From NCBI RefSeq assembly GCF_018449435.1, contig NZ_JAHCMU010000010.1, positions 1 through 64,000 on the forward strand: a stretch of 64,000 nt of DNA, given 5' to 3'. The translations under genes were made by a program, and so were the position numbers. Origin of the DNA: Flagellimonas sp. 389. Its GTDB lineage: Bacteria > Bacteroidota > Bacteroidia > Flavobacteriales > Flavobacteriaceae. Under the pieces are notes generated by a model. It did no database searches, was not told the DNA's origin, and saw only the letters and a program-made list of their open reading frames with translations. This document shows, in pieces, positions 1 through 64,000 of the stretch. Numbering within the stretch: the first letter of the stretch is position 1; every line of letters starts with the position of its first letter.

Positions 1-190
1 ACCGACGGGAGCCTCGCCATATGTGAGGGCGATACCGTGAGCGCCGCTGACCTCTTCGCACAGCTCGGCGGAACGCCAGATGCAGGGGGAAGCTGGAGCC
101 CCGCACCCGCAGGGCCAGGGACCTACACCTATACCGTCACCGCGATCGCACCGTGCACCACAGACGCGACCGCACAGGTCACCGTAAACA
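1..190 (+). repeat. GC-rich adhesin module DNA
   Basis: By hand count, bases 1-180 are 122/180 G+C (68%), while bases 181-240 are 18/60 (30%). The reading frame continues across the boundary. The encoded segment looks like one unit of a repeated [14 protein letters not shown] module, so this is probably the last copy of an array that continues upstream. Repetition itself cannot be seen in this window. Confidence 0.5.
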
Positions 191-1161
191 CAAACAATCC
201 TTTAATCAGTATAAATACTCAAAATACATTGTGCTTAGATTCTGAAGATGGCTCAGTGGATGTTGCAATTACCAATGGAGATGCACCCTATATGGTACAA
301 CTGAACTCAGGCGCTGATATGATACTTCAAACAGACAGTTTTACGATAAACAATTTAGCGCCCGGAAATTACAATCTGTCCGTAACATCGAACAATGGGT
401 GTTCATCCGAGTTGTCATTTGAGATTTTAATCACAGGACCTAATCTACGTGCTACTGTAGACACTGATTATTTTTGTAACGGCAATGCTCTATCTAACAG
501 TACAGAAATCTTTTTGGTAGACCAAAGCATTTCTTCAGAGGTATTATATGCAATAGATTCCACCAATCCGCAGGATTTTGTTCTGGGACCAATCTTTAAT
601 GATTTGGCACCGGGCACTCACTTTGCAGCTATTTTACATACTGATGGTTGCCTAAGTACAATTCCTTTCGAAATTAATGAAATTGATTCGTTGGAAATTA
701 CAATTACCAAGAATAGCGAGGCTAAAATAGAAGTGAACGTTTTAGGTGGTTTGCCTCCATACACCTATTACTATAATGATAATGAGGGTACTTCGCAGAA
801 TACATTTACAGCACTGGAAAGTGGAAACTACGTAGTCCGCGTGGTTGACAGTCTTGGTTGTGAGGTGTTTGATACTACATCTGTGGATTTAGTAGATATT
901 GAAATTCCTAATTTCTTTACCCCAAACCATGATGGACAAAATGATTTCTGGGGACCAAGGAACATAGAAAGCCTACCTAATATAGAAACCTACATTTTTG
1001 ACAGGTATGGTAGGAAAATAAAAATCATGGGGCAATCCAACAACGGTTGGGACGGCACCTACGAATCCAATCCGATGCCCTCCGGTGACTATTGGTATAC
1101 CATACAATTGAACGATGGCACTGGACGTAAGTTTGTTGGAAACTTTACCCTTTACAGATAA
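1..1161 (+). CDS. T9SS type-B sorted adhesin, C-terminal part (5' end outside window)
   Basis: The reading frame is open from base 1, so the true start lies upstream. The visible protein is a chain of beta-sandwich repeats typical of secreted Bacteroidetes adhesins and ends in a gliding-motility-associated C-terminal domain (CHU_C/TIGR04131 type) with the [11 protein letters not shown] motif, a YDRYG-like segment (FDRYGRKI), NGWDGTY and a final GNFTLYR. That domain sends cargo through the type IX secretion system to the cell surface. The first 60 residues ([16 protein letters not shown]) are encoded by DNA of about 68% GC, whereas the DNA after base 190 is near 30%. A PorP/SprF gene follows after 3 bases, the usual partner of such adhesins. 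The substrate or ligand is unknown. Confidence 0.85.
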
Positions 1162-1164
1162 AAT

Positions 1165-2124
1165 ATGCTAAGAAACAATTTAATTAGAATTACAAGCCTA
1201 ATAGTACTGTTGAATTTTATGCCCTTAAGGGGACAGGAGCTTACAGTGCCCCAACTTTCCCAATACCTTTCCGATAATCCTTTTCTCATGTCTCCCGCTT
1301 ATGCTGGTATCGGAAATTATGTGAAAGTAAGAATGACAGGGCTTACGCAGTGGGTAGGCATAGAGGATGCACCTAACACCCAGTCCCTATCCGCCGATGT
1401 CCGATTGGGAAACAGGTCTGGTGTTGGTTTTGTTCTCTATAATGATTCTAATGGCGAAACAAAGCAAAGAGGTGCAAAAATATCTTTTGCACATCATTTG
1501 ACAATTGATAAATATGAAGATCAATATTTCTCTTTCGCGCTATCCTTTAATCTAAATCAATTTAGGATAGACATTGAAAATTTTGACCCAAACAACGATT
1601 TGGGAATAACTGATGATAGGTCATCGAGCAATCCCAATTTTGATATAGGAACATTATACAGAAATGGCGGTTTTTATGCAAACCTCAATATTGGCAATAT
1701 TTTAAATAAGGATTTTCAAAAATTCAATCAACTTTTTGAACCTAATGTCTTAAGAAACTATCAACTCTATTCTGGTTATAAGCATAGAAAGAATAGGCGT
1801 TCCGATTTTGAAATAGAGCCATCTATTTTCTTGCAGTATTTTGAGAACGATGGACGTTCCATCACAGATTTGAACACCAAATTCAAATGGTATGACTTTA
1901 TAGATTATTACTATGCGGGTATTACTTATCGATTTTTAAATGATCAGTTGGGAAAACCCCTTTATGTTGGACCCATGATGGGATTGAAAAAAGGGGATTT
2001 TTACTTTGGATATTCTTATCAGGTAATCATGAACGAAATATTGGGTTATTCCAGTGGCACGCATGTCGTTACGGTTGGGATAGATCTTTTTCAAGGCATC
2101 TCCAATTGTACTTGTACATATTGA
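1165..2124 (+). CDS. PorP/SprF family outer-membrane protein
   Basis: This 319-residue protein has an N-terminal signal peptide ending near LRGQE and the PorP/SprF hallmarks: PQLSQYLSDNPFLMSPAYAGIG near the mature N-terminus, TQWVGIEDAPNTQSLS shortly after, and alternating beta-barrel-like strands to the end. Members of this family sit in the outer membrane and help a co-encoded T9SS type-B cargo reach or stay at the surface. It begins 3 bases after the adhesin stop codon, so the two genes are almost certainly co-transcribed. Its closest relative in the window is the protein at 12046-12966. Confidence 0.88.
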   Translation: MLRNNLIRITSLIVLLNFMPLRGQELTVPQLSQYLSDNPFLMSPAYAGIGNYVKVRMTGLTQWVGIEDAPNTQSLSADVRLGNRSGVGFVLYNDSNGETKQRGAKISFAHHLTIDKYEDQYFSFALSFNLNQFRIDIENFDPNNDLGITDDRSSSNPNFDIGTLYRNGGFYANLNIGNILNKDFQKFNQLFEPNVLRNYQLYSGYKHRKNRRSDFEIEPSIFLQYFENDGRSITDLNTKFKWYDFIDYYYAGITYRFLNDQLGKPLYVGPMMGLKKGDFYFGYSYQVIMNEILGYSSGTHVVTVGIDLFQGISNCTCTY

Positions 2125-2137
2125 ACTTAAAAAACTA

Positions 2138-3163
2138 ATGAAAATGAAATCAATTCTGAAAGCAATCGGTTCTTTAAAGCTACCTATCTTATTTTTTCTT
2201 GTCCTCTTCTATTTATCTTGTGGAGACGGAAACGACGATGGTTTATTTGGCTTAACACAAAAACAAAGCGAAATTTCTATACCTTCAGGTACTACCGATA
2301 CAATCGTATATGCTTTAGTGGACAACACTAGGATCCCTGTTTATCTATCTTTTCCGGAAGGGTGCGATATTCAAAATTATCCTGCAGTAGTAGTGATGCA
2401 CGGCTCTGATGGAATGTGGAAAAATCATGACCCAGAAAGTAAAGCTATGTCTGGACAAAATAATGAATGGCGAAAAATATTTGATGATAACTGTATCATC
2501 GGGGCTTTTGTCGACAGTTATTCTACAAGAGGGGTAACGACAAGAACTGGAAAATGGACCACAGCCCCAGATAATTTCAAAATTAGTTCGCAGTTTGTTC
2601 GTCCAAGGGATGCAAATGCTACGTTATCACTATTAAGAGGTCTAACCTTTGGTGATGGCAGAAGTATAGTAAGGCCAAAAGACATTGGTATTCTTGGCTT
2701 TTCAGATGGCGCTACTACTGTTGCTTCAACCTTATATGATTCGAATGCTACTCCATCCGATTGGGTATGGAAACAAAAGTTTGATGGTAAAGAGTATAAT
2801 ACCTCTTCTGGAGTAAAAGCACCTCCAAAAATTCCAACTGATGGCGGTTTTGCTGGTGGTGTCTTTTATTATGGCGGTTCTGGCGGCTTTGATTACTGGG
2901 GAAGTCATGCTTGTGGCACCAATGGTTTGGAAGGTAATGTATATGTTTCCTATGCTCCTATACTATACCAACTTCCTGCCAATGGATATCTCACGGAAAA
3001 TAGTCTATGCTTGGTTGATCTTCTCAAAAAAAAGGGTAACAACGTGGAACTAAATGTATATGCCAATGTTGGTCACGGTTTTGATTTTGATGACAACGTA
3101 CAAAGTATTATTGCAAGGAAAAATACTATTAACTGGTTTAAAAAGATATTGAATATGAATTAG
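2138..3163 (+). CDS. Dienelactone-hydrolase-like lipoprotein
   Basis: The 341-residue protein begins with a lipoprotein signal peptide (hydrophobic stretch ending LFYLSCGD, lipobox Cys near residue 28). It then shows an alpha/beta-hydrolase fold: VVMHGSDG near the oxyanion hole, nucleophile elbow GFSDGAT, and a catalytic-type histidine in VGHGFDFDD close to the C-terminus. This matches the dienelactone hydrolase family, which cleaves ester or lactone bonds, but the substrate cannot be told. It starts 13 bases after the PorP/SprF gene and may belong to the same transcript. Confidence 0.75.
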   Translation: MKMKSILKAIGSLKLPILFFLVLFYLSCGDGNDDGLFGLTQKQSEISIPSGTTDTIVYALVDNTRIPVYLSFPEGCDIQNYPAVVVMHGSDGMWKNHDPESKAMSGQNNEWRKIFDDNCIIGAFVDSYSTRGVTTRTGKWTTAPDNFKISSQFVRPRDANATLSLLRGLTFGDGRSIVRPKDIGILGFSDGATTVASTLYDSNATPSDWVWKQKFDGKEYNTSSGVKAPPKIPTDGGFAGGVFYYGGSGGFDYWGSHACGTNGLEGNVYVSYAPILYQLPANGYLTENSLCLVDLLKKKGNNVELNVYANVGHGFDFDDNVQSIIARKNTINWFKKILNMN

Positions 3164-3449
3164 ACACTTTAAGTACCATATACCAAAACCTCCCGTTCAA
3201 TTGCTCGATTTGTATAATTTTCCAATTTAACCTCTTCCCATGAAGGCTTTCAACCTTTCTTCATATTTACAAGTCCCGGTTTTGACCAATAACCAAGTTA
3301 ATTGAATTATTAATTACGTCTTTTTTGATATGATTTTAAATACTGTTGAGATTATATCAAAAGAGAAGAAATCATCCTCAAAAAATAAAATCAATAAAAT
3401 TGGTTCATAAAAGAACCAGAATTAGAACAAACCCAAATAGAAAATAAAT
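3164..3449. other. Intergenic region with a short inverted repeat
   Basis: No gene of convincing length is seen in these 286 bases. An imperfect inverted repeat pairs TTTTGATAT (3323-3331) with ATATCAAAA (3354-3362), about 90 bases before the next start codon. It could be an operator or hairpin for that gene, but nothing confirms it. Confidence 0.3.
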
Positions 3450-3845
3450 TTGACCGAAATGAAAAAAGACTTTCTTGAAAAATGGATTCTTGATTTAATC
3501 AAGCTAGAGTATGAACTGGGGAATATTCCCAAACGTGCAACGTATAAATTAAAAGAACGCATGGACAACTTTATAGAGGTTACGCTAATATGGTTGAACA
3601 AAGAAAACGTTGAGTACAAAATAATCTATAGTGCAAGAGCTTACGGAAAAAAAAGCATTGTGGAAAGTTTTGAAACCATAAACGAATCTCTTTTTGATAT
3701 GGAGAATTATTATACTCTTGAAATTCACAAATATGTAAATAATATCAAGAGGAGCTATAGTACTAGAAAAATTGTGGATTATGATGTTATGAACGTAGTT
3801 GGTGAATTACAAAAATTGGACGAAACCAGAGGTTTAGATTTATAG
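3450..3845 (+). CDS. Hypothetical protein, 131 residues
   Basis: I do not recognise this family. The protein is charged and soluble-looking, without a signal peptide or membrane segment, and probably alternates helix (residues 5-40, rich in Lys and Glu) with strands (VEYKIIYSARAYGK). The start could also be the ATG two codons inside (MKKDF). It stands alone between two non-coding stretches, each with an inverted repeat. Codon use resembles the AT-rich neighbours. It may be an accessory gene. A real gene is likely because the frame is open for 132 codons with ordinary amino-acid composition. Confidence 0.5.
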   Translation: MTEMKKDFLEKWILDLIKLEYELGNIPKRATYKLKERMDNFIEVTLIWLNKENVEYKIIYSARAYGKKSIVESFETINESLFDMENYYTLEIHKYVNNIKRSYSTRKIVDYDVMNVVGELQKLDETRGLDL

Positions 3846-3872
3846 TTTCTTTTTTATCTGTTTTTAATTACA

Positions 3873-3947
3873 AGGTCATAGACAAAATGCTTGTTTTGAT
3901 TTTTAATTCCTTTCATCCGATAAATCTGCATTTTGTCTATATGACCT
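3873..3947. repeat. Long inverted repeat (18-bp arms)
   Basis: AGGTCATAGACAAAATGC (3873-3890) and GCATTTTGTCTATATGACCT (3928-3947) are reverse complements apart from a 2-base insertion, with a 37-base spacer. The structure begins about 30 bases after the preceding stop codon. It lacks the short loop and T-tract of an ordinary terminator, so it may be a folded RNA or the remnant of a small mobile element. Confidence 0.55.
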
Positions 3948-4065
3948 CATTCATCAATCAAGAAGGCCCATCCATATATTTCACCCCTGTAAAACTTATA
4001 TAAAGTTGTTCCTTAGTGTAAAGTTTTAAAAGTTCCCAGATTTTTAATTTAATACCTTTTTCATT

Positions 4066-4731
4066 ATGCATCTAATAACCATTATATGGACATTGACCTG
4101 TGCCGCCATAATTGTAGGATACCCGATCTATCTCTATCGAAAATCTTTATCGTTGATGGCTTTCAATAAAAAGAAGAGTACTATAGCCATGGCTCCAAAT
4201 ACTGTTGAATTATTATCATTTGATTTGAAAAACCAATCCCCTGGATGGTCCTTTAAGTTAGATGTACCTCAAATTACTGAGGAAGTCCTTTATAACAATC
4301 CTATTCTCTTTTATCTAGAATCCAATGACACTTGCCTTAAACTGCCTTTAAACAATGCCATTTTAGGTTATTCTGCATTTGTTTATAAAAATACCGGAAA
4401 AGTCTATGTAACATTTAAATCCCTAGCAGATGGGGTGTCCAACTTTTATGTGCCAGCGTGGCATCTACATAAATTGAAGATTTTAATCATAAAATCTCGG
4501 GATAAAAGAATTTATGGGGATTGGGGGGCCAAACCAGACAAGTCCGAAATTTTCAAAGGATTAAAAAAAGCGGGAATCAATATAAATGATTACGAAGAAA
4601 CTTTAGGTTATTTCAGCAATATAGCCGCTATAGAATTTAAGGGTCATTTTTCAAAATCTGCCAAGAGAAAACACACTAACAGCTTGCCTTCCTTACAAAC
4701 ACGAACCGAAAAACTATCCTCTACGGGATGA
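4066..4731 (+). CDS. Hypothetical membrane-anchored protein, 221 residues
   Basis: The family is not recognised. One N-terminal membrane segment is visible (residues about 3-25), followed by a basic stretch (NKKKS). A mostly beta-strand soluble region with a WHLHKLKILIIK segment near residue 135 comes next, then a basic, Ser/Thr-rich C-terminal tail (residues about 195-221) that looks disordered. The topology is probably a single-pass inner-membrane anchor. There is no operon partner: 220 bases of non-coding DNA lie before it and about 770 after it. Confidence 0.5.
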   Translation: MHLITIIWTLTCAAIIVGYPIYLYRKSLSLMAFNKKKSTIAMAPNTVELLSFDLKNQSPGWSFKLDVPQITEEVLYNNPILFYLESNDTCLKLPLNNAILGYSAFVYKNTGKVYVTFKSLADGVSNFYVPAWHLHKLKILIIKSRDKRIYGDWGAKPDKSEIFKGLKKAGININDYEETLGYFSNIAAIEFKGHFSKSAKRKHTNSLPSLQTRTEKLSSTG

Positions 4732-5503
4732 CCATAAAATATAGTACACTAAGATCGATTGGTTTATTGCGTTTAAACTGATTCTATTTTTCTATTGTAA
4801 AAATACTGTCTTCTGTCCCTTCTTAGAGTGTTGCAGACAAATTTTGAAGGTTAATTTCATAAACTCAAAACAGCTATTTTCTCAACCATGAATTCAAAAG
4901 CCCCATCGGTCAATTCATATGGGCACTATATCAAATGGGCACCTATTATTAGTTGCTATCACTTTAATTTTGAGTCTAGGTTGATAAGGTTAAGCAAATA
5001 AGTCAGATTGATTCATTTGGTATTAATCGAATTACATTTCATATAGTATGACAAACTCACCATTAGTAATTTTTATAGTAGGTTGTAAACGAGTATGGGG
5101 TTATGCTGCGTAGCAATCATTTAAAAATGAAAACGGTGAGTTTTTATTTCATACTACTAGAACGAAGATTTGATTATCTGGATTGTTGACTTTTTTATTA
5201 AACAAAATCTATTTGAAAAATAACTCCTACAGAGATAAAATGCATTTTGCCATCTAATTGGATATCCTTCAATTATTAACCCTCTCCCCCATTTTGCAAA
5301 ATGTCCAGTCTTAAATTCTCTTTTTAAAAAAATAAAACACGATTCAATAATTGCATGTCCCAAACAATAAGCCTGTCTTTGATAGAAGAGCAATATCTTA
5401 ATTATATAAGGCGCTTTTTTAAGAATCGCACGAAAAACAATTACCCAATATTAGGAGCATATCATTAAAAAGAGTTGTGCATTAAAATCTGAACAATGAC
5501 CGA
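4732..5503. other. Large non-coding, probably decayed region
   Basis: No intact gene is seen in these 772 bases. A 37-codon reading frame at 4888-5001 starts MNSKAPSVNSYGHYIKW. A one-base frame change would let it run into a hydrophobic stretch (LLVAITLILSLG), so it may be the remnant of a membrane-protein N-terminus. An imperfect inverted repeat pairs 5044-5061 with 5135-5156. The region directly precedes a histidine-kinase gene that has lost its N-terminal half, so decay by deletion is plausible. Confidence 0.4.
5044..5156. repeat. Imperfect inverted repeat in decayed region
   Basis: TAGTATGACAAACTCACC (5044-5061) is mirrored by GGTGAGTT...TTTCATACTA (5135-5156), with a 4-base size difference between arms and a spacer of about 73 bases. 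No transposase is visible inside. It could be the terminal repeats of a very small non-autonomous element or a chance structure. Confidence 0.35.
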
Positions 5504-6043
5504 ATGTCGGCCCTAAAATACATTTCAAAATTTGGAAGCCCTACACGCAGTGTTCTTGAAAATTCTATTGAGACAAAAGTTTTGTTGAGAGATGAAATAA
5601 AATTATTAAATTCCTACTTAGAACTAGAATCACTTCGTTTTGACAATGTTTTCGAATATAAAATAAATGTTTCGGAGGATTTAGATACAAATACCACAGA
5701 AATCCCTTTCATGGCTATTCAACCCTTCATAGAAAACGCTATTATCCATGGTCTGAATAATAAAAAAGAAGGTGATAAAAAACTTTTAATAAGTTTCAAG
5801 AAAAAAGGGGATGTTATTGTTTGTTTTATAGAGGATAATGGCATAGGCAGAATTGCATCAAGAAAACTGAACAATACTTTAAAAAAGAAAAAGAAGTCAA
5901 GAGGTATAGAAATAATAGAGAAAAGACTAAAGCTAATAGGTAAGCCCTACCCGCAAAAAGGTGTAATTGAGATTATAGATAAATATGACGATAACAACAA
6001 TTCTACTGGCACCAGAGTTTCTATAAAGATTGGCCCATCATAA
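5504..6043 (+). pseudogene. 5'-truncated LytS-type sensor histidine kinase
   Basis: What remains is the C-terminal part of a LytS/YehU-family kinase. It starts in the tail of the His_kinase region (YISKFGSPTRSVLENS, then DEIKLLNSYLELESLRF) and continues into the HATPase domain with the N-box IQPFIENAIIHGL and the G-box-like EDNGIGR. Homology can be followed upstream of the ATG for about six codons (LNNDR), after which the frame hits a stop at 5483. The phospho-accepting HFIFN segment, any membrane segments and the sensor domain are missing. An intact LytTR regulator follows immediately. It could be translated as a 179-residue stub, but it cannot autophosphorylate in the normal way. Confidence 0.7.
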
Positions 6044-6053
6044 ACCCGATGAT

Positions 6054-6806
6054 ATGATATTAAAAGTAGTTATTGTAGAAGATGAAAAACGAAGTAGAGA
6101 CACATTAAAGACCCTTCTGGAAGAATTTTGCAAGGATGTGCAGGTCATAGCTACCGCGAGCAGTGTTTCTGAAGCCGTTAAGGTATTGTCCGTTTTTAGT
6201 CCAGACGTTGTCTTTTTGGATATTGAACTTCAGTCTGGGATAGGCTTTGATATCTTGGAACAGATTAAAGACCCGGATTTTGAAATTATTTTTACTACCG
6301 CATTTGAAAAATATGCCATAAGGGCTATAAAATTCAGCTCATTGGATTATTTGTTAAAGCCCATTGACCTTGATGAATTGAAAGAAGCCGTTGAAAAAGC
6401 GAGAAGAAGAATGGACACCAATGTATATAGGCAACAAATAGAAACCCTCATGCAAAGCATTGGAAATGACTCTTACAAGCAAGAAAAAATATGCCTCGCC
6501 ACTACTTCTGGCATGGAGTTTATTGCTATTGAAGACATTGTCCTTTGTAAAGCCGACGGTTCTTACACCTGTTTTGTCCTAAAAAATAAGAACACCCTTT
6601 TGGTGAGCAAACACTTAAAGGAGTATGAAATCTTATTGGCAGAACAACAATTCATGAGGGTTCACAATAGTTTTTTGATCAATTTAAAAGAAGTAAAGAA
6701 ATATATAAAATCAGATGGTGGGTATATTATTATGAGCAATGATATGCATGTGAGTATTTCCCCTAGAAAAAAAGATGAGCTTATCGAATCAATGAAAAAA
6801 TTGTAA
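6054..6806 (+). CDS. LytTR-family response regulator
   Basis: The protein has a receiver domain (residues about 1-120) with acidic pocket VEDE, phospho-acceptor Asp in VVFLDIE (residue 56), Thr in FTTAF and Lys in YLLKPID. A C-terminal LytTR DNA-binding domain (about 145-250, with FMRVHNSFLINL) follows. It should regulate transcription after phosphorylation by a LytS-type kinase. I place the start at the ATG giving MILKVVIVEDE; an in-frame ATG at 6030 lies inside the kinase remnant and would add eight atypical residues. The cognate kinase gene directly upstream is truncated, so this regulator may be orphaned. Confidence 0.88.
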   Translation: MILKVVIVEDEKRSRDTLKTLLEEFCKDVQVIATASSVSEAVKVLSVFSPDVVFLDIELQSGIGFDILEQIKDPDFEIIFTTAFEKYAIRAIKFSSLDYLLKPIDLDELKEAVEKARRRMDTNVYRQQIETLMQSIGNDSYKQEKICLATTSGMEFIAIEDIVLCKADGSYTCFVLKNKNTLLVSKHLKEYEILLAEQQFMRVHNSFLINLKEVKKYIKSDGGYIIMSNDMHVSISPRKKDELIESMKKL

Positions 6807-6872
6807 AACAGATTACTTAATTATGATAAATGGCTGTCTCTTAGTACTGCCGTGACACCACGAAACAAAAGA

Positions 6873-7034
6873 TTATTTGAGCTCTTGTTCTAATTGCAGT
6901 ACCGGCATCCAATAAAAGTTTATCACCGACCATTCATCCATCTCAATATTTTGCGAACTTCTTACGTATACTGCTCCATCATTCGAAAATACATGTTTGG
7001 CCATTAAGCCCTTGTTCGTTGAGTTATCATTCAT
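6873..7034 (-). CDS. Possible small gene, 53 residues
   Basis: Below the usual length cut-off, a minus-strand frame runs from ATG at 7034 to TAA at 6873. It encodes a composition-normal peptide beginning MNDNSTNKG and including VYVRSSQNIEMDEW. Its start codon overlaps the last codons of the barrel-like gene upstream (7027-7686) in an ATGAATGA arrangement, which suggests translational coupling. I recognise no family. It could also be chance or a remnant. Confidence 0.25.
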   Translation of the reverse strand: MNDNSTNKGLMAKHVFSNDGAVYVRSSQNIEMDEWSVINFYWMPVLQLEQELK

Positions 7035-7686
7035 TGCCCAAATGTTTTTTATAGCGATTACGCCCCATATTGAAAATGCCTACTTTAATTCCAAAGCCCG
7101 CTGAAAACCCATTTATGTTCTTTATCTCATTGGGTTCTAGTTTTATTCTGCTCGAAAATCTGTAACGCATACCTACTTCTAACTGAACAAAACGGGAAAG
7201 ATTGTACAAAAAGTTGATTCCTGGCTCAAAAACGAACACCTCATCTGAATCATCCTTATCCAAATCTATTTCAACATCCCCATTATTTTCTTCAACATAA
7301 ACTACACCTCCTGCACCTATAAGTATAGGAAATGAAAGGTTCGCTTTGGAACGACCCCATAAAATAGGTTCTATGTGGAGCCCCCCATATGCCCCGGCAA
7401 AATCAAAAGTATCGAATGTATTTACCCGTATATCCTGTTCAGAATAAAACCCTACCGCAGCAAAACCAACCTCAAATTGTCTATTGGCTACGTATGCTAT
7501 CTTAAAAACACCATGATATGTGTTTTCCCCATCTATTTCACCAAAATAAGTACCTAAACCAAGATAAACCCCATGTACTACATTGTTTCTATCGTTGAAT
7601 TCTATGTAAGTATTATCTTCTTGATCTTGACTCCATGCAACACAACTAAAGAGCACTAGGAAGAGTAATAATTTATATGGTTTCAT
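7027..7686 (-). CDS. Outer-membrane beta-barrel-like protein
   Basis: I choose the ATG giving MKPYKLLLFLVLFSCVAWSQ, a clean signal peptide; ATGs at 7695 and 7740 would add basic residues ahead of it. The mature part of about 200 residues alternates polar and aromatic strands (GVYLGLGTYFGEI, FEVGFAAVGFYSE, LEVGMRYRFSSRI, FSAGFGIKVGIF), the pattern of a small 8-strand outer-membrane barrel. There is no OmpA-like domain. It follows the sigma/anti-sigma/DUF4097 group on the same strand after about 100 bases and may be regulated with it. The function is unknown. Confidence 0.6.
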   Translation of the reverse strand: MKPYKLLLFLVLFSCVAWSQDQEDNTYIEFNDRNNVVHGVYLGLGTYFGEIDGENTYHGVFKIAYVANRQFEVGFAAVGFYSEQDIRVNTFDTFDFAGAYGGLHIEPILWGRSKANLSFPILIGAGGVVYVEENNGDVEIDLDKDDSDEVFVFEPGINFLYNLSRFVQLEVGMRYRFSSRIKLEPNEIKNINGFSAGFGIKVGIFNMGRNRYKKHLGNE

Positions 7687-7783
7687 TTTTATCATATAGG
7701 TTGTTGCACTAAAGACAATGGTTTTTCTAAAAGGTTGCATTTAAATTTAGTTTTATTTGGTTTTTTCTGATAGTGAAATATTC

Positions 7784-8872
7784 TTAATCCCTAAGTACAA
7801 TAACGCCCTTTATTCCGTTTATGGAAAATTCTCCCATGACCCCAGCCCCATAGGTGGCCTTAACATCCCTTATTTTCTTTCCTGCATTGGTAACATCCGT
7901 CTTAATGTTTGAAAATGATTTTGGAACCCTTAAGAGCCCTTGTTCCAAGGTCGCCTTAAAATTGAACGCCATGCCAGAAACATCCATATTGACTTCAGAA
8001 GATTCTTGAACTATGTTTATCGCCGCGTTTGAATTCAAAACTTTACCAACTTCAACCTCAGCTATTCTAAGGGTCAGGAACATCTCGCTCCTAACACTGG
8101 CAATATCAACATTGGAAAACTTAAAATCTCCACGCAAACGCCCAATGTTCATTAAACTCACCTCATCTTTACTTGAATACATTTCCAACCTTGATACTTC
8201 GTTTAATTTTATATCGCTTCCACTACTGATGACCTTTAACTTTTCGGCGCTTTCAATATCTATAGAACCATTGTTCATTTTTATAGTCCCATAGCCTATA
8301 TTGTCCCCTCTCAACTTTCCAAATTTCATGTCTATTTTTGCAGTTGATATATCATCGTTCAACCAGATGTCCCCATGCTGTGCTTCAGCCTCAAAATCTC
8401 CTTGCCAACCACTTGTTACAATATCCCCAAACTTGTTTGTTATTGTTAGTTCTGAATGTACTGGCAGATAGATTTCATAATTTATTTGAATATTGGATTT
8501 ATCAAAGTCAAAAGGATTGGCCTTGTTAAAATATCTGGTAAAAACACTTGAACTTCTATCTACTATTTCCGAAGCAATCTTTATAAAATCCCCAGCGAAT
8601 GTAACTTCTGGCTGAATTCTGTCCAATAGCTTTTTTGCATTCTCTTCCTTTTTATGTTTCACTCTGATGGCAATAGAAACTTTGAGCTGATTTTTGTTCC
8701 AGCCATTTACAACGATATTTCCATATTTGTTTTCAATATGAACCTTTCCATTTGCTGAAAGGTCATAGTTCTTTTCCCACTTCTTTGTTTGTTCACTTTG
8801 TGCTAGGGCCATAAGTGTAAACAAACATGATAGTAGTGCGAGAAGATTCCTCTTATAGTGTATACCCTTCAT
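7784..8872 (-). CDS. DUF4097-like secreted beta-helix protein
   Basis: This 362-residue protein has a signal peptide (LLALLSCLFTLMALAQ) followed by repeated short strands such as VHIENKYGNIVVNGW and LTITNKFGDIVTSGW. These match the DUF4097 / adhesin-head GIN type of right-handed beta-helix seen in many Bacteroidetes. Its start overlaps the end of the upstream anti-sigma-like gene by 20 bases, giving the familiar sigma factor - membrane regulator - DUF4097 arrangement. It is probably exported to the periplasm or surface. Its role in the signalling unit is not established. Confidence 0.7.
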   Translation of the reverse strand: MKGIHYKRNLLALLSCLFTLMALAQSEQTKKWEKNYDLSANGKVHIENKYGNIVVNGWNKNQLKVSIAIRVKHKKEENAKKLLDRIQPEVTFAGDFIKIASEIVDRSSSVFTRYFNKANPFDFDKSNIQINYEIYLPVHSELTITNKFGDIVTSGWQGDFEAEAQHGDIWLNDDISTAKIDMKFGKLRGDNIGYGTIKMNNGSIDIESAEKLKVISSGSDIKLNEVSRLEMYSSKDEVSLMNIGRLRGDFKFSNVDIASVRSEMFLTLRIAEVEVGKVLNSNAAINIVQESSEVNMDVSGMAFNFKATLEQGLLRVPKSFSNIKTDVTNAGKKIRDVKATYGAGVMGEFSINGIKGVIVLRD

Positions 8873-9398
8873 AGTCTATTTCTTTTTTGGAAGCATTGAT
8901 TTGCTTGAGGAGATTTTCCATCAATTCAATACGTTTTCTATAGTTGTTCACAATGGCTTCCAACACGAGCTCATTGTCCAAGTTGTCCTGCATTTCCAAC
9001 TTCAATTGTTCGTATTCTTGATCCAGCTCATCCATGAACGATAAAAATTCTTCCTTGTCGCTTTCGGTCAATTTTGGATGGTTCTTCACCAATTGTACTT
9101 GTTGATGAACCAAATCTTGATAGTGCATGTCGATATCAAAAAGTTCTTCATTGACATAGCCTTCTATATTTTTTTCACTTGGGGCACTTAAAATTAAAAA
9201 AGCCATTACTGACAATCCCATAAAAAAGGCAACACTGGCCGCTATCTTTAGTGTACTGGATTTCCAAAAGGGAATCGTCTTCACTTTTGATTTCTCATCA
9301 AGCTCCAGAGAGATTCCATGCCATAACTTATCCTTATCAACTTTATGGATTTCAAAAGCTTGCTTGTTTTCTTTTATATATTTTTCAAAATTGTCCAT
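8853..9398 (-). CDS. Probable anti-sigma membrane protein
   Basis: The protein of 181 residues has a cytosolic N-terminal part of about 45 residues, one membrane segment (residues about 48-70, LKIAASVAFFMGLSVMAFLIL) and a highly charged, coiled-coil-like region (about 90-181, rich in Glu, Gln and Leu) on the far side. The first base of its start codon is shared with the last base of the ECF sigma gene's stop codon, so the pair is translationally coupled. Size, topology and position are those of an anti-sigma factor that holds the ECF sigma factor at the membrane. No zinc-binding ZAS motif is seen, so this is inferred from context. Confidence 0.6.
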   Translation of the reverse strand: MDNFEKYIKENKQAFEIHKVDKDKLWHGISLELDEKSKVKTIPFWKSSTLKIAASVAFFMGLSVMAFLILSAPSEKNIEGYVNEELFDIDMHYQDLVHQQVQLVKNHPKLTESDKEEFLSFMDELDQEYEQLKLEMQDNLDNELVLEAIVNNYRKRIELMENLLKQINASKKEIDYEGYTL

Positions 9399-9958
9399 TA
9401 CAATTCATTTACAATTTGAACTAATTTTTTTTTCGCTCTGTGGTATTGTGATTTGGAGGTTGAGTTTGTTATTTCCAAAATCTCTGCTATTTCCACATGG
9501 TCATATCCTTCAATCAAATACAATGTAATTATCTGTTTGTACCCTTCCGGTAGTTGGCCCAAGCCAATTTTTATCTTTTCAACATCCATACTGTTAGTGC
9601 TCTCAATCTCAATATCTTCAACTGGTTCTCCTTCATTTTCCAAGGAAGAGAACACTAATCGTTTCGTCTTTAAATGGTTAATACTTTTATTGATTACAAT
9701 CCGCTTTAACCAAGCTCCAAATGTGCTATCGAACCGGAACGAATCCAATTTTTTAAAAGCTTCAACAAAACTTTCCTGAATAATATCCTCCGCATCCTCA
9801 CGTATCGTCAATAAGCGCATGGCTACATTGAACATGGCATCCACGTACAACCCGTACAATTGGTACTGGGCAGTCCGGTTTCCTTCTTTGCTCTGTTCCA
9901 CCAAAGCTTGATGCGTAAAACGTACGTTTGCTTCCAAAAATTCTCGACGATTATTCAA
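9398..9958 (-). CDS. ECF-type RNA polymerase sigma factor
   Basis: The 186-residue protein shows sigma region 2 (LYGLYVDAMFNVAMRLL, then DAEDIIQESFVEAFKKLDSF, GAWLKRIVINKSINHLK) at about residues 30-105. Region 4 (LPEGYKQIITLYLIEGYDHVEIAEILEI) lies near 130-175. Length and layout are typical of ECF sigma factors. It heads a minus-strand group with a probable anti-sigma protein and a DUF4097-like protein. Positive autoregulation would be usual, but I see no marked autoregulatory promoter. Confidence 0.9.
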   Translation of the reverse strand: MNNRREFLEANVRFTHQALVEQSKEGNRTAQYQLYGLYVDAMFNVAMRLLTIREDAEDIIQESFVEAFKKLDSFRFDSTFGAWLKRIVINKSINHLKTKRLVFSSLENEGEPVEDIEIESTNSMDVEKIKIGLGQLPEGYKQIITLYLIEGYDHVEIAEILEITNSTSKSQYHRAKKKLVQIVNEL

Positions 9959-10037
9959 TGACAGCTAAAAATAATTCTTATTCGTCTATTCCAAAGACAA
10001 ACAAAAAACACAAGGGTTGCATTAATGTTTATTTAAT

Positions 10038-10065
10038 CAAAAAACCTTCAACTTAGGTTGAAGGT
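10038..10065 (-). terminator. Rho-independent terminator of the adhesin/PorP/OmpA unit
   Basis: ACCTTCAAC (10044-10052) and GTTGAAGGT (10057-10065) form a perfect 9-bp stem with a 4-base loop. Read on the minus strand it is followed by a T run (A run 10038-10043 on the plus strand). It lies about 30 bases past the stop codon of the OmpA-family gene. Confidence 0.8.
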
Positions 10066-10094
10066 CTTTCATGATTTTTTGGTTTGAAGGTTTC

Positions 10095-12044
10095 TTATTC
10101 CAATTTCAAAATAATAAATTCCGATCTACGGTTTACATCATGTAATTCGTTGGTACACCTTACCCCGTTTTTACACTCGTTCAACAATTGTTTTTCTCCA
10201 TAGCCTATGGCACTTTCAATCCTACTTTTTGCTATGCCTTGCGAAACGATATAATCCCCACTGGATTTTGCCCTCTTGTCGGAAAGTATTTCATTATAGC
10301 GATCACTCCCTCTAGAATCTGTGTGCGCTTCTATCTTAATTACCATTTTTGGGTACTCTTTCATTACCTCAACAATTTTATCGAGTTCCTGTGCAGCATC
10401 TGGACGAATATTGGCCTTGTTCAAATCAAAATAGATATTATCGATCTTGATTTTAAGTACTCCATTTTCATTAACAATAAGCTTGTTCAATTCTTTTTCT
10501 ATTTCCAACGGAACATTGTTCACGAAGTCTTTTTCATCCGTTGTTGTAAATTCCTTTTCTCCCGGAAGAAATCCTTTTTTATCTATTTTGATCAAATATT
10601 CTGTCTCACAATCCAGATCCATATCAAAAGTGAATGCTCCGTAAGGATCTGTCTTGGTTTTCCCTAAAGATGTACCATCCATCCCAAACAGCTCAACATT
10701 TACATCTACTATGGGCTGAGCATTTGCTTTTCTAATGACACTCCCCTTAACGGTCTGTTTACAAGGTTCGTCTAAACGCTGGAAAGAATAGATATCATCA
10801 TCACCTTTACCGCCTTCTCGATTTGAAGAAAAATACCCTCTTTTTGTATGCTCTTTTACGATATAGGCAAAATCATCTTTGTTACTGTTAAGTGGTTTTC
10901 CCAGATTTACGGGAGTACCAAATCCTTTGGAAGTCAGTTCGCTTTCAAAAATATCAAGGCCACCAAGACCTAAATGCCCGTCCGAGGCAAAATATAATTT
11001 CTGCCCTGTGACAAAAGGAAACATTTCCCTTCCACTGGTATTTATGGTTGGTCCAAGATTTACAGGTTCCGAAAAACCGCCGTCCTCAAGCAATTCTACC
11101 ATAAAAATATCTGTACCGCCTATGCTTCCGGGCATATCCGACACAAAAAAGAGAAAATTGCCATCTGGACTCAGCGCTGGTTGCCCTACCGAATAGGTTT
11201 CACTATTAAAGGGTACTTCTTCAGCCTCGGTCCACTCGCCTCCCCGTAATTCCGCAGTATACATTTTTAAATGATTGGTGCCTTCATCATCCCTGCCCAA
11301 ATCTTGATCAGTATAATTATTACGGGTAAAATATATGACGTTTCCTTCTGGAATGAATGTGGCAACGGCCTCATGATATCTCGTGTTCAGTATTTCCGAG
11401 AATTGCGTTACTTCTGTAAGATCAGCACCCAAATCATTGGTGTCGGCCATAAAGAAATCCAAATAGGGCTGTTTGTTCCATTCGTACAAGCGGGTTTCCA
11501 ATTTTGAAGAATCCCTGCTGGAAGAGAATACAATTTTATCTTTATAGTACATGGTACCAAAATCGGCCACTGAGGTGTTTATTCCCAGATTTGATATATA
11601 AAACTGTGGTTGTTTGTTCAATAACTCATCCAATTTTTCATCATTGTCCTTTAATTGCTCCACCGTAAATTCAGAAGTGTCTTTTTTCTTGGTATATATT
11701 TTCATGATGGCTTTTGCCAGTTGGTAGTTTCCAACTCCTTTCAAAGCGTGTACGTATCTAAAAATATACTCTGGTTCAAGTGTCTTTTCATACTTTGAAA
11801 AGAGTAATCCATACCATTTGGCGGCATTTTCCATATCCGTATTAAAAAAATAGGAGTCGCCAAGACGTTGGAGTACCTCTTGGGAATCGTCCCCTTTTTC
11901 CACAATGCTTTCATACTGTTTTGCAGCCCTTACATAAAAAAGATTATCAAAATTTCTGTCGGCATCATTATATTTCAACTGCGCTTGCATGAAGCTGGAC
12001 ATGAACAAAAAAAGTAGCGCTATATTGGTGTTTATGCTTTTCAT
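10095..12044 (-). CDS. OmpA-family protein with PD40 propeller
   Basis: I take the ATG at 12044 (MKSINTNIALLFLFMSSFMQAQ, signal peptide), 2 bases after the PorP/SprF stop; a longer frame to 12113 would overlap that gene. The 649-residue protein has a TPR-like region (about 25-140), a PD40/WD40-like propeller (about 150-430, with PALSPDGNFLFFVSD and GGLDIFES), a carboxypeptidase-regulatory-like domain (about 435-510) and an OmpA/MotB peptidoglycan-binding domain (about 530-649, with NIYFDLNKANIRPDA and HTDSRGSDRYN). Such proteins commonly accompany giant T9SS adhesins with PorP/SprF and may tether the complex to the cell wall. Confidence 0.88.
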   Translation of the reverse strand: MKSINTNIALLFLFMSSFMQAQLKYNDADRNFDNLFYVRAAKQYESIVEKGDDSQEVLQRLGDSYFFNTDMENAAKWYGLLFSKYEKTLEPEYIFRYVHALKGVGNYQLAKAIMKIYTKKKDTSEFTVEQLKDNDEKLDELLNKQPQFYISNLGINTSVADFGTMYYKDKIVFSSSRDSSKLETRLYEWNKQPYLDFFMADTNDLGADLTEVTQFSEILNTRYHEAVATFIPEGNVIYFTRNNYTDQDLGRDDEGTNHLKMYTAELRGGEWTEAEEVPFNSETYSVGQPALSPDGNFLFFVSDMPGSIGGTDIFMVELLEDGGFSEPVNLGPTINTSGREMFPFVTGQKLYFASDGHLGLGGLDIFESELTSKGFGTPVNLGKPLNSNKDDFAYIVKEHTKRGYFSSNREGGKGDDDIYSFQRLDEPCKQTVKGSVIRKANAQPIVDVNVELFGMDGTSLGKTKTDPYGAFTFDMDLDCETEYLIKIDKKGFLPGEKEFTTTDEKDFVNNVPLEIEKELNKLIVNENGVLKIKIDNIYFDLNKANIRPDAAQELDKIVEVMKEYPKMVIKIEAHTDSRGSDRYNEILSDKRAKSSGDYIVSQGIAKSRIESAIGYGEKQLLNECKNGVRCTNELHDVNRRSEFIILKLE

Positions 12045-12045
12045 C

Positions 12046-12966
12046 TTAGTAAAATCTTGGTGATTTAAGTCGTTTTTCCACGGTTTTAAACTCATATCTA
12101 AGGAATACCTCATGCGTACCGTTATTATAGTTTCTTAAATCGGTAGTTGTGAAATCATATGCATATCCAATGCTTAAATCTGGAGAGATTTGAAGTCCTA
12201 AAAGTCCAGAGAAAGAATCGTCCCATCTATATGCCAACCCAAGCGTAAGCGTTTCCCTGATCATAGCATTTGCCGAAACATCAGCAATAATAGGAGACCC
12301 TGGCACCCATTTTACAAAAAAGGCTGGTTTGAATTTAACATCTGCGGTCAAATCAATAATTTTTCCACCAATTAAAAAGTAATGTAACCGTTCCGATGCT
12401 ATTTCTTGTTCCTGTCCATCGTAATGGTCTTCAGAAAAGAAATTAGGGACTGCAAGGCCCAGATAACTCTTGGACGTGTGGTAATAGATACCCGCTCCAA
12501 TGGTTGGAAAAAACTTGTTTTCAATGTTATTTTGAAAGGCTATATCGGGATTTTCGAACAATCCTTTTGAGAAATCCACATTAAACAATCGCCCTCCTCC
12601 TTTAAGTCCAAAGGATAATTTTTTATCTGCATCATCAAGTCTTACCGTATACGCAAAATTTGCATCCACAAAAACTTCTGATGATGGGCCTAAAGCATCA
12701 TGTGAAAGTACAAGACCTAAACCTACATTTTTCCCAACGGGACCATCAACGGCCAACACTTGGGTGTTAGGTGCTCCATTGATGCCAACCCACTGCGAAC
12801 GATGCATCAATAATGCTGTAAGGTGTCCACGTGAGCCTGCATAAGCTGGGTTTACACTCAATGTATTGTACATGTACTGTGTAAACTGTGGGTCTTGTTG
12901 CGCTGAAACCATGAAGGTTCCCAATAGTACAGCGACCAAACAGGTATATCTTAACTGTATTTTCAT
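12046..12966 (-). CDS. PorP/SprF family outer-membrane protein
   Basis: The start giving MKIQLRYTCLVAVLLGTFMVSAQ fits a signal peptide better than the frame's first ATG at 12999. The mature N-terminus has the family signature QQDPQFTQYMYNTLSVNPAYAGSRG, followed by SQWVGINGAPNTQ, and the rest alternates in barrel-like strands ending in EVFLRYEF. It lies between the giant adhesin and the OmpA-family gene, with a gap of about 40 bases upstream and 2 bases downstream. The three genes appear to be one surface-adhesin operon. Confidence 0.9.
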   Translation of the reverse strand: MKIQLRYTCLVAVLLGTFMVSAQQDPQFTQYMYNTLSVNPAYAGSRGHLTALLMHRSQWVGINGAPNTQVLAVDGPVGKNVGLGLVLSHDALGPSSEVFVDANFAYTVRLDDADKKLSFGLKGGGRLFNVDFSKGLFENPDIAFQNNIENKFFPTIGAGIYYHTSKSYLGLAVPNFFSEDHYDGQEQEIASERLHYFLIGGKIIDLTADVKFKPAFFVKWVPGSPIIADVSANAMIRETLTLGLAYRWDDSFSGLLGLQISPDLSIGYAYDFTTTDLRNYNNGTHEVFLRYEFKTVEKRLKSPRFY

Positions 12967-13003
12967 TTGAGGTTTTTTTATCACTTTTTTTATACCCATT
13001 TCT

Positions 13004-16000
13004 CTATCTATTTATGTACAACCAATCTGTTCTTGGCTCAGAGCCATCACCAAGATCAAGCACGTAATAATAGGTGCCTACAGGTAGTAAATCTCCTTTT
13101 TGTATTGTAGCACGACCATTGGACGTGCCATCCCAATCGTTGTTATAGGAGCGCTGTTCAAATACAATATTGCCCCATCGGTTATACACTTGTAATAGGT
13201 TATTCGGATATCTAGAAATACAATCGATTTTAAAGAACTCATTGACACCATCCCCATTAGGAGAGAACTCGTTATAAATGATCAAACAAGATGGTTCAAC
13301 CGTAGCTTCGGCGGAATCATTGGTATTATTGACATCTAACTGGTCCACAAATGCCAAGCTCGCCGTGTTTACATAATCATTTATGTCCAATACTTCGACA
13401 ATAAGTTGAAGATTAGCAGTACCAAGAGCGTCCAGAACTTCTATTTCCCAAAATCCAGAAACTCCATCATAAGTTCCATCGGATGCTTGGAATGAAACCA
13501 ATCTATATCCTGATGGCACTTGTTCTTCGATACCGATATTGGTTGCCTGTAAACTACCTTGGTTGGTTATTGTAATCGTGAAACTAACCTCATCTCCTAT
13601 ATTGGGTGTTGCATTATCAACAGTTTTGGCAACTCCTATATCTGTAGTTTGTGGTGTCACAAATGCTACTGCCTCATCATCGTCATCAATACCGTCAGAT
13701 AAATCGTCCACATCCAAACCTTGATTTGGATCACTATCTGGATCAGCTAAATCACTAGCTGTTATCTCTGCAACATTCAAGTACTCATCTGCATTGCCTG
13801 TTGGCACATTAACCGTTGCCAATATGACCAAAGTCTCTGTACTCTGGTTTAAAATAGTTCCATTTGTATTCCAAAGCCCCGATGAAGCATCATATACTCC
13901 TGCAGTAACAATATGAGATTGATACGTGTATCCTGATGGTAACAAATCAGTAATTATAACTCCAGTAGCATCACTAGAACCGCTATTGGTCACATTGACC
14001 GTAAACTCCACTACATCACCAACATTGGGCGTAGGATTATCAACTGTTTTCGTTAAAGAAAGATCTGCCAGTCCATCTGGAATGGGGACAACCGTATCTT
14101 GATCATCTTCCGATTCCAAGTTATTGTCAGGAGTTGAATCAGGGTCGAATGTATCCAAAGCGATAAGTTCTGCCGTATTCCTGTAATCTCCACTTGGACG
14201 TACTTGAACTGTGATATCCAATGTTTCGGTAGCACCGTTAGCAATATTCGCCAACGCCCATGCTCCGGTCACCTCATTATACGTTCCTGATGAAGAAGTT
14301 GCCGACACAAAACTATATCCTGATGCCAAAACATCTTCTATTACAAGACCGGTCGCATCATTAGGGCCAGCGTTGTTCACGCCTATCGTAAATACAATCT
14401 GATCTCCTACTGAAGGACTTAGGTTGTCCACATTCTTAGTAATCGAAACATCCGTTATAACTCTTGGCGTAGTTGATTGTTCATCTTGATCATCTTCAGC
14501 AAGTATACCATTCCCTGGAGTTGAATCTGGATCTAGTTCGATAACGCTTACAACTTCAGCACTATTGGTATAATCTCCTGTCGGATTCACCTGAACGGTC
14601 ACATTGAGCACAATACTGCTATTCAAAGGAACTGTGCCCACATTCCACTGTCCTGTAGTTGCATTATAGGTTCCACCCGAATCATCAGAAATATATGTAT
14701 ATCCTGAAGGTAAAGCATCCTGCACTACAACTCCTGTTGCATCGCTTGGACCATCATTGGTCAGGTTCAATGTAAAAGTCACATTAGATGCCACATCTGG
14801 AAATTCATTATCCACTGTTTTTTCCAATGAAAGGTCTGCTGCAGGAATCGGCGTGGTACCTGCACTATCTTGGTCGTTTTCAAATATATTATTGTTATTT
14901 GGCGTTGAGTTTGGATCTAGATTATTTGAAGAAAAGACTTCTGTGACATTGAAATAATCTCCCGTTGGGTTTACAATAGCAACAATATTCAGGGTCTCCG
15001 TAGTTCCATTTGGTATGATTCCATTCAGTTCCCAAATTCCGGTTCCTGGCACATAAACCCCTGCAGTTCTATTGTTGGAAACATAGGTATATCCAGAAGG
15101 CAGTAGATCCAAGACCTCTACTCCAGTAACATCACTTGGCCCATTGTTAGAAATACTGATAGTGAAGATAACTTCATCACCTATAAATGGACTGAGGACA
15201 TCTACCGATTTACGAAGAATGAGATCAGAGACCAATACGGGTGTTGGCTCAATCGTCTGTTGATCATCTTCTGTGTCATCATTGTTCGCGGGTTCAGAAT
15301 CAATATCCTGCTCTGCCAAGTCCGTAAGTTCAGCAGTGTTGGTATAATCCCCGTTTGCAAGTACATTCGCTGTTATTACTATATTTTCAGTAACACCATT
15401 GTCCAAATCTCCTACGGTCCAAGATCCATTCAACGGCTCATAGACGCCCACGCTCGGTACTGCACTAACAAATTGATACCCTGAGGCCAAAAAGTCCGTT
15501 ACTACAATGTTTGTTGCATCACTTGGACCGTCATTGGTCACCGTTATCGTAAATACAATTGGATCACCAACATTTGGGGTAAGATCGTCAGCTACTTTTG
15601 TAACTGAAATATCAACAAGCTGTACCGGGGTGACAATTACTTCATCTTGATCATCTTCAGCAAGCACATTATTGTTGGGTGTAGAATCTGAATCACCTTC
15701 TGCATGCTGGGTTATTTCCGCTACGTTGGTGTAAACACCCGTAGTATTCACACTAGCAGTGATGTTAAGACTGGTAGAAGCACCATTGGCCAGTGTACCA
15801 ATATTCCAGATTCCAGTTCCATCGTCATAAGCGCCTGCTCCATTATCCGAAACATAGGTAAATCCAGAGGGTAGAACATCAGTAACTTGTAAGGTGGTGG
15901 CATCACTTGGTCCGTCGTTGGCAACGGTCAATGTAAAGACCACGTTAGAGTTAACATTTGGTGTGCTATTGTCAACGGTTTTCGTCAACGAAACATCTAC

Positions 16001-19000
16001 TATAGATCGAGGTACAATTACAATATCATCTTGATCATCTTCTGCTGCAACCCCATTGCTTGGAGTAGAATCAATATCAAATGCATCTGAGGCAATTACC
16101 TGTGCGGTATTCGTATATAAACCTGAGGCATTAACCAGAACATCGATAACCAATGTCTCTGTTTCACCGTTCTCCACAGTACCTACTTGCCAGATTCCAG
16201 TGTTTGCATTGTAAATACCCGAGGTGGCACTATACAATACAAAATCAAAACCGGAAAGTAGTTGATCTACTACCTGAACGTTGGTTGCATCAGCAGGACC
16301 ATCATTGGAAACTGTAATTTCAAAACTTATTTCATCTCCAACATTTGGTGTAGTATCATTGTCAACAACAATCTTGGTCAGGGATAAATCTGCCAGTAAT
16401 GGAGCGGCAGTTATAGCATCCTCATCATCTTCACTTTGGTTACCAGTATCGTTATTTGGCGTGCTGTCTATATCAAATTGATCACTAGCGGTCACTTCGG
16501 CAACATGCGTAAACTCTCCTGCTGTACCGGTCGGTGTCTGTACTGTAGCATTAAAGGTCAAGGTTGTGGTATTGGTTCCAACGGGCACCCCAAGTCCAGA
16601 CCATGAAATGACATTTGTTATAAGGCTAAAACTACCGCCATTGGTGATTCCCGTAATGTTTCCATATCCGGGTGGTACTAAATCAGTAACAGACACTCCG
16701 GTTGCCGCTACGTCTCCTAAGTTACTAAGATTAATAGTAAAGGTCACTACATCACCAACATCTGGTTGTGTATTGCTTGCAACTATTTCCAGTTCAATAT
16801 CTACGGATTGAGGAGTAACGACAAAAAAGTCTTCGTCATCTTCATCTTGATCTCCATCATCGTTTCCTGGCTCACTATCGGGGTCAAATTGATCTACGGA
16901 AGCAACTTCCGCAGTATTCAAATATTCGTCTGTTGTTCCGGTAGGAGCATTTACCGTGACTTCATAGGAAACCGTAGTATTTCCAACGGGTAATGAAGCA
17001 ATGTTCCATGTAATAAAGGTTCCCGCAATAGCAGTTCCTCCATTATTAACCGTACCCAAGGTATATCCCGAAGGAACAATATCCTCCAATACAATATTCG
17101 TTGCCTCTTCAGGACCATCATTGGTCAAGGTCAATTCAAATAGTATAGTATCTCCAACATTAGGAGTTGCACTTGATGCTGCGTTAATATCTTTCACAAG
17201 ACTTAAGTCAGCAGCATTAGGCGTTACTGCTTCAGTGTCTTGGTCATCACCTGTATTATCGTTTGGTGTACTGTTAGGATCGTACTGATCCGAGGCGGTA
17301 ACCTGTGCTGTATTTTCATACTCACCTGTTGCTCCTGTAGGTGCATTTACCGTAGCCTGATATGTGAGCGTACTTCCAGTAAGTGGTACCGTAGCTAAAT
17401 CCCATAGTATTGAGGAGCCTCCAAAATTATAGATACCTCCATCAGAGACACTTCCAGAAACTATAGAGTACCCTGATGGTACAATGTCCTCTACTCCTAC
17501 ATTGGTGGCCACACTAGGTCCTGCGTTGTTTATTTGAATGGTGAATGTGATCACTTCCCCTACTTCAGGGTTAGATTCATTTACTGATTTGTTCAAAGAG
17601 AGGTTTGCTTGTTGCGGCGTAAGCGTCAATGTTATTTCATCATCATCTGCAATACCATCTCCTAAGTCATCCACTCCCGGTCCCACCGAGGGATCACTAT
17701 CTATATCGGATTGATTACTTGCAGTGATTTGCGCACTGTTTGTATACTCTCCTACAGCTCCGGTTGGTGTATTAACCGTTGCCTCATATGTAAGGGCCAC
17801 ATTCCCACCGGCAGGAACAAAAAGCCCTGACCATTCTGCTGTATTGGCTGATATAGTTCCTCCACTATTCACAGCAGTAAGGGTAAAACCAATTGGAAGC
17901 ACATCCTGAACATCTACGCCAGAAGCGTTACTTAGCCCTGAATTAGAAATGACCAACTCGAACATAACGGTTTCTCCAACATTGGGTGTTGTGGTTCCCG
18001 CAATTACATTTTTCGCAATACTTAAATCAACCACTTCGGTAAGTCCAATAGTAATGGCATCTTCATCATCTTCACTTTGATTTCCATCGTCATTGTTCGG
18101 TGTACTATCTACGTCAAACTGATCGGCAGCTGTAATTTCAGAGATGTTGGTATATTCCCCACCTGATCCAGTTGGAGATTGCACTGTAGCTTGAAAAGTA
18201 AGTACCGTAGTATCCGTACCTTGTGGAACAGCTAACCCGTTCCATGTAATCAGACCTGTTCCGTTATCAAATAATCCTCCTCCAGTAATTCCAGTAACAT
18301 TACCAAAACCAGAAGGCACCAAATTTTCCAAACTAACGCCAGAAGCGTCTATTGTTCCAAGATTGCTCAAGTTTATCGTAAAAGTCACTACATCACCAAC
18401 ACTAGGCGAATTGGTACTTGCCAATAGTTCTACTTCCAAGTCGATTACATCTGGAGTGGTTATGGTAAAGGCTGATTCATCGTCCTCGCTTTGGTCGCCA
18501 TCATCGTTACCAGGAGTACTATCTGGGTCTAATTGATCAGAAGACGTTATTTGTGCCGTATTTCTATATTCATTGGTCGCACCTGTTGGTGCATTTACAG
18601 TGGCTTCATAAGAAAGTGTTATGGAACCTGCTGCAAAGGAAGCTATGTTCCAGCTTATTGTATTTCCTGAAGCAGTTCCACCATCGTTTACAGTGCCTAT
18701 TGTAAACCCAGAAGGAACAACGTCTTCAATTACTATATTGGTCGCTTGTTGGGGCCCACCGTTGGTTACAGAGAGTTCAAAGATGATGGTATCCCCAACA
18801 TCTGGTGTAGCACTTGAACCCGAACTAATATCTTTTGTTAAACTTAAATCTGAAACATTTACGGCAACTTCAGCAGAATCTTGATCATCCTCACCATCAA
18901 GACCATTGTTTACTGTAGAATCAATATCAAAAGTATCATTTGCAATGATTTCTGCGATGTTTAAATAATCTCCTGTAGCGTTGACAGTCACATCAAAAGA

Positions 19001-22000
19001 AAGACTTAGTGTACTGCCATTGGTAATGGAAAGATTGGACCACGTAATTGAAAGGTCTCCTATATTAACTACGCCTCCATTGCTTACCGTTCCAGGAACC
19101 AAAGAATATCCAGAAGGAATGGCATCCCTAACAGAAACGCCCGTTGCATCTGCACTTGTAGAAGCATCGTTATTAAATATATCAATGGTAAATGTTATTG
19201 TATCTCCTGTGTTTGCGGTTGCTGCGGAAGCAGATTTCGTTAATTCTAAGTCTACCCCTACCAAAGAAACTTCTATAGTATCTGAAGATACAGGGCAACT
19301 GCCATTGGAAACGGTCCATTCAAAAACATAGGTTCCCGAAGTAGCACCGAAAACTTCGGTATTTGGGTCATTTTCATCTACAAATCCTGCAGTGGTTGGG
19401 CCAGAAACCTGAGTCCAAACTCCAGTACCAGCAACCAAAGGAGGAACTGCTGCTAAGGTAACAGCAGAAAATTGGTCTACCGTTTGGTCTGGACCTGCAT
19501 CGGCAGTTCCAGGGTCTTCGTAAACTATGACCTCTATAGTATCTTCGAGATCGCAATTCCCATTTGTTACGGTCCATGTGAATTCATAAGTCCCCGCTTC
19601 TAAATTGTTTATTGTAGTCGTTTCGCTTGATGGAGTTGCAATATTTGGCACGGCACCAGGATTACCCCCAAAACCGGGGCCAGCAGTTTGTGTCCAGTTT
19701 CCAGTACCTACAGCAGGTACAACAGCGGCCATATTGGTCTGGTCACCACATACTTCCTGATCGGGACCTGCGTCTGCATCAGAAGGTGGGTTTGCTCCAA
19801 AAGTTATAAGAACTGTGTCTGAATCTGGGTCACATGCAGTAGGTGGAGTTGGATAGATGGAAGGATCATATTCCAAAGTCCATGTAAGTTCATATTGCCC
19901 TGGAGCCGAAACATTGGATATGGTTGAAGTCGGAGAGATTGGGTCATCAATTGTAAGCGTTTCTGAACCAGTAGGAGTATCTGTCAATGTCCATACACCA
20001 GTACTAAAAGGTATAACATTACCAGCCAGCTGTGTTTCCAGCTGACATGCGGTATCTTGATCAGGCCCTGCATCGGCAATCAGTTCTTCAAACAACTCGA
20101 CCCTTAGCACATCTTTCGAATCAGAACAATTTCCTGTAACAAAATTCCATTCCAAAACGTAAACACCTGGAACGGTCAACCCGGTAAGTGTTGTTGTAGG
20201 ATTTGTGTTATCGGTCAATGCAGCAGCACTTCCTGCGGGTTCTTCTGCTATGGTCCATGTTGCTGAGCTCACATCTCCAGGAGCAGTGTTGGCGGCCAAG
20301 GTTATAAACTCGTTCCCCACAGTAAACTCTCCCGCACATAAGATCCTGTCCGGACCTGCATTTGGCGGTATGGAAGGTGCCGCACTGGAAACAACAGTTA
20401 CATCATCGGTTGTAACACCACAAGCTGCAGCTCCAGCACCGTTTGTTGTAAAACGAAATTCATAAGTATTTCCTGGTGTTATCGTAACCTCAGCGACATT
20501 ACTATCCGAAGGGTTTTGATTTATAGTCGCAGCTGTTCCAGGAGCGCCTCCAACTCCAGGTCCAGATAATTGGGTCCATGTTCCTGTAGTACCAAAAGTT
20601 GCTTCTAACAAGAAATTGCTAACATCACATAAATTTAAATCCGAACCTGCATTGGCCTCAAAATAAACATTTATCGTTTTTGACGCTGACGAGATTGGGC
20701 AATTGCTATCACCGATGATAGTCCACTCTAAATTATAAGTTCCGGATACCAAGTTTGACAATGTAGCATTAGGGTCATTGATATCTGAAAATGTTGGTGT
20801 ATTGGGTGCGCCGGAAAGTACTGACCAAAATCCATTTTCGATGTTACTATCAAATGCATTTCCATCTAGTACTATACTCGTTACCGCTGTAGTAAGACAA
20901 TCTGTTTCAATTGGGGCGGCAACTTGTGCTATAGTTGGTGGTATCCCTACATCCAACGTAACCGTATCGGTGTCAGAAGAGCAACTTCCATTTGTTGCTG
21001 TCCATTCAAACACATATTGTCCCGAAAAAGAAAATGTTATCTGTGTAGCAGGATCTGTCTCGTCTGCAATTGTTACTCCTCCCGGACCAGAGACCTGCGA
21101 CCAGGTACCTCCACTACCCACTGAACCGGTAGCATCCAAAGTGAATGTATTATTACAATCAGCTTGGTCTGGGCCTGCATCAGCATTTGCATCTGCACCT
21201 ATACTTACTTCAACATCGTCTGTTGTCGATTGACATCCGGGACTGCTTATAGTCCATGTGAGTATGTAACTCTGTTCCGTTGTAATGGTAGCGTCAGTAT
21301 CAAATTGATTTGGATTGGCGAAGGTAATGCCCGTTGCTGGTACGGAAGTCCAAATACCCGTTTCACCTGAAGCTGGCTCATTTCCTGCAAGTGTGACACT
21401 GGTTGAACCAGCAGATAAGCACTGGTCTGGGCCCGCAACGGCTAAAGAAGGACCTTCAGTTAAATTTGTAGTAATAACAACAGTATCAAAACTTGGGGTC
21501 GGACAAACATTACTGTTTGGGTTTGCCACTGTCCAACGAAACGTATAGCTTTCACCCGCAGTATCCAAACCAGAAACCAAAGTCTTAGGATCATTCTCAT
21601 CTTCAAAAACAATAGTAGAACCTAGTGGTGCATTATCTACAGTCCATGTACCGACCAGATTACTGGCAGGCGGCTCATCAGCATCTAACCGAGTAGGTGT
21701 ATTAAAACAAATGTCTTGTGTGGGACCAGCTTCGGTGGTTATTGGGTCATCGTTTGAAACATTAACAGTTACAGTTGCCTCGGCAGAGGGTGCACATGCG
21801 TTACCACCAGTAATGGCATATTGAAAAACGTAAGTTCCGGGAACAAGGTCTTCGACATCTGTTATTCTACTGTACGGTGCGGTAATTGTTGCCGTGCTCG
21901 GCCCACTTAGCTGCGACCATAAAGAACTTCCATCTAAAACTTGATTCCCTGTCAACTCCGTTGATACATCATCACAATCAAGGGTCACATCGGTACCTGC

Positions 22001-23557
22001 ATTTGCTTGTGTAGGAGTTAACGAAATAATTACGTTAACCGCATCCGTAGCCTCACTACAACCTGTTTGAACGGCACCATTCAGCGACCTTCTAAAAACT
22101 ACGGTGTATGTTCCTTCCAAATCAAAATCGATAGTTCTTGATGTACTCCCAGCATTGCTATACAAATTTGGATTTACTACGGTAGAACCTACAGGCCCAC
22201 TAACTATACTAAAGGTATTGCTGCCATTTCCTTGTGTGGTATAAGGAATAGTGACCCTAGTAGTACCACAGGCAGCTACAATGTTGTCATCGCCACCATT
22301 TACTTCGATACCTACAGGATTTGTTGAATATCTTACTAATGCGCTACTAGAATCACTACATCCTGTTCCTGGGGTTGTATTGGTTATGGTATACGAAAAT
22401 CGATATGTGCTGCTACCATCCAAACCAGTTACCTGTGTCGTGCTATTTGTAGCAGTAAGAATATTAGCTGGGGTTCCACCAGTTGTAACACCAGGTCCTT
22501 CAATCTGCTCCCATTCTACAGTATCCCCTGCAAACTGCGGTTCAGAACCCACTAATGTTACAGTTGTTATTGAAGGGTCACAGAATCGTATGTTATTGTT
22601 TTGAATGGAAGCATTGGATATCTCTTGGGTTCCTTCATCAACATTGACCGTAACGGTATCTTCTCCAGTAACACATGGGCCAGAAACTGACCATCTAAAA
22701 ACATATTGACCTTGAATAAGTCCCGTAACTCCAGTATTTCTAATGTTTGGACTGACAATATTTGGACTACTAGGTCCAGAAACAAAAGACCATGTACCTA
22801 TTTGTCCATTAGTTCCATTACCAGCAAAAGTTCCACTTAGAGTTGTTGATTGTGTAACTGTATAACAATTATCTAGGTTTTGAGTGTTCCCGGCATCTAC
22901 AGTAGCTACACCTCCAAAGTTTGTAACTGTTATGGTCGAGGTAGACTCACAAAACTCTCCAGGCGCGTACTCTTGTCCTTGGATTGCCCATTGTAATGTT
23001 GTTGTTCCCGCGCTGTTTTCAGGTAAGTTAATACTTGTTGTAGGCGAAGTAACATCAGTAAAACTAACACCTGCATTATTGTTGCCCACTATGCTCCATG
23101 ACCCACTTTCACCGTTAACCACACTAGGTGGGTTGGCATTTAAGCTTACTGTTCCGGGACATGATTCAATATTATCTCCCGCATCTGCACTAGTAATTGG
23201 TTCCACGGTAATATTTACATCTTGAAACTGTGCAGAGCCATCGGTACATACGGCACTGAGTCTAAAAGTGTACATGTTTCCTCCAACCAGACCGGTTATT
23301 GCTGTGTTTACATCAGAAGGGTCTGCTATAATTACAGATGGACCGCCAACTTGTGACCAAGTAGGTCCACTTGTTTTGGGACCCGATGATGAACCAGAAA
23401 GATTAAAGACTGTAATGTTTTCGCAAATCGTTTCAGGGATACCTGCATTTACAGAACAGTTTTGACCGTGTCCATTTTGAACCGATATGAACAGAAGAAT
23501 TCCAAAGACAAAAAAGTGCCTTTTTATGAGGTTGGTTAATAAGACATGCATAGTCAA
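13004..23557 (-). CDS. Giant T9SS adhesin with PKD-like and DUF11 modules
   Basis: The frame encodes 3517 residues. A signal peptide (about 1-32, ending NGHGQ) is followed by about 15 PKD-like modules of roughly 94 residues (about 33-1435; recurring ADAGPDQ, GTWSQVSGP and YVFEWTV motifs). Fifteen DUF11 modules of roughly 130 residues come next (about 1436-3410; recurring DLSLTKTVDN, PNVGDVVTFT, NDGPSDATN, ASDQFDPDSTPNN and EDDQD). The type-B sorting domain (about 3422-3517) has EFSPNGDGVNEFF, QVYNRWGNIVFE and NDWDGTSNG. Acidic DDxD linkers suggest calcium binding. It should be a surface fibre for adhesion or gliding, exported by the T9SS with help from the PorP/SprF protein downstream. Confidence 0.92.
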   Translation of the reverse strand: MTMHVLLTNLIKRHFFVFGILLFISVQNGHGQNCSVNAGIPETICENITVFNLSGSSSGPKTSGPTWSQVGGPSVIIADPSDVNTAITGLVGGNMYTFRLSAVCTDGSAQFQDVNITVEPITSADAGDNIESCPGTVSLNANPPSVVNGESGSWSIVGNNNAGVSFTDVTSPTTSINLPENSAGTTTLQWAIQGQEYAPGEFCESTSTITVTNFGGVATVDAGNTQNLDNCYTVTQSTTLSGTFAGNGTNGQIGTWSFVSGPSSPNIVSPNIRNTGVTGLIQGQYVFRWSVSGPCVTGEDTVTVNVDEGTQEISNASIQNNNIRFCDPSITTVTLVGSEPQFAGDTVEWEQIEGPGVTTGGTPANILTATNSTTQVTGLDGSSTYRFSYTITNTTPGTGCSDSSSALVRYSTNPVGIEVNGGDDNIVAACGTTRVTIPYTTQGNGSNTFSIVSGPVGSTVVNPNLYSNAGSTSRTIDFDLEGTYTVVFRRSLNGAVQTGCSEATDAVNVIISLTPTQANAGTDVTLDCDDVSTELTGNQVLDGSSLWSQLSGPSTATITAPYSRITDVEDLVPGTYVFQYAITGGNACAPSAEATVTVNVSNDDPITTEAGPTQDICFNTPTRLDADEPPASNLVGTWTVDNAPLGSTIVFEDENDPKTLVSGLDTAGESYTFRWTVANPNSNVCPTPSFDTVVITTNLTEGPSLAVAGPDQCLSAGSTSVTLAGNEPASGETGIWTSVPATGITFANPNQFDTDATITTEQSYILTWTISSPGCQSTTDDVEVSIGADANADAGPDQADCNNTFTLDATGSVGSGGTWSQVSGPGGVTIADETDPATQITFSFSGQYVFEWTATNGSCSSDTDTVTLDVGIPPTIAQVAAPIETDCLTTAVTSIVLDGNAFDSNIENGFWSVLSGAPNTPTFSDINDPNATLSNLVSGTYNLEWTIIGDSNCPISSASKTINVYFEANAGSDLNLCDVSNFLLEATFGTTGTWTQLSGPGVGGAPGTAATINQNPSDSNVAEVTITPGNTYEFRFTTNGAGAAACGVTTDDVTVVSSAAPSIPPNAGPDRILCAGEFTVGNEFITLAANTAPGDVSSATWTIAEEPAGSAAALTDNTNPTTTLTGLTVPGVYVLEWNFVTGNCSDSKDVLRVELFEELIADAGPDQDTACQLETQLAGNVIPFSTGVWTLTDTPTGSETLTIDDPISPTSTISNVSAPGQYELTWTLEYDPSIYPTPPTACDPDSDTVLITFGANPPSDADAGPDQEVCGDQTNMAAVVPAVGTGNWTQTAGPGFGGNPGAVPNIATPSSETTTINNLEAGTYEFTWTVTNGNCDLEDTIEVIVYEDPGTADAGPDQTVDQFSAVTLAAVPPLVAGTGVWTQVSGPTTAGFVDENDPNTEVFGATSGTYVFEWTVSNGSCPVSSDTIEVSLVGVDLELTKSASAATANTGDTITFTIDIFNNDASTSADATGVSVRDAIPSGYSLVPGTVSNGGVVNIGDLSITWSNLSITNGSTLSLSFDVTVNATGDYLNIAEIIANDTFDIDSTVNNGLDGEDDQDSAEVAVNVSDLSLTKDISSGSSATPDVGDTIIFELSVTNGGPQQATNIVIEDVVPSGFTIGTVNDGGTASGNTISWNIASFAAGSITLSYEATVNAPTGATNEYRNTAQITSSDQLDPDSTPGNDDGDQSEDDESAFTITTPDVIDLEVELLASTNSPSVGDVVTFTINLSNLGTIDASGVSLENLVPSGFGNVTGITGGGLFDNGTGLITWNGLAVPQGTDTTVLTFQATVQSPTGSGGEYTNISEITAADQFDVDSTPNNDDGNQSEDDEDAITIGLTEVVDLSIAKNVIAGTTTPNVGETVMFELVISNSGLSNASGVDVQDVLPIGFTLTAVNSGGTISANTAEWSGLFVPAGGNVALTYEATVNTPTGAVGEYTNSAQITASNQSDIDSDPSVGPGVDDLGDGIADDDEITLTLTPQQANLSLNKSVNESNPEVGEVITFTIQINNAGPSVATNVGVEDIVPSGYSIVSGSVSDGGIYNFGGSSILWDLATVPLTGSTLTYQATVNAPTGATGEYENTAQVTASDQYDPNSTPNDNTGDDQDTEAVTPNAADLSLVKDINAASSATPNVGDTILFELTLTNDGPEEATNIVLEDIVPSGYTLGTVNNGGTAIAGTFITWNIASLPVGNTTVSYEVTVNAPTGTTDEYLNTAEVASVDQFDPDSEPGNDDGDQDEDDEDFFVVTPQSVDIELEIVASNTQPDVGDVVTFTINLSNLGDVAATGVSVTDLVPPGYGNITGITNGGSFSLITNVISWSGLGVPVGTNTTTLTFNATVQTPTGTAGEFTHVAEVTASDQFDIDSTPNNDTGNQSEDDEDAITAAPLLADLSLTKIVVDNDTTPNVGDEISFEITVSNDGPADATNVQVVDQLLSGFDFVLYSATSGIYNANTGIWQVGTVENGETETLVIDVLVNASGLYTNTAQVIASDAFDIDSTPSNGVAAEDDQDDIVIVPRSIVDVSLTKTVDNSTPNVNSNVVFTLTVANDGPSDATTLQVTDVLPSGFTYVSDNGAGAYDDGTGIWNIGTLANGASTSLNITASVNTTGVYTNVAEITQHAEGDSDSTPNNNVLAEDDQDEVIVTPVQLVDISVTKVADDLTPNVGDPIVFTITVTNDGPSDATNIVVTDFLASGYQFVSAVPSVGVYEPLNGSWTVGDLDNGVTENIVITANVLANGDYTNTAELTDLAEQDIDSEPANNDDTEDDQQTIEPTPVLVSDLILRKSVDVLSPFIGDEVIFTISISNNGPSDVTGVEVLDLLPSGYTYVSNNRTAGVYVPGTGIWELNGIIPNGTTETLNIVAIVNPTGDYFNVTEVFSSNNLDPNSTPNNNNIFENDQDSAGTTPIPAADLSLEKTVDNEFPDVASNVTFTLNLTNDGPSDATGVVVQDALPSGYTYISDDSGGTYNATTGQWNVGTVPLNSSIVLNVTVQVNPTGDYTNSAEVVSVIELDPDSTPGNGILAEDDQDEQSTTPRVITDVSITKNVDNLSPSVGDQIVFTIGVNNAGPNDATGLVIEDVLASGYSFVSATSSSGTYNEVTGAWALANIANGATETLDITVQVRPSGDYRNTAELIALDTFDPDSTPDNNLESEDDQDTVVPIPDGLADLSLTKTVDNPTPNVGDVVEFTVNVTNSGSSDATGVIITDLLPSGYTYQSHIVTAGVYDASSGLWNTNGTILNQSTETLVILATVNVPTGNADEYLNVAEITASDLADPDSDPNQGLDVDDLSDGIDDDDEAVAFVTPQTTDIGVAKTVDNATPNIGDEVSFTITITNQGSLQATNIGIEEQVPSGYRLVSFQASDGTYDGVSGFWEIEVLDALGTANLQLIVEVLDINDYVNTASLAFVDQLDVNNTNDSAEATVEPSCLIIYNEFSPNGDGVNEFFKIDCISRYPNNLLQVYNRWGNIVFEQRSYNNDWDGTSNGRATIQKGDLLPVGTYYYVLDLGDGSEPRTDWLYINR

Positions 23558-23589
23558 TGTTATGAGGTTGTGTTATGTGTAAGAATATT

Positions 23590-23597
23590 CAAACGTA
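23590..23597 (-). promoter_or_regulatory. Bacteroidetes -7 box of the adhesin operon
   Basis: On the minus strand this reads TACGTTTG, matching the TAnnTTTG -7 consensus of Bacteroidetes. It lies 33 bases before the ATG of the giant adhesin, leaving a short leader. A clear -33 TTG at ideal spacing is not seen. Confidence 0.4.
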
Positions 23598-23603
23598 TGT
23601 CAA

Positions 23604-23670
23604 TTTCATCGATGAACTGAATATATGTTGTATTTCAACGATCATTTGTTGTGAAACGTCGATTAATCGA
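23604..23670. promoter_or_regulatory. Cluster of CGAT palindromes upstream of the adhesin promoter
   Basis: Three related sites lie within 70 bases: TTTCATCGATGA, TTTCAACGATCA and, in the opposite orientation, a GTGAAACGTCGA site. The last runs into the perfect 12-bp palindrome TCGATTAATCGA (23659-23670). Their position just upstream of the -7 box suggests binding sites for a regulator, but no regulator is identified. Confidence 0.3.
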
Positions 23671-23923
23671 TGAGAAGGTTTAGAAAATTTTAACGTTTAC
23701 TAAAAACCTTATTGCATACAATTCTTACAAAAACCATGGAATGTCCTATTATACTTGGAATATTGAAAGATATATTTTTAAATAAATGAAATCTACAAGT
23801 TGTTGAAAAGTGTTATTTATGATTTCTAAATAACTATAGTTGTAATTTGGAATGCTTTTTTGAAATCGGTAGTCGATATCTAAAATATGACGTAAGAAGT
23901 TTTGGTGTATTTGGGAATAAGAA

Positions 23924-24382
23924 CTAGCTCCCAATATCCTCATCAGTAATCGTATAGGTATACTCAAAATGGTTCTTGCCGGTTTCCCGTACCGTCCAAT
24001 ATTGGTCTATATTATAAATGTTCTTACCTGGGGTATCCGGTTTGTAAATCTTCAATATTTCGTTGGCATTATTTGAAATGTAGATAGAATCAAAGACTGA
24101 GAGTGACAAGCCTGCCCGACCTATTCCTTCCGCTACCCCAATTCGTGGATAGTCTTGGCTATCCATTGATTCTACATTAATGATTTCAGCATTATCGATA
24201 AACTCAGATAGCAAAATAGCACTTATAAAATGGATTTTTAAATCACTATCGGTAGCATTTTCCAATAATGCATCAAGACTTTCACTTGGATCACAGCTTA
24301 AAATTAAATTAACCCCAATCATCCAGACAAAACCACGCAAAAAAGGAAAAGTCAAAACTTTATCAATCCCCAATATCTTCAT
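23924..24382 (-). CDS. TITDEDI-motif lipoprotein, third tandem copy
   Basis: This 152-residue protein has a signal segment ending in LILSCDPSES (lipobox Cys near residue 29). A divergent middle follows, then a C-terminal block with NIYNIDQYW and the terminal TYTITDEDIGS. The two genes upstream share the middle tryptophan motif (SPFNYNSW, SPYNFDSW) and the same ending, so the three are paralogues. The start overlaps the end of the second copy by 20 bases: bases coding DEDIGD-stop are read in another frame as MKILGID. The family is not recognised. It is likely tethered to a membrane facing the periplasm or outside. Confidence 0.6.
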   Translation of the reverse strand: MKILGIDKVLTFPFLRGFVWMIGVNLILSCDPSESLDALLENATDSDLKIHFISAILLSEFIDNAEIINVESMDSQDYPRIGVAEGIGRAGLSLSVFDSIYISNNANEILKIYKPDTPGKNIYNIDQYWTVRETGKNHFEYTYTITDEDIGS

Positions 24383-24848
24383 CGGTTATTGTAAATACTA
24401 TTTTACCCACTATATCATTGTTAAATGGTGGTTCGAACAACTCTAGTTTCCATGAATTATAGTTAAACGGACTCTTAATACTCTCCTCTAAATCACCAGA
24501 TAGCAATGTCCATTCAACCCTTAAGTCTTCATCGACATAAAGCTTTATTATTACGTTGCCCGTATTTACCAAGTCGTCGACGTAGCTCTGAATCGGTTTT
24601 TCTCCACCGTTAAATCCCAAACCTAAACTTGATAACAAAGACAACTGTTGACCCATTTGAATTTCTATTGAGTTTACCACTTTGCCATCTAAGTTTTCAA
24701 GTTCAAGTCTTACATTACTGCTAGAGTTGTTCAAGTAATTGTCCAAATAAATTTTATCTGGAGGATTCATCTCAGTTACCCCACAACTAATAAATGAAGT
24801 AAGACTGAGTCCAATTAGTAAAACTTTGTCAATTCTCAATATCTTCAT
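24363..24848 (-). CDS. TITDEDI-motif lipoprotein, second tandem copy
   Basis: The 161-residue protein has a clear lipoprotein signal (GLSLTSFISCGVTE, Cys near residue 22), a beta-rich middle and the C-terminal block SPFNYNSWKLELFE...IVFTITDEDIGD. It starts inside the last codons of the first copy (20-base overlap) and ends inside the start of the third, using the same out-of-frame overlap both times (MKILRID and MKILGID starts). Sequence identity between copies appears low apart from the C-terminal block, so the duplication is old. The function is unknown. Confidence 0.62.
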   Translation of the reverse strand: MKILRIDKVLLIGLSLTSFISCGVTEMNPPDKIYLDNYLNNSSSNVRLELENLDGKVVNSIEIQMGQQLSLLSSLGLGFNGGEKPIQSYVDDLVNTGNVIIKLYVDEDLRVEWTLLSGDLEESIKSPFNYNSWKLELFEPPFNNDIVGKIVFTITDEDIGD

Positions 24849-25347
24849 CCGTTATCGTGAATACTATTTCTCCATAAACAAATAGCCCATAACTGGGATT
24901 AAGAATTTCTTCAAACTTAAAAATCTCCCATGAGTCGAAATTGTACGGGCTGTTAACTTCACTTCCCAAATAATCCGCCACTCCACTCCATTCTTTAATG
25001 AAATCATTCCCTATGTAAAGCTCAAACCTAGGAACTTCAGCAACTGTATTGTATATGCTTATATTCATTTCGATAACAGTTTGAAAATCATTCTCTTTGA
25101 CCCCATCGGAAGAGTAGCGTTGCTCAAAAAAGTCTTGTTTTTTAGTATTTGGAAGTAAAACGAGGGTGTCCGCAATTACAACATTTCCATTATCAGACCC
25201 ATTGGCACCAAAATTATGATACACTAACTTTATTTCTTCATCTGTAGCGTTCCTAAAAACCCTTTGATAAATGTTGTCCTCGAATGATTCCTCAGGATCA
25301 CAGCTTAAAATTGAATTAAGGCCAATCATTATAGCTAGCAAACGCAT
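24829..25347 (-). CDS. TITDEDI-motif lipoprotein, first tandem copy
   Basis: The start at 25347 gives MRLLAIMIGLNSILSCDPEES, a short lipoprotein signal; another ATG at 25365 adds MMDRLI. The mature part has FRNATDEEIKLVYHN near the N-terminus, matching LENATDSDLKIHF in the third copy, then SPYNFDSWEI and the terminal VFTITDEDIEN. Its start lies inside the 3' end of the zincin-like gene, with an overlap of about 30-50 bases, so all four genes appear to be translated from one message. The family is not recognised. Confidence 0.62.
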   Translation of the reverse strand: MRLLAIMIGLNSILSCDPEESFEDNIYQRVFRNATDEEIKLVYHNFGANGSDNGNVVIADTLVLLPNTKKQDFFEQRYSSDGVKENDFQTVIEMNISIYNTVAEVPRFELYIGNDFIKEWSGVADYLGSEVNSPYNFDSWEIFKFEEILNPSYGLFVYGEIVFTITDEDIEN

Positions 25348-27022
25348 TATCAATCTGTCCATCATAATTTGTTTTTGTCTTTAATTGTGAAACAAGTTTG
25401 TTAAAGCTATTTGTCGTGGAAGTGAGACACGAAAAGATTTCCATAGTTGTAATGTCTTTTATATTGTCGACATCAAGCATAAATCCTGGGTTATACCAAT
25501 CCTCATTTTTGTTAGAGGGATAGTTTTTTGAAGGAAACTCATTGTCTAAAAATAACCACTCAATGTAATTCCCCCACATTTCTCCGACACCACAATATTC
25601 AGCATTTCTGCCTTTCCCATTTCCATAGGCGCCATAAGTTATAATATAGTTTATATATTTTATCCAATAGCCGCTACCCACCTTTTTAAAATGGGAAGCA
25701 TGGGCCAATTCATGGAAAGTAACGGAAAACACACCATCCGTTCCCTTACTTGCCCCGGCCCTAATGATGAGGTCGGGCTGTATAAATTTGAGCATGTGTG
25801 CCAGAGTATTAAGCGAAAGACTAATCCCGTTGGCCTTGGCCAAAAAGTTCTTCACCTTAGATTTTGAGGTAAAACCATAGACACCCCAGACCCTTCGCAA
25901 CATAGGCGCGGCAGATGGGCCCGTGCCACCCAAAGCCACAATCCTGAGATTGGAATGTGGCTTGCCTACGCCAAACTTTGTACAATAATTCAAATACTTT
26001 ACCGTGGCATTGTTCACGGTAGCCCAGCTCCAGGCACTATTGTTGGTATAAAGGTTTATATTGTGACCTCCATTGCCATGTTGTCCTGCCCTGTACCTTG
26101 CAGAGGATATGCTTACAACGGACCTCCACACCTTAAAGCCCAGTGTATTTTTGAATACCACCGTATAACGAACGGGCCTTCTGTATCTTCTGTTGACACT
26201 GTAATATCCTTGGGAGTTTGTCCAGCCTTTGGCCCATTTGAACCATCTACGGGTCTTTATCTTTACCCCTACCACGGGATCCATCCGCCCCGTAACCGTG
26301 TTCTTTACCTTCACATAGCCCAGTGGTCTTCTTTTACGTCTTTCTGTCTGGGAATTGCCGTATTCCTCTGGATTCTCATAATTGCCCGTTAAGCGCAGGG
26401 CCTCATCTTCCAAATCAAAGAGAAATTGCTTGGAGATCTTTGTCTTTCCTGCAACCGTAGTGGTCTCTTCTCCGTCTTCCATATCTTCTTCCTCTATGTG
26501 TGCAGGTTCGGGAAGAAATAAGTCTTCAATTTTTTCATACTTCACTCCGGGATGGAATTTATAATCCACAGGAACCGAAGTATATACCCACTTGGATTCC
26601 ACATTTACCGAATCCTCTGCGGGAAGATAGTCTCCTTCTTCCAGGATTTCCACGTCCATGGGAACACTGGATAGGTTCAGGGAGTCGGCAAGCAATAGCT
26701 TTTCTTGTTCATCGTTTTCTATCCAGAACTTTACATAAACATCGGTTGTATGTATCTCCGTAGGGTCTTTAAGCGTTTGTCCCTTATATTTCTTATTTGT
26801 CCCTGGTGAAACTTATTGCAACTTGATCAATGCCCTACGCATGTTAGCGACTGAATAAGGGTTTTCCAGTTTTTTACCAAGTACCACTTTTTTACCTGCA
26901 TCTTCTACATCAGTTTTAGGATTGTCCGCTACTGCATTGGTTGAGGGTGCTTCTTTTTGGCATGAATATATAAGCATAAGAGCAATACTTAAAGCAAGTA
27001 GGTTAAGTTTATTCATTTTCAA
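25316..27022 (-). pseudogene. Zincin-like lipoprotein gene interrupted by an in-frame stop
   Basis: The frame opens at 27022 with a lipoprotein signal (LALSIALMLIYSCQKE) and a KKLENPYSVANMRRAL segment, stops at TAA 26813-26815, then stays open in the same frame to 25316. The part directly after the stop (VSPGTNKKYKGQTLKDP, then TTDVYVKFWIENDEQEKLLLAD) has no good start codon. It continues a family I recall from other Bacteroidetes in which the NPYSVENM-type N-terminus leads into a TDLYVRF-type domain. Later come a carboxypeptidase-regulatory-like domain (VVGVKIKTRRWFKWAKGWT) and a HELAHASHF zinc-protease motif, with GEMWGNYIEW downstream as a possible third ligand. A 569-codon gene was probably inactivated by one nonsense change, unless the base is an error or is read through. 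Confidence 0.7.
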
Positions 27023-27326
27023 GTTGTTTCAGATTAGTTATTGGATACCGTACCAAAATGAAATAGGGAGGACAACTTTTTAAGACTTATACATTTTTGT
27101 GGTAAGAATAAAAGCCTTTGTTTCTAAGCAAATGTTGTTAAGAAAATTAAACTCAAAGATGTTACTAAAAAGCTTTCTCCTATTTGACATGTAGGACAAT
27201 ACGCATTAACCAAACTTAAAGGAGTGACTGAGAAATGAAGTGGTTTAATTTATGAATGATATATTTGGATTGACGAATGGGTTGTTTGGGTTTACGCAAT
27301 GCCTTAAATGAAAGAAAAAGACATAA
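27023..27326. other. Intergenic region, nothing recognised
   Basis: These bases lie upstream of the interrupted zincin-like gene and downstream of the tRNA terminator. They are AT-rich. I see no gene, no long repeat and no clear TAnnTTTG box in the minus orientation, although the zincin-like gene must have its promoter here. Confidence 0.3.
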
Positions 27327-27356
27327 AAAAAGCCTAGACTTTCATCTAAGCTTTTA
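27327..27356 (-). terminator. Rho-independent terminator of tRNA-Leu
   Basis: On the minus strand AAGCTTAGA and TCTAGGCTT pair (one G-U) around a short loop and are followed by a run of seven T residues. It begins a few bases after the tRNA 3' end. Confidence 0.75.
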
Positions 27357-27359
27357 AAG

Positions 27360-27441
27360 TACTCGAGGTGGGAATCGAACCCACACGACCAAGGTCACTG
27401 GATTTTGAATCCAGCGCGTCTACCAGTTCCGCCACTCGAGC
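27360..27441 (-). tRNA. tRNA-Leu (anticodon CAA)
   Basis: The minus strand reads GCTCGAGTGGCGGAACTGG... with a 7-bp acceptor stem (GCTCGAG with CTCGAGT, one G-U pair). The anticodon stem CTGGA/TCCAG encloses the loop TTCAAAA, so the anticodon is CAA. A long variable arm (TGACCTTGGTCGT) is typical of leucine tRNAs, and the T arm is GTGGG/CCCAC with TTCGATT. The length is 82 bases and CCA is not encoded. Confidence 0.95.
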
Positions 27442-27458
27442 ATTTTTGTAAAGGACTG

Positions 27459-27486
27459 CAAAGCTAAAAAATAATTTTGTTTACAA
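27459..27486 (-). promoter_or_regulatory. Promoter of tRNA-Leu
   Basis: The minus strand has TTG (27484-27486), a 17-base spacer and TAGCTTTG (27459-27466), matching the Bacteroidetes -33/-7 pattern. It ends 17 bases before the first tRNA base. Confidence 0.55.
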
Positions 27487-27530
27487 CCAAAAATACCTGC
27501 ATTAATCCTTTAGCAACCCGAATTAATTTA

Positions 27531-27538
27531 TAAATTTG
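27531..27538 (+). promoter_or_regulatory. -7 box of prs promoter
   Basis: TAAATTTG matches the TAnnTTTG consensus exactly. A weak TTTAG about 20 bases upstream may serve as -33. The prs ATG follows about 50 bases later. Confidence 0.5.
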
Positions 27539-27589
27539 CACCTCTTTAAAAAATACAAGTTTTAAAAAGCTAGTTAACAAGAGTTTGTA

Positions 27590-28531
27590 ATGCCATATCA
27601 AGTCCCAGAACCAAAAATTTTCGCATGTACCCAAAGTACCGTTTTAGGGAAGAAAATAGCAGCTTCTTATGGTGCAGACCTAGGAAAGATTCATTTTTCA
27701 AGATATAGTGATGGAGAATTTCAGCCTTCCTTCGAAGAATCGATACGGGGAGCACGTATTTTTATTATAGGTTCCACCAATCCAGGACCAGAGAACTTAA
27801 TGGAAATGTTGTTGATGCTGGATGCTGCAAAAAGAGCTTCTGCGAGACATATCACTGCCGTAATGCCCTATTTTGGATGGGCAAGACAGGACAGAAAAGA
27901 TAAGCCACGCGTACCGATTGCGGCAAAACTCGTAGCTAAGATGTTGGAGACAGCTGGTGCTACACGTATCATTACAATGGATTTACATGCAGATCAAATT
28001 CAAGGTTTTTTTGAAAAACCTGTTGACCATCTCTTTGCCTCCACTCTATTCTTGCCCTATCTGAAGGAATTAAATTTGGATAATCTTTGTATAGCTTCTC
28101 CAGATATGGGAGGTTCTAAAAGAGCTTATGCATATTCTAGGGCTTTAGAAAGTGATGTAGTCATCTGCTACAAACAAAGGGCTAAGGCCAATGTGATTTC
28201 ACACATGGAACTTATAGGAGAAGTTAAGGGGAAAAATGTGGTCTTGGTGGATGATATGGTGGATACTGCTGGTACGTTGACAAAAGCAGCAGATTTGATG
28301 ATGGAACGAGGCGCAATAAGCGTACGTGCCATTACCACCCACGGTCTCTTATCTGGAAACGCTTATGAAAAAATAGAAAACTCAGCGCTTTCAGAATTAA
28401 TTATAACAGATTCTATTCCTACTGAACACAATAGAAAAAAAATAAAAGTATTGGGCTGTTCCAACTTGTTTGCAGATGTTATGCATCGAGTACATCACAA
28501 TACATCCATATCATCAAAATTTTTAATGTAG
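27590..28531 (+). CDS. prs: Ribose-phosphate pyrophosphokinase
   Basis: This enzyme makes PRPP from ribose 5-phosphate and ATP for purine, pyrimidine, histidine, tryptophan and NAD synthesis. The 313-residue length is normal for class I. Visible motifs are FSRYSDGEF near residue 45, the ATP/flexible-loop stretch FGWARQDRK near 100, [12 protein letters not shown] near 130, the diagnostic CASPDMGG, and the PRPP-binding loop [12 protein letters not shown] near 222. The ATG start fits the usual N-terminal length. It is followed by the rplY/ctc and pth genes on the same strand, a common flavobacterial order. Confidence 0.97.
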
Positions 28532-28548
28532 CCTTCGACTGCGCTAAG
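28532..28548. repeat. REP-like palindrome after prs
   Basis: CCTTCGACTGCGCTAAGG starts right after the prs stop codon. It has CCTT/AAGG ends and the TTCGACTGCGCT core that recurs, with small changes, inside the DNA-ligase gene at 58840-58852 and, inverted, at 58881-58895. This looks like a solitary copy of a genome-wide extragenic palindrome. Confidence 0.5.
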
Positions 28549-28602
28549 GTTAATACATCTAGCAACTCGATATTGAATTTTAAATTTTTAATTTTTTTTA
28601 TA

Positions 28603-29244
28603 ATGAAGTCAATTACTATCAAAGGATCCCAAAGAGAAAGCGTGGGCAAGGTATCTACCAAAGCTTTACGTAATGCTGGAAAGGTCCCTTGCGTACTGTA
28701 CGGAGGGGAAAAACCATTACACTTTTCAGCTGATGAATTAGCGTTCAGACATTTAGTGTACACCCCCAACGCACACACAGCTGTGATTGAGTTGGAGGAT
28801 GGTCAAAAGTTTGATGCTGTATTACAGGATATTCAGTTTCATCCTGTTACGGATAAAATTTTACATATCGATTTTTACCAGTTGTTCAAGGACAAAGCCG
28901 TTACCATGGATATTCCTATTCGATTGGAAGGAAATTCACCTGGTGTGAGAAACGGTGGACGCTTACTTTTTAGAAAGAGAAAGCTTTCTATTAAAGCATT
29001 ACCAGATTTACTGCCAGATTTTATCACAATAGATATTTCCAAGTTAAAGATTGGAGGTACTATAGCAGTAGAAACACTGTTAAATGACGATTACACCATT
29101 CTTCACCCAGACAGTACGGCAGTTGTACAAGTAAAAGCTTCTAGAACTTCTGTTGATGATGAGGAGGAGGAAGAAGAGGAAGAAGGAGCTGAGGCAGCGG
29201 ATGGCGCAGAAGCATCAGAAGCAGACGCTCAAGCCACAGAATAG
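28603..29244 (+). CDS. rplY: 50S ribosomal protein L25/general stress protein Ctc
   Basis: The ATG giving [16 protein letters not shown] is the standard start; an upstream in-frame ATG adds a hydrophobic run that does not belong. The N-terminal L25 domain (about 1-90, with [15 protein letters not shown] and [22 protein letters not shown]) binds 5S rRNA. The C-terminal TL5/Ctc beta domain (about 95-185) follows. The protein ends in a very acidic, low-complexity tail (about 186-213, Glu/Ala/Asp-rich), common in Bacteroidetes. A strong terminator follows. Confidence 0.93.
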
Positions 29245-29259
29245 TTTTACTATAACTTT

Positions 29260-29312
29260 AAAAGCATCCCTATTTTACTACCGTGTAAAATTTTGGGATG
29301 CTTTTGTATTTT
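29260..29312 (+). terminator. Terminator after rplY
   Basis: AAAAGCATCCC (29260-29270) pairs perfectly with GGGATGCTTTT (29295-29305). A nested ATTTTAC/GTAAAAT stem lies inside and a T-rich tract follows. Confidence 0.8.
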
Positions 29313-29314
29313 TG
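29307..29314 (+). promoter_or_regulatory. -7 box of pth promoter
   Basis: TATTTTTG matches TAnnTTTG and lies directly in the T-tract of the rplY terminator, 19 bases before the pth ATG at 29334. This supports that upstream start. Confidence 0.4.
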
Positions 29315-29333
29315 AGTAAATGGAAATTCCTAC

Positions 29334-29963
29334 ATGTTCAAATTTTTTAAAGCACTTTTTGACACTACAGAACAAGTTCTCAAAGAGACCGATACTATGA
29401 AAAAATTCCTTATCGTTGGCCTTGGAAACATTGGATCCGAATATGAAAAGACCCGACATAACATTGGTTTTAAAGTGTTGGATTTTCTAGCTGAACAAGA
29501 AAATTTTGCATTTGAAAGTCAAAAACTGGGAAGCGTTGGAACTTTTAAACATAAAGGTAAAAGTGTCTTGTGCCTGAAGCCATCAACTTATATGAACTTA
29601 AGCGGAAAAGCAGTAAAATATTGGATTGATAAGGAAAAAATAGCCTTAGAAAACATTCTTATTGTTACGGATGACATTAATCTTCCCTTCGGTTCTGTTC
29701 GCCTTAAAATAAAAGGAAGTGATGGAGGTCACAACGGATTAAAAGATATTCAAAACACCTTACAAACTTCAAAATATAACCGTTTTAGATTTGGTGTTGG
29801 TTCCGATTTCGGCAAGGGCAAACAGGTAGATTATGTTCTGGGCAAATGGAGTCCTGAAGAAACAAAACTATTAACGGAACGATTACATAAATCCACTGAT
29901 TTAATACGTTCTTTTATTTTTTCTGGCACAGAAAATACCATGAACCAATTTAACGGTACTTGA
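29334..29963 (+). CDS. pth: Peptidyl-tRNA hydrolase
   Basis: This enzyme recycles tRNA by hydrolysing peptidyl-tRNA. The core begins at LIVGLGNIGSEYEKTRHNIGF, which contains the catalytic histidine (TRHNIGF). KPSTYMNLSG, the catalytic Asp in VTDDINLPFG and the GSDGGHNGLKDI motif follow. The start at 29334 adds about 21 residues (MFKFFKALFD...) ahead of the core. Similar extensions occur in flavobacterial homologues and the promoter fits, but ATG 29397 (MKKFLIVG) is the alternative. Its stop abuts the stop of a convergent lipoprotein gene. Confidence 0.93.
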   Translation: MFKFFKALFDTTEQVLKETDTMKKFLIVGLGNIGSEYEKTRHNIGFKVLDFLAEQENFAFESQKLGSVGTFKHKGKSVLCLKPSTYMNLSGKAVKYWIDKEKIALENILIVTDDINLPFGSVRLKIKGSDGGHNGLKDIQNTLQTSKYNRFRFGVGSDFGKGKQVDYVLGKWSPEETKLLTERLHKSTDLIRSFIFSGTENTMNQFNGT

Positions 29964-30650
29964 TTAAAATACTTTAAATTCAAAAACTCCCGAGTCTGAA
30001 GTATTCCCTTCGGAATCCGTAGTGACCACTCTCCAAAAGTAAATGGTGTTGGATTCCACACTGGTATCGAGTCCCATTATATTTGCTGCAGTAGTTCCCA
30101 ATATGTCAGTAGGTGGATTTTCTTCAGAAAAGAAAATTTGAAAAGAAGTGATATCGTCATCCACATCAGCACCTCTCCATGTTAAAGTAATCTCATTAGA
30201 AAGGTTCTTTACTGCTGTTGAGCCAGAGACCGGGCTGACCAATTGGGCCGGAAATGGCGCATAGGTAGTCTGCGAACCTGCATTATAAAACAACCATGTT
30301 TCACTGGCAGTAGTTTGATCCGATCTAGAACTAATAGAGGTTACGGACCAAGAAAAAGGCGTGCCTTTCGCAATGGAAAGACTTGCGGATGTAGCAGCGG
30401 TAGTGATTTCTTGTGGAACATTGGATTCAAGATTTACTACATTCAACCTGTAGGTATCCGTATTATTTGAGGCTTGCCATTCAAAGGTTACTTGGCTCAA
30501 AGCTTCATTGACACTCACACCCGTAGTACATTCCGAATTTTCTTCTGGAAATACCAAATTTGCGCCTTCGGGAATTGGTGGGCCGTCATCATTGCCCCCA
30601 CATGAAGAAACTAAAACAAGAACCATCACACTTAGAAAAATCTGCTTCAT
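29964..30650 (-). CDS. Fibronectin-III-like lipoprotein
   Basis: The protein of 228 residues has a lipoprotein signal (SVMVLVLVSSCGGNDDG, Cys at about residue 17). Two beta-sandwich repeats of about 95 residues follow, each with the FNIII-like pattern W..S...DTYRLNV... FSWSVTSI and W.G.DVDDDITSFQIFF...IYFWRVVTTDS. It overlaps the upstream metalloprotease by 4 bases (stop/start), so the two are translationally coupled. It may act as a surface partner of that protease; no enzymatic motif is present. Confidence 0.65.
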   Translation of the reverse strand: MKQIFLSVMVLVLVSSCGGNDDGPPIPEGANLVFPEENSECTTGVSVNEALSQVTFEWQASNNTDTYRLNVVNLESNVPQEITTAATSASLSIAKGTPFSWSVTSISSRSDQTTASETWLFYNAGSQTTYAPFPAQLVSPVSGSTAVKNLSNEITLTWRGADVDDDITSFQIFFSEENPPTDILGTTAANIMGLDTSVESNTIYFWRVVTTDSEGNTSDSGVFEFKVF

Positions 30651-33600
30651 TCCTTGATCAATTTAATTGTTTCCCAAATCCCCGATCCAGCTATACTCAA
30701 ATAATAAACTCCTGTCGATAAAGACGAAAAGTCTATTTCAAGTTCGTTTCCTTCTACCCTTTTTTTATCACTCAACACCAACCGACCATTATCAGAAAAA
30801 ACCTGAATATCGATTTCCCCTGTTAGATCATTTAAGAATACCTTGGTACGTTCATCCACCGGATTGGGGTAAACAACAGGTCTTGAAGAAAAGAAAAAAG
30901 TCTGCTCATAACTTCCTTGACAAGGCAAATTACTAAAGACCTTCAATGTGTTCAGTCCATTTTTTAAGTTCAATTGAATCTGTGAATTCTCGGTTTGCGT
31001 TACCAATCCGTTCAGCTCAATATTATAGAGACTTGCGCCACTTAAGGCAAGCGCAAGCAGCCCAGAATCTGCAGTTGCCGACACACTTAAAAGCTCTGGT
31101 TCTGAAACGATTACATCAAAGCAAGTTTCATCATACGTGATAGAACCATCCGTTGCAGTTATGCATAAAGAATAATTCCCAGCAGTTAAGTTTTCAAAAA
31201 CATGTTCATTCATAAAGTCAATTGTAGTTGTGTTGCCGCCGCCATTTAATATGGCAGAATAGGTCAAAGAGGTATTTGAAGCTGATAATATTATTGAGCC
31301 ATCATTGTTGCTTCTACAGGCTTCGCTTTGTATTTGGACGGTATAATTGTCTGCGGGCAATCTATTTATTGGACAACCCGTAGCATCAACTTCAACGCCA
31401 GCTGGTGTACCCAAACATAAATCATCACCGTCATCAAAAACACCATCTTCATCCTCATCTGGTCTAAATTGACCTTCGGCACAAACTTCCATAGAAAAAG
31501 ATGTTAATGTACCTCCGTCACCATCAGCCAGGTCTTTAATTTCCAATATCCATTCTCCTAAAACAGATTCTCCGTTGAAAGCTGACAAAGACCCTGATGG
31601 ATTTACAGTTCCTGAAATTGCAGGGTTTCCAGAGCAAACGATGCTAGCTCCATCATCATCAAAGGTTGCATTGACATTATTTAAATTTCCACATACGTTA
31701 GAAATCAATGCCACTCGTGTACCTGCTGGTGAAATAAGCGTTATAATCAAATCTTCTAAAAAAGTATGCGATAGTTCCAGATTAATATTAACATCGGTAA
31801 TGGTCAAATCTTCGACAAATTGAAGCGAAGTCGTTTCAGTTGGGGTGCCTACTGCAGCTATTGTCAATGGTAGGCTTCTAGATGAAAGGTTTTTACAATC
31901 GATTGTAGTAGTTGTAAAACTAAATGGAGTTCCAAAAGTTCCTACACCGCAATCATTTCTTGGTCTTACCCTCCAAAAATAAGATGTTTCCGGGTCTAGA
32001 CTTGCTGATTGAAAAAAGTTGAAAGGCACTGTTTCAGCAGTAATAATATTGGCAAATCCAACATCGGTTGCGATTTCAATATCATATTCTTTATAAAGCT
32101 CGTTCTCCTCCCATTCCAATCTTGGACCAACAGATGTACCAACTTCAGCATCCGTAGGAGCTAGCAGAACTATATCAGGAAAGTTTGTATCACCAACGGC
32201 AAGCGAAAGCGGTATGTTTTGGACCTCCGACGCAGCGGTAGAAGTGATTGTAATAGGATATGCCGCAGGAGCAACACCATTGGTATTCGATATAGTCAAT
32301 TGTACATCAGTATTATTAGCTGTAGCTTGGGCAGGTACAAAGGAAGCGGTTAGACCAGCAGGTAAATCCGCAGAAAATGTAGAGGTTTCGCTAAATCCTG
32401 AAAACGTTTGATATGTAAAGGGAATGACAATATCATTTGGCTGGCAACCATCAAATGATAGATTTTGAAAGTCTAGTACCACATTGGATGTTTCAATAGA
32501 AAAGTTTGATGAATTGACCGCAAAAAAGACATTCTCACTGGCCTTTACCATAATGCGTGCGGTAGTTGTACTGTTTCCAGGAATGAGAATCTCTGTACTT
32601 CCATCATTCAATACATCTTCCAAAAGAGTGATAGGAAAACTACTGCCTCCGTCTACAGATAGGAAAATGTCCACTGTTTGGGCATCAATTGGGGAACTAT
32701 TCGTATTGGCTACATTCCACGTCACCTCTTGAATGGAACCTGCTTCATAAACTTCGTTCGAAGTCTGTGAAGTGACCACAAAGGGTCCTGCAGAATTTAT
32801 CACTTGAACATCGAGCAAATCTGAAACCACTTGCCCACCACCTGATGCATTGTCCCTAGCTGTAAAAGCAAAGCTTAGGGTTCGCTCTACTGTAGATACT
32901 GTTTCCCAAGCGCTGTTTAAAGTAGGATTCGTTTGGATCAGATTTCCTTGGACTACGCTTGACAATCTTGGAAAATAGCGTGATGGATCCGTAGTTGGGG
33001 GGAGAGATCTAAAATTTGCTCCGCTCGGATTTTCAGGGCCAAAATTGCTCACTGTAACGATTCCATTGTTTATTTGCTCCCAAGTATAGGTCAAGACATC
33101 ACTCACATCGCTATCTGTAGCCGTACCTTCCAGAACAAAAGCAGTTCCCTTTGGAATAACATAATCTCCCATTGGAGTAAGAATAGGTGGAGCGTTGCTT
33201 AAATTAACGGTTTGTCCACAAGAAACTGTTTGCAAATATTCAGAAATCTGAAAAATACTGTTATAATGAAAATAATCATCTCCGTTGGGTGCTACATTGT
33301 TTACCCCTGCAATCCCCGCATATCCCATAATCGTTGTTCCGCTTCCTGGTTCCGACTGTACCCCCGTTCCTTCCCCTTGAAAAGACCAAGTATGATTGGC
33401 TCCAAACTGATGCCCCAATTCGTGGGAAACAAAATCCAAATCAAACACATCGCCTTGTGGAATGGAGGTAGCCGAAAAAGCACTTCCTTTTATGCCATTC
33501 CTACAAACTGTTCCGATATCCCCAGCATTACCACTGTTCTGAGAACTCAAATCAACTTTATAAAAAAGATGTCCAACATCATAATTCGCCTCTCCTATAG

Positions 33601-34447
33601 TTTCGGTTATCGTGCTCTGTACTTCCCCATTTAAGACAGTATTAGGTGCTTGGCTATTTAAAAATGAACTGTAGGGGTCATTAGCCGCATCGGTAAAAAT
33701 AATGAGGTCATTGTTAGGCACTAGTTCCAAAGTAACGCCCAAATCTGTTTCAAAAACTTCGTTTATACGGGTTAAGGTAGCATTGATCGCAGCGAGGGCA
33801 CCAGCTACCGTACCGCCATGAAAATCCGTGTATTCTCCAGACGCTGAAACGGCAATTCTAAACCTTCTTAGCTCTTGGTCGGCCACTAATGGGCTGATTG
33901 TCTTACCGACAAGTGAACTTGACTTTTCGGTATTACAAACAAAACCGTCCTTACCGGCAGCACTTTCGCCTTTTTTATAGACAACGTACATGTCGCTTTT
34001 ATTGGACAGTTGCTCCATGAATACAGTTTCATGGTTGTCCACATCAACGATCATGCTTTGCAATCCTTTGGGCGAGCTGCTTAGCCTCACCCTGTATTTT
34101 CCATCTAAACTTAAACCTGAAAACGATTTTATATTTGGATATTTTTTTGCCAGATCTGGATGAAAAACTGAAGTTTCCTTTAAAGCAAATGACAAGACCT
34201 CTCCGTCATGGTTTGGAAGGTCAATAACCTGACTTTGGTTTTTGAAAGTAGAAACTGATTTGATTTTTTGAGAAAAACTCTGGGTATCCAGTGTGAATAC
34301 TGCTTCGGTTTTTCCTATACTTTGAATTGAAGGACTTTTGAAACTGGATCTTGCCGTTACGGATTTCCAGTAACCTTGTTGTGCGTAAGTGTAAAAGCAG
34401 GTAAAAAATATGGTTATTGCGAAAACAAGATGTAATTTAGCTTTCAT
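30647..34447 (-). CDS. Reprolysin-like T9SS metalloprotease with P-domain
   Basis: I choose the ATG giving MKAKLHLVFAITIFFTCFYTYAQ (signal peptide); upstream ATGs at 34459 and 34471 add a few residues. A propeptide region (about 25-200) precedes a zincin domain with the zinc site HELGHQFGANH (near residue 340) and the Met-turn TTIMGYAG. Ig-like and FNIII-like segments, a proprotein-convertase P-domain (about 860-990, SHTFLEDLIITLISP) and a type-A T9SS sorting domain (last 75 residues, VVYPNPVDE...GVYYLSI) follow. It should be a secreted or surface protease. The coupled lipoprotein gene follows. Confidence 0.88.
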   Translation of the reverse strand: MKAKLHLVFAITIFFTCFYTYAQQGYWKSVTARSSFKSPSIQSIGKTEAVFTLDTQSFSQKIKSVSTFKNQSQVIDLPNHDGEVLSFALKETSVFHPDLAKKYPNIKSFSGLSLDGKYRVRLSSSPKGLQSMIVDVDNHETVFMEQLSNKSDMYVVYKKGESAAGKDGFVCNTEKSSSLVGKTISPLVADQELRRFRIAVSASGEYTDFHGGTVAGALAAINATLTRINEVFETDLGVTLELVPNNDLIIFTDAANDPYSSFLNSQAPNTVLNGEVQSTITETIGEANYDVGHLFYKVDLSSQNSGNAGDIGTVCRNGIKGSAFSATSIPQGDVFDLDFVSHELGHQFGANHTWSFQGEGTGVQSEPGSGTTIMGYAGIAGVNNVAPNGDDYFHYNSIFQISEYLQTVSCGQTVNLSNAPPILTPMGDYVIPKGTAFVLEGTATDSDVSDVLTYTWEQINNGIVTVSNFGPENPSGANFRSLPPTTDPSRYFPRLSSVVQGNLIQTNPTLNSAWETVSTVERTLSFAFTARDNASGGGQVVSDLLDVQVINSAGPFVVTSQTSNEVYEAGSIQEVTWNVANTNSSPIDAQTVDIFLSVDGGSSFPITLLEDVLNDGSTEILIPGNSTTTARIMVKASENVFFAVNSSNFSIETSNVVLDFQNLSFDGCQPNDIVIPFTYQTFSGFSETSTFSADLPAGLTASFVPAQATANNTDVQLTISNTNGVAPAAYPITITSTAASEVQNIPLSLAVGDTNFPDIVLLAPTDAEVGTSVGPRLEWEENELYKEYDIEIATDVGFANIITAETVPFNFFQSASLDPETSYFWRVRPRNDCGVGTFGTPFSFTTTTIDCKNLSSRSLPLTIAAVGTPTETTSLQFVEDLTITDVNINLELSHTFLEDLIITLISPAGTRVALISNVCGNLNNVNATFDDDGASIVCSGNPAISGTVNPSGSLSAFNGESVLGEWILEIKDLADGDGGTLTSFSMEVCAEGQFRPDEDEDGVFDDGDDLCLGTPAGVEVDATGCPINRLPADNYTVQIQSEACRSNNDGSIILSASNTSLTYSAILNGGGNTTTIDFMNEHVFENLTAGNYSLCITATDGSITYDETCFDVIVSEPELLSVSATADSGLLALALSGASLYNIELNGLVTQTENSQIQLNLKNGLNTLKVFSNLPCQGSYEQTFFFSSRPVVYPNPVDERTKVFLNDLTGEIDIQVFSDNGRLVLSDKKRVEGNELEIDFSSLSTGVYYLSIAGSGIWETIKLIKE

Positions 34448-34499
34448 AGATAAGGGCATAGTCAATTTCAAAAATAGCCTTTTTTATTTTCTTGGTTTA

Positions 34500-35429
34500 G
34501 TGGAAACATTTAAGGGTATCTCTCACTTTATTGATAACACATTTCAAACAGCTGTGACCATAGGCACCTTTGATGGAGTGCATCTTGGTCATAGCAAGAT
34601 ATTGGAACGCCTCATAAATAATGCCAAAACTTCAGGTCTAAAAGCTACAGTACTTACATTTTTCCCGCATCCCAGAATGGTCTTGCAAAAAGATACGGAT
34701 ATCAAATTGTTGAATACGCTGGATGAAAAAATGGAAAAAATGGATTCTCTAGGTCTTGATTACCTTATAGTACATCCTTTCACAAAAGACTTTTCCAGAC
34801 TTTCCGCTACGGAATTCGTTAGGGACGTTTTGGTCAACCAGTTAAAAACAAAAAAAATCATTATTGGGTATGATCATAGGTTTGGTCGGAATCGTAATGC
34901 CAACATTCAAGATTTAATGGCTTTTGGGGCTACGTTGGATTTTGAAGTAGAAGAAATCCCCGCACAGGAAATCGATGATGTCTCCGTTAGCTCAACAAAA
35001 ATAAGGAATGCACTTTTAGAGGGGAATATAGAAACGGCCAACAGTTATCTAAATTATTCCTATATGCTTACGGGGACCATAAAAAAAGGAAAAGGACTGG
35101 GAAAGCAATTTGGTTTTCCGACCGCTAACCTTCATATACCTGAAGCCTATAAGCTTATTCCAAAAAATGGTGTTTACGTTGTAAAGAGTACGCTAAATGA
35201 CAAAGAATACTTTGGAATGATGAACATTGGATTCAACCCGACCGTATCAGGCACGGAAAAGAGTATCGAAATCAATTTTTTTGATTTTGAAGGTAGTCTT
35301 TACGATACAAAGATTCAAGTCAACATTCTACATCGCATTAGGGATGAGCATAAATTCGATTCCGTTGAGGAACTAAGAGAACAACTTAAGAAGGACAGAA
35401 AAACCTCGCTAACCTTAATTTCCAAGTAA
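34500..35429 (+). CDS. ribF: Bifunctional riboflavin kinase/FAD synthetase
   Basis: The protein converts riboflavin to FMN and FMN to FAD. I place the start at GTG 34500 (VETFKGISHF), giving 309 residues, the normal length; the frame is open further upstream only through the divergent protease start. The N-terminal adenylyltransferase domain has GTFDGVHLGH, FFPHPRMVL and GYDHRFGRNR. The C-terminal kinase domain (about 185-309) has GKGLGKQFGFPTANL and IEINFFDFEGSLYD. The intergenic gap to the divergent metalloprotease start is only about 50 bases. Confidence 0.95.
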   Translation: METFKGISHFIDNTFQTAVTIGTFDGVHLGHSKILERLINNAKTSGLKATVLTFFPHPRMVLQKDTDIKLLNTLDEKMEKMDSLGLDYLIVHPFTKDFSRLSATEFVRDVLVNQLKTKKIIIGYDHRFGRNRNANIQDLMAFGATLDFEVEEIPAQEIDDVSVSSTKIRNALLEGNIETANSYLNYSYMLTGTIKKGKGLGKQFGFPTANLHIPEAYKLIPKNGVYVVKSTLNDKEYFGMMNIGFNPTVSGTEKSIEINFFDFEGSLYDTKIQVNILHRIRDEHKFDSVEELREQLKKDRKTSLTLISK

Positions 35430-35430
35430 A

Positions 35431-36750
35431 GTGCTCAATCAATTTCTTTTTAAAAAAATCGACAATGCCCAACTTGTTGTGTTCAGGGTTTTTTATGGAT
35501 TATTGGTAAGTGCGGAATGCTACGGTGCCATTATAACAGGTTGGGTAAGAAGAACTATGATAGAACCCAAATTTACTTTTTCATTTATTGGGTTTGAATG
35601 GCTACAACCTTTACCGGGAAATTGGATGTATATCTATTTTGCAGTGATGGGCACTTTGGGATTGTTGATTGCCTTAGGCTACAAATACCGTTTTAGTGCC
35701 TTCGCTTTTGCCGTACTATGGACAGGTGTTTATCTCATGCAAAAAACATCGTACAACAATCATTACTATTTGCTCATGCTCCTAGGCTTTATCATGGCCT
35801 TTCTTCCTGCCAACCGCGACTTTTCCATCGATGCCAAACAAGACCCGGAATTCAAGTCACCGGTCATGTACAATTGGATTCGATGGATGATTATTTTGCA
35901 GTTGTTCATCGTATACACCTACGCATCTATTGCAAAGCTGTATGGGGATTGGTTGGATTTCAGCATTATTGAAATCTTAATGAAATCCAAGCAAAACTAT
36001 TATTTGATCGGAGATTTGTTACAGGAAAAGTGGATCCACAAAATAATAGCTGCTTTTGGAATTTTGTTCGACTTGCTTATTGTTCCTGCACTACTCTGGA
36101 AACCAACCCGAAAGATTGCCTTTATATGTTCAATATTTTTCCATTTGTTCAATAGCATCGTTTTTCAAATAGGCATCTTCCCCTATCTGTCGTTGGCGTT
36201 TAATCTGTTCTTTTTTCCACCACAAACAATACGTAACATTTTTTTAAAGCAGAAAACTATCATCATCGATAATACAGTTCATGTCCCAAAAGGTGGAAAA
36301 TGGATTTTGGTAAGCTTGGGAATCTATTTTACAATACAGCTACTGCTACCGTTACGGCACCACACTATCCCTGATGACGTGCTCTGGACCGAGGAAGGCC
36401 ACCGACTCAGCTGGCGTATGATGTTGCGTAGTCGTTCCGGCACGGCAAGGTTTAAAGTAGTCAATAAAGAGACAGGCAAAGAAACCTATATAAAACAAGA
36501 TGACCATCTCACCAAAAAACAGAAAAGAAAAGTAGCCTGTTATCCAGATTTTTCGTGGCAATTTGCCCAATACCTAAAAAAGGAATATGCTGAAAAAGGT
36601 GAGGACATTCAGGTATTTCTCTTGGGCAAGGTCAAAGTAAACAATGGAAAGTACCAAGAACTTATAGACCCAAAAGTAGATTTGACCAGCGTACCATGGA
36701 AGCATTTATCGCACAATGAATGGATACTACCCTCACAAAAGGAAGAATAA
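35431..36750 (+). CDS. HTTM (vitamin K-dependent gamma-carboxylase-like) membrane protein
   Basis: The start is GTG, one base after the ribF stop codon. The 439-residue protein has an HTTM domain: RVFYGLL near the N-terminus, about six membrane helices (to residue 300) and the conserved YNNHYYLLMLLGF and YTYASIAKLYGDWLD motifs. The C-terminal 130 residues form a soluble beta-rich tail (WRMMLRSRSGTARF). Family members resemble the catalytic core of vitamin-K-dependent carboxylase, but bacterial substrates are mostly unknown. It is likely co-transcribed with ribF. Confidence 0.82.
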   Translation: MLNQFLFKKIDNAQLVVFRVFYGLLVSAECYGAIITGWVRRTMIEPKFTFSFIGFEWLQPLPGNWMYIYFAVMGTLGLLIALGYKYRFSAFAFAVLWTGVYLMQKTSYNNHYYLLMLLGFIMAFLPANRDFSIDAKQDPEFKSPVMYNWIRWMIILQLFIVYTYASIAKLYGDWLDFSIIEILMKSKQNYYLIGDLLQEKWIHKIIAAFGILFDLLIVPALLWKPTRKIAFICSIFFHLFNSIVFQIGIFPYLSLAFNLFFFPPQTIRNIFLKQKTIIIDNTVHVPKGGKWILVSLGIYFTIQLLLPLRHHTIPDDVLWTEEGHRLSWRMMLRSRSGTARFKVVNKETGKETYIKQDDHLTKKQKRKVACYPDFSWQFAQYLKKEYAEKGEDIQVFLLGKVKVNNGKYQELIDPKVDLTSVPWKHLSHNEWILPSQKEE

Positions 36751-36774
36751 TTGGTCAACTTGCATAGATTGACT

Positions 36775-36782
36775 TAAATTTG
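36775..36782 (+). promoter_or_regulatory. -7 box of serS promoter
   Basis: TAAATTTG fits TAnnTTTG, with TTG at 36751-36753 as -33 (21-base spacer). It ends 17 bases before the serS ATG, implying a very short leader. Confidence 0.55.
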
Positions 36783-36799
36783 CCGCTCAAAACAAGGCG

Positions 36800-38071
36800 A
36801 TGCTTCAATTACACAAAATTAGAGAGGACAAAGACACTATAATCAACGCTTTAAAAAAGCGAAATATTGATGCAGAACCCGTATTGTCGGCCATTATCGA
36901 TTTAGACGAAAAAAGACGTGCCATCCAGACCGAATTGGACAATACGTTGGCAAAATCCAATAAACTTTCAAAAGAAATCGGAATGCTTTTCAAATCAGGA
37001 AAGGCAAAAGAAGCCACTGCGTTGAAAGAACAAACTGCCGATTTTAAGGAAGCTTCAAAACAATTGGGAGAAGAACTTACTGCGACTTCTTCTGAGTTAC
37101 AGGAATTACTGTATCAAATTCCCAACGTACCGCATGATTCTGTTCCAGCAGGAAATTCTGATGAGGATAATGAAGAAATTTTTAGAGAGGGCGACATTCC
37201 TAAACTAGAGGAAGGTGCCTTACCACATTGGGAACTGGCCAAAAAATATGATATCATTGACTTTGAACTTGGTGTAAAGGTCACTGGAGCCGGATTCCCC
37301 ATATATAAGGGCAAAGGTGCCCGTTTACAACGTGCGCTCATTGCCTATTTTTTAGATAAAAATACGGAGGCAGGATATACCGAACTTCAATTACCACTTG
37401 TGGTCAACGAAGCTTCGGGTTATGGAACAGGACAGTTGCCCGACAAAGAAGGACAGATGTACCATGTACAGAACGATGACCTATACCTTATCCCAACGGC
37501 CGAGGTTCCTATAACAAACATTCATAGGGATGACATTCTCCCTAAAGAAAGCTTTCCCATAAAATATACGGGATATACGCCTTGTTTTAGAAGGGAAGCA
37601 GGTAGCTATGGAGCACATGTGCGCGGGCTGAACAGACTACATCAATTTGATAAAGTGGAATTGGTGAGAATTGAACATCCAGATAATTCGTACAAGGCAT
37701 TGGACGAAATGACGGAGCACGTCAAAAATATTCTAAGGGAATTGAGATTACCATACCGCATTCTTCGTCTTTGCGGAGGTGATTTGGGCTTTACGGCAGC
37801 CCTAACTTTCGATTTTGAGGTTTTTTCGACAGCGCAGGACCGATGGTTGGAAATAAGTTCTGTATCCAATTTTGAAACCTTTCAGGCAAATCGGTTAAAA
37901 CTTCGATTTAAGGATGAAAATGGCAAAAGCCAATTGGCCCATACCCTTAACGGCAGTTCTTTGGCATTGCCACGCGTTTTAGCGGGACTTTTGGAAAATT
38001 ATCAAACAAAAGACGGCATCAAAATACCTGAAGTTTTGGTTCCCTATTGTGGTTTTGATATGATCAACTAG
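36800..38071 (+). CDS. serS: Seryl-tRNA synthetase
   Basis: The class II synthetase charges tRNA-Ser. The 423-residue length is normal. The N-terminal antiparallel coiled-coil arm (about 25-110) is followed by the catalytic core with LPLVVNEASGYGTGQLP, LIPTAEVPITN, motif 2 (CFRREAGSYG and FDKVELVRI) and motif 3 (LNGSSLALPRVLAGLLENYQ). No frameshift or missing catalytic residue is seen. Confidence 0.97.
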   Translation: MLQLHKIREDKDTIINALKKRNIDAEPVLSAIIDLDEKRRAIQTELDNTLAKSNKLSKEIGMLFKSGKAKEATALKEQTADFKEASKQLGEELTATSSELQELLYQIPNVPHDSVPAGNSDEDNEEIFREGDIPKLEEGALPHWELAKKYDIIDFELGVKVTGAGFPIYKGKGARLQRALIAYFLDKNTEAGYTELQLPLVVNEASGYGTGQLPDKEGQMYHVQNDDLYLIPTAEVPITNIHRDDILPKESFPIKYTGYTPCFRREAGSYGAHVRGLNRLHQFDKVELVRIEHPDNSYKALDEMTEHVKNILRELRLPYRILRLCGGDLGFTAALTFDFEVFSTAQDRWLEISSVSNFETFQANRLKLRFKDENGKSQLAHTLNGSSLALPRVLAGLLENYQTKDGIKIPEVLVPYCGFDMIN

Positions 38072-38125
38072 GCCCATAAAGCATTTATTTGGATTCACTT
38101 AACAGGATTCCGCCTTTTTCTGCGT

Positions 38126-38133
38126 TATATTTG
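38126..38133 (+). promoter_or_regulatory. -7 box of TPR gene promoter
   Basis: TATATTTG matches TAnnTTTG and lies 15 bases before the TTG start of the next gene, supporting that unusual start codon. Confidence 0.45.
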
Positions 38134-38148
38134 AAATAAAAGATTGCA

Positions 38149-39936
38149 TTGCGATACGTCCTATTTCTTATAACATACTTCGTGCTATCAATTTCGGCAT
38201 ATGCCCAGGAGGACTTCTTGGCCAAACAGTATTTTACCGACGGGGATTACGAAAAGGCCGTAGTCTTTTATGAAAAATTGGTCGACAAACATCCTCGCCG
38301 AACCGACTATGGAGAAGGTCTTGTAGCCTGTTACCAACAATTGGAACGCTATGAAGATGCAGAGCGTTTTTTGTTGAATAAAATTGAAGATTCCAACGCC
38401 TTCCCTACGTTCTTTATAGAATTGGGCTATAATTACACATTACAAGACCAGCCTGAAAAAGCCACGGTCTATTATGAAAATGCCATCAAAAAAATAGATG
38501 AAAACCCAAATTTTGGGTATAGTGTTGGGTATCGGTTCCAAAAATATGCGCTCTTGGACCAAGCCGTAATGGCATACAATCGAGCCACGGAACTTAATCC
38601 CGACCTAAACTACGATTATCAATTAGCAAGAATTTATGGGGAGAAGGGCAACATTGAACAAATGTACCAAGCGTACTTAAATCTAATATATGAAGGAAGA
38701 ACCTCTCGCTCCAATGTCCTAAGGAATATTGATGATTTTATTTCGGAAGACCCAGAGGACACCAATAATGTGCTGCTAAGAAAAGTACTGCTCAAGAATG
38801 CCCAAAAAAATCCAGATACACTTTGGAACGAATTATTGAGTTGGCTATTTATCCAACAGAAACAATATTCAAGTGCCTTGGCACAAGAAAAAGCAATCTA
38901 TAAACGTACTGGTGAAGGTTCATTGGACAGGTTGGAAAATTTAGGACAGATTGCCTTAGAGGACAAGCAACAAGAAATTGCAGCCTCTATTTTTGAATAT
39001 ATCGTTGACAACAGTAACAGCGGTCAAGTTAGATTAAACGCTCAACTGCACTTGATTGATATTGAACTTGAAGGCGAAGGCAAGAAAAAGCTTGAAACCG
39101 TAGAAAAGAAGTTTCGAGATCTGGTCGAAGAATACGGAATACAAAGCCGCACCTTACAGTTACAAATAGCCTACGCAAACTTCCTCACTTTTAAAAAAGA
39201 AACTCCAGCACCGGCCATAGCCATGTTGAAGGAAAGTTTGGAATTGCCTATGGGAAGAACCGCCGTGGCCTATGTAAAACTGGCATTAGGGGATATTTTA
39301 GTGTACGATCAAAAATTCAATCAGGCACTCATCTATTTTACCCAAATCCAAAAAAGTTTAAAGAACGATGTATTGGGACAGGATGCACGTTTTAAAGTGG
39401 CACAGACCAGTTTCTATAAGGGTGATTTTGATTGGGCATTGACACAGTTAAAAGTACTTAGGGGCTCCACATCGCAATTGATTGCCAACGATGCCATGCA
39501 ATTGAGTCTTTTGATATCTGATAATTCTTTGGAAGATTCCACCCAAACCGCGCTCAAAAAATACGCCAGGGCAGATCTTTTGGCCTATCAAAACAAAAAT
39601 AAAGAGGCCATTGAAGCATTGGAAGATATTCTACAAAACCATAAGGGCGAAAAAATAGAGGATGAAGCGCTATTAAGGCAGGGACAGCTTTTAGAAACCC
39701 AAAAATCTTATGAAACAGCTGAATTCAATTATAAAAAGATAGTGGAATTCTATGCTGATGGCATTTTAGCGGATGATGCGCATTTTGCCTTGGGAGAACT
39801 GTACAGAAATATATTGGACAAACCAGAAAAAGCAAAAATCCATTACGAAAAGATTATTTACAACTATCAGGATAGCTACTATTTTCCCAAGGCGCGAAAA
39901 AACTTCAGGAGGCTTAGGGGAGACATCATTAACTGA
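38149..39936 (+). CDS. Periplasmic tetratricopeptide-repeat protein
   Basis: The start appears to be TTG, giving MRYVLFLITYFVLSISAYAQ, a clean signal peptide, and it sits just after a good -7 box. The 595-residue protein is almost all TPR helices: ADFxxGDYEKAVVFYEKLV near residue 30, then units such as DQAVMAYNRATELNPD, FNQALIYFTQIQK and YETAEFNYKKIVEFY to the end, including Sel1/YfgC-like spacing. It should be a protein-interaction scaffold in the periplasm. It is commonly placed beside serS and the DUF4286 gene in this family. The exact partner is unknown. Confidence 0.8.
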   Translation: MRYVLFLITYFVLSISAYAQEDFLAKQYFTDGDYEKAVVFYEKLVDKHPRRTDYGEGLVACYQQLERYEDAERFLLNKIEDSNAFPTFFIELGYNYTLQDQPEKATVYYENAIKKIDENPNFGYSVGYRFQKYALLDQAVMAYNRATELNPDLNYDYQLARIYGEKGNIEQMYQAYLNLIYEGRTSRSNVLRNIDDFISEDPEDTNNVLLRKVLLKNAQKNPDTLWNELLSWLFIQQKQYSSALAQEKAIYKRTGEGSLDRLENLGQIALEDKQQEIAASIFEYIVDNSNSGQVRLNAQLHLIDIELEGEGKKKLETVEKKFRDLVEEYGIQSRTLQLQIAYANFLTFKKETPAPAIAMLKESLELPMGRTAVAYVKLALGDILVYDQKFNQALIYFTQIQKSLKNDVLGQDARFKVAQTSFYKGDFDWALTQLKVLRGSTSQLIANDAMQLSLLISDNSLEDSTQTALKKYARADLLAYQNKNKEAIEALEDILQNHKGEKIEDEALLRQGQLLETQKSYETAEFNYKKIVEFYADGILADDAHFALGELYRNILDKPEKAKIHYEKIIYNYQDSYYFPKARKNFRRLRGDIIN

Positions 39937-39944
39937 TTCTTGTT

Positions 39945-39952
39945 TACTTTTG
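39945..39952 (+). promoter_or_regulatory. Possible -7 box of the DUF4286 gene
   Basis: TACTTTTG fits TAnnTTTG and lies 18 bases before the ATG at 39970. No TTG at good -33 spacing is seen. Confidence 0.3.
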
Positions 39953-39969
39953 CCAATCAAGACAAGCTG

Positions 39970-40287
39970 ATGCTCATATATAATGTTACCATAAATATAG
40001 ATGAAAGTGTTCATGACAATTGGTTGTTATGGATGCAGGAAACACACATTCCAGAGATGTTGGCAACAGGAAAATTTTCCCATGCCAAAATGACCAAGGT
40101 CTTGGTCGAGGAAGAAATGGGCGGAGTCACGTATTCCATCCAATATACCACAAAGGATAGAATTACTTTAGAAGCCTATTACAAGGAAGATGCTGAACGA
40201 TTACGGGCAGATGCACAAAAATATTTCCCAAACAAATTTGTTGCCTTTAGAACGGAATTGGAAGTAATTAACCAACAAATTCCTTAG
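39970..40287 (+). CDS. DUF4286 family protein
   Basis: The ATG giving MLIYNVTINIDESVHDNW is the family's usual start; ten further upstream codons are open but lack a reasonable start. The 105-residue protein has an alpha/beta ferredoxin-like, dimeric-barrel-type pattern: LLWMQETHIPEML, TKVLVEEEMGGVTYSIQY and YFPNKFVAFRTELEVI. DUF4286 is widespread in Bacteroidetes and of unknown function. It follows the TPR gene after 33 bases. Confidence 0.82.
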   Translation: MLIYNVTINIDESVHDNWLLWMQETHIPEMLATGKFSHAKMTKVLVEEEMGGVTYSIQYTTKDRITLEAYYKEDAERLRADAQKYFPNKFVAFRTELEVINQQIP

Positions 40288-40383
40288 CTTTTTAAGTTTT
40301 CATTTATCTAAATATTTCTTTGTGCTAAACGATACCTGTTCAATTTAAGCAACTAATTATGGATGGTTTTTAAATAATTAAAA

Positions 40384-40414
40384 AAGGGTCAGGCTTATAA
40401 AAAGTCTGACCCTT
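40384..40414. terminator. Bidirectional terminator hairpin
   Basis: AAGGGTCAGGCTT (40384-40396) and AAGTCTGACCCTT (40402-40414) pair along 13 bp with one G-T mismatch and a 5-base loop. It lies between the converging DUF4286 gene and the kelch-like lipoprotein gene and can serve both strands, although the T-tracts are weak. Confidence 0.6.
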
Positions 40415-40434
40415 GTTAATTTAAACCTACATGT

Positions 40435-41697
40435 TTATCGAGATAGTGTCCAAACGTCATTGCTATGAGTTTCTCCTCCATAATCATAACCACCAATAAA
40501 CCAGATTTTATCATCAAAAACAGTGCAAGTATTACCATCCCTTACGCCGAAAGGAGCATTTAACAATAATCTCTCCCAAGTTGCAGCACTATCACTGCTT
40601 TTCCATATACCATAATAACTATACCATAACTCATTATCGTAAGGCAAAACAGTAAGGCTAGAACCACCATGAAATGATGTATCATCATTATCTTTTGCTT
40701 TGGTCCAATTGACACCATCCTCACTATACCAAACATCTGATAAGCGAGAACCACTAGAGCCACCTGCAATCCACATTTTATCATCAAAAACAAAAGATGA
40801 AGCAACGCTCCTTTGGGAAAATGACGCTGACCCTGTTGCCTCAGTCCAAGTGACACCATCCTTACTATACCAAACATCATTATACTGTGAAGCACGATAA
40901 GAACCGCCAATAACCCACATTTTTCCATCGAATACAACAGATGCATGGGAATTCCTTTCAGAAAAACCAGCATCTGATGTAGCCTCAGTCCATGTAATAC
41001 CATCCTCACTATACCAAACATCATTATACCGTGAAGTACGATCAGCACCGCCAATAACCCACATTTTTCCATCAAATACAACAGATGTATGGAGACGCCT
41101 TTCAGAAAAACCAGCATCTGATGTAGCTTCTGTCCATGTAATGCCATCCTCGCTATACCAAACATCTTTTAGGATACCACTATCGTTATAACCTCCAATG
41201 ACCCAAATTTTTTCATCATAAACAAGTGTAGTGTGATTGGATCTTCCTGGAAAAGAAGCGTTAGCGGTTACAGTCTCTATATCAAAATCGATAACGCTAG
41301 TAAAAGACAGAATCGTACTTACCGTTGCCCCTCCATTATTATCTATCGCTTCTACTTTCCAGTAATAGGTCTCATTAAGTGTTAGAGCTTCAGTAACCTT
41401 AAAACTAGTAGCACTTATGTTTTCTACTAAAAGTGTAGCTGGGTTTTCTTCCGTACCTAAGTAAACATTATAAGTAATGGTGTCGCCATCAGCATCGGTA
41501 GCTGCTTCCCAACTTAGGGTGGGAAATACCGATGCTTCCCGTGCATTGTCAGTAGGTGTTAACAGTTCAAAAGATTCTGGTGGTGTATTTTGGCCTTCAC
41601 CAGAACCTTCATCAGGACCATTACCATCGTCTTTTGAGCAACTTAGCACGCAAGTCAATATACTTGCTGATAAAAAAAACTGTTGACATATTTTCAT
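40435..41697 (-). CDS. Kelch-like repeat lipoprotein
   Basis: The 420-residue protein has a lipobox (SASILTCVLSCSKDDG, Cys at about 20) and an acidic linker. An FNIII-like domain (about 45-130, LSWEAATDADGDTITYNVYLG) precedes about six blades with the motif NDVWYSEDGITWTEAT...SVVFDGKMWVIGG. The blades resemble kelch/galactose-oxidase propeller units. Three central blades are nearly identical at DNA level with a 144-bp (48-residue) period between about 40,870 and 41,160, so that part was amplified recently. It is likely a surface-exposed binding protein; no catalytic motif is evident. Confidence 0.75.
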   Translation of the reverse strand: MKICQQFFLSASILTCVLSCSKDDGNGPDEGSGEGQNTPPESFELLTPTDNAREASVFPTLSWEAATDADGDTITYNVYLGTEENPATLLVENISATSFKVTEALTLNETYYWKVEAIDNNGGATVSTILSFTSVIDFDIETVTANASFPGRSNHTTLVYDEKIWVIGGYNDSGILKDVWYSEDGITWTEATSDAGFSERRLHTSVVFDGKMWVIGGADRTSRYNDVWYSEDGITWTEATSDAGFSERNSHASVVFDGKMWVIGGSYRASQYNDVWYSKDGVTWTEATGSASFSQRSVASSFVFDDKMWIAGGSSGSRLSDVWYSEDGVNWTKAKDNDDTSFHGGSSLTVLPYDNELWYSYYGIWKSSDSAATWERLLLNAPFGVRDGNTCTVFDDKIWFIGGYDYGGETHSNDVWTLSR

Positions 41698-41885
41698 TGT
41701 GATAATTTTTATTGTTCATACAAAAATATTTACTTACAACCTGGCTTGGTTTGTCAAAAACTCACAATTTCACCTGTCAACAATAAGATACCACGTTTGC
41801 CGAACAAGCAGAAAAAGTGGAGCATTAGAATTTCGACAGCAAAAGCATATATCGAATTTTCATGCTACCTTGCAAAAAAACAGCT

Positions 41886-42758
41886 GTGTCCAAAAAGAAT
41901 AAGAAAAAGTTCGGCAATGGTAAACCCAAAAAAGCCAGGAACGGACATAAAGAGGGCGAGGTAAAAGCAAAAAAGCACTTAGGTCAACACTTTCTTAAAG
42001 ATGAAAATATTGCCAAACAAATTGCCGACACCCTATCGCTCAATGGCTACACCAATGTTTTGGAAATCGGCCCGGGCATGGGCGTACTTACCAAGTATCT
42101 GTTATTAAAAGATTTGGATTTGGTCGCTATGGATCTCGACGAAGAATCCATAGTCTATCTTAATCACAGTTTTAGATTGGAGCATCCAAAAGTACTTGAG
42201 AAAAATGATCGGCTCAACGTTATTGAGGCAGATTTTCTAAAGTTCGATTTAAAACAACTGTACGGAAATGAACAGTTTGCTATAACTGGAAACTTCCCCT
42301 ATAACATCTCTAGTCAAATCGTCTTTAAAATGTTGGAGCTGCGGCAGCAAATTCCTGAATTTTCGGGAATGTTTCAAAAAGAAGTAGCGCAACGCATCTG
42401 TGAAAAACCGGGCAGTAAAACCTACGGTATCCTATCCGTGTTAGTACAAGCTTTTTATAAAGCCGAATATGTATTCACGGTACATCCACAGGTATTTGAC
42501 CCACCTCCAAAAGTACAATCAGGTGTTTTGCGATTGACCCGAAGAGCTTCCATAAAACTAAATTGTAATGAGCACCTATTTTTTAAGGTCGTAAAACTGG
42601 CTTTCAACCAAAGAAGGAAGACTATTCGTAACAGTCTTAAAACATTCGACCTATCCGATAATCTAAAAGAAGATACTATCTTTGACCAACGCCCGGAACA
42701 GCTAAGTGTAGCAGATTTTATAGCGTTAACACAGAAGATAGCCAATGACTCCGTTTAA
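41886..42758 (+). CDS. rsmA: 16S rRNA dimethyladenosine transferase (KsgA)
   Basis: This enzyme dimethylates two adjacent adenosines in helix 45 of 16S rRNA. The core starts at [21 protein letters not shown]-binding [12 protein letters not shown] and the catalytic motif NFPYNIS follow, with the C-terminal helical domain containing [13 protein letters not shown] suggest the GTG at 41886 ([12 protein letters not shown], a lysine-rich leader); the in-frame ATG at 41862 is the alternative. The 3' end overlaps mgtE by 14 bases. Confidence 0.93.
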
Positions 42759-44097
42759 ACTCACAGACGAGCTTATAGCTGATATTCAATTAATGATATC
42801 AGAAAAAAGGAACACTGACCTTCAGTTGATGATGGGTGAGTTCCACTATGCGGATATTGCTGAAATTGCCGAGGAACTTACGGTAGAAGAAGCTACCTAT
42901 CTGATCAAGCTTTTGGATAGTGGAAAAACATCTGACATTCTCGCCGAGATGGACGAGGATATCCGAGAGTCCGTATTGAACAATCTTTCGGCAAAGGAGA
43001 TTGCCGGTGAGCTTGAAGAACTGGATACGGATGATGCTGCCGATATTGTTGGTGAACTTCCAAAAGAAATTGTCCAGGAAGTCATCTCCAAAATTGAGGA
43101 TAGAGAGCATGCCAAGGACATTGTTGATCTTCTACGTTATGACGAGGATTCTGCAGGTGGTCTTATGGCAAAAGAGTTGGTGAAAGTCAATGAAAACTGG
43201 AACGTGCTCACCTGCGTAAAGGAAATGAGGGCACAAGCGGAAAATGTAACCCGTGTACATTCTATTTATGTGGTCGATGATGAAGAAAAATTAAAGGGCA
43301 GGCTTTCTTTGAAGGATTTGCTCACGACTTCGACAAAGACCCATATCAAAGATATTTATATTCCAAAGGTAGATTCAGTAGGCGTTAATGAAAAATCTGA
43401 AGAGGTTGCCAAAATAATGTCCAAATACGATTTGGAAGCCATTCCAGTTGTAGACGAGATTGGTCGCCTTGTGGGTCGTATTACCATCGATGATATTGTG
43501 GATGTTATTCGCGAAGAAGCCGACAAAGATTACCAAATGGCCGCAGGTATCTCACAAGATGTAGAAGCCGATGATAGTATTTGGGAACTGACGCGCGCAC
43601 GTTTGCCCTGGTTGATTTTAGGACTCTTCGGCGGAGCGGCGGCAGCTTACATTATGGGAGGGTTTGAAGAAATGTTCAGTAAATACACCGTTCTGTTTTT
43701 ATTTACACCATTGATTGCCGCTATGGCAGGAAATGTAGGGGTGCAATCCAGTGCCATCATTGTCCAAGGTTTGGCAAATGATGACTTAAAGGGCAGCATA
43801 AGCAATAGATTGGTAAAGGAAATCGTATTGGCGCTTTTAAATGGGATTATACTGGCAATAATCCTATTGCTTTTTACCTGGGGATGGAAAGGCAATTTTA
43901 TGACCGCACTTGCCATTTCCATTTCATTGATCGCCGTAATTGTCGTAGCTGGATTTGTAGGCACCTTCACTCCGCTATTTCTACACAAACGCGGTGTTGA
44001 CCCTGCAATAGCTACAGGCCCTTTTATAACGACCAGCAACGATATTTTTGGAATCTTGATCTATTTTTTGATTGCCAAAATGATTTTAGGGATTTAA
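42745..44097 (+). CDS. mgtE: Magnesium transporter MgtE
   Basis: The 450-residue protein has the MgtE N-domain (about 5-130, with [16 protein letters not shown]), a CBS pair (about 135-255, [18 protein letters not shown] and [25 protein letters not shown]) and five C-terminal membrane helices (about 285-450, [16 protein letters not shown] and [13 protein letters not shown]). It is a Mg2+-gated channel of the inner membrane. Its start lies within rsmA, so the two are co-translated, a conserved pairing in Flavobacteriaceae. Confidence 0.95.
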
Positions 44098-44142
44098 ATC
44101 TTATTTGTTTATTCTTTTTACTCTCTTATTCTAGAAGAATGT

Positions 44143-45690
44143 TTACTTACTGCAAGAAGAATTATAGTAGTCGACCAATGAATTTATATAATTTAAGTCT
44201 CTGAATTTCGACTCATCATATCCATCCTTGATATAATCACATCCTGATAAATATTCTTTTAGTTTTAATAATTTTTTATCCTCTTTGATTAGTCCCCCAA
44301 ATTCAAAATCGAATGCTTTCTCTCGGGTATTAACTTTGAGGTAATATTTATTAGAGGGTGACTCTTGGAATACTATCGCATTATCGGTGACGTAGACTTC
44401 CTTCATAAACTTAGCTCCCGTACCTGTTAAACTAAGATCACTACTCGTTGCCAATAATCCATTACTTTTTACTTTGACCCCTTCATAACAGCTCTCATTT
44501 CCTTGCTCATCGAATAAACACACTCTAACATCATTTTTTGATGAAAATGATTTAAACCTCACTTTTTCATTTTTATTTAAGTACGCCACTCTTACTTTCT
44601 TTCCAATTTCGTTGCCACCCAAGTTAATAATTGTTCCACCTGCCATAGGGTCACTGGGATCTTTTATGTCTTCGAACACCAAGGTTAGTTCTCCTTCATA
44701 CCTTGTACCCTTATCATCAATAACATAACCCTTTTGGTTATATATGTTGGATGAATTGGCTAAAGCCTCTTCATAAGCAATTTGAGCACTTTCAAAAATT
44801 TCCTCATTAGCCTGATCTATGGATTCTTTAGCACTAGTACCCAATTCTAATCCATTGAGGTGTAAGAATCTTACGGCCTCAACCATAAAATCCCGTGTTT
44901 TGTATTTATCAGTAGGATAAAATCTGTTGTCCGTTTTATAAATAATCGGTGCTGTAAGTAGTTTAGAAGCCATTTTAACCTCACCACTAAAAGAATCTTG
45001 GGTTATTGTTGCTATGATATAATTATCCAAGTCCACTACAAGTATAGTGTTCACATCAGCAAATCGATAAGTACCTATCATTTTTTCCCGCATGTCCTCT
45101 AGCCGGGTCTTTTGTTGAACTGACGGGGATAAATTTCGCGCTACACCCCTAAAAATTTCTTTATGATCTGGATCTATTGCAATTCCAAGGCCAGAAGTTT
45201 GGTCAAACAATGCTTGATTTTTCTTGGTTTCTGCAACAAGCTCATCAAATTCATCTTTACTGGCCCTATACCTTTTTTCACTAAAAAAGGAATTTACAGC
45301 TTCATGGTTAATTTTCCCTGTCCCATCAAAAAAGTTAAGCTTTGACATTAAAAATTCTGCAATTGCTTTTTTGTTGCTCAATGTAAAAGAAACATATTCC
45401 ATGTCCACCTCATTCTCATAGGGAATACTATCCTTTGATAGAACAAGCCATTCAAATCGGATATCGTTCCCAACATTCGCAGATTTCCGGTTTACACTTA
45501 CTATAATTTTTCCAGTATTTTGGTCTACCAGTCGATAAAAGACTTCGGTGCCTACATTATCATCTATCAATTTTAATGAAACCTCTTTTTTATCTATTAG
45601 TATAATATCTTTTTTTACCTTTAATTTCTGCGTAAATACGCTCATTGAGAGCATTAGCAAAATTAATGTCGGAAGAGATTTTAGATTCAT
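44143..45690 (-). CDS. Secreted protein of unknown function, 515 residues
   Basis: The ATG at 45690 gives a signal peptide (MNLKSLPTLILLMLSMSVFTQ). The mature protein starts with a KLKVKKDIILIDKKEVSLKL segment that looks like the N-terminus of a flavobacterial periplasmic family. A charged middle and a C-terminal region with GTRYEGELTLVFEDIKDPSD and VYVTDNAIVFQESPSNKYYLK follow. I do not recognise a domain or active site. It converges on mgtE, with its own divergent upstream region shared with the cupin gene. Confidence 0.6.
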   Translation of the reverse strand: MNLKSLPTLILLMLSMSVFTQKLKVKKDIILIDKKEVSLKLIDDNVGTEVFYRLVDQNTGKIIVSVNRKSANVGNDIRFEWLVLSKDSIPYENEVDMEYVSFTLSNKKAIAEFLMSKLNFFDGTGKINHEAVNSFFSEKRYRASKDEFDELVAETKKNQALFDQTSGLGIAIDPDHKEIFRGVARNLSPSVQQKTRLEDMREKMIGTYRFADVNTILVVDLDNYIIATITQDSFSGEVKMASKLLTAPIIYKTDNRFYPTDKYKTRDFMVEAVRFLHLNGLELGTSAKESIDQANEEIFESAQIAYEEALANSSNIYNQKGYVIDDKGTRYEGELTLVFEDIKDPSDPMAGGTIINLGGNEIGKKVRVAYLNKNEKVRFKSFSSKNDVRVCLFDEQGNESCYEGVKVKSNGLLATSSDLSLTGTGAKFMKEVYVTDNAIVFQESPSNKYYLKVNTREKAFDFEFGGLIKEDKKLLKLKEYLSGCDYIKDGYDESKFRDLNYINSLVDYYNSSCSK

Positions 45691-45790
45691 AGTACTAGTT
45701 TTTAACATCTTTTGGCATCTGGTATGCCATTTGTCAAGACTTGATTTAAAGAATCAAAAAACATAAATTATCTTTTAATATCTTGTAGTA

Positions 45791-45824
45791 AATTGACCTA
45801 TGACCTGTTTGAATTGACCTATGA
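45791..45824. promoter_or_regulatory. Direct repeat, possible operator
   Basis: AATTGACCTATGA occurs at 45791-45803 and again at 45812-45824. The 21-base centre-to-centre spacing equals two helical turns, so a dimeric regulator could bind both on one DNA face. It lies between divergent genes (starts at 45690 and 45965). Confidence 0.4.
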
Positions 45825-45964
45825 GTCGATAAATTTTCAATTTTACGTGTTGCATTGAAAGAAAATTGAAATCCTTTCCAATGCTTTGGAGAAAAAGCTT
45901 GAATATGTATTTATATTTAAAAACTGGTCTAAGAAAGTAATCTTATCAATAAAAATTTTAATCA

Positions 45965-46330
45965 ATGAAACCCATCAACCTTAAGCAAAAACACGCTCAA
46001 TTTACGAAGCAATGGCACCCACATCAAATTGCTATTGTCGATGATATGCAAGTTATCCTAGCAAAAATAAAAGGAGAGTTTGTATGGCATTCGCACGAAA
46101 ATGAAGATGAACTTTTTCAAGTATTGAAAGGTACTTTGTACATGAAGTTTCGTGATAGAACCGAAGTCGTAAAAGAAGGGGAAATTATTATAGTCCCTAA
46201 AGGTGTGGAGCATTGCCCCTCAACAAAAGATGGGGAAGAGGTGCATCTATTACTTTTCGAAAAACAAAATACGGCCCATACCGGTGCGATACAACATGAA
46301 ATGACCCAAACCGAATATCCCAAAATTTAG
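45965..46330 (+). CDS. Cupin-domain protein
   Basis: The 121-residue single-domain cupin has motif 1 (WHSHENEDELFQVLKG, metal-ligand type HxH and Glu) and motif 2 (VPKGVEHCP, ligand His). It probably binds a divalent metal. Enzyme or sensor function cannot be decided from sequence. It is 20 bases upstream of the 2-hydroxyacid dehydrogenase gene and likely co-transcribed with it. The N-terminus (MKPINLKQKHAQFTKQWHPHQIA) matches a common Bacteroidetes cupin type. Confidence 0.85.
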   Translation: MKPINLKQKHAQFTKQWHPHQIAIVDDMQVILAKIKGEFVWHSHENEDELFQVLKGTLYMKFRDRTEVVKEGEIIIVPKGVEHCPSTKDGEEVHLLLFEKQNTAHTGAIQHEMTQTEYPKI

Positions 46331-46350
46331 GGAATTGCATATATTAGTCT

Positions 46351-47283
46351 ATGAAAATCCTCCACCTAGATACCAACCACCCATTACTTATTGAACAATT
46401 TACAGCACTTGGCTTTGAAAACAATGAAGATTATAAGTCGTCCAAAGAGCAAATAGAGAAGAAAATCCATTTGTATGACGGAATCGTTATCAGAAGCAGG
46501 TTTACCATTGACCAACAGTTTCTGGACAAAGCAACAAACCTAAAGTTTATAGGGCGTGTTGGAGCAGGCTTGGAAAATATAGATACCCGATATGCCAAAC
46601 AACAAGATATATTCTTGGCTTCGGCCCCTGAGGGAAATCGTAATGCCGTTGGCGAACACACCTTGGGCTTACTGTTATCCTTATTGAACAAAATACCCAA
46701 GGCCAATAAAGAGGTGAAAAAAGGAAAGTGGGACCGAGAAGGGAATCGCGGTACCGAGTTGGATGGTAAAACAGTTGGTATTATTGGTTATGGGAACATG
46801 GGCAAAGCTTTTGCCAAAAAGCTCCGGGGCTTTGACGTGGAAATTATCTGTTTTGATATTATTGGCGGTGTCGGCGATGAAAATGCAAGACAGGTAGGTA
46901 TTATGGAGCTTCAACAAAAATCCGATATCATAAGTCTACATGTACCAGAAACGGAACTTAGCATTGGCATGGTCAATTCAGAATTTATAAAAGCATTTCA
47001 TAAACCGTTTTGGTTATTGAATACCGCAAGGGGCAAATGTGTCATCACCAAAGATTTGGTCGATGGATTAAAGTCAGGGGAAATTCTGGGTGCGGGACTG
47101 GATGTACTGGAATACGAGAAAAAATCGTTCGAAAATATGTTCGTCCAAAAACCTAAGGCTTTCAAATACTTACGAAAGGCAAAAAATGTAGTATTGACTC
47201 CCCACGTAGCCGGCTGGACTACACAGAGTAAGGAAAAATTGGCACAAACCATCGTGGACAAAATCCAAGCTAGATTTTGCTAA
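46351..47283 (+). CDS. D-2-hydroxyacid dehydrogenase family protein
   Basis: The 310-residue NAD-dependent dehydrogenase has the N-terminal substrate domain (YDGIVIRSRFTID, GRVGAGLENID), the NAD-binding motif TVGIIGYGNMGKAFAKKL near residue 140, and the catalytic-type residues in LLNTARGKCV and LTPHVAGWT. It resembles the SerA/phosphoglycerate dehydrogenase group but lacks a C-terminal ACT domain. The substrate is therefore uncertain (3-phosphoglycerate or another 2-hydroxyacid). Confidence 0.88.
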   Translation: MKILHLDTNHPLLIEQFTALGFENNEDYKSSKEQIEKKIHLYDGIVIRSRFTIDQQFLDKATNLKFIGRVGAGLENIDTRYAKQQDIFLASAPEGNRNAVGEHTLGLLLSLLNKIPKANKEVKKGKWDREGNRGTELDGKTVGIIGYGNMGKAFAKKLRGFDVEIICFDIIGGVGDENARQVGIMELQQKSDIISLHVPETELSIGMVNSEFIKAFHKPFWLLNTARGKCVITKDLVDGLKSGEILGAGLDVLEYEKKSFENMFVQKPKAFKYLRKAKNVVLTPHVAGWTTQSKEKLAQTIVDKIQARFC

Positions 47284-47292
47284 ATTTAGCGG

Positions 47293-47709
47293 GTGAAAAA
47301 GACCGTATTTGTTTTTTCTGCCCTTATTGTTTCCTTACTTATCCTGTTCCAACTAAGTAAGTATGCCTACGCTGCAAATGATATTTCCGTAGAAATCGTT
47401 ATCTCTAGTATCGCAATAGTCTTTTTTGTAATTGGTCTTTATATCAATAGGAAAGCAACACAAAACCAAAAACATCTTCCCGTTCCTATAAATTTCAAGA
47501 AGATTGAACAGCTTGGCATTAGCAAACGGGAATATGAAGTTTTGGTCCAAATTTCCAAAGGATTATCCAACAAAGAAATAGCAGATGCGCTTTTTGTCTC
47601 GGAAAGCACCATTAAAACACATGTTTCCAATTTATTGCTAAAATTGGATGCCAAACGTCGAACACAGGCAATTCAGAAGGCGAAAGACTTACAAATTTTG
47701 GCCATCTAA
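47293..47709 (+). CDS. Membrane-anchored LuxR-type transcriptional regulator
   Basis: The start is GTG, 9 bases after the dehydrogenase stop. The 138-residue protein begins with two membrane segments (about 5-24 and 33-53) and ends in a LuxR/GerE helix-turn-helix (about 70-135, ISKREYEVLVQISKGLSNKEIADALFVSESTIKTHVSNLL). There is no receiver domain. Such short two-helix LuxR proteins occur in Flavobacteriaceae beside DUF4199 genes, as here. The signal and targets are unknown. Confidence 0.82.
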   Translation: MKKTVFVFSALIVSLLILFQLSKYAYAANDISVEIVISSIAIVFFVIGLYINRKATQNQKHLPVPINFKKIEQLGISKREYEVLVQISKGLSNKEIADALFVSESTIKTHVSNLLLKLDAKRRTQAIQKAKDLQILAI

Positions 47710-47809
47710 TTTAGTTTCAAACCAAAGTACTATTGTTTTGGTACTTTAGTATGAGTGTTTCTTTCTATCATCCATCTACCTTTATACCAACCAATTAAAA
47801 CGTGTAAAC

Positions 47810-48316
47810 ATGAAAAAAACAGTATTTAAGTTTGGAATGTACGGGGCAGTTGCTATTTCCGCCCTCTTTTTGACAAGTTGGCTCGCCTTAAGCGATTTAT
47901 CATTCTCCACACAAGAGGTATTGGGCTATATCTCTATTATTCTCTCGTTGTGTTTTGTCTATTTTGGCATCAAAAGTTATAGGGACACAGAAAATAATGG
48001 AAAAATCAGTTTTAAGAAAGCGCTGGTTATTGGAGTGCTCATAAGTCTTATTGTGTCTGTAATCTTTGGAATTCTCGATGTGTTTTACATCAAAGTGATC
48101 AACCCCGATTTCACAGCCGAGTATTATGAAAGCTCCATTGAAACTATGAAAGCTTCTCTTCCTAAAATGGAGTTTGAAGCAAAATTGGCTGAAATGGAGT
48201 CCCAGAAAGCATTGTTTGCCAATCCGTTTTTCTCTTTTGCTATAATGGGCATGACCGTTTTTGTGATTGGGTTTATCATTTCCCTAATTTCGGCTTTGAC
48301 ACTTCAACGTAAATGA
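47810..48316 (+). CDS. DUF4199 family membrane protein
   Basis: The 168-residue protein has four membrane segments: about 8-28, 36-56 (LGYISIILSLCFVYFGIKSYRD), 72-95 and 138-162. FKKALVIGVLISLIVSVIFGILD and a short soluble loop rich in Glu and Lys are typical of DUF4199. Function is unknown in the family. It lies 100 bases after the membrane LuxR-type regulator and may be its partner or target. Confidence 0.78.
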   Translation: MKKTVFKFGMYGAVAISALFLTSWLALSDLSFSTQEVLGYISIILSLCFVYFGIKSYRDTENNGKISFKKALVIGVLISLIVSVIFGILDVFYIKVINPDFTAEYYESSIETMKASLPKMEFEAKLAEMESQKALFANPFFSFAIMGMTVFVIGFIISLISALTLQRK

Positions 48317-48323
48317 CCATATC

Positions 48324-48779
48324 ATGACTATTGATGCTAAAACACCTGATGAATATATCAGTAAACTTCCAGAAGAGCGTAAAGAAGCATTTTCTAAACT
48401 GCGGAAAACAATCAAGACAAACCTACCAACTGGATTTGAGGAGTGTATCAACTATAAAATGATTGGATATGTGGTACCCCACTCTATTTATCCCGAAGGA
48501 TATCATTGTGACCCTAAACTACCCTTGCCATTTATTAATATAGCTTCACAAAAACATTTTATAGCATTGTACCACTCAGGAATCTATGCTGATACGGAAC
48601 TATCAGATTGGTTTGCTAGAGAATACTCCCAAGTGATAAAGACAAAATTGGACATGGGCAAAAGCTGTATTCGATTTAAAAAAATGGAAAGCATTCCTTT
48701 TGAGCTCATTGCCAAACTATGTCAAAAAATGACCGTAAAGGATTGGATATCGCTATATGAGAAAAATATAAAACGCTAA
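48324..48779 (+). CDS. DUF1801 family protein
   Basis: The 151-residue protein has the DUF1801 (YdhG-like) layout: TPDEYISKLPEERKEAFSKLRK at the N-terminus, then EECINYKMIGYVVPHSIYP and HFIALYHSGIY, and ending in the helix that follows GKSCIRFKKMESIP. It is cytosolic and has no known enzymatic role. It starts 7 bases after the DUF4199 stop, so the two are probably on one transcript. Confidence 0.82.
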   Translation: MTIDAKTPDEYISKLPEERKEAFSKLRKTIKTNLPTGFEECINYKMIGYVVPHSIYPEGYHCDPKLPLPFINIASQKHFIALYHSGIYADTELSDWFAREYSQVIKTKLDMGKSCIRFKKMESIPFELIAKLCQKMTVKDWISLYEKNIKR

Positions 48780-49024
48780 ATGTGTATTACCTAATCCATT
48801 TTTCAATCAGGTGCAATACAATTTATTAAGAACTTTAGAGTTTAAGACGTAGTGGAATCAGTAAAGCATTAAAAACAGAAAAGTGCAACCACTGTAAACT
48901 TGGTTGTATCTTAGTCCAAAAAATAGCAAAACTTGACTTTGGGAGCCTGTTGATAAAGCTTTTCTGTAGCTAATAAAATATTCCTTAATTTTAACCATGT
49001 TCAACCAACAAATTTAAAATTACA
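48780..49024. other. Intergenic region with a small hairpin
   Basis: No gene is seen in these 245 bases. CAACCA (48886-48891) and TGGTTG (48901-48906) can form a short stem, too weak to name. The promoter of the following gene should lie here, but I see no exact TAnnTTTG box. Confidence 0.25.
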
Positions 49025-49441
49025 ATGTCCGAAGAAAACAAAGACACCAATGAAACCGAAGGAGGTTTTGAAAAAACTAAAGAAGAAGCCAAAGAAGCGG
49101 CAAAAGATTTTGAAAAGGATGTAAAGGATACTTTTGATCCTGCTAATCCAGATAGTGGCAAAACAGTGGCATTGATTGCGCACTTAACCTTTATCGGTTG
49201 GATTATTGCTATCATTATGAACAATAACAATAAGACCGAGATAGGTTCTTTTTACGTGAGACAGGTACTTGGAATTTTTCTAGTGGGACTTGTATTAGGT
49301 ATAATACCAATTGTAAATCTAATTGGATGGATTTTTCCACTAGTATTATGGATTATGAGCCTCATTGGCGCTATAAACGGTACTCAAAAACCAGTATTCT
49401 TGGTAGGGGAGTATTTCCAAAATTGGTTTAAAGGATTATAA
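49025..49441 (+). CDS. DUF4870-like membrane protein with charged N-terminal tail
   Basis: The 138-residue protein starts with a highly charged, probably disordered or helical segment (about 1-45, Lys/Glu-rich). Three membrane helices follow: VALIAHLTFIGWIIAIIMNN, VRQVLGIFLVGLVLGIIPIV and WIFPLVLWIMSLIGAING. The FYVRQVLGIF and GAINGTQKPVFLVGEYFQNWF motifs match the DUF4870/Tic20-like group in Bacteroidetes. The function is unknown. A strong terminator follows directly. Confidence 0.75.
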   Translation: MSEENKDTNETEGGFEKTKEEAKEAAKDFEKDVKDTFDPANPDSGKTVALIAHLTFIGWIIAIIMNNNNKTEIGSFYVRQVLGIFLVGLVLGIIPIVNLIGWIFPLVLWIMSLIGAINGTQKPVFLVGEYFQNWFKGL

Positions 49442-49443
49442 TA

Positions 49444-49476
49444 AAAAAAGCCAGAAAATTATCTTCTGGCTTTTTT
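49444..49476. terminator. Terminator hairpin between the membrane protein and arsR
   Basis: AAGCCAGAA (49448-49456) and TTCTGGCTT (49464-49472) form a perfect 9-bp stem, preceded by A and followed by T runs, so it works for the upstream plus-strand gene. Confidence 0.85.
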
Positions 49477-49488
49477 ATTTACTAATAT

Positions 49489-49506
49489 TATCGTAATATT
49501 GCAATA
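49489..49506 (+). promoter_or_regulatory. Candidate ArsR operator
   Basis: TATCGTAATATTGCAATA is an 18-base imperfect palindrome (14 of 18 positions symmetric, centre AATATT). It lies about 50 bases before the arsR ATG, where an ArsR/SmtB repressor would bind its own promoter. Confidence 0.5.
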
Positions 49507-49557
49507 TAATTTTACACTCTAAATATATCATAATAGTTGGGAGCCTCCAAAACACAT

Positions 49558-49860
49558 ATGTTTTCGTTAACTCAAAATGAGCTGGCACAAGTAGCCAAAG
49601 TCTTGGCCCACCCAGCACGCATAGCCATTTTGGAATACATAAGCAGACAGGAAAATTGCATCTGCAATGATTTGGTCGATGTGATTGGACTCGCTCAGCC
49701 AACCATATCACAGCACTTGAACGAAATAAAAAAGATTGGGCTTCTTAAAGGTACTTTTGAAGGCAAAAATCTTTGTTATTGCATCAATGAGAAACGATGG
49801 GAAGAATTACAACATTCCTTTCATACATTTTTTACCAATATTAACTATAACTGTTGTTAA
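49558..49860 (+). CDS. arsR: ArsR-family metalloid-responsive repressor
   Basis: The ATG giving MFSLTQNELAQVAKVLAHPARIAIL is the family-type start; seven further open codons follow a TTG. The 100-residue protein has a winged helix-turn-helix (about 10-90, with LAQPTISQHLNEIKKIGLL) and a Cys-x-Cys pair in NCICNDLV, placed as the As(III)-binding ELCVCDL motif of ArsR. It ends in NYNCC, adding two cysteines. Binding of arsenite would release the operator upstream. It overlaps the DUF6428 frame's upstream codons and is only 2 bases from its ATG. Confidence 0.85.
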   Translation: MFSLTQNELAQVAKVLAHPARIAILEYISRQENCICNDLVDVIGLAQPTISQHLNEIKKIGLLKGTFEGKNLCYCINEKRWEELQHSFHTFFTNINYNCC

Positions 49861-49862
49861 TC

Positions 49863-50360
49863 ATGAACACTGCTGATTTTTTATCGTTATTAAAACAACA
49901 CCAAGACAAGAGCTTACTTTTTGAATATACCAAGGGTAAATTTGTAGGTGCAAACTACCATATCACGGAAATAAAAAATATCGTGATAGACGCTGTAGAT
50001 TGTGGTGCTGGAACAGACTATTGGAAAGAAACCATTGTACAACTTTGGGAAAGCCCCCAGGAAAAAGAGAAAAAAGAATTTATGTCAGCTTACAAAGCTT
50101 TGGGCATTCTCAATAAGGTAGATCGAATAAAACCTATGGTGAGGGATGCGGAAATCAAGTTTGAATATAGCAACGAAGCTTTTCACACAGCACAACTTTT
50201 TGTAGACGATTATAGTATGGATAAGAATTCATTGGTTTTAAAACTATCTGTCCAAAAAACCGATTGCAAGGCAAAAGAAACCTGTGGAATAGTCGAGACG
50301 GAAACAGAAACCATATCATCATCAAAAAACAGCTGCGCTCCGGGAAGCGGTTGCTGTTAG
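49863..50360 (+). CDS. DUF6428-like protein with Cys-rich tail
   Basis: The 165-residue protein has an N-terminal domain (about 1-135) with a DUF6428-like pattern (FLSLLKQHQDKSLLFEY, VGANYHITEIKNIVIDAVDCGAG, ETIVQLW). The C-terminal tail carries several cysteines (DCKAKETCG and SCAPGSGCC). Proteins of this type are found next to arsR and arsC in flavobacteria. The tail looks suited to binding arsenite or another thiophilic metal, which is inference. The biochemical function is unknown. Confidence 0.7.
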   Translation: MNTADFLSLLKQHQDKSLLFEYTKGKFVGANYHITEIKNIVIDAVDCGAGTDYWKETIVQLWESPQEKEKKEFMSAYKALGILNKVDRIKPMVRDAEIKFEYSNEAFHTAQLFVDDYSMDKNSLVLKLSVQKTDCKAKETCGIVETETETISSSKNSCAPGSGCC

Positions 50361-50369
50361 CTTCTTATC

Positions 50370-50861
50370 ATGCATGTTCGTGAAATGAAAAGATCCGATT
50401 GGGAAGAAGTAGCCCAAATATATGCGCAAGGAATGGCTACTGGCTTTGCAACTTTTGAACAAAAAGTTCCAGACTACCCCATTTGGGATAGTGCACATAC
50501 ATCTAAATGTCGATTGGTAGCAGTCAAAGAAAACACTATTTTGGGATGGGCAGCACTATCACAGATCTCCAATAGGTATGTTTATAGAGGTGTAGGCGAA
50601 ATAAGTGTTTATATCGATTTGAAAAACCAAGGAAAGGGCATCGGCAAACAACTGATGCATCAATTGATCGATAACAGTGAGAAAGAAGGGTTTTGGACAT
50701 TACAATCCAGTATTTTTCCTGAAAATGAAGCAAGTATCCATCTCCATAAAAAAGTTGGTTTTCGTTTTATTGGCAAACGCGAGCGTATAGGCAAGATCAA
50801 CGGTATTTGGAAAGATAATTTGTTATTTGAAAAAAGAAGTAAAATTGTTGGAGTAGATTAA
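50370..50861 (+). CDS. GNAT N-acetyltransferase, ArsN/PAT-like
   Basis: This 163-residue GNAT protein begins VREMKRSDWEEVAQIYAQG and has GFATFEQ, the acetyl-CoA site QGKGIGKQLMHQL, and ENEASIHLHKKVGFRFIGKRERIG. The pattern is that of phosphinothricin acetyltransferases. ArsN enzymes of arsenic operons belong to that group and acetylate arsinothricin or related compounds. Its place between the DUF6428 and arsC-type genes, 9 bases after the former, supports an ArsN-like role, but the substrate is not proven. Confidence 0.75.
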   Translation: MHVREMKRSDWEEVAQIYAQGMATGFATFEQKVPDYPIWDSAHTSKCRLVAVKENTILGWAALSQISNRYVYRGVGEISVYIDLKNQGKGIGKQLMHQLIDNSEKEGFWTLQSSIFPENEASIHLHKKVGFRFIGKRERIGKINGIWKDNLLFEKRSKIVGVD

Positions 50862-50880
50862 TCATCAAATCAAAAAAAAA

Positions 50881-51303
50881 ATGAAAAATGTATTGGTCCT
50901 TTGTACAGGAAACTCATGCAGAAGCCAAATGGCACACGGATATTTAAATTATTTTCAAAATGCCTTGGCAACTATTTACAGTGCTGGCATAGAAACGCAT
51001 GGATTAAATCCTGGCGCAGTTGCAATAATGAAGGAGGATGGAATAGATATTTCATCGCACACCTCTAACCATGTGGACGAGTACGATGGGATAAAGTGGG
51101 ACTACATAATTACGGTCTGTGACCATGCAAAGGAAAATTGCCCTTTTATCCCCGCAGAAAATGCTGAAAGAATACATCATAACTTCTTTGATCCTTCAAA
51201 AGTGATAGGAACAGAGGATAAAAAACATGAAGCTTTTTTAAAGGCCAGAAACGAAATCAAAGAATTTTGTCAGGACTTTGTAAAAGAAGAATTGTTGAAC
51301 TAG
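50881..51303 (+). CDS. arsC: Thioredoxin-type arsenate reductase / LMW phosphatase family
   Basis: The 140-residue protein has the P-loop CTGNSCRS right after the first strand (VLVLCTGNSCRS), the DEYDGIKWDYIITVCDHAKENCPFIP segment with further cysteines, and a HHNFFDPS loop. This is the low-molecular-weight phosphatase fold used by thioredoxin-coupled ArsC, with the Cys in VCDHAKENC as likely relay cysteines. It ends the ars-like operon. A gene for an arsenite efflux pump (ArsB or Acr3) would be expected but does not follow; the next gene is convergent. Confidence 0.85.
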   Translation: MKNVLVLCTGNSCRSQMAHGYLNYFQNALATIYSAGIETHGLNPGAVAIMKEDGIDISSHTSNHVDEYDGIKWDYIITVCDHAKENCPFIPAENAERIHHNFFDPSKVIGTEDKKHEAFLKARNEIKEFCQDFVKEELLN

Positions 51304-51320
51304 GATCTGGTAAGTCTTGT

Positions 51321-53141
51321 TCAGTACGTGGCAGTTGAATTATTTCCTTCTGCCATTTTTTGTTCCAATTCCGCTTGAAATTCTTCCATTACGGGCTTAA
51401 CAGTGCTCTCGGGCAAATCAGCGATTTTAATGTACATCAATCCATCGACCGAATTGTTGAACAACGGGTCAACATTAAAAGCAACTACTTTTGCATTTTG
51501 CTTAATATACTTCTTGATGAGGACTGGCAGACGAAGACTCCCAGGTTCTACTTCATTAATGAGCTTATCGAACTTGTTCAAATCGGCTTGGGTCTCGTCA
51601 AAAATAAATTCTTTATCCGCATCTTTTAATTTGACCTTAAATTCTTTTTTGGGATGAACATATTGAGCCACATATGGGTCCCAGTAGTTTGATTTCATGA
51701 ACTCGATCATCAACGATTTTGAGAAATTGGAGAACTGATTACTGATACTTACGCCTCCTATCAAGTATTTATGCTCAGGATGTCGTAAAGTCGTGTGTAC
51801 AATCCCTTTCCATAATAAAAATAAGGGCATTGGTTTTTGTTGGTATTTTTTTACAATGTAAGCCCTTCCCATTTCAATGGACTTTTCCATCATCCCATAC
51901 AACTCTGGTTCAAAACGAAAAAGATCCTGAAGGTAAAACCCATCTATTCCATACTGTTTGTAAATCTGTGAACCAAGTCCCATACGATACGCACCAACTA
52001 TGGCCTTGTCCTCATCATCCCAAAGAAAAAGATGATGGTAATAGGAATCAAAATCATCCAAATCGATTGCATTGTTGGTGCCCTCCCCAACTTCCCTAAA
52101 TGTTATTTCTCGTTGCCTTCCAATTTCATTTAAAATGAAGGGCATATCGTTCTGCTGAGCAAGATACACTTCGTAATTTTTGCTTTGTAGCATTCTACAG
52201 CCTTTCTCGCGCAATTTTTCTATTTCCCCCTCCAATACGGCAGCGCTTACCGCAGTTGCTATTTTTTTTGGTGTCTTTGGAATTTTTAATGTGGTAGGTA
52301 CTTTATCTATTAAGCGCTCTTTTTCAAAAGCATTTGCAAGCAAGTATGTCTTTTTTCGCAATAATTCTGTAAAAGATTCCAAGGTCTCTTCTTCTTTTTG
52401 TGCATTAACAGGGATGGGCTGTCCAATCCTTACCTTTATGGGTCGTGTACTTTGTGAAGTAAGCTCCGATGGAAGTTTAGCTGTTCTAAAGACATCGTTC
52501 AGTTTAGATAACCTGTAAAAAAGGCGACTGTTTCGTGCATGAAAATAAATGGGTACAACTGGGACTTCTGCCTTTCGTATCAACTTTAGCGCAGCCTCTT
52601 CCCAAGGTTTATCAACGACCAACTTTCCATCTTTATAGGTTGATACCTCACCAGCCGGGAAAATACCCAGTGGATGCCCTTCCCGTAAATGCAAAAGTGC
52701 ATTCTTAAAGCCCATAATACTGCTCTTTGCATCCTTATGGTTTTCAAAAGGGTTGACAGGCATTATATAAGGCTTGATCGGCTCAATACGGTGTAGCAAA
52801 AAGTTAGCGATGATTTTAAAGTCCTCCCGTTCTTGAAGCATTAGCTTTAATAACAATACACCATCTATTCCTCCCAAAGGGTGATTGCTAATGGTAATGT
52901 AGGGACCGTCTTTTGGAAGGCGCTTTAAATCTTCTTCTGGAATATCAAAATCAATTTCATAATGGTCCAAAATGGAATCCAGGAATTCCTTCCCCGGAAG
53001 CGATTTATTCTTATTGTAAAAATGATTTATTGAGGTAATCTTGGTCGCCACCATTAAAAGCCAACCCACAAAGGTTCCCAAAAATCCGTATTTGTCCAGA
53101 TGAATGACTTTTGCTACCTCTTTCGCAGAAACCAACCCCAT
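51321..53141 (-). CDS. OlsF/GlsF-like bifunctional acyltransferase for aminoacyl lipids
   Basis: The 606-residue protein fuses two acyltransferases. The N-terminal PlsC-like domain (about 75-280) has SNHPLGGIDGVLL (catalytic-type His 87), FPAGEVSTYKDGKL and VPVVPIYF. The C-terminal domain (about 310-520) is of the GNAT/hemolysin-like N-acyltransferase type (LAQQNDMPFILNEIGRQREITFREVGEG, VGAYRMGLG, ELGRAYIVKKYQQ-like EMGRAYIVKKYQ). The same fusion in Serratia and Flavobacterium makes ornithine or glycine lipids: the C-terminal domain N-acylates the amino acid and the N-terminal domain adds the second chain. The amino acid used here cannot be read from sequence. Confidence 0.75.
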   Translation of the reverse strand: MGLVSAKEVAKVIHLDKYGFLGTFVGWLLMVATKITSINHFYNKNKSLPGKEFLDSILDHYEIDFDIPEEDLKRLPKDGPYITISNHPLGGIDGVLLLKLMLQEREDFKIIANFLLHRIEPIKPYIMPVNPFENHKDAKSSIMGFKNALLHLREGHPLGIFPAGEVSTYKDGKLVVDKPWEEAALKLIRKAEVPVVPIYFHARNSRLFYRLSKLNDVFRTAKLPSELTSQSTRPIKVRIGQPIPVNAQKEEETLESFTELLRKKTYLLANAFEKERLIDKVPTTLKIPKTPKKIATAVSAAVLEGEIEKLREKGCRMLQSKNYEVYLAQQNDMPFILNEIGRQREITFREVGEGTNNAIDLDDFDSYYHHLFLWDDEDKAIVGAYRMGLGSQIYKQYGIDGFYLQDLFRFEPELYGMMEKSIEMGRAYIVKKYQQKPMPLFLLWKGIVHTTLRHPEHKYLIGGVSISNQFSNFSKSLMIEFMKSNYWDPYVAQYVHPKKEFKVKLKDADKEFIFDETQADLNKFDKLINEVEPGSLRLPVLIKKYIKQNAKVVAFNVDPLFNNSVDGLMYIKIADLPESTVKPVMEEFQAELEQKMAEGNNSTATY

Positions 53142-53215
53142 AAATTATTAATTAGGTAACCGTAAAGATAGAAAAATACCCTAACTGGGCTTTCGGGCAA
53201 AAATGATTTTTGCTT

Positions 53216-54466
53216 TTATTTTACGACAAGCTGCACAGTCTCCCTACCACGCTGTTCTACAAGGACGGACCTTCCGTTCTGGAGTGATTTTACCGCCTTA
53301 TCATTAAAATGTCTGATTGTATAGAGCGAAACATCTTCGTGACATACGACTTTAAACTTTCGTTTTAACTCATTCAACATAGCCTGCAAACCATTGAACT
53401 TGTTGTCCAAACAAACAGAGAAACTTATAGCGGAGTTCTGAATCAAATCCACCTTCATCCTGTGGTGATGGAACAGTTTGAATATTTCGCTGATGTTATC
53501 TTCCATGATAAACGAAAAATCCAAAGAAGATAATTTTATGAGCACTTGGTTCTTTTTAACAATGAAGCATGGCACTTCGGGGGATATTCCTTTTCCCTTT
53601 GCAACCCGTGTTCCATCCTCCTTAGGATTAAGAAAGGATTTAACATGCAACGGAATCTCCTTTCTTTGTAAGGGCTGTAATGTTTTTGGATGAATTACGG
53701 AAGCTCCGTAAAAAGCCAATTCTATAGCCTCTCGGTATGAAATTTCATTAAGCAGTTGGGTTTCCTTAAAATTTCTGGGGTCTGCGTTCAAAACACCGGG
53801 AACATCCTTCCAAATCGTAACCGAATCGGCATTGAGGCAATACGCTAAAATAGCAGCCGTATAATCCGAACCCTCCCTCCCTAAAGTTGTGGTGAAATTG
53901 TTATCATCACTTCCCAAAAAACCTTGGGTAATATTCAACTGGGACACATCGATTCTATTAGAAATCTCTTTTTGGGTTCGTTCCCAATTCACAGAGGCAT
54001 CTCTGTACGTATTGTCAGTTTTAATCAAATTACGAACATCTTGCCATATGTTCGGCATGTCCACTTCCTTAAAATATTCACTGACTATAGTTGTTGATAT
54101 CAATTCTCCATAGCCCACTACTTGATCATAAACAAAAGCATATTTGGGTGATTTGTTCCAGGTCAGAAATCCTTTTACCTCTTCAAAAAGGAGCTTTACT
54201 TTCTCATAAACAAGGTGGTTTTTGTTTTTAAATAAATCGGCCAAGATACTTTCATGATAATCAATGACTTCTTGCAGAGAAGAGGATATCGTTTTTTTGT
54301 CCTCAAAATAAGAAGTGACCACTTTTTCCATTGCATTTGTCGTTTTTCCCATTGCGGATATAACGACCAATGTGTTTTCATGACCTACTTGCTGTAGAAC
54401 AGCTACAATATTCTTTACCCCATTGGCATCCTTTACCGATGCCCCACCAAACTTAAAAATTCTCAT
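53216..54466 (-). CDS. Aspartate kinase
   Basis: The 416-residue monofunctional aspartokinase catalyses the first step to lysine, threonine and methionine. Visible are FKFGGASVKDANGV at the N-terminus, VVISAMGKTTNAME, the active-site stretch TTLGREGSDYTAAILAYCL and VTIWKDVPGVLNADPR. A C-terminal ACT-type regulatory region (about 290-416) follows. It is slightly shorter than the lysine-sensitive E. coli enzyme. The gene faces the same way as the upstream GNAT gene and is separated from it by 29 bases. Confidence 0.93.
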   Translation of the reverse strand: MRIFKFGGASVKDANGVKNIVAVLQQVGHENTLVVISAMGKTTNAMEKVVTSYFEDKKTISSSLQEVIDYHESILADLFKNKNHLVYEKVKLLFEEVKGFLTWNKSPKYAFVYDQVVGYGELISTTIVSEYFKEVDMPNIWQDVRNLIKTDNTYRDASVNWERTQKEISNRIDVSQLNITQGFLGSDDNNFTTTLGREGSDYTAAILAYCLNADSVTIWKDVPGVLNADPRNFKETQLLNEISYREAIELAFYGASVIHPKTLQPLQRKEIPLHVKSFLNPKEDGTRVAKGKGISPEVPCFIVKKNQVLIKLSSLDFSFIMEDNISEIFKLFHHHRMKVDLIQNSAISFSVCLDNKFNGLQAMLNELKRKFKVVCHEDVSLYTIRHFNDKAVKSLQNGRSVLVEQRGRETVQLVVK

Positions 54467-54495
54467 TTATCCAGTTCTATATTCTTTAGATCGTA

Positions 54496-54978
54496 TTATT
54501 GAATACTATCTATATATTTTTTGATTCCTTTCTCGTCCAATTGAACAACATCCCAATCCCGCATAACATTTGCTCCTTGCTTTTCATAAAATTTGATAGC
54601 AGGTTCATTCCAATCCAATACTTCCCAAGAGATGCGTTTTACACCTAAAGTATGTCCATATTTTACCACCTGATCTAACAGGGCTGTTCCCAAACCACTT
54701 CCTCGCATGGCTTCGGACACGATTAAATCCTCCAAATGAATCACGGGCCCTTTCCATGTTGAATATCTGGGATATACCAACGCAATACCAACGATCTTGT
54801 CATTTTTCTCAGCAACAAAACAATGAAAAAGCTTTTTATCCCCAAACCCATCCTTGATTAAATCTGCTTTGGTAACTTCAACCGCATTGGATTCTTTTTC
54901 AAAATCGGCCAATTCTTGAACAAGCGCCAATACTTGCCCCATATCCCCTTCTTTTGCTTCTCTGATTAAATGATTCAT
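54496..54978 (-). CDS. GNAT family N-acetyltransferase (diamine acetyltransferase-like)
   Basis: Starting at the ATG giving [20 protein letters not shown], the 160-residue protein has the GNAT motifs [41 protein letters not shown] (acetyl-CoA loop) and [17 protein letters not shown]. The WKG..IHLEDL pattern is close to spermidine/diamine acetyltransferases, so a small amine substrate is likely. It is divergent from the fbp gene, with about 110 bases between starts. Confidence 0.85.
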
Positions 54979-55089
54979 ATTGTTACAAATAAAACTCAAA
55001 GTTATAAATTTAAAATACTTTGCGTTATCGAAAACGATGTAGTATCACAAAATACCCGATATTTGTCACCAAATAAAACACCTGCCCTT

Positions 55090-56097
55090 ATGGATAAAAA
55101 AACCATGACCCTTGGAGAGTTCATCATCGAAAATCAAGATTCCTTTCAATATACCTCAGGCGAATTATCCAGACTTTTAAACGGTCTACGATTAGCGGCA
55201 AAAGTTGTGAATCATGAAGTCAACAAAGCAGGTTTGGTAGACATTATAGGTGCTGCTGGAGATACTAACATACAAGGGGAAAACCAGCAGAAGTTGGATG
55301 TCATGGCCAACGAAAAGTTTATACAGACATTGTCCAAGCGTGAAATTGTGTGCGGTATCGCATCAGAAGAGGAAGATGATTTTATAAGCATCAATAGTTT
55401 CGATAAGCAACATCAAAACAAATACATTGTATTGATAGACCCACTGGACGGTTCTTCGAACATCGATGTCAACGTATCCGTGGGTACTATTTTTTCAATC
55501 TATAGACGAGTTACACCTGTTGGAACGCCCGTGACACTGGAAGATTTTCTACAACCAGGAAGAAATCAAGTTGCTGCAGGTTATATTGTTTATGGAACTT
55601 CAACCATGCTTGTATATACCACTGGAGATGGAGTTAACGGCTTTACGTTGAATCCTGCTCTGGGAACTTTTTACCTATCCCACCCAGATATGGAATTTCC
55701 AGAGACTGGAAAAATCTATTCGGTAAACGAAGGCAACTATGTACATTTTCCTAAAGGTGTAAAAGATTATATCAAATACTGTCAAGAAGAGGAAGGCGAT
55801 AGACCATATATTTCCAGATACATAGGTTCTTTAGTATCCGATTTTCACAGAAATATGATAAAGGGCGGTATATATCTGTATCCTAAAAGTAGTAAAGCTG
55901 AAGAAGGCAAACTGCGCCTACTTTATGAGTGCAATCCTATGGCATTTTTGGCCGAACAGGCGAATGGCAAGGCCAGCGACGGATTTAACCCTATAATGGA
56001 TATAATTCCAAAAGAGTTGCACCAACGCGTACCTTTCTTCTGCGGAAGTAAAAAAATGGTAGAGAAGGCAGAAGAATTTATGGCGGCCAAGAGCTAG
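55090..56097 (+). CDS. fbp: Fructose-1,6-bisphosphatase class I
   Basis: The gluconeogenic enzyme hydrolyses fructose 1,6-bisphosphate. I use the ATG giving [19 protein letters not shown]; the frame is open further upstream but into the divergent promoter region. The 335-residue protein has the metal-site motifs SEEEDD and [42 protein letters not shown]-type residues near the end ([20 protein letters not shown]) match the family. Its last codons overlap the convergent TerB-like gene by 4 bases. Confidence 0.96.
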
Positions 56098-56516
56098 TGC
56101 TCTAGAACGTACTGATACGCTTCAAAAGATATTTTCCCTTCAAAAATATCGAACGATTTTTTTATGATCCGTTCCGCATCTTTGGAAGGATATCCCAAGG
56201 CAACGGCATATTTCTCGATCAATCTTACTTGATCTTCATCAATAGTGTGATCTGCAAATGCCATTTGGAAGAACTCAAAAAGTCGCTTTAGTCTTTTCTC
56301 GCCGCTATGCGGTGTTTCTATAGGATACCTGTTCTCCTTTTTCATTACCTCCTTATATTCGGCATCGGTAATGTTCAACTTAAAGGCGAACCTATCAAGA
56401 ACAGCTTTTTCCTTTGGATTAACTTCTCCATCAACGGCAGCTAAAGAAGCTAAAGTTGCAAAATGTGCAAGATTTTTTCGCTTTTCTCCGTGCTCGTAGA
56501 GATCAATAATTGGCAT
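56094..56516 (-). CDS. TerB-like helical protein
   Basis: The 140-residue all-helical protein matches the TerB family: [21 protein letters not shown], with acidic DGEVN placed as the metal-binding loop, and a second acidic loop in [22 protein letters not shown]. TerB proteins bind divalent metals and work in envelope or phage-stress responses in some bacteria; single TerB genes in Bacteroidetes have no settled role. It overlaps the fbp 3' end tail-to-tail by 4 bases. Confidence 0.75.
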
Positions 56517-56586
56517 ATGTTAAAATTTTTCTGCGCAAATATAATTCTTTTTAAAAGCATAGATTGCTTAGGCCAATCATTATTTT

Positions 56587-56683
56587 GGCGTTTCCCAAAA
56601 CCAATGTTTTGGGCCGCGCTATCCGTTACAAAGCCTCGGGCATTTGCAATGCCCTACGTGTTTTTCACTACTATCGCTAACGC
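56587..56683. repeat. Structured GGCGTT...AACGC repeat element
   Basis: A compact unit of about 97 bases starts GGCGTT and ends GCTAACGC. It holds two perfect hairpins: CCCAAAA/TTTTGGG (56594-56613, 6-base loop) and GGGCATT/ATGCCC-type (56638-56654). Between them is the segment GGGCCGCGCTATCCGTTACA. I recall the GGGCGTT...GCTATCCGTT...TCACTAACGC layout as a dispersed repeat in Bacteroidetes genomes. It fills most of the gap before the exonuclease gene. Confidence 0.6.
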
Positions 56684-56717
56684 AAGCTACTTTTAAAATT
56701 TGTAAATTCACACAGCT

Positions 56718-57755
56718 ATGAAAACTCCTCTTTTACAATTCACTGACCGCGGAATTTACTGTGATGCGGCCAATGTTTATTTAGACCCATGGAAACCCGT
56801 GGACAAAGCCATTATTTCCCATGGCCATGCAGACCATAGTCGCTGGGGACATAAAAAATATATTACCCACCATCGTAACATACCGATTATAAAACATCGA
56901 CTTGGTAACATCAACGTTACAGGAAAAGAATGGGGCGAAACATTCACCATTCAAGGGGTCAAATTCAGTTTGTACCCTGCAGGACATATTGTAGGTTCAT
57001 CACAGATAAGAGTAGAATATAAAGGTGAAATTTGGGTTTTTACAGGAGATTATAAGATTGAAGATGATGGGTTGACCACCCCTTACGAATCCATAAAATG
57101 CCATACGTTCATTACCGAATGTACTTTTGGATTGCCCGCTTTTCTATGGACTCCCCAAAAGGAAGTCTTTGAAAGCATTAATTCTTGGTGGAGCCAGAAC
57201 AAAGCTGACGGCAACACCTCTATCCTATTTGGATATTCACTGGGAAAAGCACAACGATTGCTAAAACATCTTGACCCATCCATAGGAAAAATATATACCC
57301 ATGGTGCGGTAGAGAAGATGACCCAAGTACTACGCCCTTTAGTCAATTTCCCAGAAACGGAACTGATTACCCGAGACACTAAAAAAGAAGATATCAGAGG
57401 AAATATTGTCATTGCTCCACCTTCTGCGCATGGCAGTACCTGGATTCGTAAAATGGTGCCTTACGTTACCGCCTCCGCGAGTGGTTGGATGGCATTTCGT
57501 GGTGCACGCCGCAGGCGTGCCATCGATAAAGGCTTTGTATTGAGCGACCATTGCGACTGGCCAGGATTATTGAGCGCTATAAAAAACACTGGAGCCGAAA
57601 AGATTATCTGCACCCATGGCTACACTGAAATTTTTTCAAAATACCTAAGAGAACTAGGTTACGATGCCCGTACGGAGACCACACAATACGAAGGTGAAAG
57701 CCCTTCCCCTACGCCTGCGGACGAAGGAGAAGTTATTGAAAACACACAATACTGA
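56718..57755 (+). CDS. DNA-ligase-associated exonuclease (metallo-beta-lactamase fold)
   Basis: The 345-residue protein has a metallo-beta-lactamase/beta-CASP fold: SHGHADHSRWGHKKY (HxHxDH metal site) near residue 34, YPAGHIVGSSQI, VFTGDYK, ECTFGLP, and the RGARRRRAIDKGFVLSDHCDW segment. It matches the ligase-associated exonuclease family (TIGR04122 type), shown in Pseudomonas putida to belong to a manganese-dependent nuclease/helicase/ligase cluster. The C-terminus has an extra stretch SPSPTPADEGE, encoded by a short palindrome between EGE and EGE, which looks like an in-frame insertion. Its stop codon overlaps the ligase ATG by one base. Confidence 0.9.
   Translation: MKTPLLQFTDRGIYCDAANVYLDPWKPVDKAIISHGHADHSRWGHKKYITHHRNIPIIKHRLGNINVTGKEWGETFTIQGVKFSLYPAGHIVGSSQIRVEYKGEIWVFTGDYKIEDDGLTTPYESIKCHTFITECTFGLPAFLWTPQKEVFESINSWWSQNKADGNTSILFGYSLGKAQRLLKHLDPSIGKIYTHGAVEKMTQVLRPLVNFPETELITRDTKKEDIRGNIVIAPPSAHGSTWIRKMVPYVTASASGWMAFRGARRRRAIDKGFVLSDHCDWPGLLSAIKNTGAEKIICTHGYTEIFSKYLRELGYDARTETTQYEGESPSPTPADEGEVIENTQY
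57702..57727. repeat. Short palindromic insertion in the exonuclease 3' end
   Basis: CCTTCCCCTACGCCTGCGGACGAAGG has CCTTC/GAAGG ends and is flanked by GAAGGTGAA and GAAGGAGAA, like a small target duplication. It is read in frame as part of SPSPTPADEGE. Confidence 0.4.
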
Positions 57756-59497
57756 TGGCTACAGATACTCAAATCACTACCGAGCAAAAACCCACCTCTG
57801 GGGGGATGGGGGGCTTTGCAGATCTCATAAAAACGTTGGACAGCACCAACAAGACCAATGCAAAAGTCCAAGCGTTGGTAGATTATTTTCAAAAGGCCAG
57901 TCCTAAAGATAAAGTTTGGACCATAGCCATACTCTCGCACCGTAGACCTCCCAGGCCCGTTAATACGACTTTACTTCGCGAATGGGCGGCAGAATTGGCA
58001 AACATCCCATTATGGTTGTTCGAGGAAAGTTACCATATTGTTGGCGATTTAGCGGAGACCATTGCGTTGATCATTCCAGCTGGGGAAACATCGACCAAAA
58101 AAAGTCTGACCAATTATTTGGAAGAAATGATTGCACTAAAACCCAAAACCGAAGAAGAAAAAAAGACCTATCTCTTCAATAATTGGAGCCAACTAAATTA
58201 TTATGAACGCTTTGTTTTCACCAAGTTGATTACAGGAGGATTTCGAATAGGAATCAGTCAAAAATTGATGACCAAAGCACTTTCCAAAGCAACCGAAATC
58301 GACGAAGATGTATTGGCTTACAAACTTATGGGCAATTGGAACCCGAACACCATCACTTTTGAAGATTTGGTACTACAGGAAAATGAGAGCGACTATCTCT
58401 CCAAACCATATCCCTTTTATCTGGCCTATGCCATTGAAGATGAGGTTTCAGATTTAGGAAATGTAGAAGATTGGTCTATCGAGCATAAATGGGACGGCAT
58501 ACGTTCTCAAGTCATCATTAGAAACGACGAGCTTTTTGTCTGGAGCCGTGGTGAAGAATTGGTGACGGATAAATATCCAGAATTCCAAAATTTTATTGGG
58601 GTGATTCCAAATGGGACCGTTCTGGATGGGGAACTGCTTCCCTACCCCAATGGCGAAATTGGCACTTTTAATGATTTACAGACCCGCATCGGTCGAAAAA
58701 CAGTTTCCAAAGCACTTTTAAAGAAAACCCCAGTAGTCCTAAAAGTGTATGATTTGCTGGAATGGGAAGGAGAAGATGTTAGAACTTGGAAATTTCTAGA
58801 AAGAAGAAAAAACCTCGAAAAACTTTATAGTTCGGTGGTTTCGACTCCGCTCAACCACCAAAAAGATGAAAATTTGGTCACTGAGCGTAGCCGAAGTTAC
58901 CTACCATTACTTTTGTCCGAACGCTTAGACTTCAATTCTTGGGGCGAAGTAGCCCAAGAGCGACTAAAGTCCAGAGATATGCGAAGCGAAGGTTTAATGC
59001 TGAAAAGAAAAGATTCTGCCTATCAAGTAGGTCGTAAAAAAGGAGATTGGTGGAAGTGGAAAGTCGATCCCTTGACCGTTGATGCGGTGCTCACCTATGC
59101 CATGCGAGGTCATGGACGACGAAGCAATCTATTTACCGACTATACATTTGCATTATGGCAAGAAAAAGAAAATGGAGAGAAAGAATTGGTAACCTTTGCG
59201 AAGGCCTATTCTGGATTGACTGATTCAGAATTTAGACTTGTAGATGCTTGGATAAAGAAAAACACCTTGGAACGTTTTGGCCCTGTGCGCAGTGTTACCC
59301 CACATCATGTTTTTGAAATTGCGTTTGAAGGGATTGCTTTATCAAAACGGCATAAAAGCGGTGTAGCCACAAGGTTTCCACGTATCTTGCGATGGAGAAA
59401 AGATAAAAAGATTGAAGATGTAAATACGTTAGAGGATTTGAAGGCACTGATTCCCTCTCCTCAATCCTCTCCAAAAGAGAGGAAACCATTGAGATAA
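57755..59497 (+). CDS. ATP-dependent DNA ligase of the Lhr-type repair cluster
   Basis: The 580-residue protein is a three-domain ATP-dependent ligase: N-terminal helical domain (about 20-215), adenylation domain with nucleotidyl lysine in EHKWDGIRSQV (Lys 245), LDGELLPYP, MRSEGLMLKRKDS and WWKWKVDP, then an OB domain ending GVATRFPRILRWRKDK. It seals nicks during repair with its cluster partners (TIGR04120 type). Three parts look like translated repeats: residues about 12-20 (KPTSGGMGGF), about 360-383 (SVVSTPLNHQKDENLVTERS, inside the adenylation domain) and the tail SPQSSPKERKPLR. Confidence 0.92.
   Translation: MATDTQITTEQKPTSGGMGGFADLIKTLDSTNKTNAKVQALVDYFQKASPKDKVWTIAILSHRRPPRPVNTTLLREWAAELANIPLWLFEESYHIVGDLAETIALIIPAGETSTKKSLTNYLEEMIALKPKTEEEKKTYLFNNWSQLNYYERFVFTKLITGGFRIGISQKLMTKALSKATEIDEDVLAYKLMGNWNPNTITFEDLVLQENESDYLSKPYPFYLAYAIEDEVSDLGNVEDWSIEHKWDGIRSQVIIRNDELFVWSRGEELVTDKYPEFQNFIGVIPNGTVLDGELLPYPNGEIGTFNDLQTRIGRKTVSKALLKKTPVVLKVYDLLEWEGEDVRTWKFLERRKNLEKLYSSVVSTPLNHQKDENLVTERSRSYLPLLLSERLDFNSWGEVAQERLKSRDMRSEGLMLKRKDSAYQVGRKKGDWWKWKVDPLTVDAVLTYAMRGHGRRSNLFTDYTFALWQEKENGEKELVTFAKAYSGLTDSEFRLVDAWIKKNTLERFGPVRSVTPHHVFEIAFEGIALSKRHKSGVATRFPRILRWRKDKKIEDVNTLEDLKALIPSPQSSPKERKPLR
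57791..57816. repeat. G-rich repeat fragment at ligase start
   Basis: CCACCTCTGGGGGGATGGGGGGCT lies 36 bases into the ligase frame and encodes PTSGGMGG. Homologous ligases normally begin with a MxxFAxLIKTLD-like segment, which here starts right after it, so an inserted repeat fragment is plausible. Confidence 0.35.
58834..58901. repeat. REP-like pair inside the DNA ligase gene
   Basis: Two palindromes in opposite orientation are separated by about 16 bases. The first has GGTGGTT/AACCACC arms around TCGACTCCGCTC (58834-58859). The second has GGTCACTGAGCGTAGCCGAAG with partial GGT..ACC ends (58876-58901). The cores TTCGACTCCGCTCA and, inverted, TGAGCGTAGCCGAA match each other and the palindrome after prs (28532-28548). 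The unit keeps the ligase frame open. Confidence 0.65.
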
Positions 59498-59534
59498 AAG
59501 ACAAGTGATAAAGTTCCCTCTCCTTTGGAGAGGG
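59456..59534. repeat. Two CCCTCTCC hairpins at the ligase/helicase junction
   Basis: TCCTCTC/GAGAGGA (59465-59483, 5-base loop) ends the ligase coding sequence. CCCTCTCC/GGAGAGGG (59516-59534, TTT loop) is followed by TTAGGGTGAGA just before the helicase ATG. Both are perfect stems of 7 and 8 bp with related sequence, resembling a dispersed flavobacterial repeat. They lack T-tracts, so termination is unlikely. Confidence 0.6.
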
Positions 59535-59548
59535 TTAGGGTGAGACTT

Positions 59549-62011
59549 ATGAACAGAAAACAACTTTTTGAGATTGCAGAAACCTGGTTCCAACAGCAGA
59601 GCTGGAAACCGTTTGCATTTCAAAAAGAGACTTGGACCGCATTTTTACAAGGCAAACATGGTCTGCTAAATGCACCAACGGGAAGCGGAAAAACCTATGC
59701 CCTATGGTTTCCCATCGTACTCAACTACATCAAAAAACATCCTGACTATAAAACCAGGCACAAGAAAGGGCTAAAAGCAATCTGGATTACACCGCTCCGT
59801 GCCCTATCTCAAGAAATTAAACAATCCGCAGAGCGGATAACACAAGATTTAGATACCCAGATGACGGTTGGTATTCGCACAGGAGACACGTCTACCAAGG
59901 AACGTTCCAGACAGAAAACCAATATGCCCGACCTATTGATTACGACTCCCGAAAGCCTTCAATTATTGCTTTCGTCAAAAGGTTATGAAAAGGTATTCAA
60001 AGATTGCTCGGCGATTGTGGTTGATGAATGGCACGAATTGCTTGGCACGAAACGTGGAGTTCAAATGGAACTGGGTTTGTCCCGGCTAAAAACTATTTGT
60101 AGCCACTTACGGATTTGGGGTATTTCAGCTACTATTGGGAATTTAGAACAGGCAAGGGAAGTACTTCTGGGACCAACCTCAGAAGCCCTTCAAAATTCTA
60201 TTTTGGTTAAAGCTAAGCTCAATAAAAAGATTACGGTTAAGAGCATTATCCCCGAAAAAATGGAAACTTTTCCATGGCGGGGACACCTTGGGCTTCATTT
60301 ATTAGAAGATGTAGTCCCAATCATTAATTCCAGTAAAACCACATTATTATTCACCAATACCCGAAGCCAGTGTGAAATCTGGTTTCAAAAAATACTGGAA
60401 AAACATCCTGAATATGCTGGTGAAATGGCCATGCACCATGGCAGTGTAAACAAGGAGACCCGTATTTGGGTGGAACAGGCCATTCGCAATGAAAGTTTAA
60501 AAGCGGTAGTTTGCACATCCAGTCTTGATTTAGGGGTAGATTTTGCTCCTGTGGAAACCGTGGTTCAAATTGGTGGCCCCAAAGGTGTTGCACGTTTTTT
60601 ACAACGTGCCGGACGTAGCGGGCATAGGCCAGGTGAAGAAAGCGTCATTCACTTTCTACCTACCCATGCCATGGAGCTTATAGAGGCTTCCGCCATGCAG
60701 AAGGCGGTTAAACATGAAGCTGTGGAAGATAGAATTCCCTATTTGAACAGTTACGATGTGCTATTACAATATCTTACCACACTGGCGGTTTCTGATGGGT
60801 TTTATCCTGAAGAAATTTACTCAGAAATTAAACAAACTTTTTGTTACCAAGCGCTTTCAGAAGATGAATGGCAATGGTTGTTGAATTTTTTGGTCATGGG
60901 CAGTCAAAGCCTAAAAACCTACGATGAATACCAAAAAGTCGAAGTCGAAGCCGATGGTAAGTTCAAAGTGAACAATCGGGGTATTGCCATGCGACACCGT
61001 TTTCAAATAGGCACTATCGTTGGTGATGCCGCTATTTCAGTTCGCTACCAAAAAGGAGGTTATATAGGTTCTATCGAGGAATATTTTATTTCCAAACTCT
61101 CTCCAGGTGATGTCTTCACCTTTGCAGGGAGAAACTTAGAGTTTATCAGAATTAAGGGAATGCAGGCCCATGTTCGCAATTCGACCAAACGCACCAACAA
61201 GGTCCCCAGCTGGATGGGGGGGCGCCTAAGTTTTTCAGCCCAAATGTCAGAACTGTTACGACAGGAACTGTATACCGCTGAACTAGCGATTTCAAAACAA
61301 TCCAATGAAATAAAATCGCTCTCACCCATGTTTACAAAGCAACGAGAAGAGAGTATTGTACCAAGACCTGAAGAGTTCTTGATTGAAACTTTTAAGACCA
61401 GGGATGGCTACCATCATATTTTCTATCCCTTTGAAGGCCGAGGGGTGCATGAGGCAATGAGCAGTTTACTATCCTATCGTATCAGTTTGCTTTCCCCGAT
61501 TACATGCTCATTGGCTTTTAATGACTATGGATTCGAAATGCTTTCTGATAAACCCATTGACATTCAAAATGTATTGGACAACGACCTTTTCAGTACAGAA
61601 TATATGCTGAGTGACCTTCAAAAGAGCTTGAACAGTAATGAAATGGCTAGACGTAAGTTTCGCGATATTGCGGTAATCAGTGGTATGGTCTTTACAGGGT
61701 ATCCAGAAAAAGGTGTCAAAATGAAACACCTGCAAAGCAGTTCCCAACTATTGTTCGATGTGTTCAAGGATTTTGAAGCAGATAACTTATTGTATCGACA
61801 GGCATTTACGGAAACTTTTGAACACCAGCTCGAGGAAGGGCGTTTACGTTTGGCACTGGAACGAATTGCGAAACAAGAGATTGTTTGGAAGCAATGCGAG
61901 AAACCTACACCATTTTCTTTTCCAATTATTACGGATCGACTTCGTGAAAAATTATCCAATGAGAAATTGGCCGATCGTATTAAACGTATGACCAAAATTT
62001 TGATGAAATGA
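59549..62011 (+). CDS. DNA-ligase-associated DEXH-box helicase (Lhr-Core type)
   Basis: The ATG at 59549 gives MNRKQLFEIAETWFQQQSW; eight upstream codons are open but lie in a repeat. The protein of 820 residues has Walker A APTGSGKTYA, motif Ia TPLRALSQEI, TTPESLQLLLS, the DEWH box (VVDEWHELLG) where the family has DExH, motif III GISATIGN, and motifs V/VI (VCTSSLDLGVDF, LQRAGRSGHRPGE). A C-terminal Lhr-core region follows. It matches the ligase-associated helicase family (TIGR04121 type), a 3'-to-5' ssDNA translocase in P. putida. Its stop overlaps a toxin-antitoxin gene frame by 4 bases. Confidence 0.93.
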   Translation: MNRKQLFEIAETWFQQQSWKPFAFQKETWTAFLQGKHGLLNAPTGSGKTYALWFPIVLNYIKKHPDYKTRHKKGLKAIWITPLRALSQEIKQSAERITQDLDTQMTVGIRTGDTSTKERSRQKTNMPDLLITTPESLQLLLSSKGYEKVFKDCSAIVVDEWHELLGTKRGVQMELGLSRLKTICSHLRIWGISATIGNLEQAREVLLGPTSEALQNSILVKAKLNKKITVKSIIPEKMETFPWRGHLGLHLLEDVVPIINSSKTTLLFTNTRSQCEIWFQKILEKHPEYAGEMAMHHGSVNKETRIWVEQAIRNESLKAVVCTSSLDLGVDFAPVETVVQIGGPKGVARFLQRAGRSGHRPGEESVIHFLPTHAMELIEASAMQKAVKHEAVEDRIPYLNSYDVLLQYLTTLAVSDGFYPEEIYSEIKQTFCYQALSEDEWQWLLNFLVMGSQSLKTYDEYQKVEVEADGKFKVNNRGIAMRHRFQIGTIVGDAAISVRYQKGGYIGSIEEYFISKLSPGDVFTFAGRNLEFIRIKGMQAHVRNSTKRTNKVPSWMGGRLSFSAQMSELLRQELYTAELAISKQSNEIKSLSPMFTKQREESIVPRPEEFLIETFKTRDGYHHIFYPFEGRGVHEAMSSLLSYRISLLSPITCSLAFNDYGFEMLSDKPIDIQNVLDNDLFSTEYMLSDLQKSLNSNEMARRKFRDIAVISGMVFTGYPEKGVKMKHLQSSSQLLFDVFKDFEADNLLYRQAFTETFEHQLEEGRLRLALERIAKQEIVWKQCEKPTPFSFPIITDRLREKLSNEKLADRIKRMTKILMK

Positions 62012-62049
62012 ACCTTGTAAAATTATTTAACTTTACAAAAAGCTTCACC

Positions 62050-62283
62050 ATGAGTGTTTCAGAACTACAAAATGAAATTATAAAAAATCTACTTTCGATA
62101 GAAGATGAGGAAACCTTGATTCTTTTTAAACAATTGTTGAACAATCATGCAAATACTGCTGTATATCAACTCAGCAAAACTGAGAAAAACTTGATTTCAG
62201 AAAGTATTACCGATTACAATTCGAACAAGGTTTTGACCAATGAATCTGTTTTTAAAAAGAATGATAAATGGCTAAACGAATAG
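62050..62283 (+). CDS. Putative type II antitoxin
   Basis: Starting at ATG 62050 (MSVSELQNEIIKNLLSIED) the 77-residue protein is helical and acidic, with LLSIEDEETLILFKQLLNN in the first half and NEKVLTNESVF-like SNKVLTNESVFKKNDKWLNE at the end. An ATG at 62008 overlapping the helicase stop is the alternative start (91 residues). It overlaps the ParE/RelE-type toxin gene by 16 bases and is placed first, as antitoxins usually are. No clear DNA-binding fold was recognised, so the call rests on size and neighbour. Confidence 0.65.
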   Translation: MSVSELQNEIIKNLLSIEDEETLILFKQLLNNHANTAVYQLSKTEKNLISESITDYNSNKVLTNESVFKKNDKWLNE

Positions 62284-62561
62284 TTTGGACATCAAAAGCA
62301 GATGCTGTTTTCACGAAAATCCTAGAATTTTACAGCGAGAGAAACGGTTCAAAAACCTACAGTCGCAAGCTAAATAAAGAAATCAATGCTAACTTAAAGC
62401 TTCTATCCAAATATCCTTTACTGGGGATAAAAACAAATCAATCAAACATTTACGTTCTTATTAAAGGACATTACAAAATATTCTACGAGCTAAAGCTTGA
62501 TGAAATTATAATTCATCTAATTTGGGATACTAGGCAAAATCCATCTAGTTTAAAACTATAA
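62268..62561 (+). CDS. ParE/RelE-family toxin
   Basis: The 97-residue protein has the ParE/RelE superfamily layout: RIVWTSKADAVFTKILEFYSERNG (first strand and helices), LKLLSKYPLLGIKT, YVLIKGHYKIFYEL and the final strand IIIHLIWDTRQNP. It resembles the Bacteroidetes YoeB/ParE-like 'type II toxin-antitoxin RelE/ParE family' proteins. Whether it targets gyrase or mRNA cannot be decided. It overlaps the antitoxin gene and ends one base before the PdeM gene start, so the pair is inserted into the ligase-associated cluster. Confidence 0.82.
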   Translation: MAKRIVWTSKADAVFTKILEFYSERNGSKTYSRKLNKEINANLKLLSKYPLLGIKTNQSNIYVLIKGHYKIFYELKLDEIIIHLIWDTRQNPSSLKL

Positions 62562-62562
62562 C

Positions 62563-63195
62563 GTGACCCAATCCATCCAAATAATAAATCAAGAATTCCG
62601 ACTCCATCCTTTAGGGGGAATTTTTTGGGTGGAAAAATCAATGCTATTGATCAGTGATGTGCACTTGGGAAAGGTAGCCCATTTTAGAAAGTTTGGAGCG
62701 GCCGTACCGCAAAAAGCCATCCATAAAAATTTTATGCTCTTGGATGAAATCGTTAGTGAATTTCAACCCTTTCAAATTTGTTTTCTTGGGGATTTGTTTC
62801 ATTCCTCATTGAACAAAGAATGGCGGCTGTTTGAAAATTGGGTGGGGAAAACACCAGCAGAGATTGTTCTTGTAGCGGGCAATCATGACATCATCGCACC
62901 AGAAAAATTTGAAAATCTAGGCATCAGCATATTTCAAGAATTGGAACTCGACGGTTTGTTATTGACGCATCATCCAGAAGAAAAAGAAGGGTTCTTCAAT
63001 TTTTGCGGACATATTCATCCTGCCATACGATTGAAAGGTTTTGGCAGACAGCGCCTAAAGCTACCATGCTTTTTTAAGAAACCACAACAATTAATCTTAC
63101 CTGCCTTTGGTAAATTTACTGGAACTTTTGTGCTAGAGCCGACCAAAGAAGATGAGGTTTACGCCATTGTAGAGGACGAAATCATAAAAGTATAG
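62563..63195 (+). CDS. pdeM: DNA-ligase-associated phosphoesterase PdeM
   Basis: The start is GTG, one base after the toxin stop codon. The 210-residue metallophosphoesterase has the five motif blocks: LLISDVHLGKVAHF, CFLGDLFHSSLN, VAGNHDII, LTHHPE and FCGHIHPAI. It matches the ligase-associated phosphoesterase (TIGR04123 type, PdeM), a manganese-dependent nuclease or phosphodiesterase of the Lhr-Core/ligase/exonuclease set. In most genomes it directly follows or borders the helicase; here the toxin-antitoxin pair lies between. Confidence 0.92.
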   Translation: MTQSIQIINQEFRLHPLGGIFWVEKSMLLISDVHLGKVAHFRKFGAAVPQKAIHKNFMLLDEIVSEFQPFQICFLGDLFHSSLNKEWRLFENWVGKTPAEIVLVAGNHDIIAPEKFENLGISIFQELELDGLLLTHHPEEKEGFFNFCGHIHPAIRLKGFGRQRLKLPCFFKKPQQLILPAFGKFTGTFVLEPTKEDEVYAIVEDEIIKV

Positions 63196-63202
63196 CGAAT
63201 GC

Positions 63203-63234
63203 TTTGCCCATAATTTTTCTTCAATCTATATTTG
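63203..63234 (+). promoter_or_regulatory. Promoter of mfd
   Basis: TTTG (63203-63206), a 20-base spacer and TATATTTG (63227-63234) match the Bacteroidetes -33/-7 pattern closely. It ends 17 bases before the TTG proposed as the mfd start. Confidence 0.55.
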
Positions 63235-63251
63235 CAGCAAAGTTTTTAGGT

Positions 63252-64000
63252 TGACCAAAGCCTCCATTTTAGAACTTTTTGAACAGTCTTCCCAACTTGG
63301 AAAACTGCACTTTGCCATTGCCCAACCTTTCGACAAGCAGAGAGCGGAAACACCAAAAATAAATCTCTCTGGTCTTACGGGCTCGGCTCTGTCTTTTGCA
63401 ATTTCTGGAGTTTTTAAGAAAAGTGAGTTTCCCTTCCTAGTGCTATTGAACGATAAAGAGGAAGCGGCTTATTATCTGAACGACTTAGAGCAGTTGATAG
63501 GTAAAAACGAAGTGCTTTTTTATCCTGGAAGCTATCGTAGGCCCTATCAGATTGAAGAAACCGATAACGCCAATGTGCTGCTGCGCGCAGAAGTTTTGAA
63601 CCGCATCAATTCGAGAAAGAAGCCTGCGGTCATCGTAACCTATCCCGATGCACTTTTTGAAAAGGTGGTCACTCGTAAAGAATTGGACAAAAACACCTTG
63701 AAAATTAAGTTGGAAGATACGCTCTCACTCGATTTTCTAAACGAAGTGCTTTTTGAGTACCAGTTTAAAAGAGTGGATTTTGTAACCGAACCGGGGGAAT
63801 TTTCGGTAAGGGGCGGTATTGTGGATGTCTTTTCGTTTTCACATGATGAACCGTACCGTATAGAATTTTTTGGGGATGAAGTTGAGAGCATTAGAACTTT
63901 TGATGTAGAAACACAACTATCTACCGAAAAAGTGAAACGCATTGCCATAATACCCAATGTGGAAAATAAGTTTTTACAAGAATCACGAGAAAGTTTTTTA
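63252..64000 (+). CDS. mfd: Transcription-repair coupling factor, N-terminal part (3' end outside window)
   Basis: The frame runs open off the end of the window. The suggested start is TTG 63252 (TKASILELFEQS), positioned by the promoter just upstream; no ATG in frame precedes the conserved region. Visible are the UvrB-like domain 1 features LTGSALSFAISGVF, FYPGSYRRPYQIEETDNANVLLRAEVLNRI, PAVIVTYPDALFEKV, and EPGEFSVRGGIVDVFSF...YRIEFFGDEVESIRTFDVE. Mfd displaces stalled RNA polymerase and recruits UvrA. The RecG-like translocase part lies beyond base 64000. Confidence 0.93.

What the first reader, a model, noticed from the sequence alone, without database searches (positions are those of the whole stretch)
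23924..25365. Tandem lipoprotein genes whose conserved C-terminus encodes the next gene's start
Three paralogous lipoproteins all end in TITDEDI plus two or three residues. In the two downstream junctions the same bases (GATGAAGATATT...) are read first as DEDIG and, one frame over, as ATG AAG ATA TT (MKILGID or MKILRID). The 20-base overlap is kept in both junctions although the proteins have otherwise diverged, and a matching MRILGAS start exists after the last copy. This suggests gene duplication with a built-in restart cassette, where C-terminal motif conservation and translational coupling constrain each other. I know no description of this family.
Basis: partly seen in the sequence, partly recalled or inferred. 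Interest (0 to 1): 0.75.

Follow-up and report, generated by a model that had tools for sequence, protein, structure and literature searches.

The report
Immunity-gene array behind a swappable protease
Three back-to-back overlapping genes turn out to be part of a bank of small, membrane-anchored probable inhibitor proteins sitting behind a protease whose business end is swapped between related marine bacteria, which looks like an undescribed bacterial weapon-and-antidote system.

Summary
In detail: three tandem minus-strand lipoprotein genes, each ending TITDEDI plus two residues, with two exact 20-nt overlaps in which motif DNA also encodes the next start. Two relatives carry 5 and 7 such genes; 12 of 12 junctions in the three loci share the overlap. 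The larger finding lies upstream. The array follows an HExxH metallopeptidase lipoprotein, unknown to Pfam and NCBIfam, whose C-terminal lobe is exchanged wholesale. The window copy is 93-94% identical to both relatives before HExxH and 32-35% after it; its first lipoprotein is 30-32% identical to theirs. Across 119 pairs with similar N-parts, first-lipoprotein identity follows the C-lobe (rho 0.77) more than the N-part (0.34). Orphan C-lobes, solitary lipoproteins in genomes without a matching peptidase, and one chromosomal slot with different alleles point the same way. Best reading: a polymorphic metallopeptidase effector with cognate lipoprotein inhibitors and a bank of spares. Toxicity and inhibition are inferred, not shown; both structure models failed.

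The parts
25316..27016 (-). HExxH metallopeptidase lipoprotein (MP), interrupted by an in-frame TAA at 26813-26815 (ORFs 26813-27022 and 25316-26695)
   Evidence: 1 TAA inside; intact 613-aa relative in L015 829-2670
25700..25714 (-). HExxH zinc-binding motif (HELAH, then AxH)
   Evidence: H436 E437 H440 H443 E487 invariant in 20 aligned MPs; coordinates computed by me from residue 328 of the ORF
25316..25630 (-). swapped C-terminal lobe, type beta (..YNDWP); approximate start just after YIITYG
   Evidence: 77-100% identity per 40-residue block to L015/L016 before the switch, 15-33% after it
25316..25365 (-). 50-nt overlap of the MP end with the ORF of the first lipoprotein
24829..25365 (-). 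lipoprotein C (178 aa), predicted cognate inhibitor/immunity protein of the beta lobe
   Evidence: orthologues 85-87% identical in L015 and L016, where it is not first
24829..24848 (-). 20-nt overlap C/B: C-terminal motif DNA of C encodes the start of B
24363..24848 (-). lipoprotein B3 (161 aa), predicted spare immunity protein
   Evidence: 82% identical to L016 B3
24363..24382 (-). 20-nt overlap B/A
23924..24382 (-). lipoprotein A (152 aa), of the type that is first behind alpha lobes; predicted spare here
   Evidence: 89% identical to the last A gene of L015
23924..23943 (-). terminal copy of the junction (latent ATG, no lipoprotein gene follows)

Best explanation
The three genes are a short polyimmunity array of surface or periplasmic lipoproteins behind a polymorphic metallopeptidase effector. 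Shown by sequence: the peptidase has a lipoprotein signal, a conserved N-terminal part and an HExxH..E zinc site; its C-terminal lobe, starting just after HExxH, is exchanged between relatives; and the first lipoprotein tends to change with it. Further lipoproteins follow, several of them in families that stand first behind other lobes elsewhere. Inferred: the peptidase attacks neighbouring, related cells that lack the matching lipoprotein; the matching lipoprotein blocks the lobe, perhaps through its conserved acidic C-terminal tail; and the extra genes are spares that protect against other lobe types and let a strain change lobe without harming itself. In the window, L015 and L016 the spacer between array genes is gone and the start of each gene lies inside the C-terminal motif of the one before. 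That should couple translation and lets any cassette sit next to any other. The window's own peptidase gene is interrupted by a stop codon, so this strain may now be immune only.
For: (1) Sharp mosaic: window against L015 and L016 is 94 and 93% identical in the 200 residues before HExxH, 32 and 35% in the C-lobe, and 32 and 30% in the first lipoprotein; L015 against L016 is 98, 61 and 52. (2) Over 119 MP pairs with N-parts at least 60% identical, lipoprotein identity follows the C-lobe (Spearman 0.77) more than the N-part (0.34). Over 44 loci the partial rank correlation C-lobe~lipoprotein given N is 0.40, N~lipoprotein given C-lobe 0.27. C-lobe class and first-lipoprotein class agree with ARI 0.58, reached by 0 of 9999 shuffles; the cut-offs were mine and lump alpha with beta. 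(3) In 50 tabulated MP/lipoprotein pairs the small ORF starts -113 to +62 nt from the MP stop; of the MPs fetched, L117 has none. (4) Extras belong to families that are first elsewhere: L080 gamma MP, then E, C, B; L073 beta MP, then C, E. The C gene that is first behind the beta lobe in the window is 85-87% identical to gene 4 of the L015 array and gene 6 of the L016 array, both headed by alpha lobes. (5) Orphan C-lobes without the N-part, directly followed by a lipoprotein: L018 (MP residues 458-606) and L120. (6) Single A-type lipoproteins in 3 of 71 genus genomes that have no peptidase match. (7) One chromosomal slot (DFTPG gene - katG) holds alpha, beta or gamma alleles in nine loci, 3.56-4.92 kb; in 19 of 20 other sampled loci it is 126-2383 bp. 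(8) Gene order C-B3 in the window is B3-C in L016 with the same 20-nt junctions.
Against: No toxicity, peptidase activity, inhibition or surface exposure was or could be tested. Co-inheritance explains part of the correlation: N~lipoprotein given C-lobe is still 0.27, and the pairs are not independent. Exceptions: L075 (beta) has a B-type lipoprotein first and C second; L116/L123 are 98% N and 86% C-lobe but 60% lipoprotein; L118/L125 are 54% C-lobe but 80% lipoprotein; in the delta class 11 of 13 rows share one lipoprotein class, L109 and L128 do not; L117 has no lipoprotein. No known delivery domain was found. Both AlphaFold models are useless (mean pLDDT 47.0 and 28.8), so no fold or complex supports binding. 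L018 lies at the edge of a contig with ambiguous bases in an 82%-complete genome and may be an assembly artefact.
Confidence: 0.7

Rival explanations
1. A protease with its own lipoprotein inhibitor, made for self-protection or control of a nutritional or host-directed protease, with no role in fights between bacteria (as in Tannerella KLIKK proteases and potempins). Extra copies widen the range of proteases that can be restrained.
For: KLIKK proteases are each preceded by a small lipoprotein gene (PMC4404884, passage seen), called a potempin with inhibitory activity specific for the co-expressed protease (PMC7296668, passage seen). The MPs here keep the zinc motif, 49 of 50 HExxH, so the activity class does not vary, unlike many polymorphic toxins.
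Against: Orphan C-lobes, single lipoproteins in genomes without a matching peptidase, spares of other types, and different alleles at one chromosomal slot are what conflict systems show and have no clear use in self-control.
Confidence: 0.2
2. One reading: simple gene duplication of lipoproteins with a built-in restart cassette, in which the C-terminal motif and the next start codon constrain each other; no partner is needed.
For: 12 of 12 junctions with the exact 20-nt overlap, kept although gene order differs between window and L016; in L073 and L075 the ATG at the same position is in frame with the next gene.
Against: In 17 of 19 related genes with the latent ATG no lipoprotein follows in its frame; the terminal copies keep the ATG as well (3 of 3); the lipoprotein type follows the upstream peptidase lobe.
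Confidence: 0.07
3. Surface lipoprotein antigens that diversify by recombination against phages or grazers; the peptidase is a neighbour by accident.
For: Variable middle and conserved ends of the A family (amino-acid identity 0.35-0.36 in the middle, 0.92 in the last 30 columns).
Against: A small lipoprotein follows the peptidase in 50 tabulated pairs from many genera, and on a Chryseobacterium plasmid; type linkage to the C-lobe.
Confidence: 0.03

Closest known systems
Polymorphic toxin systems with polyimmunity loci (Zhang et al. 2012, PMC3482391; passages seen)
   Same: Conserved N-part with exchangeable C-terminal part, immunity gene next to it, standalone C-terminal cassettes, homogeneous tandem arrays of paralogous immunity genes.
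   Different: The N-part is a lipoprotein with no RHS or other known trafficking domain in Pfam scans. The C-lobes compared all look like one peptidase class. The immunity proteins would be lipoproteins: the paper calls Imm65 the only lipoprotein immunity protein in its collection and lists no immunity partner for Tox-MPTase1-5. In the overlap loci each start lies inside the previous gene's conserved C-terminal motif.
Tox-MPTase1-5 metallopeptidase toxin domains (PMC3482391, passages)
   Same: HExxH zincin-like toxin domains; the paper calls them distantly related to Wss1-like peptidases, and the best PDB profile match here, weak at E 0.046, is a WLM-domain metalloprotease, 5jig.
   Different: Those are typically attached to RHS repeats; no RHS model matched here.
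KLIKK proteases and potempins of Tannerella forsythia (PMC4404884, PMC7296668; listing, passages)
   Same: Bacteroidota protease gene next to a small lipoprotein gene, reported as a specific inhibitor; pairs vary together.
   Different: There the inhibitor gene is upstream and the proteases share a KLIKK-ending C-terminal domain; here the lipoprotein is downstream, the shared part is N-terminal, and there are arrays of other types, orphan lobes and single genes.
SitA/SitI of myxobacteria (PMC5562445, abstract and section list seen)
   Same: Polymorphic lipoprotein toxin with a cognate immunity gene.
   Different: SitA C-terminal domains are nucleases (section title) delivered by outer membrane exchange; here the lobe is a metallopeptidase and delivery is unknown.

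Membership tests
Polymorphic toxin system | conserved N-terminal part with variable, exchangeable C-terminal part | tested here: met
   window vs L015/L016 94/93% then 32/35%
Polymorphic toxin system | immunity gene directly downstream, type linked to the C-terminal part | tested here: met
   as a statistical tendency; exceptions L075, L116/L123, L118/L125, L109, L128, L117
Polymorphic toxin system | orphan C-terminal/immunity cassettes lacking the N-part | tested here: met
   L018 (contig edge) and L120; L114 has a fragment whose next listed lipoprotein is 1250 nt away
Polymorphic toxin system | recognisable trafficking or secretion domain | tested here: inconclusive
   N-terminal lipobox seen; among 20 aligned MPs the only Pfam match at E 0.01 is DUF6431, E 0.0012, in one member
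Polymorphic toxin system | toxicity of the C-terminal part and neutralisation by the immunity protein | not testable with these tools
   needs expression and competition experiments
Polyimmunity locus | tandem same-strand paralogous immunity genes with little spacing and variable number, not interrupted by toxin genes | tested here: met
   window 3, L015 5, L016 7 genes, uninterrupted; in contig L018 a C-lobe fragment lies between lipoprotein genes
KLIKK protease/potempin pair | shared C-terminal domain ending KLIKK | tested here: not met
   C-termini printed end FEAYYW, YPDWP, NNWKD and similar, none KLIKK
KLIKK protease/potempin pair | inhibitor lipoprotein gene precedes the protease gene | tested here: not met
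   it follows in the 50 tabulated pairs; upstream genes were not checked systematically for small lipoproteins
KLIKK protease/potempin pair | lipoprotein inhibits the neighbouring protease | not testable with these tools
   needs an assay
SitA-type lipoprotein toxin | N-terminal lipobox on a polymorphic toxin | tested here: met
   MP N-termini such as MHSCQKEE
SitA-type lipoprotein toxin | nuclease C-terminal domain | tested here: not met
   HExxH metallopeptidase motif in 49 of 50 rows
Tox-MPTase1-5 | association with RHS repeats | tested here: not met
   no RHS model among Pfam matches of 20 members

The most novel reading that the evidence does not exclude
The 20-nt overlap makes each immunity gene a self-contained cassette. 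Because genes of different families end in the same motif, which also encodes the next start, a cassette can be added, lost or moved by recombination in the short shared ends and still land in an operon that is translated. The array would then be a genetically plastic inhibitor library, matched to a peptidase that changes specificity by exchanging only the lobe behind its zinc site. Supporting facts: six kinds of junction with one geometry, C-B3 order in the window against B3-C in L016, the same ATG position in frame in L073 and L075, and, for the A family, ends far more alike than middles: identical codons at conserved residues 0.75 in the last 30 columns and 0.81 in the first 20 against 0.48-0.56 between columns 20 and 100.
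Probability: 0.3. Interest if true: 0.82.

Novelty: new variant of a known kind. Interest (0 to 1): 0.64.

Why it matters
If right, this is an undescribed lineage of antagonism proteins in Flavobacteriaceae: a lipoprotein metallopeptidase that changes target or inhibitor specificity by swapping one lobe of the catalytic domain, with lipoprotein immunity proteins kept in arrays. In the 2012 survey of polymorphic toxins, Tox-MPTase1-5 had no listed immunity partner and lipoprotein immunity was a single exception. It offers natural sets of matched and mismatched protease-inhibitor pairs with almost identical backgrounds (window, L015, L016), so specificity can be tested directly. The overlap junction is a clear case of a protein motif reused as a start signal across a gene array.

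Tried and rejected
Tried without result: Pfam, NCBIfam and PADLOC scans of the lipoproteins and MPs gave no convincing family (the best were DUF7665 E 0.032-0.033 for C-type lipoproteins and DUF6431 E 0.0012 in one of 20 MPs). PDB sequence search gave nothing convincing for P0005 or P0003; with the MP profile the best was 5jig at E 0.046. AlphaFold gave mean pLDDT 47.0 for the lipoprotein (15 rows) and 28.8 for the MP (3 rows), because only window, L015 and L016 proteins could be used as rows; I ran no fold search on such models. No phage record matched the MP.

Considered and rejected: that the overlap is held by joint constraint; that the family is phage-borne; that decay of the toxin with retained immunity is itself evidence. 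11 of 50 MP ORFs are under 500 aa, some split or truncated, others perhaps only misjudged starts. I noted no broken first lipoprotein, but I did not search for any, the one in L085 runs off its contig, lipoproteins are several times shorter, and I ran no test.

Rows dropped: the 50-pair table was typed and leaves out L117 (no lipoprotein), the orphan fragments of L018 and L114, and the later loci L134, L141 and L162, where a lipoprotein-like ORF also follows. One search left out 6 of 50 rows with short N-parts (L077, L079, L109, L113, L120b, L130) from the distance test. One search kept only pairs with N-part identity of at least 60% (119 pairs, not independent, so its printed P-values should not be taken literally). 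The C-terminal motif regex matched 37 of 50 last-26-residue stretches against 14 of 176 background stretches; it was written after seeing the sequences.

Literature: seven searches of a CC-licensed library listed nothing that by title or abstract describes this peptidase/lipoprotein family. Subscription papers and preprints are not in that library. The potempin structural and biochemical papers were not seen.

Full report
What is there. The window carries on the minus strand three tandem lipoprotein genes (C 24829-25365, B 24363-24848, A 23924-24382) that end TITDEDIEN, TITDEDIGD and TITDEDIGS and overlap by exactly 20 nt at both junctions. In each overlap the motif codons read one frame over give ATG AAG ATA TTG. 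Upstream, and overlapping C by 50 nt, lies a metallopeptidase gene (25316-27016) with HELAHASHF. It is interrupted by an in-frame TAA at 26813-26815; the L015 relative is intact.

Relatives of the array. A protein search in the genome collection found two loci, Flagellimonas meridianipacifica (L015) and an uncultured Allomuricauda (L016). They have 5 and 7 lipoproteins behind the same peptidase. All 12 lipoprotein-to-lipoprotein junctions of the three loci overlap by 20 nt, across six kinds of family transition. Orthologues are recognisable: win C 85-87% to L015/L016 C, win B 82% to L016 B3, win A 89% to the last L015 gene. Order differs: C-B3-A in the window, B3-C-A3 at the end of L016. So the cassette order changes and the junction geometry does not.

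How old the overlap is. In genome G238 (L017, L018) the same families, mostly ending ITDEDIE, are separated by 27-57 nt, once by 263 nt. Single genes in L104-L106 have no following lipoprotein. Of 24 related genes outside the three loci, 19 carry an ATG in the motif by script. Its frame reaches the next lipoprotein in two, L073 and L075, both with the 20-nt position and a leader of some 25-30 codons before a more usual start; in the other 17 it closes within 46 codons. So the motif with its latent ATG is the more widespread feature, the same geometry may be usable in two more species, and full use with no spacer is seen only in the window, L015 and L016. I infer that loss of the spacer put an existing ATG to use. 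I do not support the idea that start and motif hold each other in place.

The peptidase. With the intact L015 protein (P0005) as query, 26 of 71 genus genomes and 14 of 397 sampled family genomes match at E 1e-6, the window's own genome included. A 20-row profile found 6 of 249 family and 3 of 296 phylum genomes, own genome included, one of them outside the family; only a few candidates per genome were scored, so these are lower bounds. H436, E437, H440, H443 and E487 are invariant in 20 aligned members. One distant relative lies on a mobilizable Chryseobacterium plasmid near tra genes, overlapped by 11 nt by a lipoprotein-like ORF, with a second paralogue after it. Pfam, NCBIfam and PADLOC scans did not place the family.

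The C-lobe is exchanged, and the first lipoprotein with it. Against L015 and L016 the window peptidase is 77-100% identical per 40-residue block up to YIITYG, 28 residues counted from the first H of HExxH, and 15-33% beyond the switch. I call the lobe types alpha (..FEAYYW), beta (..DWP), gamma (..FNNWKD) and delta (..YMYDNCK); the names are mine. First lipoproteins: alpha lobes have type A in L015, L016, L017, L072, L077, L078 and L079; beta lobes have C in window, L073, L074 and L076, and B then C in L075; gamma lobes have E in L080-L084; the delta class has one lipoprotein class in 11 of 13 rows. Quantitatively: 119 pairs with N-part at least 60% identical give rho 0.77 for lobe~lipoprotein and 0.34 for N~lipoprotein. 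In 44 loci the partial rank correlations are 0.40 and 0.27. Class agreement is ARI 0.58, 0 of 9999 shuffles, with cut-offs that I chose and that lump alpha with beta. Pairs are related by descent, so these values rank hypotheses rather than prove recognition. Counter-examples are L075, L116/L123, L118/L125, L109, L128 and L117.

Marks of a conflict system. Spares of other types follow the cognate gene (L073: C then E; L080: E then C, B). Orphan C-lobes lacking the N-part: L018 (residues 458-606 of the query, from just behind HExxH) and L120 (starting near the third zinc ligand), each followed by a lipoprotein. L114 has a longer fragment whose next listed lipoprotein is 1250 nt away. Thirteen of 71 genus genomes have array-type lipoproteins; ten of these have a peptidase match and three do not, and those three have one gene each. 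Two of these single genes lie between direct repeats (123 nt in L105, 29 nt in L106), each together with another small gene, as in cassette arrays. In nine loci the module fills the space between a ..DFTPG gene and katG, 3.56-4.92 kb, with alpha, beta or gamma lobes; L112 has another peptidase type behind the same upstream gene, but katG was not found in the stretch. In 19 of 20 other loci sampled (16 from genomes without a match, 4 from genomes with the MP elsewhere) the space is 126-2383 bp; L161 had no katG in the stretch. I measured distance only, not what fills the short space.

Mechanism. Shown: gene structure, lobe exchange, linkage, overlaps. Inferred from these and from the general logic of polymorphic toxins (PMC3482391, passages): the peptidase acts on neighbours, the first lipoprotein neutralises it, the others are spares. 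The C-terminal tail, with E, D and I invariant in 15 aligned array proteins, is the most constant part and could reach the zinc site; that is a guess without structural support. With the stop in the window's peptidase gene, this strain may be immune but unarmed.

Against known systems. It works like a polymorphic toxin with a polyimmunity locus and meets the genomic criteria tested; toxicity and trafficking were not shown, so I do not file it as a proven member. It resembles KLIKK/potempin pairs in arrangement and perhaps function but fails two defining features: gene order and shared C-terminal domain. It resembles SitA in being a lipoprotein but shows a metallopeptidase, not a nuclease. Novelty: new variant of a known kind.

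Noticed in passing
window 26813-26815: In-frame TAA near the start of the metallopeptidase gene; the L015 relative is intact, so the window strain may carry only immunity genes (or the draft sequence has an error).
   Followed up: partly
window 27359-27441; L015 1-520: tRNA-Leu(caa) lies just upstream of the module. In L015 ARAGORN finds no tRNA, but by eye the same place shows a tRNA 3'-end-like stretch and, on the opposite strand, what reads like the start of an integrase, so the module may sit beside an integration hot spot.
   Followed up: partly
L105 4632-5957 and L106 260-1282 (+ coordinates): Single A-type lipoprotein genes lie between direct repeats (123 nt at 82%, 29 nt at 97%) among unrelated small genes, like an integron-type cassette array.
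   Followed up: partly
C-terminal motif codons: Where the residue before ED is D or N its codon ended in T in the genes read, also in genes with no overlapping neighbour, although Asp codons elsewhere in these arrays are GAT in 95 of 145. Unexplained; the genes are related, so not independent.
   Followed up: partly
L073 3500-3519 and L075 3615-3634 (sense-strand coordinates): The motif ATG at 20 nt is open and in frame with the next lipoprotein (177 and 198 codons), giving a long leader; a possible intermediate state of the overlap.
   Followed up: partly
L111, L112, L116 (genomes G414, G419, G438): Separate arrays of 3-4 lipoproteins, many ending CDGPCN-like, behind another peptidase type (..LFNNW), again tandem and same-strand.
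   Followed up: no
window 13004-23557: A 3517-aa minus-strand ORF downstream of the array with many repeated domains; similar-looking ORFs begin behind the arrays of L015 and L016.
   Followed up: no
L162 (plasmid NZ_CP044508.1, 4986-8263): Distant peptidase plus two paralogous 175-176-aa lipoprotein-like ORFs on a mobilizable Chryseobacterium plasmid, annotated only as hypothetical proteins.
   Followed up: partly
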